A DNA stretch of 64,000 nucleotides from Desulfamplus sp. GTDB lineage: Bacteria > Desulfobacterota > Desulfobacteria > Desulfobacterales > Desulfobacteraceae. The stretch is from positions 1 to 64,000 of the forward strand of contig JADFZQ010000016.1 of the NCBI GenBank assembly GCA_015232455.1, in the 5' to 3' direction. A program made the translations under genes and the position numbers. Under the pieces are notes generated by a model that was given only the letters and a program-made list of their open reading frames with translations, made no database searches and was not told the origin of the DNA. This document shows, one piece after another, positions 1 through 64,000 of this stretch (position 1 is the first letter of the stretch; each line of letters begins with the position of its first letter).

Positions 1-1
1 T

Positions 2-100
2 CTGGAATACAAAGTGCGTCCTCAACCATGGGTTTTCAAGGGAAGAGGACGAAGAAGTAAAAAAACACTTGAACGCATCAAAAAATGGGCAACTTTTTAA
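2..100 (+). pseudogene. 3' end of a probable transposase gene (cut by window edge)
   Basis: An open frame enters from the left edge and stops at TAA 98-100. The visible 32 residues are strongly basic and aromatic (VRPQPWVFKG, then GRGRRSKKTLERIKKW), which resembles the C-terminal tail of an insertion-sequence transposase. I cannot name the IS family from so short a piece. The setting supports a mobile element: a gene fragment lies just downstream in the opposite orientation, and a 16-bp sequence at 161-176 recurs at 60490-60505. Whether the gene is intact cannot be told, because its start lies outside the window. Confidence 0.4.
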
Positions 101-163
101 ACCACGGTTGAGTGAGGTGCTACCCACATTAACAAATCAAAGCAAAAATGAGAATATAAAAAC

Positions 164-250
164 TCAATTTATGACCGCTTGCATTATAGCAGCTTCTTTC
201 TGTCCACTTTCTTTTATTACCTCATGAACAATTATGTTTTTAATTTCCAT
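164..250 (-). pseudogene. Severed 5' end of a nucleoid-associated protein (NdpA/YejK)-like gene
   Basis: An ATG at 250 is preceded by a good ribosome-binding site (GGGAG, 6 nt upstream). It opens a 28-codon frame beginning MEIKNIIVHEVIKE, which resembles the start of 37-kDa nucleoid-associated proteins. The frame stops almost at once, at 164-166. The last codons fall in the sequence GGTCATAAATTGAGTT (reverse complement of 161-176), which also occurs near 60.5 kb. The simplest reading is that a mobile element inserted after about 25 codons and removed the rest. The family assignment rests on 14-16 residues, so it is tentative. Confidence 0.4.
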
Positions 251-410
251 TATCACTCCCTGTGCATTATTCTTTCCTATTAGAAATAGAGGCATTCAAC
301 GATTTAATGATAGCGATATTAAATCTATTTCTCATACAGGTCAACCACCCCCACTCCTTTTTTACTTGGGGGAATATTTTATTGACACATAATTGCTATA
401 TCTTCCCCTT

Positions 411-456
411 AAATTTCTGAGATTAGGTGTCCACAAATTTATATGATTAGGTGTCC
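411..456 (+). repeat. Direct repeat pair, unit GATTAGGTGTCC (copies 1 and 2)
   Basis: GATTAGGTGTCC occurs exactly at 421-432 and 445-456, each preceded by an AAATTT-containing spacer, giving units of about 22-24 bp. A second, more diverged pair lies at 570-613. Repeated subterminal sites in direct orientation are typical of the ends of some insertion sequences (IS21-like elements are one example), and a transposase tail lies 320 bp away. No transposase is present between the two pairs. Confidence 0.6.
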
Positions 457-569
457 CTGATGTAATCATTGCTACATTTAGGGTTAGATTTGAAAATTTG
501 ATGAAGTGTCTTATATAGATTATTTTAATATTTGTAGTATGCTAATTCTGACATTTTTGAGAAAAAAAC

Positions 570-613
570 GAATTTACACGATTAGATGTCCAAATTTATG
601 AGATAAGGTGTCT
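570..613 (+). repeat. Direct repeat pair, unit GATTAGGTGTCC (diverged copies 3 and 4)
   Basis: GATTAGATGTCC (580-591) and GATAAGGTGTCT (602-613) have the same spacing and the same AAATTTATGA spacer as the pair at 411-456, in the same orientation. Together they look like a duplicated terminal or regulator-binding module. The DNA between the pairs (457-569) has no convincing gene. Confidence 0.5.
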
Positions 614-696
614 CCGTACACTTGCTGGGAATGGCAATTGGGCAGGAATTAAAACAAAATTCACCATGAGCTTTTACTACAATTTTACTACAGTGA

Positions 697-732
697 ATAA
701 AAAAGGGGTTATGATTTTACTCATAACCCCTT
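697..732 (-). terminator. Rho-independent terminator of tRNA-Arg
   Basis: The arms AAGGGGTTATGA (703-714) and TCATAACCCCTT (721-732) are perfect complements with a 6-nt loop. On the minus strand they are followed by a run of six T residues. The hairpin sits 10 bp past the CCA end of tRNA-Arg. Confidence 0.85.
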
Positions 733-741
733 GATTTTATA

Positions 742-818
742 TGGTACGCCCGAGACGATTCGAACGTCCGACCATCTGATTCGTAGTCAGGTACTCTATC
801 CAGCTGAGCTACGGGCGC
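742..818 (-). tRNA. tRNA-Arg (anticodon ACG)
   Basis: On the minus strand the sequence folds as a full cloverleaf beginning GCGCCCGTAGCTCAG, with anticodon loop CTACGAA (anticodon ACG), T-arm GTTCGAATC and acceptor GCGCCCG/CGGGCGT. CCA is encoded (742-744). The acceptor stem closes with a G-T pair. It has its own promoter and terminator. tRNA 3' ends are common integration sites, but no integrase or duplicated tRNA end is visible here. Confidence 0.95.
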
Positions 819-830
819 AAAATTTATTCT

Positions 831-859
831 TTTATATATTCTGCTAAACAAAATGTCAA
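831..859 (-). promoter_or_regulatory. Sigma-70 promoter of tRNA-Arg
   Basis: On the minus strand, TTGACA (854-859) and TATAAA (831-836) are separated by exactly 17 bp. The -10 box ends 13 bp before the tRNA 5' end, so the leader is very short. Confidence 0.85.
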
Positions 860-945
860 CGGAATTTAAAAGCAATGAACAAGTCGCTCTTATTAAATTT
901 TACAGTCTGATAGATTTTCACTCCATTTTTTCATAAAATTCTACC

Positions 946-2181
946 TTATCTCTTTTCAGTAAGTGTTATTTTAACTGGAACACCTACAAGCTCTTCTAAT
1001 TTTTCAGATGTATTTATCATAAGTTTTTCTAAATTTTTTATCTCATCAGAAAATAGAGAATCATCAATAACAAGGGCAATTGCCAGTATCTCGGTACCGC
1101 CATATCTAATTTTTTCTAAGACACATTTTGGCTCATTTACCCCAAGTGCATGGTTAAGATAAATTTTGACCTGCTCTGGCGATATTTTAACACCTGATAT
1201 TATCATCATGTTATCAACTCGCTCTTTTAGCCACTCCATAGATGTAAGAGCAGAGCCACATTGACACGGCTGATTTATAAATCTTGCCATATCGCCTGTA
1301 CGGAATCGTATCAGAGGAAAAGCCCTTGCTGATAGGGTTGTTAAAACTAATTCACCAGCCTGACCCGAAACCACAGCCTCTCTTGTAACTGGATCAATTA
1401 TCTCTGCTAAAATATGGTCATCGTTTATGTGCATACCAAAGTGGTGCAGACACTCAAATGCAATTGCAGGTCCTGGAATTTCACTTAATCCATAATTTAG
1501 CCAAACATCAACATGAAGATGCTCTTCAAGGTTTTGAATCTGCTCTCTTCCTACTGGTTCACCTACAAGAACTATTCTCTTTAGATTAAACTCATTTGGG
1601 TTGCGTTCGCTCTCAAACATATACTCCATAAGCTGCTCGGCAAATGCCAATGTCGTAACCAGCGTTGTAGTTTTGTAGTCTCGAAGCACCATAAGAGTCT
1701 TTGCAAGGGAGAGAGGAGAGTTTGGAATTACACTTGCCCCAATGTTTTCAGCACCATCTTTATAATCACGCCCCCAATTGGCAAGCCCGGGTGGCAGATT
1801 TATCTGGAGAATATCCATTGATGTTACTCCAGATGCTTCAAGGCTTCGGGAAACCAATTTTTGCCAAATCATAAGATCAGCCTTTGTGTAGCCGCTAATT
1901 GATGGGTTTGTGCCTGTTCCAGAAGCTGTATGAATCCTTACAATATCTCGTAAAGGCACAGCAAAAAGTCCGTAGGGATAGTGTATTCCAAGATGAGAGC
2001 GATCCATAAAAGGGAGCTTTTCTATATCTTGCAAAGATAAGATATTTTCAGGTAACAAAGAGCTTTCAATAAACCTATTACGGTGAAAAGGGACGTTTTT
2101 GTATGCACGGTTCAGAGTGGTCTGGAGACGTTCAAGTTTAAGTTGATTTTTATCTTCAATAGTTAAATTTAATGGTTGCAT
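946..2181 (-). CDS. Phenylacetate-CoA ligase (PaaK) family adenylate-forming enzyme
   Basis: This 411-residue protein has the length and motif order of the PaaK branch of acyl-CoA ligases, which activate an aromatic or other carboxylic acid to an acyl-AMP and then a CoA thioester. The P-loop-like motif reads TASGTGTNP (85-93), where the family usually has SSGTTGKP-type sequences. YGLSE (230-234), FRTGD (293-297) and the C-terminal RVDNMMIISG hinge region are conserved. A good Shine-Dalgarno (AGGAG) precedes the ATG. It lies downstream of livF and livG, a common pairing in anaerobic aromatic or branched-chain acid metabolism. The altered P-loop leaves the exact substrate open. Confidence 0.85.
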   Translation of the reverse strand: MQPLNLTIEDKNQLKLERLQTTLNRAYKNVPFHRNRFIESSLLPENILSLQDIEKLPFMDRSHLGIHYPYGLFAVPLRDIVRIHTASGTGTNPSISGYTKADLMIWQKLVSRSLEASGVTSMDILQINLPPGLANWGRDYKDGAENIGASVIPNSPLSLAKTLMVLRDYKTTTLVTTLAFAEQLMEYMFESERNPNEFNLKRIVLVGEPVGREQIQNLEEHLHVDVWLNYGLSEIPGPAIAFECLHHFGMHINDDHILAEIIDPVTREAVVSGQAGELVLTTLSARAFPLIRFRTGDMARFINQPCQCGSALTSMEWLKERVDNMMIISGVKISPEQVKIYLNHALGVNEPKCVLEKIRYGGTEILAIALVIDDSLFSDEIKNLEKLMINTSEKLEELVGVPVKITLTEKR

Positions 2182-2228
2182 CTTTTTCTCCTGCTCTTTT
2201 TTTGATCACCTCATAGATTTAATCGGCA

Positions 2229-2263
2229 TAGATTTGATAACTTTTCAAAAGTTGTCAAATCTA
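2229..2263. repeat. Dispersed palindrome, copy 1
   Basis: A near-perfect inverted repeat of 35 bp, core GATTTGATAACTTTT with AAAAGTTGTCAAATC, lies between the stop of livF and the start of the ligase gene. It belongs to a five-member family in this window (others at 12841, 45514, 47754 and 54558). The left flank ATCGGCA is shared with the copy at 12841. It lacks a T-run on either strand, so it is not a standard intrinsic terminator. Confidence 0.85.
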
Positions 2264-2279
2264 TCAAAACAGTAATATC

Positions 2280-3023
2280 CTAATCTCTACCATCATAGAA
2301 ATTGCCATAATCTTTGCCAAGATATGCTCTTTTAACATCATCATCAACTAAAAGCTCTTTTGCACTACCTTCAAGAACCATCTTCCCTGTTTCAAGAACA
2401 TAGCCTCTGTCTGAAATTTTTAGAGCTGCCCTTGCGTTTTGCTCAACAAGCAAGATAGTTACCCCTTCATTCCTTAGATTTTGGATAGTGTCAAAGATCA
2501 TCTCAACAATTTTTGGTGCAAGCCCCATTGATGGCTCATCTAATATTAAAAGACGCGGTCTTGACATCAATGCTCTACCAATTGCAAGCATCTGTTGTTC
2601 TCCACCTGAAAGTGTGCCAGCAAGCTGGTTTGCCCTCTCTTTTAATATTGGGAACATATCCATTATCATCTCAAAATCTTGTTCCACCTGCCTTTTAAGA
2701 CCTTTTCGATACATGGTGTAAGCACCCATTTTCAGATTGTCTATAACAGTTAAAGGGGAGAATATCTGTCTGCCTTCAGGTACCATGCTGATACCTTGCC
2801 TAACAACTGCTGGAGGCGACATTCCTTTGAGAGTTTTATCTTGAAAGGTTATTTCACCTTCCCATGTTGTCAGAAGTCCAGATATAGCAAGTAACAAAGT
2901 GCTTTTACCTGAACCGTTTGCACCAATTATTGAGATCAACTCTCCCTGTCTGACCGAAAGGCTCACTCCTTGAACTGCCATGATACTTCCATAACTGCAT
3001 TTTAAATTTTTTACTCTAAGCAT
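2280..3023 (-). CDS. livF: Branched-chain amino acid ABC transporter ATPase LivF
   Basis: This 247-residue ABC ATPase has Walker A GANGSGKST (34-42), signature LSGGEQQ (138-144) and Walker B LLILDEP (158-164). Its length and sequence fit LivF, one of the two ATPases that energise the LivHM permease for branched-chain amino acids or related amides and organic acids. It follows livG by 80 bp on the same strand. The permease genes livH and livM and the binding protein livK are absent from this cluster, so the partners must be encoded elsewhere. Confidence 0.92.
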   Translation of the reverse strand: MLRVKNLKCSYGSIMAVQGVSLSVRQGELISIIGANGSGKSTLLLAISGLLTTWEGEITFQDKTLKGMSPPAVVRQGISMVPEGRQIFSPLTVIDNLKMGAYTMYRKGLKRQVEQDFEMIMDMFPILKERANQLAGTLSGGEQQMLAIGRALMSRPRLLILDEPSMGLAPKIVEMIFDTIQNLRNEGVTILLVEQNARAALKISDRGYVLETGKMVLEGSAKELLVDDDVKRAYLGKDYGNFYDGRD

Positions 3024-3103
3024 AAATATCTTTTATTTACCATAGGTTACTCTTTGATTTATAGGCATAATAAAAAGCAAAAATTTATTCTTTGCTTAAT
3101 GAA

Positions 3104-3922
3104 CTACCCATGCCCTAAATAGGCTTCCATAACAGCTTGATTATTTTGTATTTCTCTTGGAGTCCCTTCAGCAAGTTTTTTCCCTCTATCAAGAACAATA
3201 ATTTTATCTGAAATACCCATGGCAAGGCTCATGTCATGCTCTACAAGCATCATTGTAACCCCTCTTTGTTTAACCTTTTGAATAAGCTCTCCTAACGCTT
3301 CTGTTTCAACCGCATTTAATCCAGCGGCTGGCTCATCAAGTAGGAGCAAAGTCGGCTCTGATGCCAATGCTCTTGCTATTTCTGCCATTTTCTGTCTTCC
3401 AACTGGCAGCTCTCCAGCAGCTCTGTAAGTATATTCTGTGAGTCCGGTAAATTCTAAAAGAGCTTCTGCCTTATCTTTTGCCATTTTTTCTTCACGCAAT
3501 ACCCAAGGCATTTTAGTAATAGCTCCCCAAAATCCACTTTTAGTTCTTACGTGCATCCCAACAAGCACATTGTCAATAAGTGTCATGCTCCCAAAAAGCT
3601 CGACATGCTGAAAAGTTCTGGCAATACCAGCTTTTACCAATTTGTGAACAGGTATATTCTTTGTGTTTTTGCCCATAAAAAGGATTTCGCCATAATCAGG
3701 CGGATATATGCCTGTTATCATATTGAACAGAGTTGTTTTTCCAGCTCCGTTTGGACCTATTAAGCCGCACACAATACCTTTTTCAATTGAAAATGAGATA
3801 TTATCCTGTGCCTTTACGCCTCCAAACATCTTGGTCAATGATGAGACTTTTAATATCTTATGAGGAGATATTACATTGGAAGAGTTGAGTATTGGTTCAT
3901 TCAATTTTGTAGTGTCAGTCAA
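3104..3922 (-). CDS. livG: Branched-chain amino acid ABC transporter ATPase LivG
   Basis: This 272-residue ABC ATPase has Walker A GPNGAGKTT (56-64), the degenerate signature LPVGRQ (172-177) usual for LivG, Walker B LLLLDEP (192-198) and the LivG C-terminal extension. The predicted start is TTG at 3922, supported by AAGGA eight bases upstream; the next in-frame ATG falls inside the nucleotide-binding core. About 22 residues precede the usual family start. It is the first gene of the livG-livF-ligase unit; upstream lies only tRNA-Gln on the other strand. Confidence 0.9.
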   Translation of the reverse strand: MTDTTKLNEPILNSSNVISPHKILKVSSLTKMFGGVKAQDNISFSIEKGIVCGLIGPNGAGKTTLFNMITGIYPPDYGEILFMGKNTKNIPVHKLVKAGIARTFQHVELFGSMTLIDNVLVGMHVRTKSGFWGAITKMPWVLREEKMAKDKAEALLEFTGLTEYTYRAAGELPVGRQKMAEIARALASEPTLLLLDEPAAGLNAVETEALGELIQKVKQRGVTMMLVEHDMSLAMGISDKIIVLDRGKKLAEGTPREIQNNQAVMEAYLGHG

Positions 3923-4112
3923 TATTCTTTTCCTTAACTTACGCCCCTATCCATATCAAATTAACTTTTAAATCATAGAGAGTATATTGTGATCTGCTTC
4001 AATAGAGCATAAAAAACTCTTAAGCTAAAGTCCATACTTTTTAATAAGTTAGGGGATAATTAGAGTATAAATCAGAAAAAATTTATTTTTAAAGATAAAT
4101 AACAATAAAATA

Positions 4113-4141
4113 TTGACTCACATATTAGCGTGATGTATAAA
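4113..4141 (+). promoter_or_regulatory. Sigma-70 promoter of tRNA-Gln
   Basis: TTGACT (4113-4118) and TATAAA (4136-4141) are separated by 17 bp. The tRNA begins 16 bp after the -10 box. Confidence 0.85.
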
Positions 4142-4157
4142 GCACTACACTTTTCAC

Positions 4158-4231
4158 TGGGTGATCGTCCAACGGTAGGACTGCGGACTCTGACTCCGTC
4201 AATCGAGGTTCGAATCCTTGTCACCCAGCCA
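4158..4231 (+). tRNA. tRNA-Gln (anticodon CTG)
   Basis: A complete cloverleaf: acceptor TGGGTGA pairs with TCACCCA, the D-arm is short, the anticodon loop CTCTGAC carries CTG, and the T-loop is GTTCGAATC. GCCA ends the gene. It is preceded by a consensus promoter and followed by a T-rich hairpin. Confidence 0.95.
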
Positions 4232-4240
4232 AATGAAATC

Positions 4241-4275
4241 AAAGGGTTATAGCTTTCGCTATAATCCTTTTTTTA
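4241..4275 (+). terminator. Rho-independent terminator of tRNA-Gln
   Basis: AAAGGGTTATAGC and GCTATAATCCTTT form a hairpin with a TTTC loop and one mismatch, followed by a run of T residues. It begins 10 bp after the tRNA. Confidence 0.85.
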
Positions 4276-4375
4276 TTCCATCGGTATTTCTATTTTATCC
4301 CCTAATATGTTTTAAAGTATGATATCTGGCACTTTTTTATTGCGAAGCTCGGGTTAATACCCCGCCCCTTGGCAG

Positions 4376-4490
4376 GCAGGGCTGTTAAGTGCTATTTTTT
4401 ATAACCAATTGGGTCTAATGAAATCAATTAGTTATTCGTTTAGTTTTTTTTCTAAAACACAGTATTTGGGTTAGAATCTAACAGCCCTGC
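4376..4490. repeat. 115-bp element bounded by 12-bp inverted repeats
   Basis: GCAGGGCTGTTA (4376-4387) and TAACAGCCCTGC (4479-4490) are exact inverted repeats enclosing 91 bp with no gene. The stretch just outside the left arm (GGGTTAATACCCCGCCCC) is much more GC-rich than its surroundings. It sits just past the stop of the sulfurylase/kinase gene. It could be a small non-autonomous element or a long hairpin; no target duplication was evident. Confidence 0.5.
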
Positions 4491-4508
4491 TTCTAAAAGT
4501 TGGAGTCT

Positions 4509-6269
4509 TCATATAAAACCTTTTTGCCCAATATAGAGCAGAATCTCATGTACAGCCTCATCAGGTGTTATATGAGTTGTGTCTATAGTCATTTCACATT
4601 TTTGGGGTATTTCATAAGGATCATCTACGCCTGTAAACCCCTTAATAAGTCCAGCTCGTGCCTTTGCATACATACCCTTGCGATCTCTTTTTTCACACTC
4701 TTCAATTGGAGTTGCAACATGAATCTCAAAAAAGCCACCATATATTTCAATTGCCCTTCTTATCTCTTCTCTTGTGTTTTTATAAGGAGCAATTGGGGCA
4801 CATATTGCAATACCACGGTTTTTGGTTATCTCTGCTGCAACAAAGCCAATACGCCTTACGTTTATATCTCTGTGTTCTTTAGAAAAGTTAAGCTCACTTG
4901 AAAGATTTCTTCTTACAATGTCTCCATCAAGCAAAGTTACGGGTCTTGTTCCTATCTCCATAAATTTTGCATAAAGTATATTGGCAATAGTTGATTTTCC
5001 AGCTCCAGATAGACCTGTAAGGAAAACCGTAAAACCTTGACCAGACGGTGGAGGATACGATCTCTTAAGCTCTTCAACTACCTCTGGAAAGGTTGCCCAT
5101 TCAGGAACATTTTTTCCAGCACGAATTTTTTTGCGTATATCTGTACCAGATAAAAAGAGTGTCTCAATATTTTCTGGAACATCGCCTTCAAATTGGTATT
5201 CATCATCAGAGGGCAAATATACCATTTTTTTAAAGGCAAGCACCTCAACGCCAACCTCTGAAGAGAGTTTAGAGGCAAAAGATGCTGCATCTTCAGAGCT
5301 ATAAAAAGGTATTCCTTTGCTATCTATACCGGGGCTTGAGTGGTTATGACCAATTATAAAATGGGTGCAGCCAAAATTCTTTCCAATAATTATATGGAGT
5401 AGAGCATCTCTTGGACCAGCAAGTCTCATTGCTAATGGAAGGAGATTAAGCATAAAAGAGTCTGGTGGATAATAAGGCTCTACTTTTTTATAGCACTTCA
5501 TTCGAGTAAAATGGTCAAAATCACCGGGTTTTGTCTCACCTGCAACTGGCAAAAGTAGCAAGTTAGCCTGTGCCTGCCTCATTGCTCTTATGGTCATCTC
5601 AAACTGAGGTCTGTGAATAGGATGGCGTGTCAAAAATCCGACAACTTTTTTCCATCCAAGTTTTGAAAATATCTCCCTAACTTCATTTGGAGTTCTTCTA
5701 AGTCGTCTAAAATCAGAGTGTATGGGAAGATTCATGGTCTGAACTTTCCCACCTATGTAATATTTACCTGAGCGGTAGTAAAGATAATTGACCCCAGGAT
5801 GCTCTGTATCTTTAGTGCCATAAAGGGTGATGGCTTCTTTCTCTACGTCAATTAGCCATATATCTTCAACTTGAATAACTCCAAGAATAAACCCCTCTTG
5901 ATCTCTTAACATCAACAGTTGACCGATTTGGCAACTATTAGCTAAAGTTTCTGAGACATCAAGTGTTACTGGAACAGGCCAAAGTTCTCCTGTTGAAAGA
6001 CGCATCTTTTCAAGAACTGTATCGTAATCAGCTTGATTCATAAAACCTTGAAGAGGTGAATAAGCACCGATTGAGAGAAGTTCAAAATCACATAATTGAC
6101 GGGCATTTAGAATAACATCAGGTATTGTAGAAGATAGTTTTTTCAAATGCTCAGAATGCTCATTATCAACAATTAAATTGACAAGCTCGCTATCTCCCAA
6201 ATGAGAAGATGTAATGTTGTAACATATAGATGTTGTCTGAGATTTTGTTGAGTTACCTATTTGAGTCAT
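4509..6269 (-). CDS. ATP sulfurylase-like / APS kinase fusion protein
   Basis: This 586-residue fusion has an ATP-sulfurylase-like part (about 1-390) and an APS kinase (about 410-586). The kinase looks intact: P-loop GLSGAGKST (near 419), DGDIVR, and KGMYAKARAG followed by FTGVDDPYE, except that the usual ISPY reads IAPY. The sulfurylase part is altered where the family contacts sulfate and ATP: QTRNPxHRxH appears as LTRHPIHRPQ (near 214), and GRDHAGPG appears as GHNHSSPG (near 308). The second motif histidine and the Arg-Asp pair are therefore lost. It may make PAPS inefficiently, or the first domain may serve another substrate. It is the last gene of the GntR-LOG-sulfurylase unit, 35 bp behind its neighbour. 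Confidence 0.85.
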   Translation of the reverse strand: MTQIGNSTKSQTTSICYNITSSHLGDSELVNLIVDNEHSEHLKKLSSTIPDVILNARQLCDFELLSIGAYSPLQGFMNQADYDTVLEKMRLSTGELWPVPVTLDVSETLANSCQIGQLLMLRDQEGFILGVIQVEDIWLIDVEKEAITLYGTKDTEHPGVNYLYYRSGKYYIGGKVQTMNLPIHSDFRRLRRTPNEVREIFSKLGWKKVVGFLTRHPIHRPQFEMTIRAMRQAQANLLLLPVAGETKPGDFDHFTRMKCYKKVEPYYPPDSFMLNLLPLAMRLAGPRDALLHIIIGKNFGCTHFIIGHNHSSPGIDSKGIPFYSSEDAASFASKLSSEVGVEVLAFKKMVYLPSDDEYQFEGDVPENIETLFLSGTDIRKKIRAGKNVPEWATFPEVVEELKRSYPPPSGQGFTVFLTGLSGAGKSTIANILYAKFMEIGTRPVTLLDGDIVRRNLSSELNFSKEHRDINVRRIGFVAAEITKNRGIAICAPIAPYKNTREEIRRAIEIYGGFFEIHVATPIEECEKRDRKGMYAKARAGLIKGFTGVDDPYEIPQKCEMTIDTTHITPDEAVHEILLYIGQKGFI

Positions 6270-6304
6270 TTTTCTATTTTACCCCTGCATAACTTACTTT
6301 TTTA

Positions 6305-8485
6305 TCAAATATTCACTTGAGTCAGTCTATAATTTGGGTTTTCAAAGACATCAACCTTAACTTGTCCAAGAGTCTCTTGCCTTATTCTTCTTGATTTTAC
6401 TCGTGATGTTTCAATGTCCTCTGCTGGAATTTTATTTTTTTTATACCAGTTATCTGGGTTGGACAAAAATTTTATAATCTCTTTTAACGCCTCATCAGCA
6501 GTGCGGCAGGGCTTAATTAGATTTGGGATAAATGGTGGACCATACTTTCTATCTGCAATCTCAATAGTCTGTTTCTGTGCATGATTCCATAAATTATCAG
6601 GGTCAAGCAAAATTATAGGGGCAAGTGGATTTTCGTGGATTTTCATAGAAGTGATTGAGATGGCAAGCTCTTCAGAGCTTCCGTATCCACCTGTATTGAT
6701 AATTGGAAGATTGCTCAACTTTTGAAGGTGATCTTGTCTTGAAAGGCGAAGTCCCTCTTTATATTTAATAAGCCCATCGCAGGTTGTAAGAGATAGTTGC
6801 CTCTCACCTTCAAGGTCAATTGCAATTCCAGCACTCATTATGTTGTGTTTTCTTGCAAGATCATTTGACTCTTTCATAAGTCCCGGTCCACCTCCATGAG
6901 CAATTCCCATCTCATCACCAAGTTTTGCTGCAAGCTGACTTAAAAGCTCAATTGTTAGCCTATTATCAGCCTCTTTGGTGTGTGAGCCGTAAAATGCAAA
7001 CCAATATCTTACCTTATCAAATCGTTCTTTATCATCAGGTTCCATAAAACAGCCATGATAAAAAGTATAGATTTTGTCAGTCTCTGAATCATAGCGTAAA
7101 AATTCACATGCAGAGTGGTCAGCGTGAGTTAACTTTATCATCTTTTTGATATAGTCATCTTCAAAAGATGGATTAGCTGAATTTATTAAAAAGGTTCTTA
7201 TACCGCTTCTATTCAAAGCATTTATGACTTCATGCGATGGAAACTTATCTCCAATAAAGATACGGCTATTAATTCCCCCAAGCACAGATAGCTTTTGAAG
7301 AGTTTTTCTAAACTCTCCATTTTGAAGCTCATTTTCTTCTGAAGTTGGAAGAACTAACTCTGACTTACGCGATGTGCTTTGAACTACAGAGTGTTTAATA
7401 ATTTCAAACTGTGCCTCACCTTCAATATCTTTAGCCCTTGGAATTTGAATAAAATTCCCTTTATTTAGAATCATACCCAAAGAGTGGTTGTGAATAGAGC
7501 GAAACAGATTGCTTATCTCTGCGTTTGTAAGAAGATCATAAACTCTGTATCCCTCTTTTACCTTACTCTTTTCCAATGGCACAGTTAGCGGATTTTTTGT
7601 TCTGAAAAAACGGACTCTAATTTTGATTTCACTCAATGGGGTGTCGCAATTTCCAAAATTGTATAGCTCAACTTGTCTATCTCTAAAAGTGCGAAAAGGA
7701 TCAAGAACCCTTGCTGGAAGATGTTCAATCAAATTTGCTTCTGGCTCTACAACAGCATCAATTATTGCATATACATCTCCAAGAGAGATTTTTACATCCC
7801 CTACAAACAGCTCATTTGGCTTTAGCACAGCACTTTTTAGATCAACTGCAACCCTTGATCTAATCTTGCCCAAAGCACTTCTACCCTCTTTGATAACAGC
7901 ATTTATGCTTGAAGGGTTAATGGCATAAGGTTCAAATATATATTGAAAAGGCTCAAGATCAATTGTTATGTAGTCAGAGATTTTCCCTGTTACTGGATCG
8001 CTCTCTTGATGAATTTCAAATCCTTCATAGTAGCCTTTAGTAATCTCTCTGCCTACAAAAAGCCTTTTATGGAGATAGTGCCGAACATCGTTAATTCTAA
8101 GTTCAGGATCCATGACAACAAGTCTGCCAATCTCATCTCCTTTTTTAAAAAGCTCAAGAACATTGCCTGTTTGCAATCCAGAGTCTAAAAGTGGGTTTAA
8201 ATTTTGAATCTGCCCATCAAGGTAAATATCTTGATTTTCAATGGTTGGCATTGTCGTTAAATTACTTTGATAAGTTTTAATGCCAATCTGGGCATTGCCG
8301 CTTCTTCCTACAAAAAAGTATGGCTTACCCTCTAAAATTGCTCCTCTTATATAATCTGAAACAGACGGAAAATAGAAAGTGGCTTGTATTGATTCTGTTG
8401 AGCCTATTTGCTCTGAGCTGCCTCTCTTTTCTTGAATTGTATGTATATAACCATCAGGGCTGATTATTTGGGATATGCCACTCAT
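6305..8485 (-). CDS. Large LOG-domain (Rossmann nucleotide-binding) protein with unassigned N-terminal half
   Basis: This protein is 726 residues long, far above the 180-250 of ordinary LOG (lysine-decarboxylase-like) proteins. The LOG signature lies in the last third: GGGPGLMKES near 530 and NTGGYGSSEELA near 595, matching the GGGxxGLM and PGGxGTxxE motifs of enzymes that cleave nucleoside monophosphates, with the proline of the second motif replaced by Thr. Residues 1-450 are soluble, without obvious signal or membrane segment, and I do not recognise them. The start overlaps the stop of the GntR gene (ATGA), so the two are translationally coupled. A role in nucleotide or adenylyl metabolism is inferred from the domain and the adjacent sulfurylase/kinase. 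Confidence 0.7.
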   Translation of the reverse strand: MSGISQIISPDGYIHTIQEKRGSSEQIGSTESIQATFYFPSVSDYIRGAILEGKPYFFVGRSGNAQIGIKTYQSNLTTMPTIENQDIYLDGQIQNLNPLLDSGLQTGNVLELFKKGDEIGRLVVMDPELRINDVRHYLHKRLFVGREITKGYYEGFEIHQESDPVTGKISDYITIDLEPFQYIFEPYAINPSSINAVIKEGRSALGKIRSRVAVDLKSAVLKPNELFVGDVKISLGDVYAIIDAVVEPEANLIEHLPARVLDPFRTFRDRQVELYNFGNCDTPLSEIKIRVRFFRTKNPLTVPLEKSKVKEGYRVYDLLTNAEISNLFRSIHNHSLGMILNKGNFIQIPRAKDIEGEAQFEIIKHSVVQSTSRKSELVLPTSEENELQNGEFRKTLQKLSVLGGINSRIFIGDKFPSHEVINALNRSGIRTFLINSANPSFEDDYIKKMIKLTHADHSACEFLRYDSETDKIYTFYHGCFMEPDDKERFDKVRYWFAFYGSHTKEADNRLTIELLSQLAAKLGDEMGIAHGGGPGLMKESNDLARKHNIMSAGIAIDLEGERQLSLTTCDGLIKYKEGLRLSRQDHLQKLSNLPIINTGGYGSSEELAISITSMKIHENPLAPIILLDPDNLWNHAQKQTIEIADRKYGPPFIPNLIKPCRTADEALKEIIKFLSNPDNWYKKNKIPAEDIETSRVKSRRIRQETLGQVKVDVFENPNYRLTQVNI

Positions 8486-9156
8486 ATTCCGCCACCAAGA
8501 TGCCAGAATGCCGCCTCTTCTTGCATAATGCGATCCATAACAGCAATTTTGGTGTTATTAAGCTCACCCATAAGAACTAATTTTGCCCCTTCACAATCAT
8601 GTGCTTCAAGTTTTTGGATCAATATTTCATGAATATCTGGCATATCTTTTCCTGCATGACGGATAACCATAAACCTTGCTAATCTATCTAAAAGATGTTT
8701 CAAAGTAGAAGCAAGTTCCATGTTTTCAGATGCTTCAGCAACCATGAAATGGAAATTACGATTTTCGTCTGTATATCGGGTATAAGACAGATCATCTTCT
8801 CCTGAATACCCCAAATGAACTGATCTTAATTTTTCAACCATCTCTGGAGTTATATTTTTTGCTGCCCGCTCAATTGAGGCAAGCTCAAGAATCTCCCTTA
8901 GTTCAAGCATATCCCTTAGCTCTTTTAAGGTTATCCTTGTAACAAAATAACCAGAACGAGGCTTTATAGTAATCAATGCCTCTTGATTTAGCATCTGTAG
9001 AGCATCTCTTACTGGTGTAATACTGGTACCAAATTCTGTTTTTAGTAGATCAATTGATAATCTCTCTCCGGGTTTTAGCTTTCCATTTAATATTGCACTT
9101 CTTAAAGAGTTATAAATATCTTTTTTAGCTGTATATCCTTCAGTTATCTTGTGCAT
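8482..9156 (-). CDS. GntR-family (FCD-type) transcriptional regulator
   Basis: This 224-residue protein has an N-terminal winged helix (about 10-75, including KPGERLSIDLL and SITPVRDALQMLNQEALI) and a helical FCD ligand-binding domain (about 85-215). Members usually respond to a small acid and often repress their own operon. It is the first gene of the unit and overlaps the LOG gene by 4 bp, so it probably controls the LOG and sulfurylase/kinase genes. The divergent neighbour is a sigma-54 activator 392 bp away. Confidence 0.88.
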   Translation of the reverse strand: MHKITEGYTAKKDIYNSLRSAILNGKLKPGERLSIDLLKTEFGTSITPVRDALQMLNQEALITIKPRSGYFVTRITLKELRDMLELREILELASIERAAKNITPEMVEKLRSVHLGYSGEDDLSYTRYTDENRNFHFMVAEASENMELASTLKHLLDRLARFMVIRHAGKDMPDIHEILIQKLEAHDCEGAKLVLMGELNNTKIAVMDRIMQEEAAFWHLGGGI

Positions 9157-9548
9157 CTCTTATTTTTTACCTTATCTTAATTCATATAAAATTGATCGTT
9201 GTGCCAATTAATATTATGGCTATAATATCGCTAATAGATAAATTTTTGAGACTAATTTCCCATTGCTAAGTTGTCTCTAAAACATACATTTGATATATCT
9301 GAATATAAAAATTATCATATTAATTATTCAAATGAAAGTAAAAATTCGCCAATTTAATATGGAATCAATGGCAAAGTGGTGATATTGTATTCTTTTAAGA
9401 GGAAATATATACTTAACAAGGTCTTAGTTTGAGCTTTTAATTTGTTCTATTGCCCAAAGCTCAGGGCTGAAAGTATGACCGTGCGAAGTATATACAATAT
9501 TTAATTACCAATGTGATATTATTACCGTAAAAATTTAGGAATAAAGCC
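9157..9548. other. Intergenic region between divergent GntR and sigma-54 activator genes
   Basis: This 392-bp AT-rich stretch has no credible gene. It holds GAGAC (9248-9252) facing GTCTC (9273-9277), and TATATACTT near 9410 facing AAGTATATA near 9487. These are possible operator half-sites for the flanking regulators. No clear -24/-12 promoter was found. Confidence 0.35.
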
Positions 9549-11360
9549 GTGAACAAATCATCTTTTGACCTTTTCAAATCCTTTGCAGGAGAGCTTGATC
9601 CAATCTCACTTCAAAAAAAATTTCTTCTTGCCCTGCTTAAACTTCAAAATGTTGAGAGAGGATCAATCTGGATAAAAAAAAATAATTGTTACCATTGTAT
9701 TGAAGCTGCTGGTAAAGAGAGCGAAAATATTATTGGAATTGATATTGACGAGAAACAAAAAAGCATTGTGGGCTGGGTAATTGAAAATGGACAAAGAACG
9801 GTTGCTGATACTCAAAGTGATGCAAGACACTACAAAGAGCTTGAAGACAGACTTGCCGTTAAGAGTAGTTTAATACTTTGTTTCCCTCTATTTTTAAAAA
9901 ATACAACAGATTACAACGGAGCTGACTATAACGCAACGAGCTATAATAATGATAATCCAACTTATATTAAAAAAGAAGATAGAGCATTTAAACCAGATAA
10001 ATCTTATGGTAAAGGCAAAACAGTTTATGGAGCTGTGCAGATAATTGATACTACACCTGAAAAAAGTTGTGTAAATTTAGATGAAAGGTATCTTAATTAT
10101 CTACAAAATCTTGTTGATATTGGCTCTGTTGCTCTTAGTAATGCAGTTATATATAGCCAGAAAGTCAAAGAGACAGAATCTCTTAAGGTAACTCTTCAAA
10201 AACTTAGAGCAAGCTCAACGACAATTATTGGACAGAGCAAAAAATTTCAAGCATGTATGAATCTTGTAAAAAGCTATGCAGCATCTGATCTTCATGTTTT
10301 AATTACGGGGGAGAGCGGAACAGGAAAAGAGCTTGTGGCTAAAGAGATTCATAGGGCGGGTTCAAGAAGCGATAAACCTTTTTTAGTTCAAAATTGCAGT
10401 GCAATACCAGAATCTCTTTTAGAAAGTGAGCTTTTTGGTTATAAAAAAGGTGCTTTTTCAGGAGCGGCAAAGGATAAGAAAGGTCTATTTGAAGCTGCTG
10501 ACGGTGGAACTGTTTTTTTAGATGAAATAGGTGATATGCCATTTAATATTCAGGCTGCAATTTTAAGAGTTTTGCAAAACAATGAAGTTAAACCTGTTGG
10601 ATCAAACGAAGTTATTCATGTAAATGTTAGGATCATTTCAGCTACAAACCGTGATATAAGGCAGATGGCAACAGAAGGTAAATTCCGTCAAGATTTATTT
10701 TATAGGCTATCTGTTTTACCAATTGAATTACCACCCTTAAGAGAACGTAGAGAAGATATTCCTCTTTTAATACGATATTTTTTTAGGCTTGAGAGTCTAA
10801 AGAGTGGAATAAAGGAAAAAAAACTGAAACCTGATGTAATGCAAAAACTCATATCGTGGTCGTGGCCCGGAAATATAAGAGAACTTGAGAATCTAATAAG
10901 ATACCTCGTTGTAATTACAGATGGCCAAGCAGAGGGAGAATATATTGATATTGATGCTATTCCTGATCATTTTTTTCAACCCGCGATTCATGAAGAGTTT
11001 GGAAGTATTAGAGGTCCGTCAGTTACTATCGAAAATAATCAAGCCGTAACTAATCAAATTGAAAAGAGAAAAATAGGAGGATATTATACTGGCACAAGCA
11101 ATCCAATGGGAATATTACATCAAAACAACAACGAGTTACGAAACAGTGGCAACGCAAAATATCAAATAGAAATAGATTTTGGCAACCAGACTTGGGACGA
11201 GCTTGAAGAGAATTATATCAGATTCTTGCTTAGAAAAAACAATTGGAATGTTACATGGGCTGCTAAAGCCTCTGGCTTAAACCGTTCAACATTTGCATCA
11301 AGAATGAGAAGGCTTGGAATTAGAAAATCAGATATTTGTCATGATTTAAACAGAAAATAA
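9549..11360 (+). CDS. Sigma-54-dependent activator with N-terminal GAF domain
   Basis: The protein has 603 residues in three parts: a GAF sensor (about 20-200), interrupted by an Asn/Tyr-rich insertion near 115-150; an AAA+ domain with Walker A GESGTGKE (near 254) and Walker B GTVFLDEIGD; and a C-terminal Fis-type helix-turn-helix (about 545-603). The loop that contacts sigma-54 reads GAFSGA rather than the usual GAFTGA. It starts with GTG, with AGGA about 9 bases upstream. It would activate RpoN-dependent promoters; rpoN is in this window at 55161-56612. Its stop lies 4 bp from the convergent PilZ gene, with no terminator between. Confidence 0.92.
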   Translation: MNKSSFDLFKSFAGELDPISLQKKFLLALLKLQNVERGSIWIKKNNCYHCIEAAGKESENIIGIDIDEKQKSIVGWVIENGQRTVADTQSDARHYKELEDRLAVKSSLILCFPLFLKNTTDYNGADYNATSYNNDNPTYIKKEDRAFKPDKSYGKGKTVYGAVQIIDTTPEKSCVNLDERYLNYLQNLVDIGSVALSNAVIYSQKVKETESLKVTLQKLRASSTTIIGQSKKFQACMNLVKSYAASDLHVLITGESGTGKELVAKEIHRAGSRSDKPFLVQNCSAIPESLLESELFGYKKGAFSGAAKDKKGLFEAADGGTVFLDEIGDMPFNIQAAILRVLQNNEVKPVGSNEVIHVNVRIISATNRDIRQMATEGKFRQDLFYRLSVLPIELPPLRERREDIPLLIRYFFRLESLKSGIKEKKLKPDVMQKLISWSWPGNIRELENLIRYLVVITDGQAEGEYIDIDAIPDHFFQPAIHEEFGSIRGPSVTIENNQAVTNQIEKRKIGGYYTGTSNPMGILHQNNNELRNSGNAKYQIEIDFGNQTWDELEENYIRFLLRKNNWNVTWAAKASGLNRSTFASRMRRLGIRKSDICHDLNRK

Positions 11361-11364
11361 GTTG

Positions 11365-11844
11365 TTATTTCATCATATAAAAACCAATAACTTGTGAATA
11401 GTTCTCATCAACAAATTCAGCACCAATAACATTATTCATTTTTATCCTTACAGCACATCTTTTTGTAATAGGTTTATCTTTTTTCTCATCAAGGTTAAAC
11501 TCAACAACTATAATATCTCCAACTCCAATTTGAGATATGTATTTCTTATTTACAAAAACAAACTCAATACCAACCCCTCCAAGGGATATATCTTTAATAA
11601 TAATATCAAATTTCTTTTTATCATCACTATCTTTTTCAATATAGCATGAACCGGGAATACCAACCTGTTTTCTGAAATACTTACGAAATTCAAGCTGCAT
11701 CTCAGTTGACTGACCACATTGACACTTTATAGTTAACGTCTTTTTCTTATCCTTAAATGGTAAAGCATTAAATTTTCTCTGAAAACCGCAATTAGGGCAT
11801 ACAAATAGACTCTCATTGTTGTTATCAATATATCCTTTAACCAT
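11365..11844 (-). CDS. Zinc-ribbon / PilZ domain protein (paralogue A)
   Basis: The 159 residues begin with a zinc-ribbon-like segment (CPNC near 16-19, CQC near 41-43) and continue into a PilZ domain. The c-di-GMP contact motifs are visible: RKYFRK (RxxxR, near 54) and DISLGG (DxSxxG, near 90). It should be a cytosolic c-di-GMP receptor with a Cys cluster that may bind metal. It is a clear tandem paralogue of the next gene at 11988 (many identical residues, same layout). It is convergent with the sigma-54 activator. Confidence 0.8.
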   Translation of the reverse strand: MVKGYIDNNNESLFVCPNCGFQRKFNALPFKDKKKTLTIKCQCGQSTEMQLEFRKYFRKQVGIPGSCYIEKDSDDKKKFDIIIKDISLGGVGIEFVFVNKKYISQIGVGDIIVVEFNLDEKKDKPITKRCAVRIKMNNVIGAEFVDENYSQVIGFYMMK

Positions 11845-11987
11845 AAGACTCCTAATTAGATTTAATACAAATACAATTTTGTAACCGTACTTAAAACAGG
11901 AATAAATTTAAGCCTTATTATGTAAATCTCAAATTATGACCGATAGCAGCATATTTACCAAATAGACCTTCATTAACTTAAATGCCA

Positions 11988-12455
11988 TTACATAAGATAA
12001 AATCCCAACTGTTTTGAAAAGTTTTCGTCATCAAACTCTGCACCAATATGATTTGGTAGCTTCAGCCGGACTATACATCTTTTTGTAATTTGATCTTCTT
12101 TCTTATTATCAAGTTTAAAATCAACTTCAAGCAAATCTCCAACTTCAATATCAGCCATATATTTTTTATAAATATGAAGGAACTCAAGACCAATTCCTTT
12201 AAATGATAAATCTTTGACGATCATTTCACATTTTTTTTGAGTTTTTTTTATAACACATGAGCCAAAGAGTTCTACCTTTTTTCTGAACTGTTTTCTAAAC
12301 TCAATCTCCATTTCAGTGGAGTTACCACATTTGCATTTAACGGTAAGGGTCTTTTTTTTGTTTTTAAATGGTGATGCATCGAATCTTCTTTCAAATCCAC
12401 AGTGAGGGCAGAGAAAAACTGTTTGATTCTGCTCATCAACGTATGCTTTAACCAT
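11988..12455 (-). CDS. Zinc-ribbon / PilZ domain protein (paralogue B)
   Basis: The 155-residue tandem duplicate of the gene at 11365 shows the same CPHC and CKC clusters, RKQFRK (RxxxR) and DLSFKG (DxSxxG). Both copies keep the c-di-GMP motif, so neither looks decayed. The two genes are 143 bp apart on the same strand and could be co-transcribed. The target process cannot be read from the context, which is the far end of the pnp cluster. Confidence 0.8.
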   Translation of the reverse strand: MVKAYVDEQNQTVFLCPHCGFERRFDASPFKNKKKTLTVKCKCGNSTEMEIEFRKQFRKKVELFGSCVIKKTQKKCEMIVKDLSFKGIGLEFLHIYKKYMADIEVGDLLEVDFKLDNKKEDQITKRCIVRLKLPNHIGAEFDDENFSKQLGFYLM

Positions 12456-12935
12456 AACACCACCTGATGCATCTTTGCTTTGCTCATTGCCTTTATGCTC
12501 TCATATCAAAAAATAACAGCATTAAATAACCTATGGTAAGACATCTATTATTAATGTTTGAATATAACGACTATCCCTGTTTTATCAACTCAAACTGATA
12601 AAATCAACATACCTTGTGCATCTATAAAATAAAATATCATACTAATAGGCAGAATCAGAGAAATAATAGCTCAATTTGATATAAGAATCACAATTTTATG
12701 ACGCTAATCATTAAAATATTCGTAAATAACAGAGTTAATTTATAGTAAAGCAAAGAGCGTGCCTTCTGGTTTGTCAAACAGAAAGCAATTCTAAGATTTA
12801 GAGCTTAATTCAATATAAAAATCATGGATAATCGATGTTGCAAAGATTTGACAACTTTCTAAAAGTTGCCAAATCTTTGCCGATGATCTTCCAAATTAAA
12901 ATTTATGATATATCGGTAATGTTAAAATTTTTTGG
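12456..12935. other. Intergenic region downstream of pnp
   Basis: This 480-bp AT-rich stretch without a credible gene lies between the pnp stop and the start of the second PilZ gene. Its only clear structure is dispersed palindrome copy 2 (12841-12879). Confidence 0.5.
12841..12879. repeat. Dispersed palindrome, copy 2
   Basis: CAAAGATTTGACAACTTT pairs with AAAGTTGCCAAATCTTTG (one mismatch) around a 3-nt centre. It lies about 57 bp past the pnp stop. In minus-strand orientation it is flanked by ATCGGCA like copy 1 at 2229. No T-run follows it. Confidence 0.88.
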
Positions 12936-15041
12936 TTATTTCTTCTCTTCCATCACAGCTTTATGGCTTAGACGTATTTTGCCATCTCGTGTGATTTCAA
13001 GAACTTTTACTTTAAGTTTATCACCTTCTTTAACAACATCAGCAACTTTTTTCACCCTGTGAGCAGAGAGTTCTGAAATATGGACAAGCCCGTCAGTTCC
13101 AGTTTTGATTCTTACAAATGCACCAAAATCAGTTATTTTAACAACCTCGCCCTCATAAATACCTCCAACTTCGGGGTCAAGACATATATCATTTACAACC
13201 TTCAAAGCTGCTTCTCCATCTTTTTCATTTTCAGCAGAGATTTTTACAAGCCCTGTATCATCTACTTCAATAGTTGTGAAGGTGTCAGCTTGTATAGCAC
13301 GGATCATCTTTCCGCCAGGTCCTATTAAATCACGTATCTTATCTGGATTTATTTTAAGGGTATAAATCTTAGGTGCATGTGGCGACATCTCGCTTCTGGC
13401 TTTGTTAAGGGTTTCAAGCATTTTATTTAAGATATGAATTCTTCCCTCACGAGCCTGAGTCAATGCCTTTACCATAATATCGCGTGAAAGTTCTCGAATT
13501 TTAATATCCATTTGAAGAGCAGTAATACCAGTTTCGGTTCCAGCTACTTTAAAATCCATATCTCCAAAATGATCTTCATCACCAAGAATGTCGCTTAAAA
13601 CAACAGTATTATCTTCATCAGTAATAAGCCCCATTGCAATACCTGATACAGGAGCTTTTATCGGCACCCCACCATCCATCATAGCAAGAGTTCCAGCACA
13701 GACAGTTCCCATTGATGAACTTCCATTAGACTCCATTACCTCACCAACAACGCGGATAGTATATTCAAAGTCTGCCTTATCAGGCACAATTCTCTCAAGA
13801 GCACGGGTAGCAAGATTACCATGACCTATATCTCTTCTACTTGGACCTCCGGGACGTTTACACTCACCAACTGAAAATGGCGGGAAGTTATAGTGAAGCA
13901 TAAATGGGCGAGATTCATCACCACTTAATGTTTCAACTTTTTGCTCATCTCTGCCTGAACCTAAAGTTAGCACACCTAAAACTTGAGTCTCTCCACGGGT
14001 AAATAATGCACTTCCATGAGGTCTTGGAAGATTTCCAACTTCGCAAGTAATTTGGCGAATTTCATCAAAAGCTCTGCCGTCAATTCTTCGTTTCTCTTTA
14101 AGGACAATTTGACGGCTAATCTCTTTTACAAGATCGCCAAATAGAGATTTAACCTCTTTTGCTATATCTTTTATTTCACTATCATTTTCATAAAGTGGTT
14201 TTAGTTCTGCTATAACTTCATCTCTTACATTATCTAAAGCTATGTGCCTTTCAGCCTTACCCTTAATCTGGATTGCATTATGAATTCTATCTGAAGCACT
14301 TGTTTTTATCTTCTCAAGTAGTTCATAATTTATTTCAGGGGGTATAAGTTTGCGTTTTTCTTTACCCAACACTTTTTTAAGTTCATGCTGAATTTCAATA
14401 AGAGGCTGCATTGCATCATGCCCAAAAAATATGGCATCAAGCATCTCAGATTCAGAGACAATATTTGCTCCACCTTCAACCATCGTTACCCCAGTTTTTG
14501 AACCTGCTACCACAAGTTCGATATCGCTTTTTGACATCTGATCAATGGTGGGATTGACTACAAATTGCCCATTAACCCTTCCTACTCGAACTCCTGCAAT
14601 TGGTCCTAAAAATGGAATATCTGAAATTTCTAAGGCAGCAGATGCACCAACCATTGCAAGAACATCTGCCTCGTTTTCCTTGTCCATAGATAGCACTGTT
14701 GCAATAATCTGAGTCTCAAAATTATAACCTTTTTCAAACAAAGGGCGAATAGGTCTATCTATTAAACGGCTGGTAAGTGTCTCTTTGTCGCTTGGTCTTC
14801 CAATCTCACGCCTAAAATAATTTCCAGGTATCCTTCCTGCAGCATATATTTTCTCTTGATACTCTACAGAAAGAGGAAGAAAGCCAGACTCTTCTCTTTG
14901 CTCTTTTGAAGCTACAGCAGTTACAAGCACCACAGTATCACCATATCTAACAATCACAGCCCCAGAAGCCTGTTTTGCTATTTTGCCAGATGAGATTGAG
15001 AACTCTTTTCCATTGATAATTGTTGTAACAGTTTTTTCCAT
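12936..15041 (-). CDS. pnp: Polyribonucleotide nucleotidyltransferase (PNPase)
   Basis: The 701-residue protein has the full PNPase layout: two RNase PH-like domains, a KH domain ([15 protein letters not shown] region, near 560) and an S1 domain ([16 protein letters not shown], near 625). The catalytic segment [15 protein letters not shown] is intact. PNPase degrades RNA 3' to 5' using phosphate. It follows rpsO by 107 bp with a large hairpin between, the arrangement known from enterobacteria where the leader is an RNase III and autoregulation target. AGGAG precedes the ATG. Confidence 0.98.
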
Positions 15042-15054
15042 AATTTCTCCTGAT

Positions 15055-15110
15055 AAAAAAAAGAGTCAGCAGAGACACAAAAAGATATTTTTTGTGCTGC
15101 TAACTCTTTT
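15055..15110 (-). terminator. rpsO-pnp intergenic hairpin with T-run
   Basis: On the minus strand a long interrupted stem (AAAAGAGT..AGCAG, then CACAAAAA pairing with TTTTTGTG, then CTGCTGACTCTTTT) is followed by eight T residues at 15055-15062. It lies just upstream of the pnp Shine-Dalgarno. It could terminate rpsO mRNA, act as an attenuator for pnp, or serve as an RNase III site. Confidence 0.8.
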
Positions 15111-15148
15111 ATTGAAATACTTACGATTTTGAACATTAATTCAAAATC

Positions 15149-15418
15149 TTATTTTCTTAACCCTAATTTGTCAATAAGTGTCCTGTATCTGTTTATATCT
15201 TTTCTCTTAAGATATTCAAGAAGACTTCTACGTCTTCCAACAAGAACAAGCAAACCCCTTCTTGAGTGGTGATCTTTTTGGTGAACTTTCACATGCTCAG
15301 TAAGATAGTTGATTCTGTGTGTCAAAATAGCAACCTGAACTTCAGGAGAACCTGTATCAGTTTCATGTTGGCGATATTGCTCGATCATTTCAAGTTTTTT
15401 TTCAGATAATTCATTCAT
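15149..15418 (-). CDS. rpsO: 30S ribosomal protein S15
   Basis: The 89-residue S15 has the family length and hallmark segments ([33 protein letters not shown]-like LEYLKRKD). S15 binds the central domain of 16S rRNA early in 30S assembly. AAGGAG precedes the ATG. It lies between truB and pnp in the classical order. Confidence 0.98.
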
Positions 15419-15639
15419 CTTAATAACTCCTTATTGGAATAGATAATTAATTGATACTCTGTGAATACCGTTTTTTCTGATATTAAAGTTATCCAATATT
15501 CCATTCAGACAACTGGTGTTCAAATAGGACAGATACAGAATATCTCAACAAATAAAATAACAACAACCACTACTAATAAAAGGCGATTTTTTTAGATTTT
15601 ATAAAAATCTATCATAAAATTTAGAAAGCAAATTACCAA

Positions 15640-16755
15640 CTAATTTACAAAAACGCAACAGTAATCATATTTATTAAAGTTGGCGTTATATTTAACAATT
15701 GCAGCAAGCCTACCAATACTATCAATAACCTTAAAATAGAGTTCTTCATTAGTTGCATTAAAATTTTTTACAACCATTGAATCGGTATGATTAGTAGATG
15801 AATCTGAATTAAAAAAATGGTAATAGGGTTGAAAGTTAGGTGTAAACACTCGACCAAAACGAACGGTCTCTATCATATTATCATCTGCATGGATAACGGG
15901 CATAAACTTAAGAGCTTCAGCCATAGGAATAATTCTACTAAACGCATCTTCTTGCGGCATTTCCTGAAATGCAGTTAGAGCAATTGCATCATCAATTGAA
16001 AAGCCAGATGTTTTAGTTCTTCTTAAAGATGATAGGCACGCTCCACAACCGAGCTTTTTACCAATATCATGGGCAAGGCTTCTTATATATGTTCCAGAAG
16101 AGCAGTCAACAGAAATAGTTACTAACATGCTGTCTAAAATTTCAGATTGTGATATTTTATTCTCCAAACATTTTAATCCGCTAATAATTTTATTAGCTTG
16201 TAAAATGTCAATTGAATGAATTGATTCAGTTTTGATAGAGTATATTTCAATTTTACGAGAAGGTTTTTCTATAGCCTGCCCAAGTCGTGCCAATTTGTAA
16301 AGAGGCACACCATTATGTTTAAGTGCAGAATAGACAGGTGGAGTTTGCATCTGAACTCCTTTAAACTTCTCAACTGCCTCAATAATCTTACCATTATCTA
16401 TGGAGTTAAGAATTGATGGCTCACACCTTTTTATAACTTGACCTGTATAATCTTGAGTATCTGTCTCTATTCCAAGTAAAATCTCTGCTATATAGCTTTT
16501 ATTGCTCCCAAGAAAAAATTGAGATAGCTTTGTCCCTTTATTGACCCCGCATAACATCAAACCAGTTGCAAAAGGATCGAGAGTGCCTGTATGTCCCACT
16601 TTTTTTATATCAAGTTTTTTTTTAATCTTAGCAACAACTGATGCTGACGATATTCCTTCTGGTTTATCAATAGCTATAATGCCATCTTTAATTATAATGC
16701 TATCTTTAACTATGATCCCATCTTGTTTCATAAACTGTTTTTCATAAGTTATCAT
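15640..16755 (-). CDS. truB: tRNA pseudouridine-55 synthase TruB
   Basis: This enzyme isomerises U55 in the tRNA T-loop. The catalytic motif GHTGTLDPFATG is present with its aspartate, as are SGTYIRSLAHDIG and the C-terminal PUA-like region. At about 371 residues it is longer than the usual 300-320. The excess comes from an N-terminal repetitive stretch (KDSIIIKDGII) and Asn/Ser-rich insertions. I chose ATG 16755; a TTG lies two codons earlier and another ATG at 16731, and none has a strong Shine-Dalgarno. It follows the cyclase gene by 18 bp, so expression is probably coupled to the inserted accessory genes upstream. Confidence 0.93.
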   Translation of the reverse strand: MITYEKQFMKQDGIIVKDSIIIKDGIIAIDKPEGISSASVVAKIKKKLDIKKVGHTGTLDPFATGLMLCGVNKGTKLSQFFLGSNKSYIAEILLGIETDTQDYTGQVIKRCEPSILNSIDNGKIIEAVEKFKGVQMQTPPVYSALKHNGVPLYKLARLGQAIEKPSRKIEIYSIKTESIHSIDILQANKIISGLKCLENKISQSEILDSMLVTISVDCSSGTYIRSLAHDIGKKLGCGACLSSLRRTKTSGFSIDDAIALTAFQEMPQEDAFSRIIPMAEALKFMPVIHADDNMIETVRFGRVFTPNFQPYYHFFNSDSSTNHTDSMVVKNFNATNEELYFKVIDSIGRLAAIVKYNANFNKYDYCCVFVN

Positions 16756-16773
16756 ACCCAATCATAATTGTCT

Positions 16774-17469
16774 TTACTGGAAGTTGTCATGCCTAATTGC
16801 AACAGCCCTTACTGGTGAGCCATCAATACCATATATGCTCAGAGGAAATCCTATAAATGTAAAAGGGGTCAATTCAGGGAGTTTATCTAAATTTGTCAAA
16901 TTCTCGTATATAATAATATTGTTCTGTAAAAAAAGATTATGAATTACTTTATCTTTTACGCCACTTTGATCAACACTTGGCAGATCACACCCAAAGAATT
17001 TTATTTTAATATCTAAAAGGGATTTTACAAAAGAGATTGGAATTACAGGACGTTGATTGCTAAAGTATAGGGCTGGATTATTAAAATTTAACCACCAACC
17101 AGTTTCAAGAATAACGCCATCATATTGAAATGGGGTTAGAACATTGTTTAAATAATTTGAGTTATCTTGAATACATTTATATAAACCGTCTTCACTATAT
17201 TTATATAAATTGCTAAAGTTGATTTTAATAGTTTTACCAAAAAAACATGACAAATCTATTTTATCTAAGCTATCTCCATTTTGAATCATGTGAGAAGGCA
17301 CATCTAAATGAGTCCCACTATGGCTTCCTAATGTTATTTTGGTTACATTGACTCTATCGTTTCCAATTTCCCTAACTTTTTCTAAACTTACCTCAGGGTC
17401 TCCGGGATAAGATGGCATACCACAATAAATTGGATGGGAAAGGTCAATTAGTTTATCTGTTTTATCCAT
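16774..17469 (-). CDS. Cyclase / kynurenine-formamidase-like metal hydrolase
   Basis: The 231-residue protein starts IDLSHPIYCGMPSYPGDP and carries the metal-binding signature HSGTHLDVPSH (near 48-58) of the cyclase family (PF04199). This family includes bacterial KynB and isatin hydrolase. It probably hydrolyses an amide, lactam or lactone. It follows the SDR gene by 3 bp and precedes truB by 18 bp. The tryptophan pathway is not otherwise present, so a role with the adjacent dehydrogenase, phosphatase and epimerase is more likely. Confidence 0.8.
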   Translation of the reverse strand: MDKTDKLIDLSHPIYCGMPSYPGDPEVSLEKVREIGNDRVNVTKITLGSHSGTHLDVPSHMIQNGDSLDKIDLSCFFGKTIKINFSNLYKYSEDGLYKCIQDNSNYLNNVLTPFQYDGVILETGWWLNFNNPALYFSNQRPVIPISFVKSLLDIKIKFFGCDLPSVDQSGVKDKVIHNLFLQNNIIIYENLTNLDKLPELTPFTFIGFPLSIYGIDGSPVRAVAIRHDNFQ

Positions 17470-17472
17470 TTC

Positions 17473-18372
17473 TTAATTTATATTTATTGATGATTGTCCC
17501 GTTGAAGTTGTTGCCCCAAGCTCATACAAAAGCTCTAATAAACCTTGCCCAAAATCGTGATAATGGACAGGAGCAACCTTAATTGCTTTATCAGGCTTAT
17601 ATGAATAAGGTGTTATGTTATAATGGTTATTATCTCTTCTGGGCAGAAACTCAATATCTATATCATTGCCAAGCATCTCTTTAATTATATTTAGCAACAT
17701 GTCTAATCTAAAAGATTGATTACCTGTCATAATAACATTCTGATTATGATAGGTAGTGCCTAAAAGATTGACGCACTCCTTTGCAGCATCAGATACATGT
17801 ATATACTCTCTTATCTGATCTGGAGAGCCATAGCAGGTTATCTTTTTTTCATCAAATGCTTGAGTAATCATCTTTCTTATTGAGTTAAAATGATTTGATC
17901 TTGGTCCGTAAGGCGTTCCAATTCTAAATATTGTGTAGCCTAAGTTGAATTTGTTGGAATACTCTTTAATAAGTTTTTCACATGACTGCTTTGAGACTCT
18001 GTAAAAACTACCAAGCTCAGTATAAACATACATGGAGCTTGCGAATAAAAAACGTTCAATATTTAATGTCGCACACGCATCTAAGATGGCACAAGTCCCC
18101 ATTACATTAGTGTGCATAGTCTCCCAAGGCATCAAAGTTGACTCTTCTATATCTGCTATTCCAGCAAAATGATATACATATTTAGAATCTTTAATAATCT
18201 CTCTAATAAATTTTCTATCAAGAAGATCACCAGTAACCATTGTCTGGTTCTTTTGAAGATATGGGGAAGTTACCTTATCAAAGATAACAACATCGTATCC
18301 TCTAAAAGTCAATTCATCTGCAACATGACTGCCGATGAATCCAGAACCACCAAAGACAACAACTTTATCCAT
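17473..18372 (-). CDS. NAD-dependent epimerase/dehydratase (extended SDR)
   Basis: This is a Rossmann protein of 299 residues with GGSGFIGSH at the N-terminus and an active-site YRVSK (YxxxK). Its fold class covers nucleotide-sugar epimerases and dehydratases. The start at 18372 is preferred because AAGGAGG lies 9 bases upstream; an in-frame ATG ten codons earlier would include that site in the coding sequence. It is tightly packed with the cyclase (3 bp) and the HAD gene (36 bp). The substrate is unknown. Confidence 0.85.
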   Translation of the reverse strand: MDKVVVFGGSGFIGSHVADELTFRGYDVVIFDKVTSPYLQKNQTMVTGDLLDRKFIREIIKDSKYVYHFAGIADIEESTLMPWETMHTNVMGTCAILDACATLNIERFLFASSMYVYTELGSFYRVSKQSCEKLIKEYSNKFNLGYTIFRIGTPYGPRSNHFNSIRKMITQAFDEKKITCYGSPDQIREYIHVSDAAKECVNLLGTTYHNQNVIMTGNQSFRLDMLLNIIKEMLGNDIDIEFLPRRDNNHYNITPYSYKPDKAIKVAPVHYHDFGQGLLELLYELGATTSTGQSSININ

Positions 18373-18408
18373 TTGTGAGAACCTCCTTGTTGTGTAACAC
18401 AAATTTAT

Positions 18409-19062
18409 TTATTCAGATAGAAAACAAACAGTTGAAGAGATTGGAGTATCTTGTGGAAAGGGGGAAGAGGTATTTTTAGATACTATTCCCAAAAAACGGG
18501 TGCCAGTTGCTTTTGCTGCATTATAATCAGTCATGGCATCTCCTATAAAAAGAGTTCTTGATGGTTCGATACTATACTTTCTCTGTATATCCTGAATAAT
18601 CTCATTCTTTAATCGTGGAGAACCGTGAACTTCTTTAAACAGCATTTCAATGTTGCGTCTTTTAATAATAAGTTTGAGTTCCTCTTCAGGAGTACCAGAT
18701 ACAACAAAAGCTGGGATATTTTGTCTATTCAGTAGTTGTAAGCTCTCCAAAGCACCTTCAATATAAGGTGATTCCAATACGCCTTGCAAAACTAAATCTG
18801 AAAACTTATCGCCTAAATTTATAAGCTCTTCTTCTGTTATGGGAGTGTTAAGAAGTGTCTCATAATAATATCTAAACTTATTAAAACGAGATATGCCGCA
18901 ATGGGCAAGATGATAATCAACGACTTTTTGTTCCACTTCAGAGCCATAGGAACGAAACATTTTTGCAAACGCTTCTGTCTTTACATTAACAGAGTCCAAA
19001 ATTACTCCATCAAAGTCAAAAAAAACAGCTTGAAGTGAAATCGACTCTCTTTTATCCCCCAT
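18409..19062 (-). CDS. HAD-superfamily phosphatase/hydrolase
   Basis: The 217-residue protein has HAD motif I DFDGVILDS (near 16), motif II VVSGTPEEE and motif IV GDAMTDYNAAKATG. The order and cap size fit the phosphoglycolate-phosphatase or beta-phosphoglucomutase group. In this operon it is likely to remove or move a phosphate on the small molecule handled by the dehydrogenase and SDR. That role is inferred from context only. Confidence 0.85.
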   Translation of the reverse strand: MGDKRESISLQAVFFDFDGVILDSVNVKTEAFAKMFRSYGSEVEQKVVDYHLAHCGISRFNKFRYYYETLLNTPITEEELINLGDKFSDLVLQGVLESPYIEGALESLQLLNRQNIPAFVVSGTPEEELKLIIKRRNIEMLFKEVHGSPRLKNEIIQDIQRKYSIEPSRTLFIGDAMTDYNAAKATGTRFLGIVSKNTSSPFPQDTPISSTVCFLSE

Positions 19063-19092
19063 AGAATGCTCTATTCTCCTTAAATTACTGTT

Positions 19093-20073
19093 TTACATAT
19101 TTAGTAAGATTCTAAGTAGATTATCCACAGATTGATTTTCCATTATAATTCTGCCTTCTAAAGCATAAGAACCAATATGACTTGTTAATAAAACATTATC
19201 TAACTCTTTTAGATTACCCAAATAAGGTTCTTTCTCAAAAGAATCAAGAGCCGCACCTGCTAAATGATCAGATTTCAAAGCCTCATAAAGAGCTGTTTCA
19301 TCTACAAGCCCACCTCTTGAGGCGTTGATTAAGTAGGCACCTTTTTTCATTAACTTGATTTTGTCATTATTAATAAAGTGATGATTTTCAGAGGTATAAG
19401 GTATGTGGAGGGTAATAATATCAGATTCTAAAAGAAGTTGAGGTAGCTCAGAAGGTTGATAACACAAAGAAGATTTATAGTGCAAACTTGATGAATCAGG
19501 GTCTAAACTGTTACAGGCAGTTGATGAATCGTTATGTTTATAAGCATCATAGCCCAATACCTTACATTGAAAAGATGATAGAAGTTTTGCTAAATATGAT
19601 CCAATTCTACCACAACCTATAATTCCTACTGTTTTTCCAAAAAGAAGCCCACCTGTTGGTCTATACCACTGTCCATTCCTAATAGCTGAATCAGCATTAT
19701 GGATTTTCCTCAGCAGAGACAACATAAGTCCCATAGTAAGTTCAGCAACAGGAATAGTAGGGGCATCAGGTGTGTTTGTAACAACAATTCCCATACTTTC
19801 AGCAGCTTCTATATCTACAGAATCCAAACCTATTCCGCATCGAGAGATAACTTTTAGACCCGATGCTTTTCTAAGAACATTTGAGGTAAGCGGTTCTACT
19901 CCAGCAACTATACCTACAGGTTTATGAGCTTCAACTAGAGAGAAAACTTCATCTTCTGTAAGTTTGCGTCCGTAAGGATTAAAAATAACCTCAAAACCAC
20001 TATTTTTTAGCCTGTGAATTGAAGTAGTATCATGTAGTCCAAATGATGAGGTGGTAATCAGGATTTTATTCAT
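19093..20073 (-). CDS. D-2-hydroxyacid dehydrogenase (phosphoglycerate dehydrogenase-like)
   Basis: The 326-residue NAD-dependent oxidoreductase has the nucleotide motif GIIGCGRIGSYLA, the catalytic arginine region SRGGLVDE, and histidine in TSHIGSYALEGR. It lacks the C-terminal ACT domain of long SerA. A Ser/Asn/His-rich insertion (near 180-200, KHNDSSTACNS) interrupts the nucleotide-binding domain. It is the first gene of the dehydrogenase-HAD-SDR-cyclase set. It may oxidise a 2-hydroxy acid sugar derivative; serine synthesis cannot be excluded. Confidence 0.85.
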   Translation of the reverse strand: MNKILITTSSFGLHDTTSIHRLKNSGFEVIFNPYGRKLTEDEVFSLVEAHKPVGIVAGVEPLTSNVLRKASGLKVISRCGIGLDSVDIEAAESMGIVVTNTPDAPTIPVAELTMGLMLSLLRKIHNADSAIRNGQWYRPTGGLLFGKTVGIIGCGRIGSYLAKLLSSFQCKVLGYDAYKHNDSSTACNSLDPDSSSLHYKSSLCYQPSELPQLLLESDIITLHIPYTSENHHFINNDKIKLMKKGAYLINASRGGLVDETALYEALKSDHLAGAALDSFEKEPYLGNLKELDNVLLTSHIGSYALEGRIIMENQSVDNLLRILLNM

Positions 20074-20131
20074 ATAATTAAACTAATATATCCTAAATTG
20101 CGGTATCTTAAATTATCTTTAAGATACTATT

Positions 20132-21187
20132 CTATTCATAAAAATTTTCTGTAGCTCTTGCAAATGCTTCATAAATTGCAGGAATTGGAAGTCCGCGATT
20201 GTCTGTAGCAGATTTACGCACAGAAATAAGAAATTGTTTGGTATATGCTAATGGAATATCTTTGGGATTTTTGCCACGTATAATGTCAAAAGCCATCTGC
20301 CCTGATACTTCTCCTTGTTCATATCCAGAAGTAAAGACCGAAATCATTCCTCCATCAGATACATTGATAAGCGACATTCCTAAAAGTGGAATTTTTGAAT
20401 TAGCTTCTGTCCATGCCATAATCTCTGAAGGTTTTATAGGCTCTTTTTCGCCAGAGGGAAGTCTAAATTCTCTATAATCACTTACTAAGATAATATCTGC
20501 ATATTCATTTACCTTTTTTATAGCTTCTTTCCACTGATCAAAGTTATCCACACGAACAGGTTCCAACCATTCAAGGCCTTTCCAATCAAATGAGTTAAGA
20601 CCCGGAAGCTCTGCTGTAACTGATCCAGATTGATCACATACAAATACTACCTTAGGCTTTTTTGCTCCAACATCATCGGGTCTGAAGCCTTTTGCCTGTG
20701 CCATCATAAGGAGAGTCTCTCTTATAGCTGCTAAAGGTTTACGTTCAAAAATTCCAGTAATGTTATTTGCCTTGTCATATCCATATATATCTACTCCACC
20801 GTTAACCGCACAGAATACAATTTTTATAGAAGGATCATTGATATATTTCATTCCAACCAACTTTTGAGCTATATCATCAGCAATTATAAGCACATCAGGC
20901 TTCCAGTTTTTAATTGTGATGTGAGCCGTAGATGCAGCTGTCCTCTTAAAATCATCATCAGTATGATTTTTAAGATCCATGTAATGATGCCTTAATGTGA
21001 TTCCTTGTCGATTCTCAAAAATTCTCCTGATACCCTCATCCATCTGTATAACCCAAGGGTAATCAGTATGGTAGCTGTGCAGAATCATTATTCTTGGTTT
21101 TTGTGCTTTTTGGGCAAGTATAAAACCAGCCACAAGTATTACCATAGCTATCTTTAGAAAGAGTAAAAAATTCTTTTTAATATTCAT
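20132..21187 (-). CDS. Periplasmic substrate-binding-like protein (PF04392 type)
   Basis: About 351 residues with an N-terminal membrane helix (FLLFLKIAMVILVAGFILA) that serves as signal or anchor. The mature part begins with HSYHTDYPWV, a hallmark of the ABC-type sugar/uncharacterised binding proteins also found as sensor modules of histidine kinases. The start at 21187 forms an ATGA overlap with the upstream permease gene; a TTG seven codons earlier is less likely. No ABC permease or ATPase accompanies it, which suggests it works with the coupled cNMP-domain permease or as a sensor. Confidence 0.75.
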   Translation of the reverse strand: MNIKKNFLLFLKIAMVILVAGFILAQKAQKPRIMILHSYHTDYPWVIQMDEGIRRIFENRQGITLRHHYMDLKNHTDDDFKRTAASTAHITIKNWKPDVLIIADDIAQKLVGMKYINDPSIKIVFCAVNGGVDIYGYDKANNITGIFERKPLAAIRETLLMMAQAKGFRPDDVGAKKPKVVFVCDQSGSVTAELPGLNSFDWKGLEWLEPVRVDNFDQWKEAIKKVNEYADIILVSDYREFRLPSGEKEPIKPSEIMAWTEANSKIPLLGMSLINVSDGGMISVFTSGYEQGEVSGQMAFDIIRGKNPKDIPLAYTKQFLISVRKSATDNRGLPIPAIYEAFARATENFYE

Positions 21188-23118
21188 ATTATATTCAGAT
21201 ACCTCCAAAATGGTATTGAAGCATAAATTGCCAATATACGACCAATTATCATGAGAATATTGAATACAATGATTCTCTTTTCGTCATACATACTATCAAG
21301 ACCGTTAATTAATAAAATTTCTTTGATTTGAATAAAATATCCACATTGATATGAAAATATATATGCCTCTGCCATAGTAAGAATGATAAATCCTACAACC
21401 CATGGAGAGATTCCAGCAGAATTTGCAAGAGGAAACAGAGCTGTAACAAATAAAATTACAGTAATAGGTTCAGGAAGGACGAGTCTGACAAGAACTATTA
21501 TAGCACAAAGCATTCCTATAAATATGGGAAGACTTGTCTTCATATAAATTCCAAGCCACTCTAAATTACTTGCTACTAATTTATCAATACCAGTTTTTGA
21601 CATTACAGGCAGCCACGCAATAATAGCACCAACGAAAATCAATGTTGTCCAGTCAATATTTGATCTAATCTCATTGTTTCCAATAAACCCAAATAGAATA
21701 AGGACAGTTAAAATCGAAAATGACATCCATGGAATATCTACTTTATGTACTGATGTAAAGAGAATCCCTATAACTAACACACCTATAGCACCTAAAGCTC
21801 CCCACTCTAATGATGAAGTTGGACCAAGCACCTTTAATTGTTTTGATATTATATTGGACGAAATTTTGAAATCGCGAGCATTTCTGAATACAAGCCATGA
21901 TATTGCAAAAAACATAATAAACATTAGTATGCCTGTAAATGAGGCAGCTAAAAGCCACTGTAACCATTGAAATGCAAATTGAGTTTGATAGTCAAACATT
22001 CCTAAGACTATGAGATTAGCTGGTTTTCCCGTTAGAAATACGGAAGCCATAAGCCCAACACCACCGAGAGTGCTATTTAGAAAATGAGCCCCTAACATAT
22101 CTTTCTGCTGCGGCTCAGAAGCCCCCATAATATCAACAAGGAATGGAGATATTATAGCAGTTCTTGCACCTTGAGATGGAACAACTGGCGTTAGAACAAA
22201 ACCGCTGAAAAAAAGACTTACACTATACCAAAATGAGGATGAAGGAACGAGTTTCAGAATAAGCAAAGAGATTCTAAATGTTAGCCCAGAGACAACCATT
22301 ACAGCCCCCACGCCAAAGACACTTAAAAGCATAAAAAAACTGCCTGATGCAAAGCCTGAAACAGCAACATTCGGATCAACAATGTCTAATAATATTGCCA
22401 TAATTACCACAAAAAGAGGTGGAGCAAATGCGGGAACAATGTTAAATATCCACATAAATACAGCAGATGCAATTATAGCAACATAATAAGCAGAATTCTT
22501 TTCAAGCCCAAAATGAGATGCTGTAATCCAAACCCCTAATGTGCCAAAAAAAGTTATGAGCCAACCCAAAGTCTCTTTAATAGGAAACGCATCTTTTTGT
22601 TCCAGATATTTATCAGAAGCCTTTCCTATTTCTGACTCTTTTTGAATTGCATTAGCAATATTTGAATGTGTAGCAGGATCACTATTTGTGTAAGATTGAA
22701 AAAATTTATTCTTGACTTCAGGGGAAAATTCGGCAATACGTATAATATCTCTCGTAGGAATAACTATTACAGTTGATGGTTTTAAAGCAATTACAGACAT
22801 TAAATATGTCTTAGCTCCCAACACACCCTCCTGTCCTAAATATTCTCCTGATATGGGAGCTATTTTACGCCTTTCTATTTCTGTCTCAGAACCTTGCCTT
22901 AAAAATGTAAACTCACCGCTTTCAATAAGAAAAACTTTGTTTGTGGGTTCATGTTCCCTAAATAGGATTTCACCTTTATCAACTTTTCTGTATTCTACAT
23001 GCATAAGCATGTGAGCAAGCTCTCTTGGCAAAGCGTTTTTCAAAATAGGGTTTGAAATAAGTTTGTCCAAAATTAATGTATCAGATGATATTTCAGATGT
23101 CTCTATTTGTTTAGTCAT
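21184..23118 (-). CDS. Cyclic-nucleotide-binding-domain / SLC13 (DASS)-type permease fusion
   Basis: The 644-residue fusion has an N-terminal Crp-like cNMP-binding fold (about 30-135) joined by a short linker to roughly twelve membrane helices resembling divalent anion:sodium symporters (motif VVPSQGARTAI). In the phosphate-binding cassette of the first domain, the usual Arg-Thr/Ser pair reads KTYLMS, so classic cAMP binding is doubtful. It probably moves a di- or tricarboxylate or sulfate under control of a cytosolic signal. It is translationally coupled to the binding-protein gene and follows the receptor-channel gene. Confidence 0.8.
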   Translation of the reverse strand: MTKQIETSEISSDTLILDKLISNPILKNALPRELAHMLMHVEYRKVDKGEILFREHEPTNKVFLIESGEFTFLRQGSETEIERRKIAPISGEYLGQEGVLGAKTYLMSVIALKPSTVIVIPTRDIIRIAEFSPEVKNKFFQSYTNSDPATHSNIANAIQKESEIGKASDKYLEQKDAFPIKETLGWLITFFGTLGVWITASHFGLEKNSAYYVAIIASAVFMWIFNIVPAFAPPLFVVIMAILLDIVDPNVAVSGFASGSFFMLLSVFGVGAVMVVSGLTFRISLLILKLVPSSSFWYSVSLFFSGFVLTPVVPSQGARTAIISPFLVDIMGASEPQQKDMLGAHFLNSTLGGVGLMASVFLTGKPANLIVLGMFDYQTQFAFQWLQWLLAASFTGILMFIMFFAISWLVFRNARDFKISSNIISKQLKVLGPTSSLEWGALGAIGVLVIGILFTSVHKVDIPWMSFSILTVLILFGFIGNNEIRSNIDWTTLIFVGAIIAWLPVMSKTGIDKLVASNLEWLGIYMKTSLPIFIGMLCAIIVLVRLVLPEPITVILFVTALFPLANSAGISPWVVGFIILTMAEAYIFSYQCGYFIQIKEILLINGLDSMYDEKRIIVFNILMIIGRILAIYASIPFWRYLNII

Positions 23119-23229
23119 AACCCGTTGCCTTATAAAATTAATTTTCTGATAATATAGTTTATATTTAAAAAAAATTTTAATATATCAACATAAAACAGAA
23201 TGCAATAAAAAATTATGATTGTTATTTTT

Positions 23230-26142
23230 TTAACTATTAATGTTTCTCTCTTTTTGCATTTTGTATATTCTATCTATCTTAGTCATACTACGATACAAAT
23301 GGCTGTGAACAACTTTAGCCTGACTCAGAGCTTTAGATATTTTTTTTGCAACCGTATGTTTATAAAGTCTCATTTTTCCATAATTTTTTACTTTAAATAT
23401 TGCAAGATACTCGTTTGACCACTCACCAAAGTTGAACCTAACAACTGCATTTTGAACACCTTCTGTAGATAACATAGCATTTAATAATATTGTTTCTACC
23501 TGTTCAGGCGGGTGAAGAGAAGATACGTGTATCTTTATGCTTATTAGGTAGGCATCATCAGGATAGTCAAAGTTTTGTATAATGGATTCAGATGCCATAG
23601 AGTTAGGAACACTTATAATATTGTTACCTACTGTTTGTATTCTTGTAGTTCTCCATGTTATATCAATAACTTTGCCTTCAATTGAATCATTTATTTTAAT
23701 CCAATCTCCGATTCGGAAAGGACGCTCTAAGTTTATAGCAATTCCAGAAAATATGTTTGAGATATTAATTTGTATTGCTAAACCTATTATCATGGCTATC
23801 ATACCTGAAGTTGCTAAAAGGCTTGTTATTTTTTGATCAAATACAAAAGCTATGATCCCAGCAAATACAAGCATCCAGATAATAACACCTACACAACGGC
23901 GAACAAGATTAGGTATGTTTCTACCTGCCCTTTTCTCAAGAGGTTCCCATATAAAACGTTCAACTGACATATTTAGAAAAAAACCAAATATGAGCCACCA
24001 CATAATATCAAAAATCTGTATAATAAATTTTGGATCATAGGAGTCATTTTTCTCAATAAGCCATTGCAAAAGAATCATCTCTGTGCTTAAGAGTAAAAGA
24101 AAAGATGATATAGATTGAGCCAATAAAAATGATTTACTTTTTAAGAATAAATCTCTTTTTATCCCAATAATAAAAAACGATAACATAGTTAATATGGAGA
24201 TGAAAGCAATATACGTAGCAAGAGATAATGAAATATTTCGTCTAATTTGAAACTCCACCTTTTTAATACGTATTCCAATATTAAATCTTGAATAATCAAC
24301 AATTCCAGATTGGGTATTTAGATGATCTGGATTGCCAAGCGACTCTTTCTTTGAAATACCTTGATAAAAAGCGATCCGACTCACAGACCAGCCATATTCA
24401 GGACTTAAAGCCTGTGATTTTTTGATCTTCTCTTGCAAAGATTCAGTTGTTCCCATTCCTAATATGTCAGTTACATAAATTAAATTAGACCTTGGCATAT
24501 CACGATGACGAAATCCTATTCCAAGAACATGCTCTCCAAAAATAGGGTTATCTGTAAAAGAGTCCATCATAAAACGACCTTTTACATGGTATAGCTGATA
24601 TGTAATCTGATCGGTAATTTTTTCATCTACAGGAGAACCTAGCTCAACAGATTCCACAGAATTAAGAAACTCTATTTTTTGTGGTTTTATATCACCATAA
24701 TATCTAAACCAAATATAAAAATCAGACATAAATGTAAGAGATTTAGTATCAATTTCAGTCAACTTATTTATTTTTATACCTGTATAGACAACATTGGTTT
24801 TGTACATATACTTATTATCCATAAGTATTATGCGCTGATCTTTTAAAGCACCTTCAAAGTCTGGAATTTCATTTAGATATTGTATTTCTTGTATCTGCAA
24901 TGGTGCGGATATAAGCTGCTGATTTTTAAAAATTCCCATTGAAATTGGCTTTGATGGGTCTCTTGTTTCATTGAAATATGTAAATCCAGTTATACCGTCC
25001 ACGGCATCAAGAGGATTATCTATTGCGGCTATATAATCTCTTATCTTTTTTCTGTCTTCTTTTAATGTATTTTTATTACCCGTAATACCCGCATTAATTA
25101 AAGCTTTATGTATTACTTTTGCTGCATCGTATGAAAATGCAGCTCGTCTATTTGCAGATTCTCCATATTTTGAATGATATGACTCCATAAATGTTTGAAC
25201 ATTTTCATCTGCGGTATCGAAAATAATACCACTTGCGGCATACATTCCGTTTGTATAATAACCTGGATTATTTTTTTCATTAGGATATTGATCAAATTTC
25301 TTTAAAAATTCTGGAGAATCAATGCCTGCTGCAAAAAGAATAGGATTTTTAATTCCACTGTCTCTGAACAATTTTATAAGTTTAAACCCTTCTGGAGGAT
25401 GGAGTGCCAAAAAAATAACGCCAGCATCTTCAGAATTACTCTGTAACTCATCAACAATCTGTTTAAGACGTGAATCTAAATTTCTATCTTTTACCTCGTA
25501 ACGCCATATATGCCTTACATTTCCCCCAACATCTTGATATGTCTTCTGAAAAATAGCAGCAAGGTTAGCTCCATAATCAAGGTCTTCATGGATAATGCTT
25601 ATTGTATTTTTTTGGAAAACTTTGGAAATATAATTTGCTAAAAATCGTCCTTGAAAATCATTATTAAATGTAATCCTAAAATACCATTCATTATTCTTTG
25701 TTACCATAACGTCTGTTGATGTAGGAGATACAGCAGGAATTTGGTTCTGCTGATAGATTTGCCCACCTTTTATAGAACATGAACTACTTTCATGCCCTAA
25801 TACCGCAACTGCTTTATTATCTTTTATGATTTTAAGGGCTTCTCTTTCTGCTTTTGCAGCATCATCTTCATCATCATACATATCTAAAATAACTTTTTTT
25901 CCATTAATTCCACCAGCCTCATTAACAGCATCAAAGTAGAGTTGAGTGCCTTGAATAACTGATTTTCCGTTAGATGAGTTTGGTCCCGATATAGGACAGA
26001 CTACAGCAATGTGAATATCATCTGAATTGTCAGTGAAAAAGAGAGATGAAATTTTATCAGTGGATATAAATAGAGGTAGAATAAACAGGATAAGTATTAT
26101 TACAAATAGAGATTTTAATATTATTTTCTTATCTGTCTTCAT
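23230..26142 (-). CDS. Receptor-channel fusion: periplasmic binding protein + pLGIC-like domain + MscS channel
   Basis: The protein has 970 residues, in order: signal/anchor helix (8-27); LivJ-type periplasmic binding domain (about 43-430, starting HIAVVCPISGPNSSNGK); a beta-rich segment (about 450-635) that resembles the extracellular domain of pentameric ligand-gated channels (IKINKLTEID, FMSDFYIWFRYYGD, NPIFGEHVLGIGFRHRD); membrane helices near 638-660, 672-696, 706-728 and 750-769; then an MscS pore helix and beta domain (IGLAIQINISNIFSGI near 787-801, RPFRIGDWI). I infer a channel opened by a periplasmic ligand. The PBP and MscS parts are clear; the middle domain is recognised by pattern only. 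It starts with no evident Shine-Dalgarno. Confidence 0.8.
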   Translation of the reverse strand: MKTDKKIILKSLFVIILILFILPLFISTDKISSLFFTDNSDDIHIAVVCPISGPNSSNGKSVIQGTQLYFDAVNEAGGINGKKVILDMYDDEDDAAKAEREALKIIKDNKAVAVLGHESSSCSIKGGQIYQQNQIPAVSPTSTDVMVTKNNEWYFRITFNNDFQGRFLANYISKVFQKNTISIIHEDLDYGANLAAIFQKTYQDVGGNVRHIWRYEVKDRNLDSRLKQIVDELQSNSEDAGVIFLALHPPEGFKLIKLFRDSGIKNPILFAAGIDSPEFLKKFDQYPNEKNNPGYYTNGMYAASGIIFDTADENVQTFMESYHSKYGESANRRAAFSYDAAKVIHKALINAGITGNKNTLKEDRKKIRDYIAAIDNPLDAVDGITGFTYFNETRDPSKPISMGIFKNQQLISAPLQIQEIQYLNEIPDFEGALKDQRIILMDNKYMYKTNVVYTGIKINKLTEIDTKSLTFMSDFYIWFRYYGDIKPQKIEFLNSVESVELGSPVDEKITDQITYQLYHVKGRFMMDSFTDNPIFGEHVLGIGFRHRDMPRSNLIYVTDILGMGTTESLQEKIKKSQALSPEYGWSVSRIAFYQGISKKESLGNPDHLNTQSGIVDYSRFNIGIRIKKVEFQIRRNISLSLATYIAFISILTMLSFFIIGIKRDLFLKSKSFLLAQSISSFLLLLSTEMILLQWLIEKNDSYDPKFIIQIFDIMWWLIFGFFLNMSVERFIWEPLEKRAGRNIPNLVRRCVGVIIWMLVFAGIIAFVFDQKITSLLATSGMIAMIIGLAIQINISNIFSGIAINLERPFRIGDWIKINDSIEGKVIDITWRTTRIQTVGNNIISVPNSMASESIIQNFDYPDDAYLISIKIHVSSLHPPEQVETILLNAMLSTEGVQNAVVRFNFGEWSNEYLAIFKVKNYGKMRLYKHTVAKKISKALSQAKVVHSHLYRSMTKIDRIYKMQKERNINS

Positions 26143-26183
26143 ATTATATATTAAATTGTTACGATAAGTTTAAAAATTAATTT

Positions 26184-26213
26184 AATAAACACCAAAAATA
26201 CAAATTATGTCAA
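26184..26213 (-). promoter_or_regulatory. Candidate sigma-70 promoter for the accessory block
   Basis: On the minus strand, TTGACA (26208-26213) is followed after 18 bp by TTTATT (26184-26189), about 42 bp upstream of the receptor-channel start. It lies in the 109-bp gap after rbfA. The -10 box is a weak match, so this is a candidate only. Confidence 0.45.
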
Positions 26214-26251
26214 TAGTAAATTTGATAAACTGCTACCTCATATTGAAAAAT

Positions 26252-26602
26252 TTAATTGTTACTAATTACTGAATTAAGAATAGAGTCAATTTTTGAACCA
26301 TAATCAAATGAGCTGTCATGAAGAAATTTAAGTTCAGGCATATATCTAAGACCAAGTTTAGGGGCAATATGTTTTTTTATATAACCCCGAGAGCTTTCAA
26401 AACCCGCCATAGCATCTTTAACCTTATCTTTGCCACCAAAGAGTGTAAAATATATATACGCAATCTTTAGGTCTGATGTCATCTCCACGCCGCTAATGGT
26501 TGCCATAGATATTCTTGGGTCTTCTATTTTTCTACTTAACAACTCAGAAAGAGCAGTATGAATAGCAGCACCAATTCTTTCTCCTCTTGGATATGGTTTC
26601 AT
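26252..26602 (-). CDS. rbfA: Ribosome-binding factor A
   Basis: The 116-residue protein matches RbfA in length and in segments PYPRGERIGAAIHTALSELL, EDPRISMATI and PELKFLHDSS. RbfA helps mature the 16S rRNA 5' end in 30S subunits. It follows infB by 43 bp, as is usual. The next gene is not truB or a DHH phosphoesterase, as commonly seen, but the receptor-channel fusion. Confidence 0.96.
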   Translation of the reverse strand: MKPYPRGERIGAAIHTALSELLSRKIEDPRISMATISGVEMTSDLKIAYIYFTLFGGKDKVKDAMAGFESSRGYIKKHIAPKLGLRYMPELKFLHDSSFDYGSKIDSILNSVISNN

Positions 26603-26645
26603 AGATAATCTCCAAATTTACACACAAATTTCATTATTTTTATAC

Positions 26646-29600
26646 TCAGGTTGTTGATTCCTTTAAGCTCTCTATACTTGCTTTACGCTCTTCAACTTCA
26701 TAACACTCAATAATATCGCCTACTTTTATATCATTGAATTTTTCAATTCCAATGCCGCATTCATAACCTTGTGTAACTTCTTTGGCATCATCCTTAAATC
26801 TTCTTAAAGATGAAAGAGTACTGTCGCACTTTATTACACCATCACGCAAAAGTCTTATTTTTTCACCTCTGGCAACTTTTCCATCTTGAACAAAACAGCC
26901 AGCAATTGTTCCTTTAGCTGGTATCACAAATGTGTCTCGAACTTCTGCTCTACCAATAATAATTTCATGGAATGTTGAAGGCATAAGACCTGTAAGAGCG
27001 GTCTTTATATCATTGATAACGTTATAAATTATGTCATAGAAACGCATATCAACATTCTCTTCCTTTGCCATCTCACGAACTTTAGGTGTAGGACGAACAT
27101 TAAATCCAATAATAATAGCATCTGATACTGCTGCAAGAGATACGTCAGATTCGTTGATAGCACCAGTGCCAGAGTGGACGATTTTAACATCTACTTCCTC
27201 TTGGGAAAGTTTCATCAATGACTCATTGATAGCCTCAAGAGAACCATGAACATCTGCTTTTATAATAAGTTTAAGCTGTTTCGCCTGATCTGAACCCATA
27301 TTAGCAAAAAGTTTTTCAAGGTTTGCACGGCTCTTTTTTGCAAGCTCTTTTGCACGTTCTTTTTGCATTCTGCTTTCACTGATATTTTTAGCATCTTTCT
27401 CTGATGCAAGAGCGATAAATTCATCACCAGCTTCTGGTACTCCACTTAAACCTACAATCTCAACTGGAGTGCTTGGGCCTGCTGAATCAATGTTGTTGCC
27501 CATATCGTCTGTCATAATGCGTATCTTACCCGAATGAAGACCACAAACAACAGGCTGACCAGTTTTCAAAGTTCCCTGTTGAACAAGAACTGTTGCAATA
27601 GGACCTCTTCCAGCATCAAGGCGAGCTTCTACAACATGACCTTTTGCCAACCTGTCTGGATTAGCTTTAAGCTCTAATACTTCTGCCTGAAGAAGTATTA
27701 AATCAAGAAGCTCATCAATACCTTGTTTCTTCTTTGCTGATACTTTTGCGAATATAACATCTCCGCCCCACTCTTCAGATAAAAGTCCATGATCAGCAAG
27801 CTCTCTCATAACTTTTTCTGGATCAGCATTGGGTTTATCCATCTTATTAACAGCAACTACAACTGGGACAGCAGCAGCTTTTGAGTGGTTAATCGCTTCA
27901 ACAGTTTGGGGCATAACACCATCGTCAGCAGCAACAACCAATACAACAATATCGGTTACCTTTGCACCTCTTGATCTCATAGAGGTAAATGCAGCATGTC
28001 CGGGTGTGTCAAGAAACGTAACAATACCTCCTTTTGGAGTTTGAACGCTATATGCACCAATATGTTGTGTAATGCCGCCAGCTTCTCCCGTAGTTATTTT
28101 GGATTTTCTTATAACATCAAGAAGTGATGTCTTTCCATGATCAACATGTCCCATGATAGTAACAACAGGTGGTCTTGGGATAAGATTTTCTGGAGCGTCT
28201 GCTTCATTAGCATGTGAAAGCATATCTTCAGCAACAGCAGCCTTCTCGACTTCATAATCAAATTCTGCTGCAACTAATGCGGCTGTATCAAAGTCTATAG
28301 TTTGGTTTACTGTTACCATGACTCCCATGCCCATTAGTTTTTGAATCATCTCATTTGCCTTAATACTCATTCTCTTAGCAAGCTCTGACAGTTCTATAGT
28401 ATCGTCTATCTTTATTCTACGTTTAATAGCTTTAGGAACGGTAATTTGAGTTTTTTGTTGAACTTTTGGACGCTGCTTGTTTTTAGAATCTTTCTTACGA
28501 AGTTTTTTAGCTGAAACTTCTTGTTCATATAAATCTTTTCCTTCAACGACAGATTTACGCTTTTTCTGCCCTGATTTTAAGCTATCACTTAAATCCTCTT
28601 CATCAGCCCATTTCTTCTTTTTAACTTTATCCTTATCTTTTTTTCTTTTTGATTTAATATCATCTTTGTCTAATGGTTCGATTGGGATAAAAGGAATATC
28701 AATAGCAACATCTTTTTTACTACCGCGTGGTTTTACAAACGAGGTTTCTATTTTATTCCCAAATTTGCCAGAAGGGCTGTATGTCGATTTTTCTTTGTCA
28801 AAAGGTAAGCGTTGCTCTCTATTATTGGCTACCAATCTATCTTTTTCAGAAGTTGTTCGCTCTCTATCAAAAGAAGTTTTTCCCTTAGGTCTAAACGTCC
28901 CTTCCGAAACCTTACGTTCACCTCTATTATCACGATTAAAAGAATTTTTATCTCTATCAGCAGTGATACGTTCTTTGTCAGATATTATTGGTCTATCCTT
29001 TTCATTAAAGGTTCTATTTTTATCATAAACTGTTCTTTCTCTCTGTTGCACGCCTTTGTCTTTTTCAGATGATACAACTCTAACCACAGATGTTTTATCA
29101 ACATAATCACGTTTTTTGATAGGAGGTATTGATACTGCTGGAGCTTGAACGGGGGGAGGTGTGGGAACAGGAGGTGTGGGAATAGCAAGTTTAATAATCT
29201 TTGCGGGCTCTGATTTTTTCTGTTTTTTCTTTTTCTTCTTTTTTCTATCACTACCATAAGATAGATCATTATTTTCTTGGTCTAAGCTATCTTGTTCTAA
29301 ATCAGAGTTCTCTTCAATTGTAGTGTTATCAGCATCATTTTCTTGATGATCTTGTTTTTCTGAGCTATCTATTTTCTCTAATTCTCCATGACCGTTTTGA
29401 TTTGTATATTCTTCACGTTTTTCTTTTGTCTCTTTTTCTAAGAATGCAGTTGACATATCAACATTTTTAGAATGAAACTCATCTAATATTATCTTCTCTT
29501 TTGATTCTGATGCATGACCTTTATTTTCTAAATTTAGTTCATCACTCTTTTGGGCGATAGTCTCTTCAATAGTATCATTTTTTGATGAAGCAGACTTTGG

Positions 29601-30209
29601 AACATGAATATCATTTATATGATCATCAGAATCTTTTTCTGGCATATAATTATCTATTTTAGGGGTACTATCGTTAGCTTCTATTGATTCAATCTCTTCA
29701 GTCATATTGTTATGCTGCTCATCAAATAGGTTATCTTGTTTTGAGCCATTACCATTGGTATCTACAGATTTATATTCCTTATGAGATTTTTTTGTATTAC
29801 TATTTTTCTCTGAGTAAACCGTTTTTTGTTTTATATAATTATCTTGCTTATTCTCTTTAACTCTTTCAGAAGGTTTGGTTTGAATATCTATCTGAGCTTG
29901 TTCATCGCCACTATGAGGTAAATTAGCGTTTCTTTCAGATACAGTATCACTGCTCTGTGCTTCGGGACGTGCTGGCAGTATCTCATTTTTATTTGTTTTA
30001 CGGCGGCGAATCACAGATGTACCAGGTTTTGAACTATTATCTTTCTGTTTATTTCCAAAAATATTAAGTCTTATATATTCGACCGTCTCATCTTCCAAAG
30101 AACTCATATGGCTTTTAACTTCTATATTCATAGCCTTAAGCTTTGTTAAAATAGCCTTGTTTGTCAGATTCAGCTCTTTGGCTAATTCATGCACTCTGAT
30201 TTTCGCCAT
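26646..30209 (-). CDS. infB: Translation initiation factor IF-2
   Basis: IF-2 GTPase with G1 [10 protein letters not shown]2/G3 region ending DTPGHAAF and G4 NKMD in the centre, then the beta-barrel and C-terminal fMet-tRNA-binding domains. The full protein is about 1187 residues, long for the family. The excess is an extended N-terminal region (about 60-590) that is charged and repetitive, rich in Lys, Glu, Asp, Ser and Asn with polylysine tracts. I prefer ATG 30209 ([13 protein letters not shown]), with GGGGGA upstream, over the TTG four codons earlier. Confidence 0.97.
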
Positions 30210-30274
30210 CTGTTCCCCCAAAATATTCTTCCCTTATTATTTTAATTTCTTAAATGTTGCAATTTGATAGCTAC

Positions 30275-31402
30275 TTAAATTTCAGATGAATTTTCTACAA
30301 CTTTTTCATTATTAATATCTTTAGTATCGTCAAACTCATCAAAGTTGTTATTACTATTATTATTTTTGTTGTAATCATCTTTACTCATAACATCAAGATG
30401 CCAGCCCGTCAATTTACAAGCAAGGCGAACATTTTGACCATTTTTCCCAATGGCAATTGATAGAAATTCGTCAGGAACAATTATCTCCATAGACCTATTA
30501 TCTTCATCAATAACAACTTTTTCGATTTCAGCAGGAGCAAGTGCGTTACATACAAATTTTGCAATATCTGGATTCCACTGAATAATATCAATTTTCTCGC
30601 CTCTAAGCTCTTGCACAATACTTTGAACCCTATTCCCCTTCATGCCAACACATGCTCCTATAGGATCAACATCTGAGTCAGATGAAGTTACTGCAACCTT
30701 AGAACGGATTCCAGGTTCTCTTGCTGCTCCTTTAATAGTTACAATAGACTCAGCAACTTCAGGTACTTCAGAATAAAAGAGTTTAACAAGAAATTCAGGA
30801 TGCGTTCTTGAAAGAACAATTTGAGAACCTCTTGACTCTTCAAGGACATCAAGAACATAAGCACGGATACGATCACCTCGTTTGTAGTTCTCCCTTGGCA
30901 TCTGCTCTTTTAAAGGCAACACAGCCTCTGCCTGTCCAAGGTTTACGACTATGTTGCCTCTGTCTATACGCTGAACAATGCCATTTATAATTTCACCTTT
31001 TTTATTTATGAAATTTTCATAAACAGCATTTTTCTCAGCTTCTTTCATCTTCTGAATAATAACTTGTTTAGCAGATTGAGCTGCAATTCTTCCGAACAGT
31101 GCGGTATCGACTTTAATACCAAGACTATCCCCTTCTTCACATTCAGGATCGTATTTTAAGCCATCTTCAATAGTTAGTTCAACTTCTGGGTCTTGGACGT
31201 CAGCTACAACTTCTTTAAATTGAAACACCTCAACTTCACCACTTTTTTCGTCGTAATGGACTTCAATATCAGCTCTTGAACCAAGTTTTTTTCTGGCTGC
31301 AGATTCAATTGCCTCTTTGATTGTAGATATTAAGACCTCTTTATTAATACCTTTTTCACGGCTAACTTGTTCCATAACTCTTTTAATATCTGTAATAAGC
31401 AT
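30275..31402 (-). CDS. nusA: Transcription termination/antitermination factor NusA
   Basis: The protein is 375 residues: an N-terminal RNA-polymerase-binding domain, S1 domain (near 130-200) and two KH domains (DPIGACVGMKGNRVQSI; LSIAIGKNGQNVRLA). It lacks the acidic C-terminal repeats of enterobacterial NusA and ends in an Asn/Asp-rich tail. It begins 2 bp after the rimP stop, with GGAGA overlapping the end of rimP, so translation is coupled. Confidence 0.97.
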   Translation of the reverse strand: MLITDIKRVMEQVSREKGINKEVLISTIKEAIESAARKKLGSRADIEVHYDEKSGEVEVFQFKEVVADVQDPEVELTIEDGLKYDPECEEGDSLGIKVDTALFGRIAAQSAKQVIIQKMKEAEKNAVYENFINKKGEIINGIVQRIDRGNIVVNLGQAEAVLPLKEQMPRENYKRGDRIRAYVLDVLEESRGSQIVLSRTHPEFLVKLFYSEVPEVAESIVTIKGAAREPGIRSKVAVTSSDSDVDPIGACVGMKGNRVQSIVQELRGEKIDIIQWNPDIAKFVCNALAPAEIEKVVIDEDNRSMEIIVPDEFLSIAIGKNGQNVRLACKLTGWHLDVMSKDDYNKNNNSNNNFDEFDDTKDINNEKVVENSSEI

Positions 31403-31404
31403 TT

Positions 31405-31890
31405 CTATTCTCCGTGGGTGGCTGAGAGTCTGGCTTTACTAATCTTGTCATACTCAATTTTTACTATTTGTTGGTCTATGTTTAAGATAATATACCTATC
31501 ATCAATGCCTTCAATCAACCCTTTGAACTTTTTTCTACCATTAATAGGTTCGGTAATCTCCAAATTTACTTTTTTACCTTTAAAACGCTCAAAATCTGAC
31601 ATTTTTGTTAAAGGTCGATTGGGTCCCGGTGAGGATATTTCAAGATTATAGTGCCCTATATCTTCAAGATTAACATCCAAAATATCTCCAAGTTGCCTGT
31701 TAATATTTACACAGTCATCAATTGTAACTCCACCTTGCTTATCAATGTAAATCCGAATAGTAGTTTTACCTCTGTCAGATAGCCTTTCTGCATGTACAAA
31801 TTCAATTTGTTCAGTTTCACACAATGGCTCTACAATCTTTCTGACAGTTTCACCAAAAGAGCAGCAGGTCTCACTTTTCCCCTTGAACAT
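31405..31890 (-). CDS. rimP: Ribosome maturation factor RimP
   Basis: The 161-residue RimP carries the family segment LEISSPGPNRPLTK (near 95-108) and C-terminal SH3-like domain. The start at 31890 is fixed by GGAGG six bases upstream. An open frame continues upstream through the tRNA-Gly gene and its terminator, but that extension is an artefact. RimP assists 30S assembly and heads the rimP-nusA-infB-rbfA unit. Confidence 0.95.
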   Translation of the reverse strand: MFKGKSETCCSFGETVRKIVEPLCETEQIEFVHAERLSDRGKTTIRIYIDKQGGVTIDDCVNINRQLGDILDVNLEDIGHYNLEISSPGPNRPLTKMSDFERFKGKKVNLEITEPINGRKKFKGLIEGIDDRYIILNIDQQIVKIEYDKISKARLSATHGE

Positions 31891-31929
31891 CAATCCTCCA
31901 AAAAATAGAGAATACCTTCCCCAATAAAC

Positions 31930-31952
31930 AGAAAAACGGGCAAATGCCCGCT
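31930..31952 (-). terminator. Terminator of tRNA-Gly
   Basis: On the minus strand GAGCGGGCATTTGCCCG is followed by five T residues. The compact hairpin (arms CGGGCA/TGCCCG) lies about 80 bp past tRNA-Gly and 40 bp before the rimP start, so it insulates the tRNA from the rimP operon. The loop repeats the start of the tRNA (GCGGGCAT). Confidence 0.75.
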
Positions 31953-32030
31953 CCCTTATGCACAACAAAACAAGATAAATTAATCTTGAATAAGATACAG
32001 ATCGTTTTTCAACTACCATTTTAAGGTTAA

Positions 32031-32106
32031 TGGAGCGGGCAACGAGGTTCGAACTCGCGACACCAAGCTTGGGAAGCTTGTACTCTACCAACTGAGCTAT
32101 GCCCGC
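32031..32106 (-). tRNA. tRNA-Gly (anticodon CCC)
   Basis: Minus-strand cloverleaf beginning GCGGGCATAGCTCAG, anticodon loop TTCCCAA (CCC), T-loop GTTCGAACC, acceptor closing with TGCCCGC, encoded CCA (32031-32033). It decodes GGG. It has its own promoter and terminator and lies between pheT and rimP. Confidence 0.95.
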
Positions 32107-32129
32107 ATTTAAACTATGTGTATAAGAGA

Positions 32130-32158
32130 AGAGTATCTTAAAAAACAAATATTGTCAA
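32130..32158 (-). promoter_or_regulatory. Sigma-70 promoter of tRNA-Gly
   Basis: On the minus strand, TTGACA (32153-32158) and TACTCT (32130-32135) are separated by 17 bp. The tRNA starts 24 bp downstream of the -10 box. Confidence 0.7.
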
Positions 32159-32235
32159 CAACTCTTTATCAGACTGAATTTACTCCATTATTAAGGAATA
32201 ATAGGAATCTATCTTTAGAAAAAATTTGCTTTTTA

Positions 32236-34857
32236 TTAAGGTAAATCTGCTCCATATTTCTCCATAATACGTTTTGAGATGTCAGCATGTATTCCGCTAA
32301 TCATCTTTTCAGTCAGTGTTTTTTCCCATGAACGATAGACAATCCTCATTGAGATAGATTTCTTACCTTCAGCTAAAGGCTTACCCTCATAAAGATCAAA
32401 CATAAAAATATCTTCTAAAATTGGTAGATTCTCTTTTAAGGCAAAAATATCTGATAAAATAACACCAACTTCAATACCTGAGTCTAAAATCAGAGTCATA
32501 TCACGAGACAGAGATGGAAACTTAGGAAGAGGAAGTGATTGTTTCATAGAATTTGGAGCATCTACAACCGTTAAGAGGGTCTCTATATCCATTTCAAAGA
32601 TAAAAGCATCTTGTTTAAGCCCAAAATTTCTAAGCACTTGATTATTTATCTTACCTAAAGAACCAATGAGTTTAATATCTGAATTACCAGAGCACTTTAC
32701 AATTGCCCCTTGACCTTTTTGATAATATGGACAAAGTAAAGAATCCGCCTTTTGAAAAATAGTTTTATCAGCGTCTAATCCAAGAGAATAACATAATCCT
32801 TGAACCACACCTTTTATATCAAAAAAATCACAATCAGAAGGTTTGGCACTCCATGATATTGGTTCTCTCAATCCTGTCCAGATTCCAGATATCATCTCCC
32901 TCTCTATAGGTTGTTTACCTTTAATCGTCGCTATAAAGACCTTACCAATCTCAAATAACCTTAAAGATTCGGTCTGTTGGGAATTATTACGTCTCATGTT
33001 TTCAAGAAGTCCGGGAACCAAAGATGTCCTAAGCACAGAAAGCTCTTCTGAGATTGGATTTAAAATATTTTCAACCAAACGCCGCTCGTCAAAAGCGTCA
33101 AGAGATAGATGATCACAAGCTGAAGCTGATGTAAAGCTGTAATTGACAACTTCACTAAAACCAAAACCGTTCATAATATCTTTAATCTGATCTCTTATAA
33201 TGATTCTTTTTGACGGAGATTTTCCTTTAGATAGAACTTTTGGAAAATTTGTCTGAATGTTGTTGTATCCCCAAAGTCTTGCAACCTCTTCTGAAATATC
33301 CTCAGCTCTTGTTACATCAACTCTAAAAGATGGAACTGTAACCAACATCATTTTATTAACCGAAGAATCAGTCTGACTATGCAAAAGCTGCGTTGTTTTC
33401 TTAAGTTCTAATGATTCAATAGAGTTATAAGCAGTTGCTTTAAAACCTACAGATTCAATAATTTTTTTAATCTCTTCATAACTAAGAGTTGTCCCAAGCC
33501 TTGAGTTCAATGAATCTGTATTAACAACTATTTCAGTAGGCTTATGTTTAATTGGATTTTCATCTATAATACCATTAACAATTTTTCCACCAGAAACTTG
33601 AGCCATCAAATATATCGCACGCTTAAGAACATCTTTAGTTGCAGCGGGATCAACACCTCTTTCAAATCTGTGAGATGCATCGGTATTTATTCCAGAACGT
33701 TTTGCTGTTCGCCTTATAGAAACAGCATTAAAACATGCACTTTCAACAAAAACCTTAGTTGTGGTATTTAAAATCTCAGAATTTTCTCCACCCATCACAC
33801 CAGCAATACCAACAGGTCGTTCGCCGTCACATATCATAAGCATATCAGGATCAAGTGTATGGGCTTTGCTGTCCAATGTTTTAAACTCAATTGGACTGCC
33901 AGCACGCTTTACCTCAATTGTGCCTTTTGCGATATTGTCGTAATCAAAAGCATGAAGCGGCTGCCCTGTCTCTATCATCACAAAATTGGTAACATCTACA
34001 ATGTTGTTTATTGGAGTTAAGCCAACTGACAAGAGCCTATCTTGAAGCCAAAATGGAGATGGTCTAACAGTTACATCAATTAACATTCCAGCGGTATATC
34101 TTGGACATAAATCTGGATCAAAAATCTTAACCTTTGCAAAGTCATTGATTGACGAGCTATCAGCTGAATGAGTATGGCAATTTGAAAAATCATGGCTTGA
34201 AACTGATTTTTCTTTTTCACAATCTATATCATCAAAAGGAAGATTTAATTTTTTGACAGGCTCGCTAAATGCTGCAACCTCTCTTGCAATACCAATAACG
34301 CTTAGGCAGTCAGCTCTATTAGGAGTTAAGTCAACCTCAAAAAGGTAATCATCGAGATTAAGAGCTTTGACAATAGGGGTTCCTATAATTAAATTTGAAT
34401 CAAGCTCCATGATACCACAGGTTTTACCTGCCATAGCAAATGCCTTATCCAATTCAGGGTTAAGACGAAGTTCAGAAAAACTGCAAAGCATTCCTTCTGA
34501 AATCTCACCACGCAGTTTGCTTTTTTTAATCTCAATATCACCTGGAAGAGTTGCACCTACTAAAGCACAAGGAACAACAAGCCCTTCTCTGACATTTGGA
34601 GCACCGCAAACAATATTTAAAATAATATTGTTTCCATCTTCATCATTGCCTATATTTACCTTGCAACATGTTAAATTATCTGCTGATGGATGTTTTGAGA
34701 CATGCTCAACTCTACTTATAACCACCTTGTCAAGATATGCAAACCTGTTCTCAAATGAGTCAACCTCAAGACCTGCCATAGTGAGCTTATCAGCTATTTC
34801 AGATGGGGTATATTCTACTGAAGTATATTCTTTTAGCCAACTTAAAGTAAATTTCAT
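32236..34857 (-). CDS. pheT: Phenylalanyl-tRNA synthetase beta subunit
   Basis: The 873-residue PheT has the tRNA-binding (EMAP-like) domain near 40-150, B3/B4 editing domain, B5 domain and the C-terminal anticodon-binding domain ending in ISKRIMEKYGADLP. It is longer than the usual 790-800. The extra length is Ser/His/Asn-rich loops, for instance SSHDFSNCHTHSADSSSIND before the core resumes at KVKIFDPDLCPRY. It lies 31 bp downstream of pheS and forms the alpha2beta2 enzyme with it. Confidence 0.97.
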   Translation of the reverse strand: MKFTLSWLKEYTSVEYTPSEIADKLTMAGLEVDSFENRFAYLDKVVISRVEHVSKHPSADNLTCCKVNIGNDEDGNNIILNIVCGAPNVREGLVVPCALVGATLPGDIEIKKSKLRGEISEGMLCSFSELRLNPELDKAFAMAGKTCGIMELDSNLIIGTPIVKALNLDDYLFEVDLTPNRADCLSVIGIAREVAAFSEPVKKLNLPFDDIDCEKEKSVSSHDFSNCHTHSADSSSINDFAKVKIFDPDLCPRYTAGMLIDVTVRPSPFWLQDRLLSVGLTPINNIVDVTNFVMIETGQPLHAFDYDNIAKGTIEVKRAGSPIEFKTLDSKAHTLDPDMLMICDGERPVGIAGVMGGENSEILNTTTKVFVESACFNAVSIRRTAKRSGINTDASHRFERGVDPAATKDVLKRAIYLMAQVSGGKIVNGIIDENPIKHKPTEIVVNTDSLNSRLGTTLSYEEIKKIIESVGFKATAYNSIESLELKKTTQLLHSQTDSSVNKMMLVTVPSFRVDVTRAEDISEEVARLWGYNNIQTNFPKVLSKGKSPSKRIIIRDQIKDIMNGFGFSEVVNYSFTSASACDHLSLDAFDERRLVENILNPISEELSVLRTSLVPGLLENMRRNNSQQTESLRLFEIGKVFIATIKGKQPIEREMISGIWTGLREPISWSAKPSDCDFFDIKGVVQGLCYSLGLDADKTIFQKADSLLCPYYQKGQGAIVKCSGNSDIKLIGSLGKINNQVLRNFGLKQDAFIFEMDIETLLTVVDAPNSMKQSLPLPKFPSLSRDMTLILDSGIEVGVILSDIFALKENLPILEDIFMFDLYEGKPLAEGKKSISMRIVYRSWEKTLTEKMISGIHADISKRIMEKYGADLP

Positions 34858-34888
34858 AAAGCACTCTTTTAGGGTATTTAGGTTGAAG

Positions 34889-35917
34889 TTAAAACTGCCT
34901 TAAAAACCTCATATCATTTTCAAAAAATTTCCTGAGATCATCTATGCCATATTTTAGCATTGCAAGCCTCTCAACACCCATTCCAAATGCAAAACCTGTA
35001 TATTTTTTAGTGTCGTATCCCACATTTTCAAATACAGCGGGATGTACCATACCAGAACCAAGAACTTCAAGCCATCCTGTTCCAGAGCAAACACGACACC
35101 CTTTACCTCTGCACATTACACACTCAATGTCGACCTCTGCACTTGGTTCTGTAAATGGAAAGAAACTTGGTCTAAATCTTAAGGATATATCTTCATCAAA
35201 AAGCTGATGAATGAATGTTGATAATGTGCCTTTAAGATCACCGAATGAGACATCAGAGTCAACCATTAACCCTTCGACTTGGTGAAACATAGGGGTATGA
35301 GTTACGTCAGAATCGCATCTATAAACTTTGCCCGGAGCTATAATCCTTACAGGTGGCTTGACTTTCTCCATAACCCTTGGCTGCGTTGGAGATGTATGAG
35401 TGCGAAGGACAATATTTTCAGAAACATAAAAAGTATCTTGCATGTCTCTGGCAGGGTGGTATTTAGGGATATTAAGTGCCTCGAAGTTATAATAATCTGT
35501 TTCAACTTCAGGACCTTCTGCAATTTCAAATCCTATCCTTGAAAATATCGCGGTAATTTCTCGTGAGATTCTTGTTACAGGATGAAGAGTTCCTCTTATT
35601 GCAACTCTTCCGGGCAGAGTAACATCAATAAAATCGTTGTTATTTTCAGCAACAGACTCAAGTTGAGCTCTCAATTGGCTGAAAAGACCTTCTAATTTGA
35701 CTTTAAGAAGATTGGCATTTTTGCCAGCAGAAGGTCTATCTTCAACAGGAAGTTTAGGAATGTTCCTTAAAAAAGTGGTCAATATTCCCTTTCTTCCAAG
35801 ATACTTTGTAGTAAGACGTTCTAACAAATCAAGAGATTTTATCTCTTCAATTTCAATTAGAATCTCTTTCTCAATCTCCTGAAGATTACTATGTTGGGTC
35901 TCTTCTCTCTTATCCAT
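34889..35917 (-). CDS. pheS: Phenylalanyl-tRNA synthetase alpha subunit
   Basis: The 342-residue PheS has an N-terminal coiled-coil arm, class II motif 1-3 segments ([38 protein letters not shown]) and the [14 protein letters not shown] aromatic-pocket region. A CxxC-type cluster ([17 protein letters not shown]) is present, as in many bacterial PheS. It sits between rplT and pheT, the classical infC-rpmI-rplT-pheST order. Confidence 0.98.
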
Positions 35918-36040
35918 CTTAATTATGTTCCAACATTACTTGTTATATTTGAGCATTAATATATTTAAGGTCAAGATATTTGAACACATCATTCTCAAAA
36001 ACAATTTTTAAGAACATTAGCTGTTCTTATCCCCCTCAAA

Positions 36041-36067
36041 ATAGAATAGACGCACAAATGTGCGTCT
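36041..36067 (-). terminator. Hairpin between rplT and pheS
   Basis: AGACGCAC (36048-36055) and GTGCGTCT (36060-36067) form a perfect 8-bp stem with a 4-nt loop. On the minus strand it is followed by ATTCTATTTTG, a weak T-tract. It may partly terminate the rplT transcript or act in pheST attenuation; no Phe-rich leader peptide was found. Confidence 0.5.
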
Positions 36068-36148
36068 CTATCTTAGAGAAGTCTTAATTTTTAATATGAG
36101 TCTTTAATTTTATGTGTAAATTTATTCTAAAGAAATATTTAGTAATTT

Positions 36149-36499
36149 CTAAAGTTTAGCAGATGCGGCTAAAGCAATCTGTGAGAACCCAGCAGGATCG
36201 CATATTGCAAGATCGGCTAAAACCTTACGGTCAAGGTCGATATTTGCCAATTTAAGACCATGTATAAATTTACTATATGAAAGATTATTCATTCTCACAG
36301 CGGCATTGAGCCTTGCAATCCAGAGGCTTCTAAAATCTCTCTTGCGAACCCTTCTATCACGATAACTATACATCAACGCCTTATGTACTGAATCTGAGGC
36401 TGTACGGAATAGCTTTCCTCGACCAGCTCTGAAACCTTTTGCAAGTTTTAATACCTTATTTCTACGTCTTCTCGCTTTAAAACCTCTTTTTACTCTCAT
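36149..36499 (-). CDS. rplT: 50S ribosomal protein L20
   Basis: The 116-residue L20 begins [22 protein letters not shown] with the long basic N-terminal tail and the globular domain containing [11 protein letters not shown]. It binds 23S rRNA early in 50S assembly and in several bacteria represses its own operon. It follows rpmI by 45 bp. Confidence 0.98.
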
Positions 36500-36544
36500 C
36501 TTATATATCCACTCCCATAGACCTAAATTAAAATTTTAGTTGTG

Positions 36545-36742
36545 TTAGCCATTTGGCAACATACGTCTGACTTCGCGCATATCGCTTGCATCAATTATCT
36601 GAGGTCTTCTCAATCCACGTTTTCGTTTAGTTGTTTTCTTTGTCAAAATATGGCTTGCATGTGATTTTTTGAACTTGTATTTTCCAGTTCCAGTTTTTGT
36701 AAATCGCTTTGCAGCAGCTCTATTGGTTTTAATTTTTGGCAT
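36545..36742 (-). CDS. rpmI: 50S ribosomal protein L35
   Basis: The 65-residue L35 has the family start [13 protein letters not shown] and the segment [16 protein letters not shown], full length. It lies between infC and rplT. The unusual 321-bp gap upstream holds a large hairpin with a T-run. Confidence 0.97.
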
Positions 36743-36840
36743 TATTTATATCTCCTTAAAAATTATATGCTAAATATCTTTAAATTTTTATATATATGAT
36801 TTTGGTTAAAATATCTTAAAATAAAAAATATCATTACCTT

Positions 36841-36891
36841 AAAAAAGATATGGTGGCACATCATACCCAAGGGGCATAACGCCACCATATC
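36841..36891 (-). terminator. Terminator or attenuator hairpin between infC and rpmI
   Basis: GATATGGTGGC (36847-36857) and GCCACCATATC (36881-36891) are perfect complements enclosing a 23-nt loop with a smaller CCCAAGGGG stem. On the minus strand six T residues follow. It separates infC from rpmI-rplT and could be an intrinsic terminator or an L20-type control site. Confidence 0.8.
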
Positions 36892-37063
36892 CTAACTTTA
36901 TTGTTACATATTTTTAGTAAATCCTAAAAGTTAAGCTCACAAACTAAATATCATAGTAGATATATACAGGGGATTGCTTGTAGCATTTAATAAACAACTT
37001 TGAACATGTAATGTTAGAACGAGTACATAAAATTTAGGGGGCAACATTTAAAAAAAACATAAA
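36892..37063. other. Long untranslated stretch between infC stop and the rpmI-side hairpin
   Basis: Together with 36743-36891 this makes a 321-bp gap inside an operon whose members are normally a few dozen bases apart. No gene was seen. It may be an mRNA leader for rpmI-rplT or contain a second promoter; no clear -35/-10 pair stood out. Confidence 0.4.
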
Positions 37064-37585
37064 TCATTTTGGGGCAAGAACCATAGTCATGGTTTTACCT
37101 TCAAATTTAGCATGTTGTTCAATTTGAGCAAAAGGTTCTGTCATAGATGCAATTTTTCCAAATATCTCTTTTGCCTGTTGCATAAGTGTTATCTCTCTAC
37201 CTCTAAACATCATAGTTACTTTGACTTTGTCATTATTAGCTATAAATTTTTCTATATGATTTACTTTTGTTTCGAGATCATGAGTATCAGTTTTAGGTCT
37301 AACCTTTATCTCTTTAATTTGAGATGCTTTTTGTTTTTTTCTTGCTTCTTGATACTTTTTTGTAATCTCATACTTATATCGACCATAATCCATTATTTTA
37401 CAGACAGGTGGTTTTGCGTTAGGAGATATCTCAACGAGATCTTGTGAATACTCAGAAGCCTTACGCAGTGCATCGTTAATGGACATAACGCCTATTTGTT
37501 CTCCATCAGGTCCAATAACTCTAATCTCGTTTGCCCTGATATCTCTATTTACATTTACCTTGTCCTTGTTACCCTGTTTAACTAT
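37064..37585 (-). CDS. infC: Translation initiation factor IF-3 (ATA start)
   Basis: IF-3 with the N-terminal domain segment RDIRANEIRVIGPDGEQIGVM and C-terminal KVTMMFRGREIT. The first ATG (37486) would delete the first 33 residues of the conserved N-terminal domain. The frame stays open upstream to an ATA codon at 37585 that has AGGAGG six bases before it, giving 173 residues, the normal length. IF-3 discriminates against non-canonical starts, and infC is classically autoregulated through such a codon (AUU in E. coli). thrS, the usual upstream neighbour, is absent. Confidence 0.93.
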   Translation of the reverse strand: MVKQGNKDKVNVNRDIRANEIRVIGPDGEQIGVMSINDALRKASEYSQDLVEISPNAKPPVCKIMDYGRYKYEITKKYQEARKKQKASQIKEIKVRPKTDTHDLETKVNHIEKFIANNDKVKVTMMFRGREITLMQQAKEIFGKIASMTEPFAQIEQHAKFEGKTMTMVLAPK

Positions 37586-37851
37586 CCTACACCTCCTATG
37601 CTTTCAGCATTGTGATCATAGCAATATGAAATATTCCAAATATAAGTACTGCCTAATAAATAAAATTACCAGACAGGTTAATCTATATTATCAACGGATA
37701 ATTATATATAATTTCTATTAAGAAATGCAAGAAATATTTCTCTTTAATTCAGGAGAATTGCATGAAATTTTATATTCCGAAAAGTTAGGTTAGGTATTTG
37801 TTACCCTATCTAACCCATTTACGTTTATCTTTAACAAACAGAAAACTATCT

Positions 37852-40800
37852 CTAATTATTTATTAGAAATAATCTAAACTCTTTTTGCTCTCCTTTTAAA
37901 TTTTGATTTGCCGCTTCAAGTTGTTCCCTGCTTGATATAACAGCAGTACCTTTTTTATCTTCGCTTATGGTGAAATATTTTTCAGCAGCATTTATTATCT
38001 GTTGTTTGTCAAGGGCAAGCAGAGACTCTTTAAATTGCTTACGTTTTTCGTCAGTTAACCCAAGTATTTGTCGATAAAAAGCCTTGATAGAAGCAGGTCC
38101 CGGTGTTTCTGGTTTATCAATATCAGCACAAACCTGAAGAATTGCCTCCTTTATATCCTCCTCTGTATAATCTCCGCTAATGATAAAATCACAGGCATTT
38201 CGATAGACATCAAGAGTCCTTCTGATGTTGGGATCGCGATATGAGGCAAATGAAAATATTCCCTCTTCAGCATTGTAGCTTGCAAACCCTCCATAAGCAC
38301 CACCTTTTTCTCGTATCTCACGATGTAGATAGAGTGAACGAAGCAGTTTGCTAATTGCAGATAGTGCAGGAGCGTCAGGGTCTCCTAATCTTACAGTCTT
38401 AAATGCCTGAGCCACAAAAGAGACTGAAGTGGTTGTCATCCACCCTTCAAAAGGATAGGTAGTTGAACAAGGTAAATCTAAATATCTATCTTGTTCTGAA
38501 TTTTGTCCCTCTTCTCCTGAATCTCCTGACTTAACACTATTACATCCTTTAAAACCAAGACCTTCTCCAGATTTAAACTCCTGAATCATCTTAACAATAC
38601 TAAAATCAGAGGTTGCAATCGCATTTCTATCTCCGACAACTGCTGGCTTAATATTACCCTGCACAAATACCTGTTTTGCGATTTCTGAGAGGTCAGAAGA
38701 TATTTTGTCAATAATATCAGATTGTTCTGTTAAAGATTTTATGAACTGAAATTGAGATATGCCATGCCACCTCTCTGCAACTTTAGAAGAGGTGCTTAAA
38801 TTTCTGGCAGCCAATGACATAGCGTAACGGTGTCCATTGGCAACAATTGAAGACTCCATGCCTGCTCTGTATTGCAAAAGCAAATTTTTTAATCTTGTTG
38901 CGTCTTTAAAGCTGAACTTTGACATCAATTCACTTAGAATATCAAACATCGACTCAATGTTTCTGTTTAAAGATTTACCTTGAAGTGAGAGAAATGATAT
39001 GTGGTGGTCATTTCCATTAAATCCTGTGCCAGAATATGGTGCAATGCCAATCCCACCTGTGTATAGGTCTATAAGTTCTGCCATTTCTGCATAATCTCTT
39101 AAAGCTGTGCCAGCACCAGTAAAGGCACGGCAGAAAAATGGGATAAGAGGTTTTAAATCTTCTGAAAGTGAGCCTATTCCACTAACTGATGTAAAGTATA
39201 AAATATCTGATGTTGATTTCTCATAGCATGTTAAATTAGAAATTTTATCAAAACTATCTGGCTTAATTATCTCAATATCTGGTTTTACATCGCTTAGTGC
39301 AAGCGTTGGCAGAACTGAAACATCTTCTTTTTGCTCTTGAAGTTCAGCCAATTTTTCAGAATCTTCCCTAATTGAGGCTATCTCTTCAGGTTTTAAAGAT
39401 GCAAGAACAGCTTTAAGTTCATTCTCTATTCTTACATTTTCTTGTTCTTCCATATTTTGATCTGGTTCAAGAATAAAAAGAACTCTGTGAGGATTATCAA
39501 GAAAATAGTCTCTTATCTTTTTCTCAAGAAAACCCTTAGAACCACATTCTTGTTTAAAACGGTCAAGGTACCTATCAAATTTAAGGGCAGATACAGGGTC
39601 TCCTTCATGTATCCATGTTCCAGCAAAAGAGAGCAAAAGTTTGATTCCAAATGGGTGAGGTGAGTTAGTTATCTCTTTTTTATGAAATTCAATCTGGTGG
39701 ATTGCGGATTCAATAAGTTTTGGTGCAATTCCTGTTTTACAAAGGTTTTTAAGAGTCTCAAATATGAGCCTTTCAACCTTTACAGCGTCATCTTTTCCAA
39801 TCTCCTTAAGACCGCAGGCAAACATTGTATCTCTCATATCAGAATCAAAACCAGAAGCATCGCTTAAAGCAGAACCAAGACCAGAATCAATAAGGCTTTT
39901 TCTTAATGGAGAGGCTGAATTTCCAAGCAAAACATGCTCTAAAACATCAAGAACCAACATCTCAAACGAATCTTTTATGTCAGCAGTGAGCCACGCCACA
40001 CATGCTTGATATTTCTTTTCAGGGTTTTCATCTTTTGAAAGAGGATATGGAACAGTAACAGTTTTAGGTTCTCTCCAGCGAGGCTGCGATGGCACTTCTG
40101 AATTTGGTTCAATTGCTGTGAATCGGTTTAAAACCTTTGTTGTTATAGCTTCAAGGTGTTTTTCAAGTGGTAAAGAGCCGTAAGTATAAAAAAAAGCGTT
40201 TGATGGATGATAATATCTTGCATGAAACTCTTTAAGCTGGGTATGAGTTAAAGTTGGAATATCAGATGGTTCTCCACCTGAATTAAAGCTGTATGTTGTG
40301 TCTGGATAGAGTGCGTTCATCAAAGCTCTGCCTAATATCTGGTTTGGAGAAGACATTGCACCCTTCATCTCATTGTAAACAACACCTTTGTATATAAGCT
40401 CCTCTTGACCTGACTCTAAAAGTTCAAACTCTAAACGGTGTCCCTCTTGTTTAAAACTTAACTCTTCAAGTTTTGGGAAAAATGATGCATCAAGATAGAC
40501 GTCCATTAAATTATAAAAATCTTTCTCATTTTGTGTGGAAAAAGGATACATAGTCCAATCTGATGCTGTCAGAGCGTTCATAAAGGTTGAGAGGCTTCGT
40601 TTGAGCATTGAAAAAAATGGGTCTCGAACATCATACTTTTCTGAACCGCAAAGAACTGTATGCTCAAGAATGTGTGCAACACCAGTTGAGTCTGTTGGAA
40701 CTGTTCTAAAGGTTACTCCAAAAGTATTCTCTTTATCTTCACTTGCAAGGTGTATGTGTCTTGCTTTTGTCCTAATGTGTTCTAATTGGTAGAGAGTTGA

Positions 40801-40950
40801 CTTTATATCTTCAATCTCTTCAATTCGCAGGATTTTATAACCATAAATCTCTTCTCCTACCTCAAATCTTGTTTTATATTCTTTAGTATCTTTCTTATGC
40901 TCTTTATTAATATTTTCATCTGATTTGTTATTCTGCTCTGTTGAATCCAC
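37852..40950 (-). CDS. M16C-family metallopeptidase (PreP/falcilysin-like)
   Basis: The 1032-residue protein has the inverted zinc motif HILEH (near 93) followed by SEKYDVRDPFFSMLKRS, and the M16C-associated central region. Such enzymes form a closed two-half chamber that degrades peptides. It starts with GTG (SD GAGG 8 bases upstream). No signal peptide is apparent, so it is probably cytosolic. A Ser/Gly/Glu-rich insertion (GCNSVKSGDSGEEGQNSEQD) interrupts the C-terminal half. It follows the YdbH-like gene by 10 bp on the same strand. Confidence 0.92.
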   Translation of the reverse strand: MDSTEQNNKSDENINKEHKKDTKEYKTRFEVGEEIYGYKILRIEEIEDIKSTLYQLEHIRTKARHIHLASEDKENTFGVTFRTVPTDSTGVAHILEHTVLCGSEKYDVRDPFFSMLKRSLSTFMNALTASDWTMYPFSTQNEKDFYNLMDVYLDASFFPKLEELSFKQEGHRLEFELLESGQEELIYKGVVYNEMKGAMSSPNQILGRALMNALYPDTTYSFNSGGEPSDIPTLTHTQLKEFHARYYHPSNAFFYTYGSLPLEKHLEAITTKVLNRFTAIEPNSEVPSQPRWREPKTVTVPYPLSKDENPEKKYQACVAWLTADIKDSFEMLVLDVLEHVLLGNSASPLRKSLIDSGLGSALSDASGFDSDMRDTMFACGLKEIGKDDAVKVERLIFETLKNLCKTGIAPKLIESAIHQIEFHKKEITNSPHPFGIKLLLSFAGTWIHEGDPVSALKFDRYLDRFKQECGSKGFLEKKIRDYFLDNPHRVLFILEPDQNMEEQENVRIENELKAVLASLKPEEIASIREDSEKLAELQEQKEDVSVLPTLALSDVKPDIEIIKPDSFDKISNLTCYEKSTSDILYFTSVSGIGSLSEDLKPLIPFFCRAFTGAGTALRDYAEMAELIDLYTGGIGIAPYSGTGFNGNDHHISFLSLQGKSLNRNIESMFDILSELMSKFSFKDATRLKNLLLQYRAGMESSIVANGHRYAMSLAARNLSTSSKVAERWHGISQFQFIKSLTEQSDIIDKISSDLSEIAKQVFVQGNIKPAVVGDRNAIATSDFSIVKMIQEFKSGEGLGFKGCNSVKSGDSGEEGQNSEQDRYLDLPCSTTYPFEGWMTTTSVSFVAQAFKTVRLGDPDAPALSAISKLLRSLYLHREIREKGGAYGGFASYNAEEGIFSFASYRDPNIRRTLDVYRNACDFIISGDYTEEDIKEAILQVCADIDKPETPGPASIKAFYRQILGLTDEKRKQFKESLLALDKQQIINAAEKYFTISEDKKGTAVISSREQLEAANQNLKGEQKEFRLFLINN

Positions 40951-40960
40951 GTTTTATCCT

Positions 40961-43528
40961 CTATTTCAAAATATTGTTAAGTTCATTACCGAACCTTAAA
41001 ACTTTATTAAATGGCATTTTCAAATTTACATCTATCTTAACTCCCTGAAAGTTAGAACCACTTTTGTCAGAATTTACCCGCACAAAACTTCCTAACTCTT
41101 TATTATATACAAAAGGCAGGGGCTTTTCAGGTTTCCCGTTTAACTCCATTTTAATTATAAGTTCATCACCTTGTGTAGTAAATCCAAGCCTTGCCCACTC
41201 ATATCTATAATTTTTAAGTGCTTCTTTAGCTAAATCTAACTGATTAAATTGCGGGGTATCTTTAGGAATACCATCTGTAAGTCTATCTGTTGAAGATAGT
41301 TTTATATTTCCACCTTGACCCGGAGTTGAATAGAGAAAGCCATTATCAAAAGTGATATTTCCGCCTGAAACTGATATTGGAATTCTACCATTAAGAGTGC
41401 CATCACCCTCTGATTTAAATGATCCAAGTTGCTCAAGAATTGAAGATAGCTTGAGTCTGTCGCAAAAAAGGCTTATGTGATAATCACTTTGTTCAAAAGA
41501 GAAACGCATAGACTCTGAGATAACTTTCCCATCGCACCAATTAAAAGAGGCATTTTCAACTAAAAGAGCTGGAGAATATTTTAAATCATCTCCACCAGAT
41601 GTTGACTCGCCCGATGTTGAACTCTTCACCTTATTATTTGATTGGATTGTTGATTCAGTAGAATTTTTAAGTTCTTTATTTGATTGGGTTGGATTAGACT
41701 CAATGGAATATCTTATCTTTGCATTTGATAGCCTCAAATCTTTAATATCAATCTTTTCAACTGTAAGAATTTGGGCAGGAAGAGGCTTTATATCAGGAAT
41801 ACCTTTAAACGATATTGAACTATTAATCCCTGTAATATTTATCTTATTTTCAGGAATTGCGAAACTGCCATTAGTTAAATTAACTTTTACGTCACTTACT
41901 ATTTTGTTGTTATAAAAAGCAAAATTTCCATCTGATGTTAGATTTAGGTTGAAATCAACACCTGAGAATATATTTATTTCTCTATCTTTAGTGCTATCTC
42001 CATCTGTATTGTTGCTGTTAGATTCACCTTTATTAACGTCAGGGGTATAAATTTTTCTTATCAAATCAGGGGTTAAAGCTAATGGTGGAAGTTTATAATT
42101 TAAGTTAGCTCTCAATCCTTTATCTTTAAGCAGTTGAATCGTTGAATTAACAGGAATAGTTGCAACTTGATCAATTTTTATATTGCCGTCAAATGTCAAT
42201 CTTTTCAATTTATCACTGTAGTTAAATGGCAACTTACAATCTATCTTACCAAGTCTTATATCCTGTTCTTTATAAGTTAACCCACCCAATAATGCTGTGA
42301 ATTTCCCATCAAAAGAGGCTTCATCTCCATTGCAATATAGCTGAAAATCAGGAGCAATAAATCTTACCGCATTTTCTTTTGAACCAACCATAAAAGGTTT
42401 ATCTCTCCACATCTCTTTGCCTTTTAGAATAAGAGACCATTTATCACCACTGTTCATTGTAAAACTACCTGAAACATTTACGGGTGAGATATTGTTACTA
42501 CCAAACCAAAAAGAATATTTTGCAGAAATTAATGAATACACTGCTCTATTTAAACTCTCATTATTGGAAGTTGTTTGCAAAGATGTTTGGGAGGATTGCA
42601 ATAGATTGTTTAAATCACTTATGGATAAATTTAAAACTACGTTGTTTATTTCACCTTGAATTGGTTTTTCAATACCAATGTGTGATACCGTAACTTTCCA
42701 TTTAGATATATCTTTTGACATTGAAAGTGTAATGTCACAATTTCCTGTAATTTTAATATCTGATTTAGGTGATACTATTGGAAATATCTCATTTAATGAT
42801 GACCACGAAATGTTGTGAAAAGTAATAAATATAGAGTGGTTGCTGATATTTGCTTCTAAAGATATTTTAACTCTCTGTCCAAATATAAGAGGAGTTAGTA
42901 AAAGATTGATAACATCAGATTTTTTATCAAGAGTGTTATTTTCAATTTTGCACAAAAGGTTGAATGGCAGAGTAAATATATTGTTATCTTTACTGTCTTT
43001 GAAGGAAAGAAATGAGTGGTTAATCTCTATGGAAGGCGGAAGAAATGGCAATATAGCAGCAATTGCTTTAATATCTATTTTTTCTTCAATCTTATCGATC
43101 TTATTATTTGCTATTTCTCCAGATTGTTTATTCGTTTGCGTATCTGTTTGTTTGTCAGTATCTAACTTCTTTGTTTTATTTACAAAGTCTGTCAAAAAGA
43201 TAGATGAGTTGTCTATAACACTTTTTATTTCAAGTCCTGAAATATTCAGACGGTTTATCTTTTTTTTCATTAACGAAGTTAGAGAATATTCGCAAAACAG
43301 AGAGTCAACGGAAATCGAATCTCCTGTTGTTATATTACCAACTCCAATACCTGAAATACCTATGGTCTGAATATCCAAATTAAAATTTTCAAGACCTTGA
43401 ATTGATGAGACTTTTTCAATAACCAACCTTTTTGCAATTGGCGGAGTTATAGCAGGCAATATAATAGAAAGAGTCAGCCCAGTTAAAATTAACATTAATA
43501 AAAATGTTTTCAAAATAATTCGCACCAT
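40961..43528 (-). CDS. YdbH-like AsmA-type envelope protein
   Basis: The 855-residue protein has one N-terminal membrane helix (LKTFLLMLILTGLTLSIILPA) and a long beta-rich periplasmic part. The C-terminal third contains DGTLNGRIPISVSGGNITFD and then FLYSTPGQGGNIKL, resembling the YdbH domain (PF11739). YdbH in E. coli is one of the AsmA-like proteins that bridge the membranes and move phospholipids to the outer membrane. A Ser/Thr/Asn/Lys-rich stretch lies near 625-650. Function by family only. Confidence 0.75.
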   Translation of the reverse strand: MVRIILKTFLLMLILTGLTLSIILPAITPPIAKRLVIEKVSSIQGLENFNLDIQTIGISGIGVGNITTGDSISVDSLFCEYSLTSLMKKKINRLNISGLEIKSVIDNSSIFLTDFVNKTKKLDTDKQTDTQTNKQSGEIANNKIDKIEEKIDIKAIAAILPFLPPSIEINHSFLSFKDSKDNNIFTLPFNLLCKIENNTLDKKSDVINLLLTPLIFGQRVKISLEANISNHSIFITFHNISWSSLNEIFPIVSPKSDIKITGNCDITLSMSKDISKWKVTVSHIGIEKPIQGEINNVVLNLSISDLNNLLQSSQTSLQTTSNNESLNRAVYSLISAKYSFWFGSNNISPVNVSGSFTMNSGDKWSLILKGKEMWRDKPFMVGSKENAVRFIAPDFQLYCNGDEASFDGKFTALLGGLTYKEQDIRLGKIDCKLPFNYSDKLKRLTFDGNIKIDQVATIPVNSTIQLLKDKGLRANLNYKLPPLALTPDLIRKIYTPDVNKGESNSNNTDGDSTKDREINIFSGVDFNLNLTSDGNFAFYNNKIVSDVKVNLTNGSFAIPENKINITGINSSISFKGIPDIKPLPAQILTVEKIDIKDLRLSNAKIRYSIESNPTQSNKELKNSTESTIQSNNKVKSSTSGESTSGGDDLKYSPALLVENASFNWCDGKVISESMRFSFEQSDYHISLFCDRLKLSSILEQLGSFKSEGDGTLNGRIPISVSGGNITFDNGFLYSTPGQGGNIKLSSTDRLTDGIPKDTPQFNQLDLAKEALKNYRYEWARLGFTTQGDELIIKMELNGKPEKPLPFVYNKELGSFVRVNSDKSGSNFQGVKIDVNLKMPFNKVLRFGNELNNILK

Positions 43529-43570
43529 AACGCACCATAAAAGTTTGAGTTGGCTATATGTTCTTATTTT

Positions 43571-44038
43571 TTATTTAAAACGATCATCAGAACGTTTTTT
43601 TGATATTTCGTCCACATTTGCTCTCATCCAACCTGAGGAACTTTGTGTTACTGAATCAAAATTTGCGATATAGGGTTTTATGTCTAAAAGAGGAGTTTGA
43701 TCAAGAACATCAACACCTCTGATTGTAATTATTGACTCTTCTATTTTAATTAATTCGACTATAGATAGTCCTATATGATTAGGTCTTAAGGGAGAGCGTG
43801 TTGCAAAAACACCACGCTCTGAGGTATCCATAAAAGGAACTACAGTAAGAGAAGTTTTATTTGCTTTATGAAAGAGATAAATAATATAGATATGGCTAAA
43901 TCCATCTAAATCTTTAAGTCCTTCAATATAATCTTCATTTATATGCAATGTCCCTTCAATACCAACAGCACCTTTAGGCTGTATAGGCATATCTTCTATA
44001 GATTTAAAAGGTGAATGAATAATACCTATTGTCTCCAA
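43571..44038 (-). CDS. trmO: tRNA (m6t6A37) methyltransferase TrmO-like (TsaA/YaeB domain)
   Basis: The 155-residue protein comprises a single TsaA-like SAM-binding beta-barrel with the hallmark ERGVFATRSPLRPNHIGLS. E. coli TrmO is longer, with a C-terminal domain; this short form is common in anaerobes, where it may have other roles. Start is TTG with GGAGG seven bases upstream. It lies between ackA and the YdbH-like gene. Confidence 0.8.
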   Translation of the reverse strand: METIGIIHSPFKSIEDMPIQPKGAVGIEGTLHINEDYIEGLKDLDGFSHIYIIYLFHKANKTSLTVVPFMDTSERGVFATRSPLRPNHIGLSIVELIKIEESIITIRGVDVLDQTPLLDIKPYIANFDSVTQSSSGWMRANVDEISKKRSDDRFK

Positions 44039-44089
44039 TTTATTCCTCCATTTTTATTAACTAAAGTGAAAAATGGGTTAAAAAACCTA

Positions 44090-45463
44090 TTAACCAACAT
44101 GAACACGCAAAACATTCACAACTTCACGAGCAATCTGAAGCTCCTCATTTGTTGGCACAACCCAGATTTCTACGTTACTTATTTTTGAATGTATAGCTCT
44201 TGGTTCAGATATACTTAGTTCATTAAGATTATGGTCAAGAATGACTCCAAGACTCTTTAGATTAGAGCAGATCATCTCTCTTGTAATATTGTCATTCTCA
44301 CCAATCCCAGCAGTAAAGACAATAGCGTCAACATGACCAAGAACTGCAAAATATGCTCCAATATATTTTTTGATTTGATAGCAAAACATCTCAAGAGCAA
44401 GTTTTGCCCTCTCGTCTCCTGATTTTATTGCAGCATGAATATCTCTCATATCATTTAAGCCGCAGATTCCTTTTAAACCGCTTTTTTTATTAAAAATGTT
44501 ATCAAGCTCTTGGGCATTAAAACCTGTATATTCTATGAGATATTTTTGGATTGCTGGATCGATATCGCCTGTTCTTGTTCCCATCATAACACCTGCAAGC
44601 GGTGTCATTCCCATTGAAGTATCAACGCATCTGCCTTTTTTTATCGCACAAATTGAACAGCCATTACCAAGATGCACGGTAATCAGGTTTAAATCATCTA
44701 TCTTACGTTGAGATGGAGATTGATTAGTGTTGACTTCTTCTTCAGATAATTTTTGTTTTCTATCTCTATTTATAGTTAGTTGTTTTTTATCTCTATTTAT
44801 AAGTTCTGTTACTGTATTAGCAACAAATTTATGTGAGGTGCCATGAAACCCATAACGCCTAACTTTAAATTTTTCATAAAACTCATAAGGCAAACCATAC
44901 ATAAACGCTTTTTGCGGGATTGTTTGGTGAAATTCTGTGTCAAAGACCGCAATATTGGGAATTGATGGAAATAGAGATTCAGCAACCTCAATTCCTGTAA
45001 GATTTGGCGGATTGTGTAAAGGGGCAAGAGGAAAATTATCACGAATTGCCTGTTTAACAGCATCATTGATAAGAATTGATGATTTGAAATTTTCACCGCC
45101 TTGCACAACACGGTGGCCAATTGCGTCAATCTCATCAATGGTCTTTATAACTCCTGAACCAGAATCATTGTCAGTCAGCATTCCAGCAGCAAGATGCAAA
45201 GCAAGTGCATGGTCATGTATCTCTTGCTCTCTTACAAATTTAAGGTTCTCTTTGCCTAACATTTTCTTATGAATAATTTTACCAAGTGGCTCACCGATTC
45301 TCTCAACTACACCTGATGCCATAACAATATGATTTTGTTGGATATTAAGATTTTTACCAGCATTAACATCATAAGTATCAACATCATTGTTAAAGGCATT
45401 GAGCATATTTATAAGCTGATATTTTAAAGATGAACTGCCAGCATTAATAATTAAAACGATCAT
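44090..45463 (-). CDS. ackA: Acetate kinase
   Basis: The 457-residue acetate kinase has NAGSSSLKYQL at the N-terminus, HNPPN, FDTEFHQTIP, HLGNGCS and TAGIGEN. It interconverts acetate + ATP and acetyl phosphate. It is longer than the typical 400 residues because of two insertions: one near 20-40 (Asn/Asp-rich) and one near 220-255 rich in Lys/Arg/Gln containing the repeated peptide INRDKKQ/INRDRKQ. Phosphotransacetylase is not adjacent. Confidence 0.95.
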   Translation of the reverse strand: MIVLIINAGSSSLKYQLINMLNAFNNDVDTYDVNAGKNLNIQQNHIVMASGVVERIGEPLGKIIHKKMLGKENLKFVREQEIHDHALALHLAAGMLTDNDSGSGVIKTIDEIDAIGHRVVQGGENFKSSILINDAVKQAIRDNFPLAPLHNPPNLTGIEVAESLFPSIPNIAVFDTEFHQTIPQKAFMYGLPYEFYEKFKVRRYGFHGTSHKFVANTVTELINRDKKQLTINRDRKQKLSEEEVNTNQSPSQRKIDDLNLITVHLGNGCSICAIKKGRCVDTSMGMTPLAGVMMGTRTGDIDPAIQKYLIEYTGFNAQELDNIFNKKSGLKGICGLNDMRDIHAAIKSGDERAKLALEMFCYQIKKYIGAYFAVLGHVDAIVFTAGIGENDNITREMICSNLKSLGVILDHNLNELSISEPRAIHSKISNVEIWVVPTNEELQIAREVVNVLRVHVG

Positions 45464-45513
45464 AGATGATCCCTGAAATATTTTTTTGTAAATTTATTTG
45501 GACTTGCCCAAAA

Positions 45514-45546
45514 AGATTTGACAACTTTTTGAAAGTTGTCAAATCT
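45514..45546. repeat. Dispersed palindrome, copy 3
   Basis: AGATTTGACAACTTT and AAAGTTGTCAAATCT are perfect 15-bp complements around TTG. It lies in the gap between the ahbD stop and ackA start. It has no strong T-run on either side. Confidence 0.9.
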
Positions 45547-45596
45547 GTAAAATATCAATTTGTGCATTATTTAAACTATAAAAAAAGAATCCTATG

Positions 45597-46739
45597 TCAT
45601 TGAATTTGTCTTGGCATATATGTGCAAAGAGGCTCTTCAGCCATATAGCTGCCAGTTGCTTCATAAGCTCTTGCTCTGCACCCACCGCACACTTTACGGT
45701 ATTCACAAATACCGCATTTGCCATCAAGAGCATCAAATTCTCTAAGTTTATTAAATACTTCTGAATTTTCCCAAACATCTTTAAAAGTGGATTTAGTTAT
45801 GTCGCCGCATTTAACATCTAAAAATCCACAAGTTTGGACTTCTCCAATATGAGAGATAAAGCAAAAGCCTGTTCCAGCAAGACAGCCTCTTGTTACAGCA
45901 TCTAATCCATGGCTTTCAAAGGTAACCTTTTTGCCTTCAGCTTTTGCACGTTGTCTCAATATTCTGTAGTAGTGCGGGGCACATGTTGCTTTAAGTTGAA
46001 GCGATGTTTTCTCCCTTTGATCATAAAACCAATTTAATGTCTTTTCATACTCAGCCGCATCAATTGCCTGATCCACAATGTATTTGCCTCTTCCTGTTGG
46101 AACAAGAAGAAATATATGGTGGGCGGCTGCACCAAGAGATTCAGCAAGAGATAAAATTTTTGGAATCTCATCTAAATTTGCCTTTGTGATTGTGGTGTTT
46201 ATCTGAAACTCAATTCCAGCCTCTTTAGCAAGTCTGATACCGTTTAACGCTCCGTCAAACGCCCCATCAACACCTCTGAATTTGTCATGGCTCTCTTTTG
46301 TTGAGCCATCTAAACTCACACTTATCCTTTTAATACCAGACTCTTTCATTTTTTTGGCAACTTCTTGAGTAATCATAGTGCCATTTAGTGCCATAACCAT
46401 TCTAAGACCTATCTTTGTTCCATACTCTGCAATCTCAAAAATATCTGGTCGTAAAAGAGGTTCACCACCTGTAAGAATAATAATAGGTTGTCCAACCTCT
46501 CTTATCTGATCCATAAGTGTCATGGCAGATTGAGTGTTTAGCTCGTTTTCATAAATATGATCTTCGGCAGCTGCACGGCAATGGACGCATGAGAGGTTGC
46601 AGCGTCTTGTGGTTTCCCATGCAACTAATCTTATGGTTGGTGTTGTTCCAGTATCACCATGTCCAGAGGCTCCGTGTCTATGGACATGATGAGAGGGGTG
46701 TTTTGCGTCATGGTTGGCATCATCGGAAGAGTGCATCAC
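45597..46739 (-). CDS. ahbD: AhbD-type radical SAM heme synthase
   Basis: The 380-residue radical SAM protein has CNLSCVHC (CxxxCxxC), GGEPLLRPD, and a C-terminal SPASM-like cluster (GCLAGTGFCF; CGICEYRKVCGGCRARA). With hemB and a second radical SAM gene (ahbC) alongside, it fits AhbD, which decarboxylates iron-coproporphyrin III to heme in the siroheme route of sulfate reducers and archaea. The first 31 residues hold eight histidines and could bind metal or heme. It overlaps the hemB stop by 4 bp. Confidence 0.88.
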   Translation of the reverse strand: MMHSSDDANHDAKHPSHHVHRHGASGHGDTGTTPTIRLVAWETTRRCNLSCVHCRAAAEDHIYENELNTQSAMTLMDQIREVGQPIIILTGGEPLLRPDIFEIAEYGTKIGLRMVMALNGTMITQEVAKKMKESGIKRISVSLDGSTKESHDKFRGVDGAFDGALNGIRLAKEAGIEFQINTTITKANLDEIPKILSLAESLGAAAHHIFLLVPTGRGKYIVDQAIDAAEYEKTLNWFYDQREKTSLQLKATCAPHYYRILRQRAKAEGKKVTFESHGLDAVTRGCLAGTGFCFISHIGEVQTCGFLDVKCGDITKSTFKDVWENSEVFNKLREFDALDGKCGICEYRKVCGGCRARAYEATGSYMAEEPLCTYMPRQIQ

Positions 46740-47710
46740 TTGTTAAGCTCCTTTGCAGCTTCTAACGCAAAATAGGTAAGGATAATATCTGATCCTGCAC
46801 GCTTAATTGAAAGCAGTGTCTCCATCATAACTTTTTTGCCATCAACCCAGCCATTAAGTTCAGCAGCTTTTATCATGGCATATTCGCCACTTACACTATA
46901 GGCAGCTATTGGAAGATCGATCTCATCTTTTAAACGATGGATTATGTCAAGGTATGACAACGCTGGTTTTACCATAATTATATCAGCACCCTCTTCAATA
47001 TCCATTGTAGCTTCTCTTATTGCTTCAAGAGAGTTTGCAGGATCCATCTGGTATGAGCGGCGGTCTCCAAATTGAGGGGCAGAATCAGCCGCCTCTCTAA
47101 ATGGACCATAAAAGGCAGATGCGTATTTAACTGCATAGGACATAATAGGAATTCCAGAGAACCCCTCTTCATCAAGAGTTTCGCGAATCTCACCAACGCG
47201 TCCGTCCATCATATCAGAAGGTGCAACCATATCAGCACCAGCTTTTGCATGAGATAGAGCTGTTTTTGCAATAAGCTCAAGCGAGGCATCGTTATCAATT
47301 TTTCCCTTTTCAACCATACCGCAATGACCATGATCAGTGTATTGGCATAAACAGACATCAGTTATTACAGCCATTTCAGGGACAGCATTTTTAACAGATT
47401 TGATGGCTTTTTGAACAATTCCGTCAGAAGCGTAGGCTCTTGTTGCAAGAGGGTCTTTTTTGTTAGGCAGCCCAAAGAGCATAATAGCTGGAATACCAGC
47501 ATCTTGAGCCTCTTTAACAGTTTTAACAAGATGGTCGCATGTTAATTGAAATTGTCCGGGCATTGATGGAATGGGATTCTTGATTCCTTTTCCCTCAATT
47601 GCAAATAGTGGAAGCACTAAATCATTAACTGTAAGTGTTGTTTCACGAATCATTTTTCTAAAGGCTTCTTTTTCTCTTAATCGTCTGGCTCTGAAATCTG
47701 GAAACAGCAT
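46736..47710 (-). CDS. hemB: Porphobilinogen synthase (delta-aminolevulinate dehydratase)
   Basis: The 324-residue HemB has the catalytic lysine in MVKPALSYLDI, the zinc/metal segment DVCLCQYTDHGHCG and APSDMMDGRV. It condenses two 5-aminolevulinate molecules to porphobilinogen, the common precursor for siroheme and heme. It overlaps ahbD by 4 bp, so the two are coupled. AAGGA lies 10 bases before the ATG. Confidence 0.97.
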   Translation of the reverse strand: MLFPDFRARRLREKEAFRKMIRETTLTVNDLVLPLFAIEGKGIKNPIPSMPGQFQLTCDHLVKTVKEAQDAGIPAIMLFGLPNKKDPLATRAYASDGIVQKAIKSVKNAVPEMAVITDVCLCQYTDHGHCGMVEKGKIDNDASLELIAKTALSHAKAGADMVAPSDMMDGRVGEIRETLDEEGFSGIPIMSYAVKYASAFYGPFREAADSAPQFGDRRSYQMDPANSLEAIREATMDIEEGADIIMVKPALSYLDIIHRLKDEIDLPIAAYSVSGEYAMIKAAELNGWVDGKKVMMETLLSIKRAGSDIILTYFALEAAKELNK

Positions 47711-47753
47711 AGTGTTTGTATCCTTTTTATTTCTAATTCTAACTTTTTTGAGT

Positions 47754-47784
47754 GATTTGGCAACTTTTTGAAAGTTGTCAAATC
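47754..47784. repeat. Dispersed palindrome, copy 4
   Basis: GATTTGGCAACTTT and AAAGTTGTCAAATC (one mismatch) flank TTG, between the ahbC stop and hemB start. The centre and arms match copy 3 almost exactly. Confidence 0.88.
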
Positions 47785-47830
47785 TTCTAAAATTAGGGAA
47801 AGAAAATAATTGGTTAAAAAATTGACCTTA

Positions 47831-49012
47831 TTATTTGCTTATCTCATCATCTGTTAAATAGCACGCAGGATCATGATCCCAAGGATCGCCTTTTATCGAC
47901 TCTGCCCTTGCTCTGAAGTTTCCGCCGCATACAGCAAGCCAGCGACAAGTTGCACATCTTCCCTTTACGTGGCTTTTTTTATCTTTTAACTTCATCAAAA
48001 ATTCGTTTGCAGCATCTGTCCATATTTCGGAAAAAGGTCTCTCTTTAACATTGCCAAGAACCTTTTCTCTCCAGAACTGGTCAGGGTGGACATCACCATT
48101 CCAACTGATACAACCAAATCCTCTGCCAGAATTGTTACCCTCGTTCATCTGAAGAAGTTCTAAAACCTCTGCTGCTCTGTCAGGATTTTCATTAAGAAGT
48201 TTTAAATATAGATATGGACCATCAGCATGATTATCTACAGTCAAAATCTCTTTAGGCAGATTTCTATCATGCAAATCTCTCGTCCGTGCCATGATAAGAT
48301 CAAGAGCTTTGCGGGTCTCTTGGTGAGATAAATCTTCATTGGCAATTGCAGAGCCTCTTCCTGAATAGACAAGATGGTAAAAACAGGCTCTTGGAATCTC
48401 TTTTTCCTCTAAAAGATCAAATATTCCGGGTATTTCATGCACATTTCTTTTATTAATGGTAAACCTTAAACCAACCTTGATTCCAGCTTCTTGACAATTG
48501 CGGATTCCTTCAAGAGCCTTTTTAAATGAACCTTTCACACCACGAAATTTATCGTGAGTCTCCTCAAGTCCATCTAAACTTATTCCAACATAAGAAAGCC
48601 CAATATCTTTAAGAATTTTTGCCTTCTCTTTGGTGATTAAAGTGCCATTAGTAGATATAACAGCTCTCATTCCCTTTTTAACAGCATACTCAGCATATTC
48701 AGCAAGACGCGGGTGAACAAGCGGCTCTCCACCTGAAAATAGAAGAACAGGCACGCCAAATTGAGCAAGATCATCAATCATGGCAAGGCTTTGTTCATGG
48801 CTTAGCTCGTTATCGTAGGATATATCTTCAGATTGTGCGTAGCAATGGACACACCTTAAATTACAGCGTCTTGTCATATTCCAAACGACTACTGGTTTTT
48901 TGTCAGAGGAGAATTGAAGAAGATGAGACGGTAATTTTCCCGAATGGCGAGAATAACGTAAAGTGTCAGATGGTTCAACTGTTGCACAGTATAATTTTGA
49001 AATTCCAATCAT
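47831..49012 (-). CDS. ahbC: AhbC-type radical SAM protein (12,18-didecarboxysiroheme deacetylase)
   Basis: The 393-residue radical SAM enzyme has CNLRCVHC, SGGEPLVHP, and a C-terminal cluster (CISWNGDVHPDQF; CATCRWLAVCGGNFRARAE) typical of AhbC/NirJ. AhbC removes acetate side chains from 12,18-didecarboxysiroheme to give iron-coproporphyrin III, the AhbD substrate. The start overlaps the stop of the ClpX-like gene (TAATG). AhbA/AhbB are not in the window. Confidence 0.88.
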   Translation of the reverse strand: MIGISKLYCATVEPSDTLRYSRHSGKLPSHLLQFSSDKKPVVVWNMTRRCNLRCVHCYAQSEDISYDNELSHEQSLAMIDDLAQFGVPVLLFSGGEPLVHPRLAEYAEYAVKKGMRAVISTNGTLITKEKAKILKDIGLSYVGISLDGLEETHDKFRGVKGSFKKALEGIRNCQEAGIKVGLRFTINKRNVHEIPGIFDLLEEKEIPRACFYHLVYSGRGSAIANEDLSHQETRKALDLIMARTRDLHDRNLPKEILTVDNHADGPYLYLKLLNENPDRAAEVLELLQMNEGNNSGRGFGCISWNGDVHPDQFWREKVLGNVKERPFSEIWTDAANEFLMKLKDKKSHVKGRCATCRWLAVCGGNFRARAESIKGDPWDHDPACYLTDDEISK

Positions 49013-50931
49013 TATGCTATCTCTTTTTTGATAAGTTCATTTAAAAAATTGTCTGGTTCTAAAAGTGATTTTCTTGATAGAAAAAACCTGTTTTTGCCAG
49101 ATTTATCACGAAGTAAATTTAGACCATTATAAAAGTCATTATAAATTTTTGCCATAATATCCCTTGAAGTTATCTGATTGTGAATAAGCTCTTCAATAAG
49201 AAAGTCAACAGCATCTTCTTCAAAAACAATGTTCAAATCATAGCTTTTATAGAAATCAATCTCAATCTTTTTGATAGATTCATAGTAAGACTTGATTTTT
49301 TGAATCGCGTTTCCAAGCTCTGTAACATGAGTACAAAAATATTGTGCAACAAGTGAACAGCGATACTGTGAGAGTGTAAGTCCATGCCGTATAGAGAGAT
49401 TTTTCCAGTTTTTAGAGATATATTCAGTGATATACTCTTTTTCTCTATCTTTAGCAATTCGATGAATCTCGTCCCAATTCCAATCTGAACTATTTGAATA
49501 TTTACCTATTATCTTTGGCTCTAACTTACTATTTGAAATATCTACAGTATTATTTTTATGCAACATGTCAAAATATTTATGGCTATGCAGCATAGCTTCA
49601 AGATAACTTGCTGGATTTTCAACAAGTTCTTGAGTTACAGTAAGTTTTCTTATGTCAGATGATGGCAGATGCTCTTCAAAGTGTATTAAAGTATCCTCTA
49701 CAGCACTCACAAGTCCTCTTGCCCCTGTATTTTCACTAAATGCTTTAGTTGCAAACATTTTTAGGGCTTCGTCTGTAAATACTATGTCAATTCCGTAGGA
49801 GTTAAAATCAAGGCGTTTTCCAAGAATGACAGGATTGTTAGGCATTCTTAGTATTGAATAGAGATCATCTTCAGAGAGTTTTTCAAGCACACATCTAACA
49901 GGCAATCTTCCAATAAATTCAGATTCAAACCCAAACTCTACCAAATCTTCAGCTTTAAGATGCTTTAGAATCTCTGAATCATCTTTAGAAGTTGTTATAG
50001 TTGAGCCAAATCCAATTGATTGCTTTGAAATTCGTTTAGAGACAATTTGAGCAAGATCACCAAAAGCACCACTTACAATAAACAAAATATTCGCAGTATT
50101 GATACGGCGTTTAGTCCGTTTGCCTGTTTTGTGATAATTTTCAAGCTCCTGCATCATCGATATTGGGTCATGAGGAACTTTAAGATCAATGTCGGTCTCT
50201 TCCATTGGTTTTAACAAGGCACGTTGAACACCAGTGCGAGAGACATCAGCTCCTCTGAAATTTTGGCTTGCGGCAATTTTGTCAATCTCATCAATATAAA
50301 CAATGCCATACTGGGCAAGCTCAATATCGTCATTTGCCTCTTTTACAAGGTCTCTGATAATATCTTCAACATCACCACCAACATAACCTGTTTCAGAAAA
50401 TTTTGTGGCATCAGCTTTCACAAACGGAACACCAATTTTTTTTGCAATGAGTTTAATAATATAGGTTTTGCCAACGCCAGTTGGTCCAAGCATCAAGATA
50501 TTGGATTTAATACTGCCTGTAATGCCAGTAGTTCTAAGATTATTATTTTTGCCATTATCGTTAGCATTATCATCAATGTGGTGTCTACTATTATCAATAT
50601 TGGCAGTATCATCAATATCAAATTCAAAAATTGATTCAAGGTGTTTTATCCGATTGAAATGGGTGCATATTTTTGTAGAGAGAACGGATTTGGCTCTGTT
50701 TTGCCTGACAATATATTGATCAAGGTAAGATACAAGCTCAATAGGCTTGATGTCAAAATTAATAAACCGCCTTTTTTCTCCAGATGAATCTTTGCCCATA
50801 ATTGCAGATTGTTTCGGCATTATTGATGGTGAGATTATCTTAACATTGCCACCGAATTTTTTACTGAGAAACTCGCTAATCTCTTTCTCTATTTTTTGTG
50901 GATCAGGTAGATTTTGATTTTCTTCATTCAT
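49012..50931 (-). CDS. ClpX-like AAA+ ATPase without zinc-binding domain
   Basis: The 639-residue AAA+ protein is related to ClpX: Walker A GPTGVGKT, pore-loop GYVGGDVEDI, Walker B IVYIDEIDK and a ClpP-docking-type loop SIGFGS. It lacks the N-terminal four-Cys zinc domain of ClpX. It has an Asn/Asp-rich insertion (near 100-130) and an extra C-terminal region of about 170 residues of unknown type. It may unfold selected proteins, perhaps for ClpP, or remodel partners of the heme enzymes. It overlaps ahbC by 1 bp, which suggests a functional link. Confidence 0.85.
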   Translation of the reverse strand: MNEENQNLPDPQKIEKEISEFLSKKFGGNVKIISPSIMPKQSAIMGKDSSGEKRRFINFDIKPIELVSYLDQYIVRQNRAKSVLSTKICTHFNRIKHLESIFEFDIDDTANIDNSRHHIDDNANDNGKNNNLRTTGITGSIKSNILMLGPTGVGKTYIIKLIAKKIGVPFVKADATKFSETGYVGGDVEDIIRDLVKEANDDIELAQYGIVYIDEIDKIAASQNFRGADVSRTGVQRALLKPMEETDIDLKVPHDPISMMQELENYHKTGKRTKRRINTANILFIVSGAFGDLAQIVSKRISKQSIGFGSTITTSKDDSEILKHLKAEDLVEFGFESEFIGRLPVRCVLEKLSEDDLYSILRMPNNPVILGKRLDFNSYGIDIVFTDEALKMFATKAFSENTGARGLVSAVEDTLIHFEEHLPSSDIRKLTVTQELVENPASYLEAMLHSHKYFDMLHKNNTVDISNSKLEPKIIGKYSNSSDWNWDEIHRIAKDREKEYITEYISKNWKNLSIRHGLTLSQYRCSLVAQYFCTHVTELGNAIQKIKSYYESIKKIEIDFYKSYDLNIVFEEDAVDFLIEELIHNQITSRDIMAKIYNDFYNGLNLLRDKSGKNRFFLSRKSLLEPDNFLNELIKKEIA

Positions 50932-51000
50932 AGTTATTCACTGTAATAGTTATTATTAGCTGTAATGAAATTTATAAAGTATAAGTATTTATAAACCATA

Positions 51001-51189
51001 TTAAATTGTCTTTCTTTTCTTTTCAAATAACAAACAATGTTTGCCCGTAGCATTCAGAACAGCAATTGATGGCATAAACTTTCCTTTAAAGCCCATTGCT
51101 TTACAGCCGTAAGGATTATTAGTATCCCAAGTAATGTAGTAGTGAATGCATTCGCGACAATTAATCTTTGTATACGCTGTTTTTGGCAT
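51001..51189 (-). CDS. Small cysteine-containing protein of unknown function
   Basis: The 62-residue protein has four Cys (CREC, YGCKAMG, KHCLLF), which could form a single metal site. The region YITWDTNNPYGCKAMGFKG looks constrained, and I believe similar small proteins occur in deltaproteobacteria, but I cannot name a function. It starts 61 bp upstream of... the tRNA-Leu terminator side and is transcribed toward the ClpX-like gene. Confidence 0.6.
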   Translation of the reverse strand: MPKTAYTKINCRECIHYYITWDTNNPYGCKAMGFKGKFMPSIAVLNATGKHCLLFEKKRKTI

Positions 51190-51266
51190 GGTGTTGTTGT
51201 GTTTCTATATCAAATATGGTGGGATATGGGAAAATTTTTTTTAATGGTATAGAAAAATTGCATAAC

Positions 51267-51304
51267 AAAAAGAGCCACAAACATTAAATGTAAGTGGCTC
51301 TTTT
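51267..51304 (-). terminator. Terminator after secG / tRNA-Leu
   Basis: AAAAGAGCCAC (51268-51278) and GTGGCTCTTTT (51294-51304) form an 11-bp stem with an inner ACAT/ATGT pairing. On the minus strand it ends in TTTTTG. It lies 8 bp past the tRNA-Leu CCA. Confidence 0.85.
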
Positions 51305-51311
51305 AAATATT

Positions 51312-51396
51312 TGGTGCCGAAGAGGAGACTTGAACTCCTACGGGTTGCCCCACACGCCCCTCAAGCGTGCGTGTCTACCAATTCCACCACTTCGGC
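51312..51396 (-). tRNA. tRNA-Leu (anticodon GAG)
   Basis: Minus-strand class II tRNA of 85 nt beginning GCCGAAGTGGTGGAATTGG, anticodon loop CTTGAGG (GAG), a variable arm, T-loop GTTCAAGTC and encoded CCA (51312-51314). It begins 21 bp after the secG stop with no promoter of its own visible, so it is probably processed from the tpiA-secG transcript. Confidence 0.95.
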
Positions 51397-51417
51397 TTGA
51401 TAACTAACTCATAATTT

Positions 51418-51795
51418 TTACTTTTTTTCTTTTACTGGTTCTTCTTTTGTTGTGTTGGGTATAGTTTTTTTCTCATCTGTTGATGTTTTATTAGCCTCAG
51501 TAGACTGAATATCTTTTTTAGCCTCAACAGTTGCTTTTGTAGCTGGCATAATAGTTTGACTTGATTTATGACCAGACGTATATGCCATAGTTAAAGATGT
51601 TAACATAAAAACAACCGCAACAACCGTAGTGATTTTGCTCAATGCTGTGGCAGGTCCTGCCCCACCAAATAAAGATTGACCAGAAGCAGAACCAAATGAT
51701 GCCCCCATATCTGCCCCTTTTCCCGTTTGAAGAAGGACTATCAGAATGAGAAGAATACAAGATACTATATGTATAAAGAGAATTATTGTTGTCAT
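51418..51795 (-). CDS. secG: Preprotein translocase subunit SecG
   Basis: The 125-residue protein has two membrane helices (near 3-22 and 55-75) flanking QTGKGADMGASFG and SLFGGAGPATALSK, the SecG signature. The C-terminus is a Lys/Thr-rich tail. SecG assists the SecYEG export channel. tpiA-secG-tRNA-Leu is a widely conserved order. Confidence 0.95.
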   Translation of the reverse strand: MTTIILFIHIVSCILLILIVLLQTGKGADMGASFGSASGQSLFGGAGPATALSKITTVVAVVFMLTSLTMAYTSGHKSSQTIMPATKATVEAKKDIQSTEANKTSTDEKKTIPNTTKEEPVKEKK

Positions 51796-51831
51796 AGACT
51801 CATTTAGTTCTTCTATTTAAAAAAATAACTA

Positions 51832-52596
51832 TTATTTATTAAAATTTACAATTTTAATAAAATTATTCACATCAAGACTTGCACCACCAACTAATGCACC
51901 ATCTATATTTTCATGACTCATTAATTCTGAAATATTATCAGGTTTCACAGAGCCACCATAAAGAATCCGCATATTTTCTGCAAGATTTAAGTCAAACATT
52001 TTTTCAATTTTTGACCTTATATATCTATGAACTTCCTCTGCTTGTTCAGGTGTTGCTGTGTTTCCTGTGCCAATTGCCCATACAGGCTCATAAGCAATAA
52101 CAAGAGTTGCAAGTTCATTAGAACGGAAGCCTTTTAACCCATTTTCAATTTGTTTGTCAAGCACATAAAGAGTTTTTTCTTCCTTTTTTTCAGTCTCTGT
52201 TTCACCAATGCACATTATAGGAACTATATTCGATTCAATAGACGCTCTTATTTTACGGCAGACATCTTCATTGGTTTCACCAAAATATTGTCTTCTCTCG
52301 GAATGACCTATAATTACATAACTTACTCCCGCACTTTTAAGCATAGCAGCAGAAATCTCTCCTGTATATGCTCCTTCTTTATGATAGAAGAGATTTTGTG
52401 CCCCAATATTTATAAGACTATTTATATTTTTAAGGCTTTCACTGACAAGTACGAGTGATGTAAAAGAAGGAGCTATCATTATATCCATATCAGTAATATT
52501 TTGTGTAAGCTCTGCGAGTCGCTTTGCTGTTTCAACTGCTTCTGAGCATGTTTTAAACATTTTCCAGTTACCAGCAATTAATGGAGTTCTTTTCAT
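51832..52596 (-). CDS. tpiA: Triosephosphate isomerase
   Basis: The 254-residue enzyme has GNWKM, IIGHSERR (catalytic His), AYEPVWAIGTG (catalytic Glu) and the phosphate-binding GGSVKP and GALVGGASL. It interconverts dihydroxyacetone phosphate and glyceraldehyde 3-phosphate. Start 52596 is preferred: AAGGA lies about 9 bases upstream, while an ATG three codons earlier sits on that site. Confidence 0.98.
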   Translation of the reverse strand: MKRTPLIAGNWKMFKTCSEAVETAKRLAELTQNITDMDIMIAPSFTSLVLVSESLKNINSLINIGAQNLFYHKEGAYTGEISAAMLKSAGVSYVIIGHSERRQYFGETNEDVCRKIRASIESNIVPIMCIGETETEKKEEKTLYVLDKQIENGLKGFRSNELATLVIAYEPVWAIGTGNTATPEQAEEVHRYIRSKIEKMFDLNLAENMRILYGGSVKPDNISELMSHENIDGALVGGASLDVNNFIKIVNFNK

Positions 52597-52629
52597 TTTA
52601 AACATCCTTAAATTTTATCTAAGTATATT

Positions 52630-53043
52630 TTATTCTCTCTTTTCTCCTCTAAGTATACCACTTGCAGGTGCTATACTTTTTTTACCTTCCATAACAATAT
52701 GCTCTACAGCTTTTTTTATATCCATTTTTTCTCTTATGCTTATAGCCTTTATCAACATTGGTAGATTTATGCTTGAGATAACTTCAACAAAACCCTCTTC
52801 AAGAAACGAACAGCTTAAATTATATGGAGTCCCACCAAACATATCTGTAAAAATAATAACTCCTTTATCTCCTTGAACTCGTTTTATCCCTTTTTTTATT
52901 TTATTACGGAGAACTTCTGGGGGATCTTTAATATCAATAGAAATGTACGAAACATTTTGAATTTTCTCATCAGATATAAGTTCAGCTGCCTCAATCAATG
53001 CTTGTCCAAGATTCGCATGAGTTATAATTAAAATTCCCGTCAT
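52630..53043 (-). CDS. PTS EIIA component, mannose type
   Basis: This 137-residue EIIA-Man fold protein carries the phosphorylatable histidine in THANLG (near 9) and FTDMFGGTPYN. No EIIB/C/D genes follow, so it is more likely a regulatory phosphocarrier, as in many deltaproteobacteria where it sits beside rapZ and ptsN. Confidence 0.88.
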   Translation of the reverse strand: MTGILIITHANLGQALIEAAELISDEKIQNVSYISIDIKDPPEVLRNKIKKGIKRVQGDKGVIIFTDMFGGTPYNLSCSFLEEGFVEVISSINLPMLIKAISIREKMDIKKAVEHIVMEGKKSIAPASGILRGEKRE

Positions 53044-53128
53044 TATATATGTTAAATCCTTCTATGTATGTTTTTTTTCGTAAAGAGCTATTAGACGCTT
53101 TATAAAAATATTTCTATAATTTTTGTTC

Positions 53129-54013
53129 TTATGACTCTGTTAAATCTCTGTCAATGTCTCTGTGTATAATTCCAGGTTTAATACCCATGTTGTTAAAATG
53201 TTCAAATATTTTTCTCGCAATAGCAACACTTCTGTGTCTCCCGCCTGTGCAACCTACAGCAATTGTTAAGTAGGCTTTGCCCTCTTTTTGGTAAAGTGGA
53301 AATAGATAGTCAAGAAGATCAAGGTATTTAGTAAGAAAGATACTTGTTTCATTTAATGATAGGACAAAATTTTTTACATCATCTGATTCGCCGTCCTGAT
53401 TTTTCAAAGAGGGAATAAAAAAAGGATTGGAGAGAAATCGCATATCAATGACAAGATCAGCGTCAGGCGGGACTCCATATTTAAAGCCAAATGAGACGAT
53501 GTTAGTTTTCATTGATATGTGTTTTTTAGAATCTTTACCAAAAGCAATCGCTATAATCTCTGCTTTAAGGCGATGTGGACTATATGTTGATGTATCAATA
53601 ATTATCTCTGAACTATTTTTAATAACAAACATCTCTTTTTTTTCTGAAAAGATGCTCTCTGTAAGACTTGCGTTATGAGATATTGGGTGATGTCTTCGTG
53701 TCTGGCTAAATCTTTTTATTAATGTAGTTTCATCAGCATCAAGAAAAATAGTTACAGGGTTAAATCCACGCTCTCTTAGCACTTCAATAGTTACAGAATA
53801 TTGATTTACAAACTCTTTTTCTCTCATATCCATAACAAAGGCAAATCCTTTGATTTTAGGGTCATTTTTCAAGGGAAGATCAAGAAATTTAGGCAAAAGA
53901 GCCATAGGCATGTTATCTACACAGTAGAATCCCGAATCTTCAAATGCTGCCATGGAAGTAGTTTTACCTGAACCGGATATTCCTGTAATAATAAATATTT
54001 TTTGGTGTTTCAT
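53129..54013 (-). CDS. rapZ: RNase adapter / nucleotide-binding protein RapZ (YvcJ)
   Basis: The 294-residue protein has Walker A GISGSGKT (near 10), VDNMP, FLDADETTLIKRFSQTRRHHP and the C-terminal IAVGCTGGRHRSVAIA, all hallmarks of RapZ. In E. coli RapZ binds GlmZ/GlmY and RNase E; in most other bacteria the role is less clear. It follows ptsN by 61 bp. Confidence 0.95.
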   Translation of the reverse strand: MKHQKIFIITGISGSGKTTSMAAFEDSGFYCVDNMPMALLPKFLDLPLKNDPKIKGFAFVMDMREKEFVNQYSVTIEVLRERGFNPVTIFLDADETTLIKRFSQTRRHHPISHNASLTESIFSEKKEMFVIKNSSEIIIDTSTYSPHRLKAEIIAIAFGKDSKKHISMKTNIVSFGFKYGVPPDADLVIDMRFLSNPFFIPSLKNQDGESDDVKNFVLSLNETSIFLTKYLDLLDYLFPLYQKEGKAYLTIAVGCTGGRHRSVAIARKIFEHFNNMGIKPGIIHRDIDRDLTES

Positions 54014-54074
54014 TTTTTATTATTCACTAAAAATTTTCCCTAAATCAAGCCTGATAGAGATAGATAATAATTAG

Positions 54075-54533
54075 CTAAAACTCTTCATCAATAGAGTTAA
54101 TAATCTGTTCTAACTCTTCAATAGATTCAGATTTTAAGAGACTTTCCTTAAAGTGGCTCTGCTTTAGTAGTCTTGAAATATAGGCAAGAACGCTTAAATG
54201 AACTCCTGTAGAACTTGCAGGTATTATTAAAAGAAAGAAAATATGGACGGGTCTATTGTCTAATGAGTCAAATTCAATTCCCTCGCGACTTAATCCAAAG
54301 CCAACAACAATTGAGTTTATATTAGCAAGTTTACCATGTGGTATGGCAATTCCGCCTCCAATTCCTGTACTGCCAAGCTGCTCTCGCTCAAGAAGAATTT
54401 TTACAATATCTTGTGTTGCTGTTTGTGTTCTCATTGAAACAGCTTTAGCAAGCTCTTCGAGAACGCATTTTTTATCTTTTGATTGTAAATCTGCAATTAT
54501 TGAATTTTTATCAAGAATATCTGATAGTTTCAT
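54075..54533 (-). CDS. ptsN: PTS nitrogen-regulatory EIIA (PtsN)
   Basis: The 152-residue EIIA-Ntr contains the phosphorylation site GIAIPHGKL (near 63) and the family C-terminus. It acts as a regulatory phosphocarrier of the PTS-Ntr chain and sits beside rpoN and hpf. HPr/NPr and EI-Ntr are not in the window. Palindrome copy 5 lies just upstream. Confidence 0.95.
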   Translation of the reverse strand: MKLSDILDKNSIIADLQSKDKKCVLEELAKAVSMRTQTATQDIVKILLEREQLGSTGIGGGIAIPHGKLANINSIVVGFGLSREGIEFDSLDNRPVHIFFLLIIPASSTGVHLSVLAYISRLLKQSHFKESLLKSESIEELEQIINSIDEEF

Positions 54534-54557
54534 TAAATTTATTAGCCTTCATATTTG

Positions 54558-54592
54558 ATAGATTTGACAATTTTTAAAATTGTCAAATCTAT
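54558..54592. repeat. Dispersed palindrome, copy 5
   Basis: A perfect 35-bp palindrome: ATAGATTTGACAATTTT with AAAATTGTCAAATCTAT around one T. It lies between hpf and ptsN. The core differs from other copies by AATT in place of ACTT/AAGT, and the arms change together, which suggests that pairing is maintained. Confidence 0.9.
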
Positions 54593-54608
54593 GTCAAAAT
54601 TAAATCTC

Positions 54609-55148
54609 TTACTGGGGTTGAATAAGCCCTATATTTCCATCACTTCTCTTGTAAAGAACATTTAGGCGCTCAGTTCGTGAGTTGTTAAAGACAAAAAAAC
54701 TCTCTTTACTCGAATTTAACTCAATTACTGCGTCATCAATATCCATTGGTTTGTAGTCAAGAGTTTCCATAACTATGTTATAAGATTTTTTTTTTTCTAC
54801 TTCAGACCCAGCATCTTCTAAATCAATTTCATCATTTTTAATTGTCTCTTTGCCACCTGACATATGATTTTTTTGTTTTTCTTTATGTTTTGTAATCTGT
54901 GATTTGATCTTATCCATTAATGTATCTATTGAAGAGTACATATTTTCAGACTCCTCTTTTGCATGAATCTTTAATTTATCACAGGTAAGGGTTATTTCAG
55001 CAATGTGTCTTATCTTTTCAACTGACAACACAACATTCGCCTCGGCAGGAGCATCCAACATCTTGTCAAATCGGTCTAATTTTTTCTGAACATAGGATTT
55101 GAGAGCATCGGAAGGATCGATCTTTTTAAAAGTTACTGATGTTTGCAT
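54609..55148 (-). CDS. hpf: Ribosome hibernation-promoting factor, long form
   Basis: The 179-residue protein has an N-terminal S30AE domain (QTSVTFKKIDPSDALKSYV) and the C-terminal dimerising domain of long HPF (KPMDIDDAVIELNSSKESFFVF). Long HPF pairs 70S ribosomes into inactive 100S dimers in stationary phase. GGGGG precedes the ATG; the gap from rpoN is 12 bp. Confidence 0.95.
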   Translation of the reverse strand: MQTSVTFKKIDPSDALKSYVQKKLDRFDKMLDAPAEANVVLSVEKIRHIAEITLTCDKLKIHAKEESENMYSSIDTLMDKIKSQITKHKEKQKNHMSGGKETIKNDEIDLEDAGSEVEKKKSYNIVMETLDYKPMDIDDAVIELNSSKESFFVFNNSRTERLNVLYKRSDGNIGLIQPQ

Positions 55149-55160
55149 AAAAACCCCCTT

Positions 55161-56612
55161 TTAGAGTTGTTTTCGTTTAACTGAAGGCAAAATATGTAAC
55201 ATCTCCCGATATTTTGCAACTGTTCTTCGGGCAATATCAATATTTGCCTTTGCCAATAGTTCTGTTATTTCCTGATCACTCAAGGGATTTGCAGGATCTT
55301 CATGATCAATAAGAGATTTTATCTTATCTTTAACACTTTCAGATGCCATTGAATCGCCATTGGTGCGTTTGATGGAGCTGTTGAAAAAATATTTAAGTTC
55401 AAAAAGCCCCTGTGGAGTATAGGCATATTTATTAGTTGTAACCCTGCTGATGGTAGATTCGTGCATATTTATATCTTCTGCCACATCTTTAAGGATCATA
55501 GGTTTTAAATAAGCCACTCCTTTTTCAAAAAATTCCCTCTGGAATTTAATGATACTTTCCATGACAGCGTAGATTGTCTTCTGACGCTGATGAATACTTT
55601 TTATAAGCCATGACGCGGACTGCATTTTATCATTAAGATAGCTTTTGGTCTCTTTAGAGAGAGGCTTGCCATTAGAGACTGAATCTCTGTAAAGTCGGTT
55701 AATTCGCAGTTTGGGTAATCCATCATCATTCATAACTATTTTAAAATCATCGCCATCTTTATAAATGTGAATATCTGGAATAATGTAATGAGGCTCTTCC
55801 GAAGTAAATTGCCTCCCGGGTTTAGGCTCTAAATATTTAATTACATTTACTGCTGCAATAACTCTTTCTAATGATACATTAATAGTGTTTGCAATTTTTT
55901 TGTAATTTTTATTCTCAAGATTTTTAATATGTGATGTTATAATCTCTATAAGAATGGGATCGTTTATACTAAGCATTTTAAGTTGTATCAACAATGTCTC
56001 TTGAAGATTTCTTGCACAAACACCTGGTGGATCAAAGCTTTGCATAATGTTCAATAGATTATTAACAGCCTCTTCAGAGAAACCTCCTATCTGAGCAATC
56101 TCTTGAACAGATGCACAAAGATAACCATCAACGTTTAGATTACCAATAATTAAGCGACCAATCTGCTCTTCCTCTTTTGTTGGTCCATACATCAAAAGCT
56201 GCCACTGAAGATGCTCCTCAAGAGTCTCTTTTGAAGTTGTGAATGCTTCATAGTTGGGAGATTCCTGTGAATCGTCCTTTTCAGTATGCACTCTTCCTGT
56301 AGAGCTATATTCATGGATATAGTTTTCCCAATCAATATCATTACCAACTTTCTCTTCAATTCTAACCTCTTTTATAGAGTTTTCAAAAATGACATCTTCA
56401 TGGTTATCGTTTATATTGCCAAACATCTCTAACTCTTCAGCCGGAGTATCTGTAAGCACCTCTTCTAATGCGGGATTTTCTTCAATCTCTTGCTGAATCA
56501 CCCCAGCAAGCTCAAGTCTTGAAAGCTGCAGAAGTTTAATTGCCTGCTGCAACTGAGGCGTCATAATTAATTGTTGGGTCAATGTTAGATTTTGTTGTAA
56601 TCCAAGTGTCAT
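55161..56612 (-). CDS. rpoN: RNA polymerase sigma-54 factor
   Basis: The 483-residue RpoN has a Gln-rich region I (LTLTQQLIMTPQLQQAIKLLQ), a core-binding region, the HTH region and the C-terminal RpoN box ARRTVAKYRE (exact). It reads -24/-12 promoters and requires AAA+ activators such as the one at 9549-11360. Confidence 0.98.
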   Translation of the reverse strand: MTLGLQQNLTLTQQLIMTPQLQQAIKLLQLSRLELAGVIQQEIEENPALEEVLTDTPAEELEMFGNINDNHEDVIFENSIKEVRIEEKVGNDIDWENYIHEYSSTGRVHTEKDDSQESPNYEAFTTSKETLEEHLQWQLLMYGPTKEEEQIGRLIIGNLNVDGYLCASVQEIAQIGGFSEEAVNNLLNIMQSFDPPGVCARNLQETLLIQLKMLSINDPILIEIITSHIKNLENKNYKKIANTINVSLERVIAAVNVIKYLEPKPGRQFTSEEPHYIIPDIHIYKDGDDFKIVMNDDGLPKLRINRLYRDSVSNGKPLSKETKSYLNDKMQSASWLIKSIHQRQKTIYAVMESIIKFQREFFEKGVAYLKPMILKDVAEDINMHESTISRVTTNKYAYTPQGLFELKYFFNSSIKRTNGDSMASESVKDKIKSLIDHEDPANPLSDQEITELLAKANIDIARRTVAKYREMLHILPSVKRKQL

Positions 56613-56680
56613 ATCAATCCAAATATCATATTAGATTTTGTTATATTCTAAGTTGCCATTCTAATGGTTTAAATAAACTA

Positions 56681-57415
56681 TCAAAGTTTAAAATCATTGC
56701 CCAAGTAGATTTGTCTTGCCAATGTACTTGATGTTATCGTCTCAGGAGTTCCTGATTCAACAACTTTGCCTTGATTCATAATATATGCTTTGCTGCAAAC
56801 ACCAAGCGTCTCTCTAACATTATGATCTGAAATAAGAATTCCAATACCTTTTCCAGTTAGTTGCTTAATTATACCTTGGATATCGGCAACAGCTAAAGGA
56901 TCAATTCCAGCAAATGGTTCGTCTAAAAGAATGAACATTGGGTCAGTTGCAAGAACTCTTGCAATTTCAAGCCTGCGTCTCTCTCCGCCTGAAAGAACTG
57001 TTGCTTTTTGGTTTGCAAGCCTTAAAATACCAAGCTCTTGCATCAATGAATCTGCTTTTAAATTTATATCACTTATTCTGCTTGCCATTTTATTAGGCAA
57101 TAGCTCTAAAATCGCTGTGATATTTTGCCTAACTGTAAGTTTTTTAAATATTGATGCCTCTTGGGGAAGGTAACCTATCCCTTTTCTTGCTCTCATATAC
57201 ATTGGATAGTCTGTTATGGACTCTTGGTCAAGCAAAACATCACCTTTATCTGGTTTTATCATTCCAACTGCCATATAAAAAGTAGTTGTTTTACCTGCCC
57301 CATTTGGACCAAGAAGCCCTGTAACTTCACTTTGCTCAATTTCAATATCAACCCCATCAACAACGGTTCGGCTATTATATACCTTTACAAGTTTTTTTAA
57401 TTTAAGAGTTGTCAT
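56681..57415 (-). CDS. lptB: LPS export ABC ATPase LptB
   Basis: The 244-residue ABC ATPase has Walker A GPNGAGKTT, the LptB-type GIGYLPQEASIFKKL, signature LSGGERRR and Walker B FILLDEPFAG. It powers the LptFG complex that extracts LPS from the inner membrane. It lies between lptA and rpoN in the usual order. Confidence 0.97.
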   Translation of the reverse strand: MTTLKLKKLVKVYNSRTVVDGVDIEIEQSEVTGLLGPNGAGKTTTFYMAVGMIKPDKGDVLLDQESITDYPMYMRARKGIGYLPQEASIFKKLTVRQNITAILELLPNKMASRISDINLKADSLMQELGILRLANQKATVLSGGERRRLEIARVLATDPMFILLDEPFAGIDPLAVADIQGIIKQLTGKGIGILISDHNVRETLGVCSKAYIMNQGKVVESGTPETITSSTLARQIYLGNDFKL

Positions 57416-57536
57416 AGAGCATTTTTATTAAGAATCATCGTATAAATTTAACTATTTAAGTTATTGTGAATTTTTATTTTATAGATTTGAAAATAGATTA
57501 AAACTTATTAATCTATAAACTTTAGAATTATTGGTG

Positions 57537-58220
57537 TTAGTTATCTTTTTTAAAATCCTCTTTTGAATTAAAAAGTGCTTCTACTCTCTTCTCTTTTCCG
57601 CCTTCAACTATAACTTTACCAGAATCTTGAAATAATATGATCTTTTTTCCAGTTACGTAGCTCTCTCCTGTCATAACACGCGGTGCATCTCCTGTAAGAA
57701 CGAGCCTCTGATCTGTTGAAGTATAGACAGCTTGATCCCCTGATGCTGTTCGATTGCCAGAGATAAATTTCACATTGCCCGATGCAGTGAGTGATTTAAT
57801 ATCATGCTTGTTATTTTCTTTATTATCTTTCTTCTCTTTCTCAGTAAAAAGCAAAACTGAGATTTTATCTGCCTTAATGACAGAAGTACCTTGGGTTGCA
57901 ACAACATTGCCTGAAAATGTTATTATTGATGACTCTTTTTCAACCAGCATAGTATCTGATGTTACATGCAACTTCTTATCCTGCTGAGATGTTAATGTTT
58001 TTTGTTTCTCAGATTTGCTTTGCTCTTCAGGCAATATTTGCTCTGCTGCCAATGTTTCGTTCTTTTTATCATCAGCAGCCAATGGCGTTATAAATTGGGG
58101 TATAATTATAAATAAAAATACTATAAATAAAAAATTCTTATATAAATTTTTTATTATCTTAGCAGTTAAACCCTTTTTAATTATTAATTTGAGTAGGTTA
58201 TTGGTTACTCTTTTAGGCAT
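57537..58220 (-). CDS. lptA: LPS periplasmic bridge protein LptA
   Basis: About 227 residues with an N-terminal membrane/signal helix (KNFLFIVFLFIIIPQFITPL) and an OstA/LptA beta-jellyroll (KLHVTSDTMLVEKES; ASGNVKFISGNRTASG; DQRLVLTGDAPRV). Start 58220 is chosen because it lies 1 bp after the lptC stop; a longer frame overlapping lptC is less likely. A Glu/Lys/Gln-rich linker follows the signal. Confidence 0.9.
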   Translation of the reverse strand: MPKRVTNNLLKLIIKKGLTAKIIKNLYKNFLFIVFLFIIIPQFITPLAADDKKNETLAAEQILPEEQSKSEKQKTLTSQQDKKLHVTSDTMLVEKESSIITFSGNVVATQGTSVIKADKISVLLFTEKEKKDNKENNKHDIKSLTASGNVKFISGNRTASGDQAVYTSTDQRLVLTGDAPRVMTGESYVTGKKIILFQDSGKVIVEGGKEKRVEALFNSKEDFKKDN

Positions 58221-58221
58221 A

Positions 58222-58824
58222 TTATTGGGAAAAAACGAGAGATTTAGATATGATAGCATACACATTACCTTTCAATTCAAGCGTATTTTTATTTATATCA
58301 ATTTTCATGCTGTCAGATTCAATAATAGATTCAGGAAGTGTAGAGTCATTGTTATAAGAAGAGTTATTAGTTACTGTTATATGCTCATTTGAATATATTA
58401 TATGGCTTTTTTTTTCATAATGCAACTGGTCAGTTTTAAGTATAGACCCATGATATTTAATTATAACATTATCGTATAGCTCTATATCATTCTCTTTTGT
58501 GTTAACATATCCCTTTTTTGATGTTGCAAATACTTCTTCTCCATTTTTAAGAAAAAAAACTAATGATATGTCAACAATAAGAGCTTTAGCCTCATTTTTT
58601 AAAAGTTTTGCTGAAGACGCTTTAAGTGTCCACTCTTTTACTCCATTTCTTGTTGAAGTATGCTGCATAGAGTTAAGCAATAAAGATGCGTCTGAATCAA
58701 CTTTAATTTCATTAAAGTTTTTTTTCACTGACGTTAGTTTCTCATAAAAGTAAAATCCCGCAAGTATTGCTAACATAAAAAAGAGAAGTATAAATAATAT
58801 AATTTTAATCTTTGCTGATGTCAT
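58222..58824 (-). CDS. lptC: LPS export inner-membrane protein LptC
   Basis: About 200 residues with one N-terminal helix (IKIILFILLFFMLAILAGFYF) and an LptC beta-jellyroll (WTLKASSAKLLKNEAKALI; VFFLKNGEEVFATS). The start at 58824 avoids a 61-bp overlap with kdsC that the upstream ATG (58917) would give. LptC passes LPS from LptFG to LptA. Confidence 0.85.
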   Translation of the reverse strand: MTSAKIKIILFILLFFMLAILAGFYFYEKLTSVKKNFNEIKVDSDASLLLNSMQHTSTRNGVKEWTLKASSAKLLKNEAKALIVDISLVFFLKNGEEVFATSKKGYVNTKENDIELYDNVIIKYHGSILKTDQLHYEKKSHIIYSNEHITVTNNSSYNNDSTLPESIIESDSMKIDINKNTLELKGNVYAIISKSLVFSQ

Positions 58825-58856
58825 TCTCTTTATAGGAGATAAAAATTTAACAATTT

Positions 58857-59372
58857 CTAATACCAATGATGTAAAATACCCTCCCACAGACCTTTTGCCT
58901 TTAGGATTATTTCGCATATTTCACGCACTGCACCATCTCCACCTCTATTTTTAGTTGTATAATTTGCTATTTGAATAACTTCGGGTGAGGCATTGGCAAC
59001 AGCAAAAGAGAAACCGCACTCTCTCATTACAGAAATATCTGGCAGATCATCGCCTGCAAAAGCAACTTCATTTTTTTCAACTTCCAAGCTTTTCAGGATA
59101 GTTTTCAAAGCCCCTGCTTTATCTTTCACTCCATCAAATATAAGATCAATACCAAGATTTTTGCACCTTGCACTCAATGCACCATTCGCAACTCTTCCTG
59201 TGATAATACCTACTCTTATGCCTGAATCCATCAGAAGTCTAAGTCCAAATCCATCTTTTGAACAAAAACTTTTAATCTCTTCACCTGAATCTGTGTAGAT
59301 AATCTTCCCATCAGTTAAAACACCATCAACATCAAGAAGAAGAAGTTTTATTTCAAAAAGTCTATGTTCCAT
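58857..59372 (-). CDS. kdsC: KDO-8-phosphate phosphatase KdsC
   Basis: The 171-residue capless HAD enzyme has DVDGVLTDGKI (motif I), KDGFGLRLLMDSGI and GDDLPDISVMRECGF (motif IV). It dephosphorylates KDO-8-phosphate for LPS inner-core synthesis. It follows kdsA by 119 bp. Confidence 0.95.
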   Translation of the reverse strand: MEHRLFEIKLLLLDVDGVLTDGKIIYTDSGEEIKSFCSKDGFGLRLLMDSGIRVGIITGRVANGALSARCKNLGIDLIFDGVKDKAGALKTILKSLEVEKNEVAFAGDDLPDISVMRECGFSFAVANASPEVIQIANYTTKNRGGDGAVREICEIILKAKGLWEGILHHWY

Positions 59373-59491
59373 ATATAGGTCTCCTAATTTAAATGGCTTA
59401 GAAACTCTTGAAGATTAACAAATTCAATGCTCTGATTCTAAAACCCACTCTTACATGCCTATTTAATAAGCAATGATGAAAGATTCCTGCT

Positions 59492-60337
59492 TTATAACGT
59501 ATCTATTTCAGAAGAGATAGCCTCTTTTATTTTGACAAGTGTAGTAAGTAAAGGTGCCATATTTTCAAGAGGAATTGAGTTAGGACCGTCGCATAGTGCT
59601 TTATTAGGATCAGGGTGAGTCTCAATAAATATACCATCTGCACCAGCAGCAACAGCAGCTCTTGCTAAATACGGTGCAAAACGACTTTCACCTGAAGATG
59701 CTGTGCCACCGCCGCCTGGAAATTGAACGCTGTGAGTTGCATCAAAGATTACAGATACCCCCATATTCTTTACAATCTGTATAGATCTAAAATCGACAAC
59801 AAGGTTGTTATAACCAAATGTTGTACCTCTCTCTGTAATACTTATTTCTGTGGAACCGCAAGCTCTTGCTTTTTCAATGATGTTCAAACACTCATAAGGA
59901 GATAAAAATTGCCCTTTTTTGATATTAAGTGCCTTACCAGTTTTTGCTGCAGCACAAATTAGATCGGTTTGACGACATAAAAATGCTGGAATCTGTATTA
60001 CATCAAGCACCTCTGCTGCTATCTTAGCCTGCTCTGGGGAGTGTATATCAGACACAATTTGTAAATTTAGGCTCTCTTTTATATCTTTTAATATTTCAAT
60101 TCCCTTTGCAAAACCAGGACCTCTGAAAGAGTTAATTGATGAGCGGTTAGCCTTATCAAAAGACGCTTTGAAAATAAATGGAATAGCAAGCTCAGAAGTT
60201 ATCTTTTTCAACTCTGCTGCAATCTTAAAAGTTGTCTCCTCGCTCTCAATAACACAAGGACCAGATATTAAAAATAGCTTATTGTTTTCAATGATTTTAT
60301 TAAAATGTTGATCTTTTGTATAATGTGAATAAGTCAT
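59492..60337 (-). CDS. kdsA: KDO-8-phosphate synthase KdsA
   Basis: The 281-residue aldolase has GPCVIESEE, FKASFDKANRSS, RGPGF and FDATHSVQFPGG, the KdsA signature. It condenses phosphoenolpyruvate with arabinose 5-phosphate. It heads the kdsA-kdsC-lptCAB-rpoN cluster. The usual upstream pyrG is absent; a gene-free 449-bp gap separates it from divergent plus-strand genes. Confidence 0.97.
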   Translation of the reverse strand: MTYSHYTKDQHFNKIIENNKLFLISGPCVIESEETTFKIAAELKKITSELAIPFIFKASFDKANRSSINSFRGPGFAKGIEILKDIKESLNLQIVSDIHSPEQAKIAAEVLDVIQIPAFLCRQTDLICAAAKTGKALNIKKGQFLSPYECLNIIEKARACGSTEISITERGTTFGYNNLVVDFRSIQIVKNMGVSVIFDATHSVQFPGGGGTASSGESRFAPYLARAAVAAGADGIFIETHPDPNKALCDGPNSIPLENMAPLLTTLVKIKEAISSEIDTL

Positions 60338-60786
60338 AAAATACTCCGTTGAATTATTTTATGTTTAATATTAGCTTAAGGAATGGAAATAAAATAACAC
60401 CATAAATTTCTATAAATTTAGTAGAGACGAAAGTCCGTGTGCCTCTATACTCTAAGCGGGCATTAATTGAGCTTTTTCTATTTAAGTAGAACTCAATTTA
60501 TGACCTTGATCAGTATACTATCAGTTTAGGGATTAATTAAATTCTAATTCCTAAGTATAATTTAAAAGCAGCTTTGAAAGTCTAAAAAATTATAAAACAC
60601 ATACTATAAAGATATTATAAATTAGAATTACTGATTAATCTTAATCTGTTCTTGAAATTCTTAGATAAAGTGTAGTAAAGCAGTCAAGATATTTTATATA
60701 TATAAAATCCTTAGTAAAAAAATACAACAACCAAATATCTAACCAGAGTCTTAAAATAATAAAATAGGTATATAATAAATACTAAA
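60338..60786. other. Intergenic region between divergent kdsA and Cys-rich protein gene
   Basis: This 449-bp AT-rich region has no credible gene and should hold the kdsA promoter. It contains AATTGAG (60465-60471) facing CTCAATT (60492-60498), and the 16-mer AACTCAATTTATGACC at 60490-60505, identical to 161-176 beside the transposase tail. This may be a relic element end. Confidence 0.45.
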
Positions 60787-61299
60787 ATGCTATCGATATT
60801 AATGAAAATAGATAAACAAAAATCTTTTAGATACGTATTAGCTATATTGACTTTTATAATTATAGTTTTTTGGGCACAACCCATGGGACAAAATAGTCGT
60901 TCTAACTTACTAAATGCCCAATACGATCAGATTATACAAAACTATGAATTGACAAAAGAAACGGAACAGTCAGACTTAAAGCCAATTCTTCTTAAAATTG
61001 TTAATAATCGTCTTAAATGCTATTCAGATACTTCAGAATACTCTCTACGGCTTTCAAACTGTCGCAAAAAGTATCAATATGAACTATTGAGAGCTGCAAG
61101 AGAGAATTTGAAATCTTCTCCAAGTCTTGGAGAGTTTATGCTTTGCACCCAAAATTGCCCCCTTGCTTATTCTTTTTGTAATGGAGAAGAGTTGACAGAA
61201 AATGAATCTCAAAATTGTCAAGAGATAGAGGTGCTATGTGTGGAGCGTTGCCTTGATGCTTTTTGGCGAGGTAATGGATTTAGTAATACCTATGATTAA
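60787..61299 (+). CDS. Exported or membrane-anchored Cys-rich protein of unknown function
   Basis: The 170-residue protein has an N-terminal hydrophobic helix (YVLAILTFIIIVFWA) that could be a signal or anchor, then a polar helical region and a C-terminal part with six Cys (CTQNCPLAYSFCN, then NCQEIEVLCVERC), plus two earlier Cys. The regular spacing suggests disulfides or a metal site in the periplasm. I do not recognise the family. It is followed by the SPFH gene 65 bp downstream on the same strand. Confidence 0.6.
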   Translation: MLSILMKIDKQKSFRYVLAILTFIIIVFWAQPMGQNSRSNLLNAQYDQIIQNYELTKETEQSDLKPILLKIVNNRLKCYSDTSEYSLRLSNCRKKYQYELLRAARENLKSSPSLGEFMLCTQNCPLAYSFCNGEELTENESQNCQEIEVLCVERCLDAFWRGNGFSNTYD

Positions 61300-61364
61300 T
61301 TAGCTAATTTTACTATTTTGCTATAAATTATATTAAAATGACTAACATTCTTTAGGATAAAAAA

Positions 61365-62513
61365 ATGGTTCTCTGGGAAAAAATTAAAAAAAATTCATTA
61401 TTAGTAATAATAACATCTCTTATTGTTTTATTCTTGGTAGTATATCTTGCAGACCTTATTTTTATAACTATCTACCCTGGTTATGCAGGTGTCCTTTTTA
61501 GAAGGATTTTTGATTCTGGAACCGTAATAAATAAAGTTTATGATGAAGGACTCAATATTATTGCACCATGGAATAAGATGTATGTCTATGATGTTCGTAT
61601 CCAAGAAAAGAAGCAGTGCGTCAGTGTATTGAGCCAGAATGGATTGACAATTGATGTTGTTGTATCGCTTAGATACCACATTGAAAGAGATAAGTCGCCG
61701 ATATTACATAAAAAAGTTGGACCTCAGTATGAGGAGAAAATTATTATCCCCTCTATAATTTCATCTGTAAGGGAAGTGGTTGGTGAGTATCTTCCTGAAG
61801 AGATTTACACTACAGCAAGGCATCTTATCCAAGACAAATTACTTATTGAAGTAATTGAGGAGACTGGTAGAATCCCAATAACTTATGATGACGTTATTGT
61901 TGAAAATATCATGTTGCCAGAGTTGATTAATAACGCCATTGAACTAAAACTAAAGCAGCAACAAGAGTTCTTGGAATATGAATTCCGTGTTAAAAAGGCT
62001 GAAAGAGAGATAGAGAGAAAAGAGAAAGAAGCAATAGGTATTAGTAATTTTCAAAAGATCGTTACAGAGAGCCTTTCACCTGACCTATTGAAATGGAAAG
62101 GTATTATGGCAACCCTTGAGTTGGCAAAATCATCAAATACAAAAGTCATTATTGTTGGTGGTGGTGAAAACGGACTTCCAATTATCTTTAATGCAGATTC
62201 TGCAAGCTCTTCATCTTCTTCAGACTCTTTATCGCTTTCTGATGATAAGAATGTAGTCTCTTTAGATAGTAAAGCCAAATCAATATACGAAGATGATAAT
62301 ACAGATCAATATGTTGACGATGAAAAACCTATGGAGATAAATAGAGGTTCTCTACTTACGAACAAAAATGTAGATGGAGATAAATTAAAAAATAGTGATA
62401 TAAATAAATCTGATAATATTGAAGATAATATAGATGAAAAAAAAGAAAAGAGTAGCGAATCAACAAATATAGTAAAGTTAGAGCCAATAAAAGTAGAAAA
62501 AGATAAAAAATAA
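61365..62513 (+). CDS. SPFH/band 7 (prohibitin-like) membrane protein
   Basis: The 382-residue protein has a membrane helix (LVIITSLIVLFLVVYLADLIF) followed by a band 7 domain (TIYPGYAGVLFRRIF; GLNIIAPWNKMYVYDVR; SVREVVGEYLPEEIY) and a coiled coil (near 200-230). The tail from about 275 is Ser-rich, then acidic and lysine-rich, and unlike the family core. SPFH proteins form large membrane rings that organise proteases or lipid domains. AGGA lies six bases before the ATG; a strong terminator follows. Confidence 0.88.
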   Translation: MVLWEKIKKNSLLVIITSLIVLFLVVYLADLIFITIYPGYAGVLFRRIFDSGTVINKVYDEGLNIIAPWNKMYVYDVRIQEKKQCVSVLSQNGLTIDVVVSLRYHIERDKSPILHKKVGPQYEEKIIIPSIISSVREVVGEYLPEEIYTTARHLIQDKLLIEVIEETGRIPITYDDVIVENIMLPELINNAIELKLKQQQEFLEYEFRVKKAEREIERKEKEAIGISNFQKIVTESLSPDLLKWKGIMATLELAKSSNTKVIIVGGGENGLPIIFNADSASSSSSSDSLSLSDDKNVVSLDSKAKSIYEDDNTDQYVDDEKPMEINRGSLLTNKNVDGDKLKNSDINKSDNIEDNIDEKKEKSSESTNIVKLEPIKVEKDKK

Positions 62514-62549
62514 GGGTAACTAACACTAACAAAATTAGGATAGATAATT

Positions 62550-62621
62550 ATGATAGTTATATTTACTATAATTTTGGTAATATTATGGTTTTCTTGGCAA
62601 GCCTACAATAAAAATCTTTAA
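62550..62621 (+). CDS. Possible 23-residue membrane peptide
   Basis: A short frame after the SPFH gene encodes a single hydrophobic helix (IVIFTIILVILWFSW) with a polar end (QAYNKNL). AGGA lies about 9 bases upstream. It could be a small subunit-like membrane peptide acting with the SPFH protein, or a chance frame in AT-rich DNA; length alone cannot decide. Confidence 0.3.
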   Translation: MIVIFTIILVILWFSWQAYNKNL

Positions 62622-62714
62622 ATGCAGATGTTAATAGCCGAAAGTTTAAAAAAATTTAAAAGTTGTGAAATGAATATTAAATAAACTCTAAATTAAAAAA
62701 ATCCTTATATAGTT

Positions 62715-62740
62715 CCCCCGCCTTAATTAGCGGGGGTTTT
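62715..62740 (+). terminator. Rho-independent terminator after the SPFH gene
   Basis: CCCCCGC (62715-62721) and GCGGGGG (62730-62736) form a GC-rich stem with an 8-nt loop, followed by TTTT. It ends the plus-strand unit. Confidence 0.9.
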
Positions 62741-62794
62741 CATACGTTAACCTGATTTTTTCCATCACTATGTTCATGTAAAGATATACATATT

Positions 62795-64000
62795 TTAATT
62801 TTTTTCAATACGACATGGAACAAATCTGTGAATCGGAGTTCCAAGAAAATCGCGATTTGTGTTTTTTGTCAGACGATTAACATTGATTCCATAAATTTTA
62901 TCATCATATATAAGCCCAAATCCATGAGGAATTAGAACCATTCCAGAACGCACCTGAGAACTTACTTCAACTATTCCAACTTCACTACCTGCCTCTGTAA
63001 GTACTTTAACAGATTCGCCACTTACCAGATTTAATCTATCAGCATCTTCAACACTTACAGCTACGCTGCACGCTTGTTTATCTTTGTTCCATTCAGGATT
63101 TCTCATCATTGTATTCATGTTATATCTTGTATGGCGACCAGCATTTAAAATCAATGGAAACTCTTTTGGCATTTGAAGCTCTTTTGATTCTCTCTCAGCG
63201 TTAAGCTCTATAATTTGTTGCTCAACTTCAGGTATATAAAGTTCAATTTTTCCTGATTTTGTTTGAATTGAACTCATATTATTTTCAGAATTTACCTTAC
63301 CAACCCATAAACCTTGAGGATTATCTATAATGGCTTGAAATATTTTATCCCCCTGATCCATACTATTTTCAAACCCTGCTCTTACAGCATTTTTCCTAAA
63401 CGTCTCTGGAGCTGTCATAAGAATACCCCACAACGCGGCTTTTGCAGCACTATCCCAAGTTTCTCCGAGAGTTTTGGCAAGAACAAAAGGCATTTTAGAA
63501 AATATTGATGGATTAGATGAAGCCCACTGCATAAGCTCCATTCCAAAAGCCATTCTGCTTTTTTGAGAGTTTGCTATTAAGTTGTCGTTAGAAAGATTCA
63601 AAGAGTCCTCTCCAATAGAATCTCTATCAACATTTTTGGCAGCCTTTTTAACATTTTCTGGAATATTTGGTATCAAACCAAGTTTATCAGCGATTTTGGT
63701 AAATATTTGAGATGCTTCAAGGCATTTTTCAGGAGGATTGATAATTGGACGCCTCAATTGAAGATAAACTTCTGGAAAAGTAAGAGGAAAAAAAGCTGTA
63801 TCCCATGATTCATAGAATGTTCGGCATGGCAGCACATAATGGGCAAATCGTGCTGTTTCACTCATCACAATATCATTGACAACAAGAAGGTCAAGCTCTG
63901 AAAATGCCTTTTCGTAAGCTGTTGTGTCAGGATAAGAACGCAATGGATTACAAGCACTTACATAAACAGCTCTTAATCTTTCAGGGTGATTGCTTAAAAT
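62795..64000 (-). CDS. Molybdopterin oxidoreductase, C-terminal part (5' end outside window)
   Basis: The frame runs from its stop at 62795 to the right edge and is open beyond it. The visible part includes VSACNPLRSYPDT, the substrate-domain segment SETARFAHYVLPCRTFYESWD and the C-terminal molybdopterin-dinucleotide-binding domain (LNAGRHTRYNMNTMMR; LVSGESVKVLTEAG; GMVLIPHGFGL). It belongs to the DMSO-reductase superfamily of bis-MGD enzymes. The N-terminal Fe-S motif and the active-site ligand are not visible, so the substrate cannot be assigned. Confidence 0.9.
   Translation of the reverse strand: MLSNHPERLRAVYVSACNPLRSYPDTTAYEKAFSELDLLVVNDIVMSETARFAHYVLPCRTFYESWDTAFFPLTFPEVYLQLRRPIINPPEKCLEASQIFTKIADKLGLIPNIPENVKKAAKNVDRDSIGEDSLNLSNDNLIANSQKSRMAFGMELMQWASSNPSIFSKMPFVLAKTLGETWDSAAKAALWGILMTAPETFRKNAVRAGFENSMDQGDKIFQAIIDNPQGLWVGKVNSENNMSSIQTKSGKIELYIPEVEQQIIELNAERESKELQMPKEFPLILNAGRHTRYNMNTMMRNPEWNKDKQACSVAVSVEDADRLNLVSGESVKVLTEAGSEVGIVEVSSQVRSGMVLIPHGFGLIYDDKIYGINVNRLTKNTNRDFLGTPIHRFVPCRIEKN

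Follow-up and report, generated by a model that had tools for sequence, protein, structure and literature searches.

Likely natural chimera of a pentameric receptor head and an MscS channel pore in Desulfamplus

P0001, a protein encoded in a 64,000-nucleotide stretch of Desulfamplus sp. DNA (contig JADFZQ010000016.1; hereafter the window), is likely to be a natural chimera that combines parts of two unrelated ion-channel superfamilies, with ligand binding coupled to an MscS pore. A ligand-binding head of the type found in pentameric ligand-gated ion channels (pLGICs) has apparently come to sit on this unrelated pore through an evolutionary swap of pores, and P0001 is probably a channel in which a chemical signal opens the pore or adjusts its opening. 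The gene is a single open frame with an ATG start, encoding 970 residues; the plus strand in the same frame has stops throughout, and a promoter and terminator scan of the locus gave no signal above shuffle level. The chain comprises, in order, a LivJ-type periplasmic binding protein (PBP), a β-sandwich and a five-helix, YnaI-like MscS pore (Table 1). In the predicted topology the two periplasmic domains face outward, with the MscS vestibule on the cytosolic side.

Table 1. Features of the P0001 gene and of the cassette that it heads, in window positions.
Feature	Residues	Position	Strand	Basis
Whole gene: PBP, pLGIC-type LBD, 5-TM MscS channel	970 aa	23230..26142	-	ORF, Pfam, orthologues
N-terminal hydrophobic segment, signal peptide or anchor	8-30	26053..26121	-	sequence only
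LivJ/ANF-type periplasmic binding domain	about 43-430	24853..26016	-	Pfam, PDB matches, pocket columns
pLGIC-type ligand-binding domain (LBD)	about 440-638	24229..24825	-	profiles, hhalign, models, fold matches
pLGIC Pro-loop position (Pro and Asp columns I534 and G536)	529-541	24520..24558	-	alignment
Pre-M1 arginine position of pLGICs	K628	24259..24261	-	alignment
TM helix 1	639-662	24157..24228	-	model
TM helix 2	670-698	24049..24135	-	model
TM helix 3	704-739	23926..24033	-	model
TM helix 4	745-767	23842..23910	-	model
Pore helix, equivalent of MscS TM3	772-806	23725..23829	-	model; YnaI/MscS match
MscS β domain, PF00924	794-858	23569..23763	-	Pfam
MscS cytoplasmic α/β vestibule	about 865-941	23320..23550	-	model; structure match
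DASS-family anion symporter with N-terminal cyclic-nucleotide-binding domain, next gene		21184..23118	-	Pfam, synteny
ABC_sub_bind protein of cassette		20132..21208	-	Pfam, synteny
D-2-hydroxyacid dehydrogenase of cassette		19093..20073	-	Pfam, synteny
HAD hydrolase of cassette		18409..19062	-	Pfam, synteny
NAD-dependent epimerase/dehydratase of cassette		17473..18402	-	Pfam, synteny

At the N-terminal end of the chain, the Pfam family Peripla_BP_6 matches residues 43-361 (E 1.9e-39, 136.8 bits), and a phmmer search of P0001 against the PDB has LivJ-type binding proteins among its matches; PDB matches of the binding domain also include 3hut, 3td9 and 4gnr. At the C-terminal end, the MscS β domain is recognised by Pfam (E 2.8e-18, 66.2 bits against a cut-off of 20.2), and the phmmer search matches YnaI over residues 637-857. 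Pfam, PDB matches and the structure model thus bear out the three-part layout (binding protein, middle domain, MscS) proposed in a first-pass annotation, including its LivJ-type domain, its C-terminal MscS pore and β domain, and the four helices that it counted between sandwich and pore helix. By Pfam, phmmer, alignment and model alike, P0001 has no pLGIC M1-M4 pore, the MscS pore and its five helices standing in its place. We rejected an arrangement in which M1-M4 are retained in addition to MscS, since the alignment leaves no space for them and the model shows five helices arranged as in YnaI.

For the middle segment, Pfam finds no Neur_chan_LBD in P0001, and no match of any kind in residues 440-660, at E up to 1, and a 16-row LBD profile of the MscS-type sequences (A1) matched no PDB chain. 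MscS-type sequences form set A and PBP-LBD-4TM, pLGIC-type relatives set B; both were collected for their similarity to P0001 or to its family, which makes them an uneven sample, and counts based on A1 lean toward MscS-type members. Aligned by hhalign, set A LBDs match those of set B at 100% (E 2.2e-67) and 11 ordinary pLGICs at 97.3% (E 2.6e-11), or at 95.4% (E 1.7e-8) without one of these, L164; six controls all gave under 1%. A HMMER profile of set A LBDs alone (99 rows) matches L164, a plain 341-residue pLGIC in which Pfam names Neur_chan_LBD, with E 6.2e-14, and a pair of pLGIC-like proteins from the genus with E 1e-11 and 2e-9, the best background match among 758 other ORFs being at E 0.2. 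Of the 11 ordinary pLGICs, this profile thus matches L164 clearly; for seven others E is no better than 0.16, and three are unmatched.

The predicted fold agrees, the sandwich matching that of the nicotinic receptor nAChR 5kxi with Z 15.3 (rmsd 3.1, 154 residues). The first structure model included set B rows and might have borrowed the set B fold, and for this reason a second was built on 80 MscS-type rows only. This model (pLDDT 84.5) agrees with the first and matches both YnaI/MscS (E 4e-14, the best Foldseek match) and GLIC (E 2.7e-11), while its sandwich alone matches 9oum_E with Z 15.1 (rmsd 3.0, 158 residues). We conclude from the profile evidence and the fold that the middle segment and the ligand-binding domains of pLGICs are homologous. 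The first-pass annotation had pointed to this likeness, which the hhalign comparisons, the set A profile and the structure predictions now sustain, residues 450-635 folding as a pLGIC domain and not as something unrelated. Its loop position is also right, NPIFGEH aligning with the YPFD loop of pLGICs; its GWSVSRI motif (584-590) does precede the first membrane helix, but lies about 50 residues ahead of it rather than adjoining it.

How did a pLGIC head come to be joined to an MscS pore? The PBP and LBD of P0001 align continuously with the set B relatives until the final β-strand ends, where the pores diverge. These relatives belong to the same taxonomic order and share the binding protein and the sandwich, but continue into a pLGIC four-helix pore: a profile of 12 set B sequences matches ELIC, GLIC and GABAA chains across the LBD and M1-M4 (best E 2.9e-20), two of eight scanned proteins pass the Pfam cut-off for Neur_chan_memb, and Neur_chan_LBD appears at E 0.078 in one of four scanned at E up to 1 and in none of four further proteins under a limit of E 0.01. 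The MscS layout is found in 85 of 92 ORFs, all selected for having the LBD, and in 71 of 78 fetched loci, among them the isolates Desulfoluna spongiiphila AA1 and D. butyratoxydans MSL71 and the complete chromosome of Desulfonema magnum. In a quick LBD tree made without bootstrap, the 66 MscS-type rows all group in a single clade (SH-aLRT 100), together with four unclassed rows, and this clade is nested among the pLGIC-type rows. The ordinary pLGICs that serve as outgroup do not lie on one side of any branch, one of the nine falling with a set B row. The single MscS-type clade probably reflects one exchange of the pore. The binding-protein tree, which needs three changes between sets A and B and in which long branches meet, does not confirm a single origin.

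The ancestor would have been a bacterial pLGIC that already had a periplasmic binding protein ahead of its LBD; alignment and tree indicate that it lost its four-helix pore and gained a five-helix, YnaI/bCNG-like MscS pore, with the new junction roughly where the final β-strand ends. Such a parent is of a known kind, bacterial pLGICs with an N-terminal PBP-I domain being described by Tasneem et al. 2004 (PMC549065). As presented there, these receptors have the PBP-I domain followed by the pLGIC LBD, as does P0001, consistent with common descent with set B, but they keep the LBD and 4-TM core of bacterial receptors where P0001 has an MscS pore; the word 'mechanosensitive' has no occurrence in the text of PMC549065.

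In the mechanism that we propose, the binding protein would close on a small ligand in the periplasm, probably a solute of carboxylate or amino-acid-like type, the closed binding protein would shift the LBD, and the LBD would open or tune the pore through its connection to the outer helices of the MscS unit, the helices that sense tension in MscS. The amino-acid pocket of LivJ comprises S79, T102, Y150 and an acidic residue at 226. At the corresponding columns P0001 retains the Ser, Thr and Tyr but has Ala at the acidic position. Across set A the Ser is kept in 83/93, the Thr in 60/93 and the Tyr in 78/93 sequences; the acidic column is D in 45 of the 93, while 34 of the 44 set B sequences have D or E there. 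Since the clade of P0001 itself has not retained the acidic residue, even the ligand class is unsure, and we have dropped an amino-acid ligand as a firm claim.

The trio of residues that couples head and pore in pLGICs (Pro-loop proline, Pro-loop acid and pre-M1 arginine) is present in none of 99 set A sequences, compared with 33/44 in set B and 11/11 ordinary pLGICs, and taken singly the three are retained in only 9, 6 and 3 of the 99. The Pro-loop proline, described as absolutely conserved in pLGICs, is missing from its column in P0001, which has a proline one residue ahead; allowing a shift of one raises the count to 16/99 in set A, against 43/44 in set B. These old coupling residues may have been given up because the partner pore is new. 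Symmetry speaks against the chimera reading: LBDs form pentamers and MscS forms heptamers, so that on this pore either the ring would need another geometry or the LBD would have to do without its usual ring. We lean, by a little, towards the broader proposal that a pLGIC-type head transplanted onto an unrelated pore, usually of different symmetry, still gates it, so that ligand-gated MscS channels would be a widespread class, equipped with as many as three sensors (PBP, LBD and a cyclic-nucleotide-binding domain, CNBD), the LBD forming a seven-fold ring or working outside one.

P0001 could instead still be a mechanosensitive valve, opened by tension alone, with a PBP and LBD that play no active part or do no more than set its periplasmic surroundings. 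Its pore, β domain and vestibule are those of a standard MscS, its 5-TM part is YnaI-like, and the loss of pLGIC coupling residues would fit. We nevertheless think this unlikely. Compared with the Desulfamplus orthologue in L048 (92% identical), P0001 has a dN/dS of 0.13 overall, with 0.08 for the sandwich, 0.11 for the binding protein and 0.09 for the pore and β domain; since the ratio is low in every part, purifying selection is, on this measure, acting on the entire chain. In this comparison and in that with L051 (0.04 against 0.12), constraint on the LBD is no weaker than on the pore. The PBP pocket columns are retained in most members, and the PBP is present in 90 of the 92 LBD ORFs, the other two being cut by contig ends (in L103 only about half of it is present). 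The gene, moreover, heads a metabolic and transport cassette: in Desulfoluna it heads the same six-gene cassette, with its order kept, at another locus, and in both Desulfamplus and Desulfoluna it is linked to the DASS symporter gene.

That conserved cassette, with its cyclic-nucleotide-domain symporter, could suit a receptor in which the MscS part serves mainly as something other than a pore and which signals to the DASS transporter or to neighbouring cyclic-nucleotide systems. A C-terminal CNBD is present in 42 of 85 MscS-type ORFs (Pfam finds none in P0001), and in one case, L106, the same LBD is on a P-loop NTPase-like stretch in place of a pore. The CNBD requires at least eight changes on the LBD tree, and we therefore make no claim as to the order in which it was gained and lost. 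Conservation is among the highest, with invariant columns, in the pore helix and gate region, and this makes a non-pore role improbable, more so than the valve. A gene-calling or assembly artefact fusing separate genes (the first-pass annotation had raised an assembly error) can be dismissed: the carriers are mostly MAGs and Jaiteh et al. 2016 set aside pLGIC pieces fused to unrelated pieces as possible assembly faults, but the PBP-LBD-MscS join recurs across many independent assemblies, isolates and a complete chromosome included, and purifying selection runs through it.

The ligand-coupled chimera has partial parallels among known channels. The bCNG channels, attributed to Caldwell et al. 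in 2010, reportedly combine an MscS pore with a cyclic-nucleotide domain, so that a ligand domain runs an MscS-superfamily pore as in the CNBD-bearing relatives; P0001, in contrast, has no CNBD, and its added sensors are periplasmic and of pLGIC and PBP type. E. coli YnaI and MscS share with P0001 the pore helix, β domain and vestibule, and YnaI also the five TM helices, but neither is known to have periplasmic ligand domains. GLIC and ELIC have the LBD fold of P0001 on a pLGIC four-helix bundle. DeCLIC has this bundle too, and the extra N-terminal domains described for it in PMC9897478 are jelly-rolls, not a PBP. A PBP-I-like domain is also found, according to PMC549065, on NMDA-type and metabotropic receptors; with NMDA/AMPA and metabotropic glutamate receptors the downstream parts are unrelated and the likeness is analogy only. 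Added 'ligand binding domains' are mentioned for MscS subfamilies in PMC4560390. Among the matches listed in the open-access literature (titles and abstract starts) no PBP-LBD-MscS hybrid is described, although an earlier sighting is possible.

Coupling of LBD to pore in pLGICs has been probed largely by laboratory chimeras. The P0001 family would provide a natural one, with an unrelated pore and with old-pore relatives surviving in the same taxonomic order, and comparison of sets A and B separates residues that were kept (for fold, perhaps for binding) from those lost with the old pore, such as the Pro-loop acid and pre-M1 arginine. Whether a pLGIC LBD needs five-fold symmetry becomes testable. 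MscS channels, known mainly as tension valves, would gain a periplasmic chemical input, and the pLGIC head would be a mobile sensor module.

Finally, a proline stands at the start of TM1 in 66/99 set A and 39/44 set B sequences, an observation that bears on TM1 as a possible remnant of M1.

P0001, the window protein, is a natural hybrid channel, real and conserved, in which Pfam assigns a type I periplasmic binding protein (PBP; residues 43-361) and an MscS β domain (residues 794-858), with no family between residues 361 and 794. In the PDB it is matched best by LivJ-type proteins, and by YnaI from residue 637 onward. Orthologues with 69-93% identity occur in six further genomes of the same genus, some of them fragmented or cut, and a dN/dS of 0.13 demonstrates that the gene is under constraint. 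Among named organisms the closest orthologues belong to Desulfamplus (Desulfobacteraceae), probably also the genus of the window. The window's genome carries a second gene of this layout (locus L002), 33% identical to P0001 over residues 13-889. None of the papers listed by our literature searches describes a hybrid of PBP, ligand-binding domain (LBD) and MscS. The protein is a variant joining known kinds, and its interest lies in the test that it offers of how the head of a pentameric ligand-gated channel (pLGIC) talks to a pore.

The middle domain was modelled twice. For residues 440-655, predicted from 28 alignment rows of both types (LBDs on an MscS pore, hereafter MscS-type, and those that join a PBP to a four-helix pLGIC pore, hereafter pLGIC-type; pLDDT 78), all 1000 of the 1000 Foldseek chains examined have a Z of 8 or more, the best match being a nicotinic receptor (Z 15.3, rmsd 3.1, 154 residues). 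The second model covers residues 436-970 and was built with MscS-type rows alone (80 rows; pLDDT 84.5, pTM 0.60); in its predicted topology the sandwich is seen again, with five membrane helices and the MscS vestibule after it. YnaI, MscS and MscK head its Foldseek ranking, with GLIC from rank 27; the sandwich alone, in a second aligner, gives Z 15.1 and rmsd 3.0 over 158 residues. The rows that outrank this match align over longer stretches at rmsd 7.5 to 12, which is no evidence for a shared whole.

Sequence comparisons establish the homology with pLGICs. Relatives of about 710-770 residues align with P0001 only over residues 5-660 or so; by alignment they have the PBP and β domain in common with it up to the point where the last strand ends, after which a four-helix bundle follows, and the Pro-loop of most carries YPFD or a similar motif. 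A profile of 12 such proteins matches ELIC, GLIC and GABAA chains over domain and helices (best E 2.9e-20), and two of eight (L115 and L118) pass the Pfam cut-off for Neur_chan_memb; on their sequences, we regard these four-helix relatives as pLGICs. When 28 domains of both types are pooled, the profile matches 6cdu, a chimeric GABAA chain, at E 3e-5 (0.003 for the best single stretch), and 16 MscS-type domains alone gave no match in the PDB. When 11 ordinary bacterial pLGICs (332-411 residues) were searched, a profile of 44 pLGIC-type domains detected every one of them, none with an E above 5e-4. A profile of 99 MscS-type domains detected L164, which Pfam assigns to Neur_chan_LBD, at E 6.2e-14, the other 10 lying at E 0.16 or worse or being undetected; the best background value for this profile, among 758 other ORFs, is E 0.2. 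In profile-profile comparison the match of the MscS-type to the pLGIC-type domains scores 100% (E 2.2e-67); against the 11 ordinary pLGICs the score is 97.3% (E 2.6e-11, 113 columns), or 95.4% (E 1.7e-8) with L164 left out. None of six controls reaches 1%; these were the binding protein, MscS, the pLGIC helices, the cyclic-nucleotide-binding domain (CNBD) and two reversed profiles.

Two shorter proteins, at L195 and L196, are pLGIC-like by eye and by the family profiles. That of L195, from the window's own genome, is detected by the LBD family model (E 1.6e-9) and the pLGIC-type helix profile (E 4e-7). Pfam assigns a family to neither, so that to call the L195 protein a plain pLGIC is our own reading only.

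What has changed in the MscS-type head? Thirteen of the 22 columns that differ most between the two types fall on stretches comprising 26 of about 200 LBD positions: six on the Pro-loop (529-541) and seven before the first helix (628-640), part of the latter being the junction itself. The other nine are 447, 450, 469, 487, 488, 523, 553, 564 and 608, and many core columns are kept in both types alike (W478, F479, R480, N494, D559, W585, S618). A passage of Tasneem et al. (PMC549065) describes the pairing of an acid in the Cys-loop with a base before the membrane as apparently universal and possibly acting in gating, and one of Jaiteh et al. (PMC4795631) gives the loop proline as the sole absolutely conserved residue. 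The trio of Pro-loop proline and acid and pre-M1 arginine is found in 11 of 11 ordinary pLGICs, 33 of 44 pLGIC-type domains and none of 99 MscS-type domains, where the single residues number nine, six and three, respectively. The proline of P0001 sits one residue ahead of the Pro-loop column; with such a shift allowed, 16 of the 99 have one. Loss of the trio means that P0001 is not a pLGIC by definition; its head is nonetheless of the pLGIC family. This loss is what one would expect of an LBD that was retained as a sensor and adapted to a new pore.

In such a channel, a ligand would act on the head and the MscS pore would be gated through the outer helices. The oligomer would combine a head of a type that is normally pentameric with a pore that is normally heptameric, and this symmetry mismatch is the puzzle that gives the hybrid its interest.

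The LBD tree bears on the origin of the hybrid. In this quick tree of 118 domains less than 70% identical (66 MscS-type, 38 pLGIC-type, nine ordinary, five unclassed), all MscS-type rows and four unclassed ones form a single clade (SH-aLRT 100), its nearest neighbours being three pLGIC-type proteins (89); rooted on the ordinary pLGICs, the clade is nested within the remaining pLGIC-type rows. One ordinary row groups with a pLGIC-type row. Since the MscS-type rows are one clade inside the pLGIC-type, the pore was probably exchanged once, from pLGIC to MscS; the binding-protein tree gives no added support for a single exchange.

The P0001 gene is the first of a run that lies between rbfA and truB (both named by sight) and continues with genes for a DASS symporter, an ABC_sub_bind protein, a 2-hydroxyacid dehydrogenase, a HAD hydrolase, an epimerase and a putative cyclase. 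The first six genes, channel included, are found in unchanged order in Desulfoluna spongiiphila and D. butyratoxydans; the 18 kb examined there holds no match to infB, rbfA, truB or the cyclase. Because this order persists in other surroundings, the channel is linked to a six-gene cassette and is probably a functional part of it. In the PBP pocket, whose positions follow LivJ numbering, Ser, Thr and Tyr are kept and the acid is not, and our guess, which this pattern fits, is that the ligand may be a carboxylate without an amino group.

Features of the window and of fetched loci (L-numbers) that carry relatives
Feature	Location	Strand	Type
P0001, single 970-residue protein	window 23230-26142	minus	ORF
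DASS symporter, CNBD joined N-terminally	window 21184-23118		
371-residue protein, YPLD loop, four hydrophobic helices	L195:817-1929		
364-residue protein, YPLD loop, four hydrophobic helices	L196:1850-2941		
PBP, pLGIC-type LBD, membrane stretch, then P-loop NTPase-like part (Candidatus Parabeggiatoa sp. HSG14)	L106:3636-7007		
PBP, LBD, pLGIC bundle and C-terminal SBP_bac_1 in one chain (Candidatus Parabeggiatoa sp. nov. 2)	L115:3708-7271		
PBP-bearing pLGIC genes	L028:5433-7970; L029:1989-4721; L031:6213-9092		
Proteins of about 730 residues	L037:1794-3980; L038:1472-3658; L039:1767-3941; L041:685-2874		
Tandem PBP-LBD-MscS genes, first without and second with CNBD	L057, L060, L066, L067, L072, L073, L077, L079, L084, L086, L093, L104		

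A survey of one genome per species (84,980 species) confirmed 168 loci, of which the best 80 were kept and 78 retrieved. Among these best loci, MscS is present in 85 of 92 domain-bearing ORFs (42 with a CNBD and 43 without, three of the latter cut at the 3' end) and the pLGIC bundle in three; the four with neither pore comprise that of L106, an apparently truncated ORF (L078) and two cut at contig ends. The L106 ORF has no MscS, and its NTPase-like part contains GQIILEGESGLGKT, is NACHT/STAND-like by eye and matches Pfam AAA_22 under the cut-off; this stretch is a putative third output of the same PBP-LBD head. Carriers among the best 80 of 168 loci are mainly labelled Desulfobacterales or Thiotrichales by record title. 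Further labels, each on one or two carriers, include Magnetococcales, Leptospirales, Rhodospirillales, Burkholderiales and Deferribacterales; the labels of several MAGs seem doubtful. Within the window's order the domain, in either form, is present in 46 of 389 genomes, and of 30 loci retrieved there 29 have MscS and one is cut. Tandem pairs of domain genes stand at 14 of the 78 loci (from the best 80 of 168), 12 of them pairing a gene without a CNBD with one that has it, an arrangement that hints at mixed channels.

The PBP-bearing pLGIC genes of L028, L029 and L031 adjoin genes of large proteins that include Peripla_BP_6, joined in the L028 neighbour to SBP_bac_5 (Pfam; the L029 and L031 neighbours were named by sight). 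Each of the proteins of about 730 residues apparently contains a tandem pair of type I binding domains, and in L038 and L039 the gene adjoins one that by sight is sensor histidine kinase-like.
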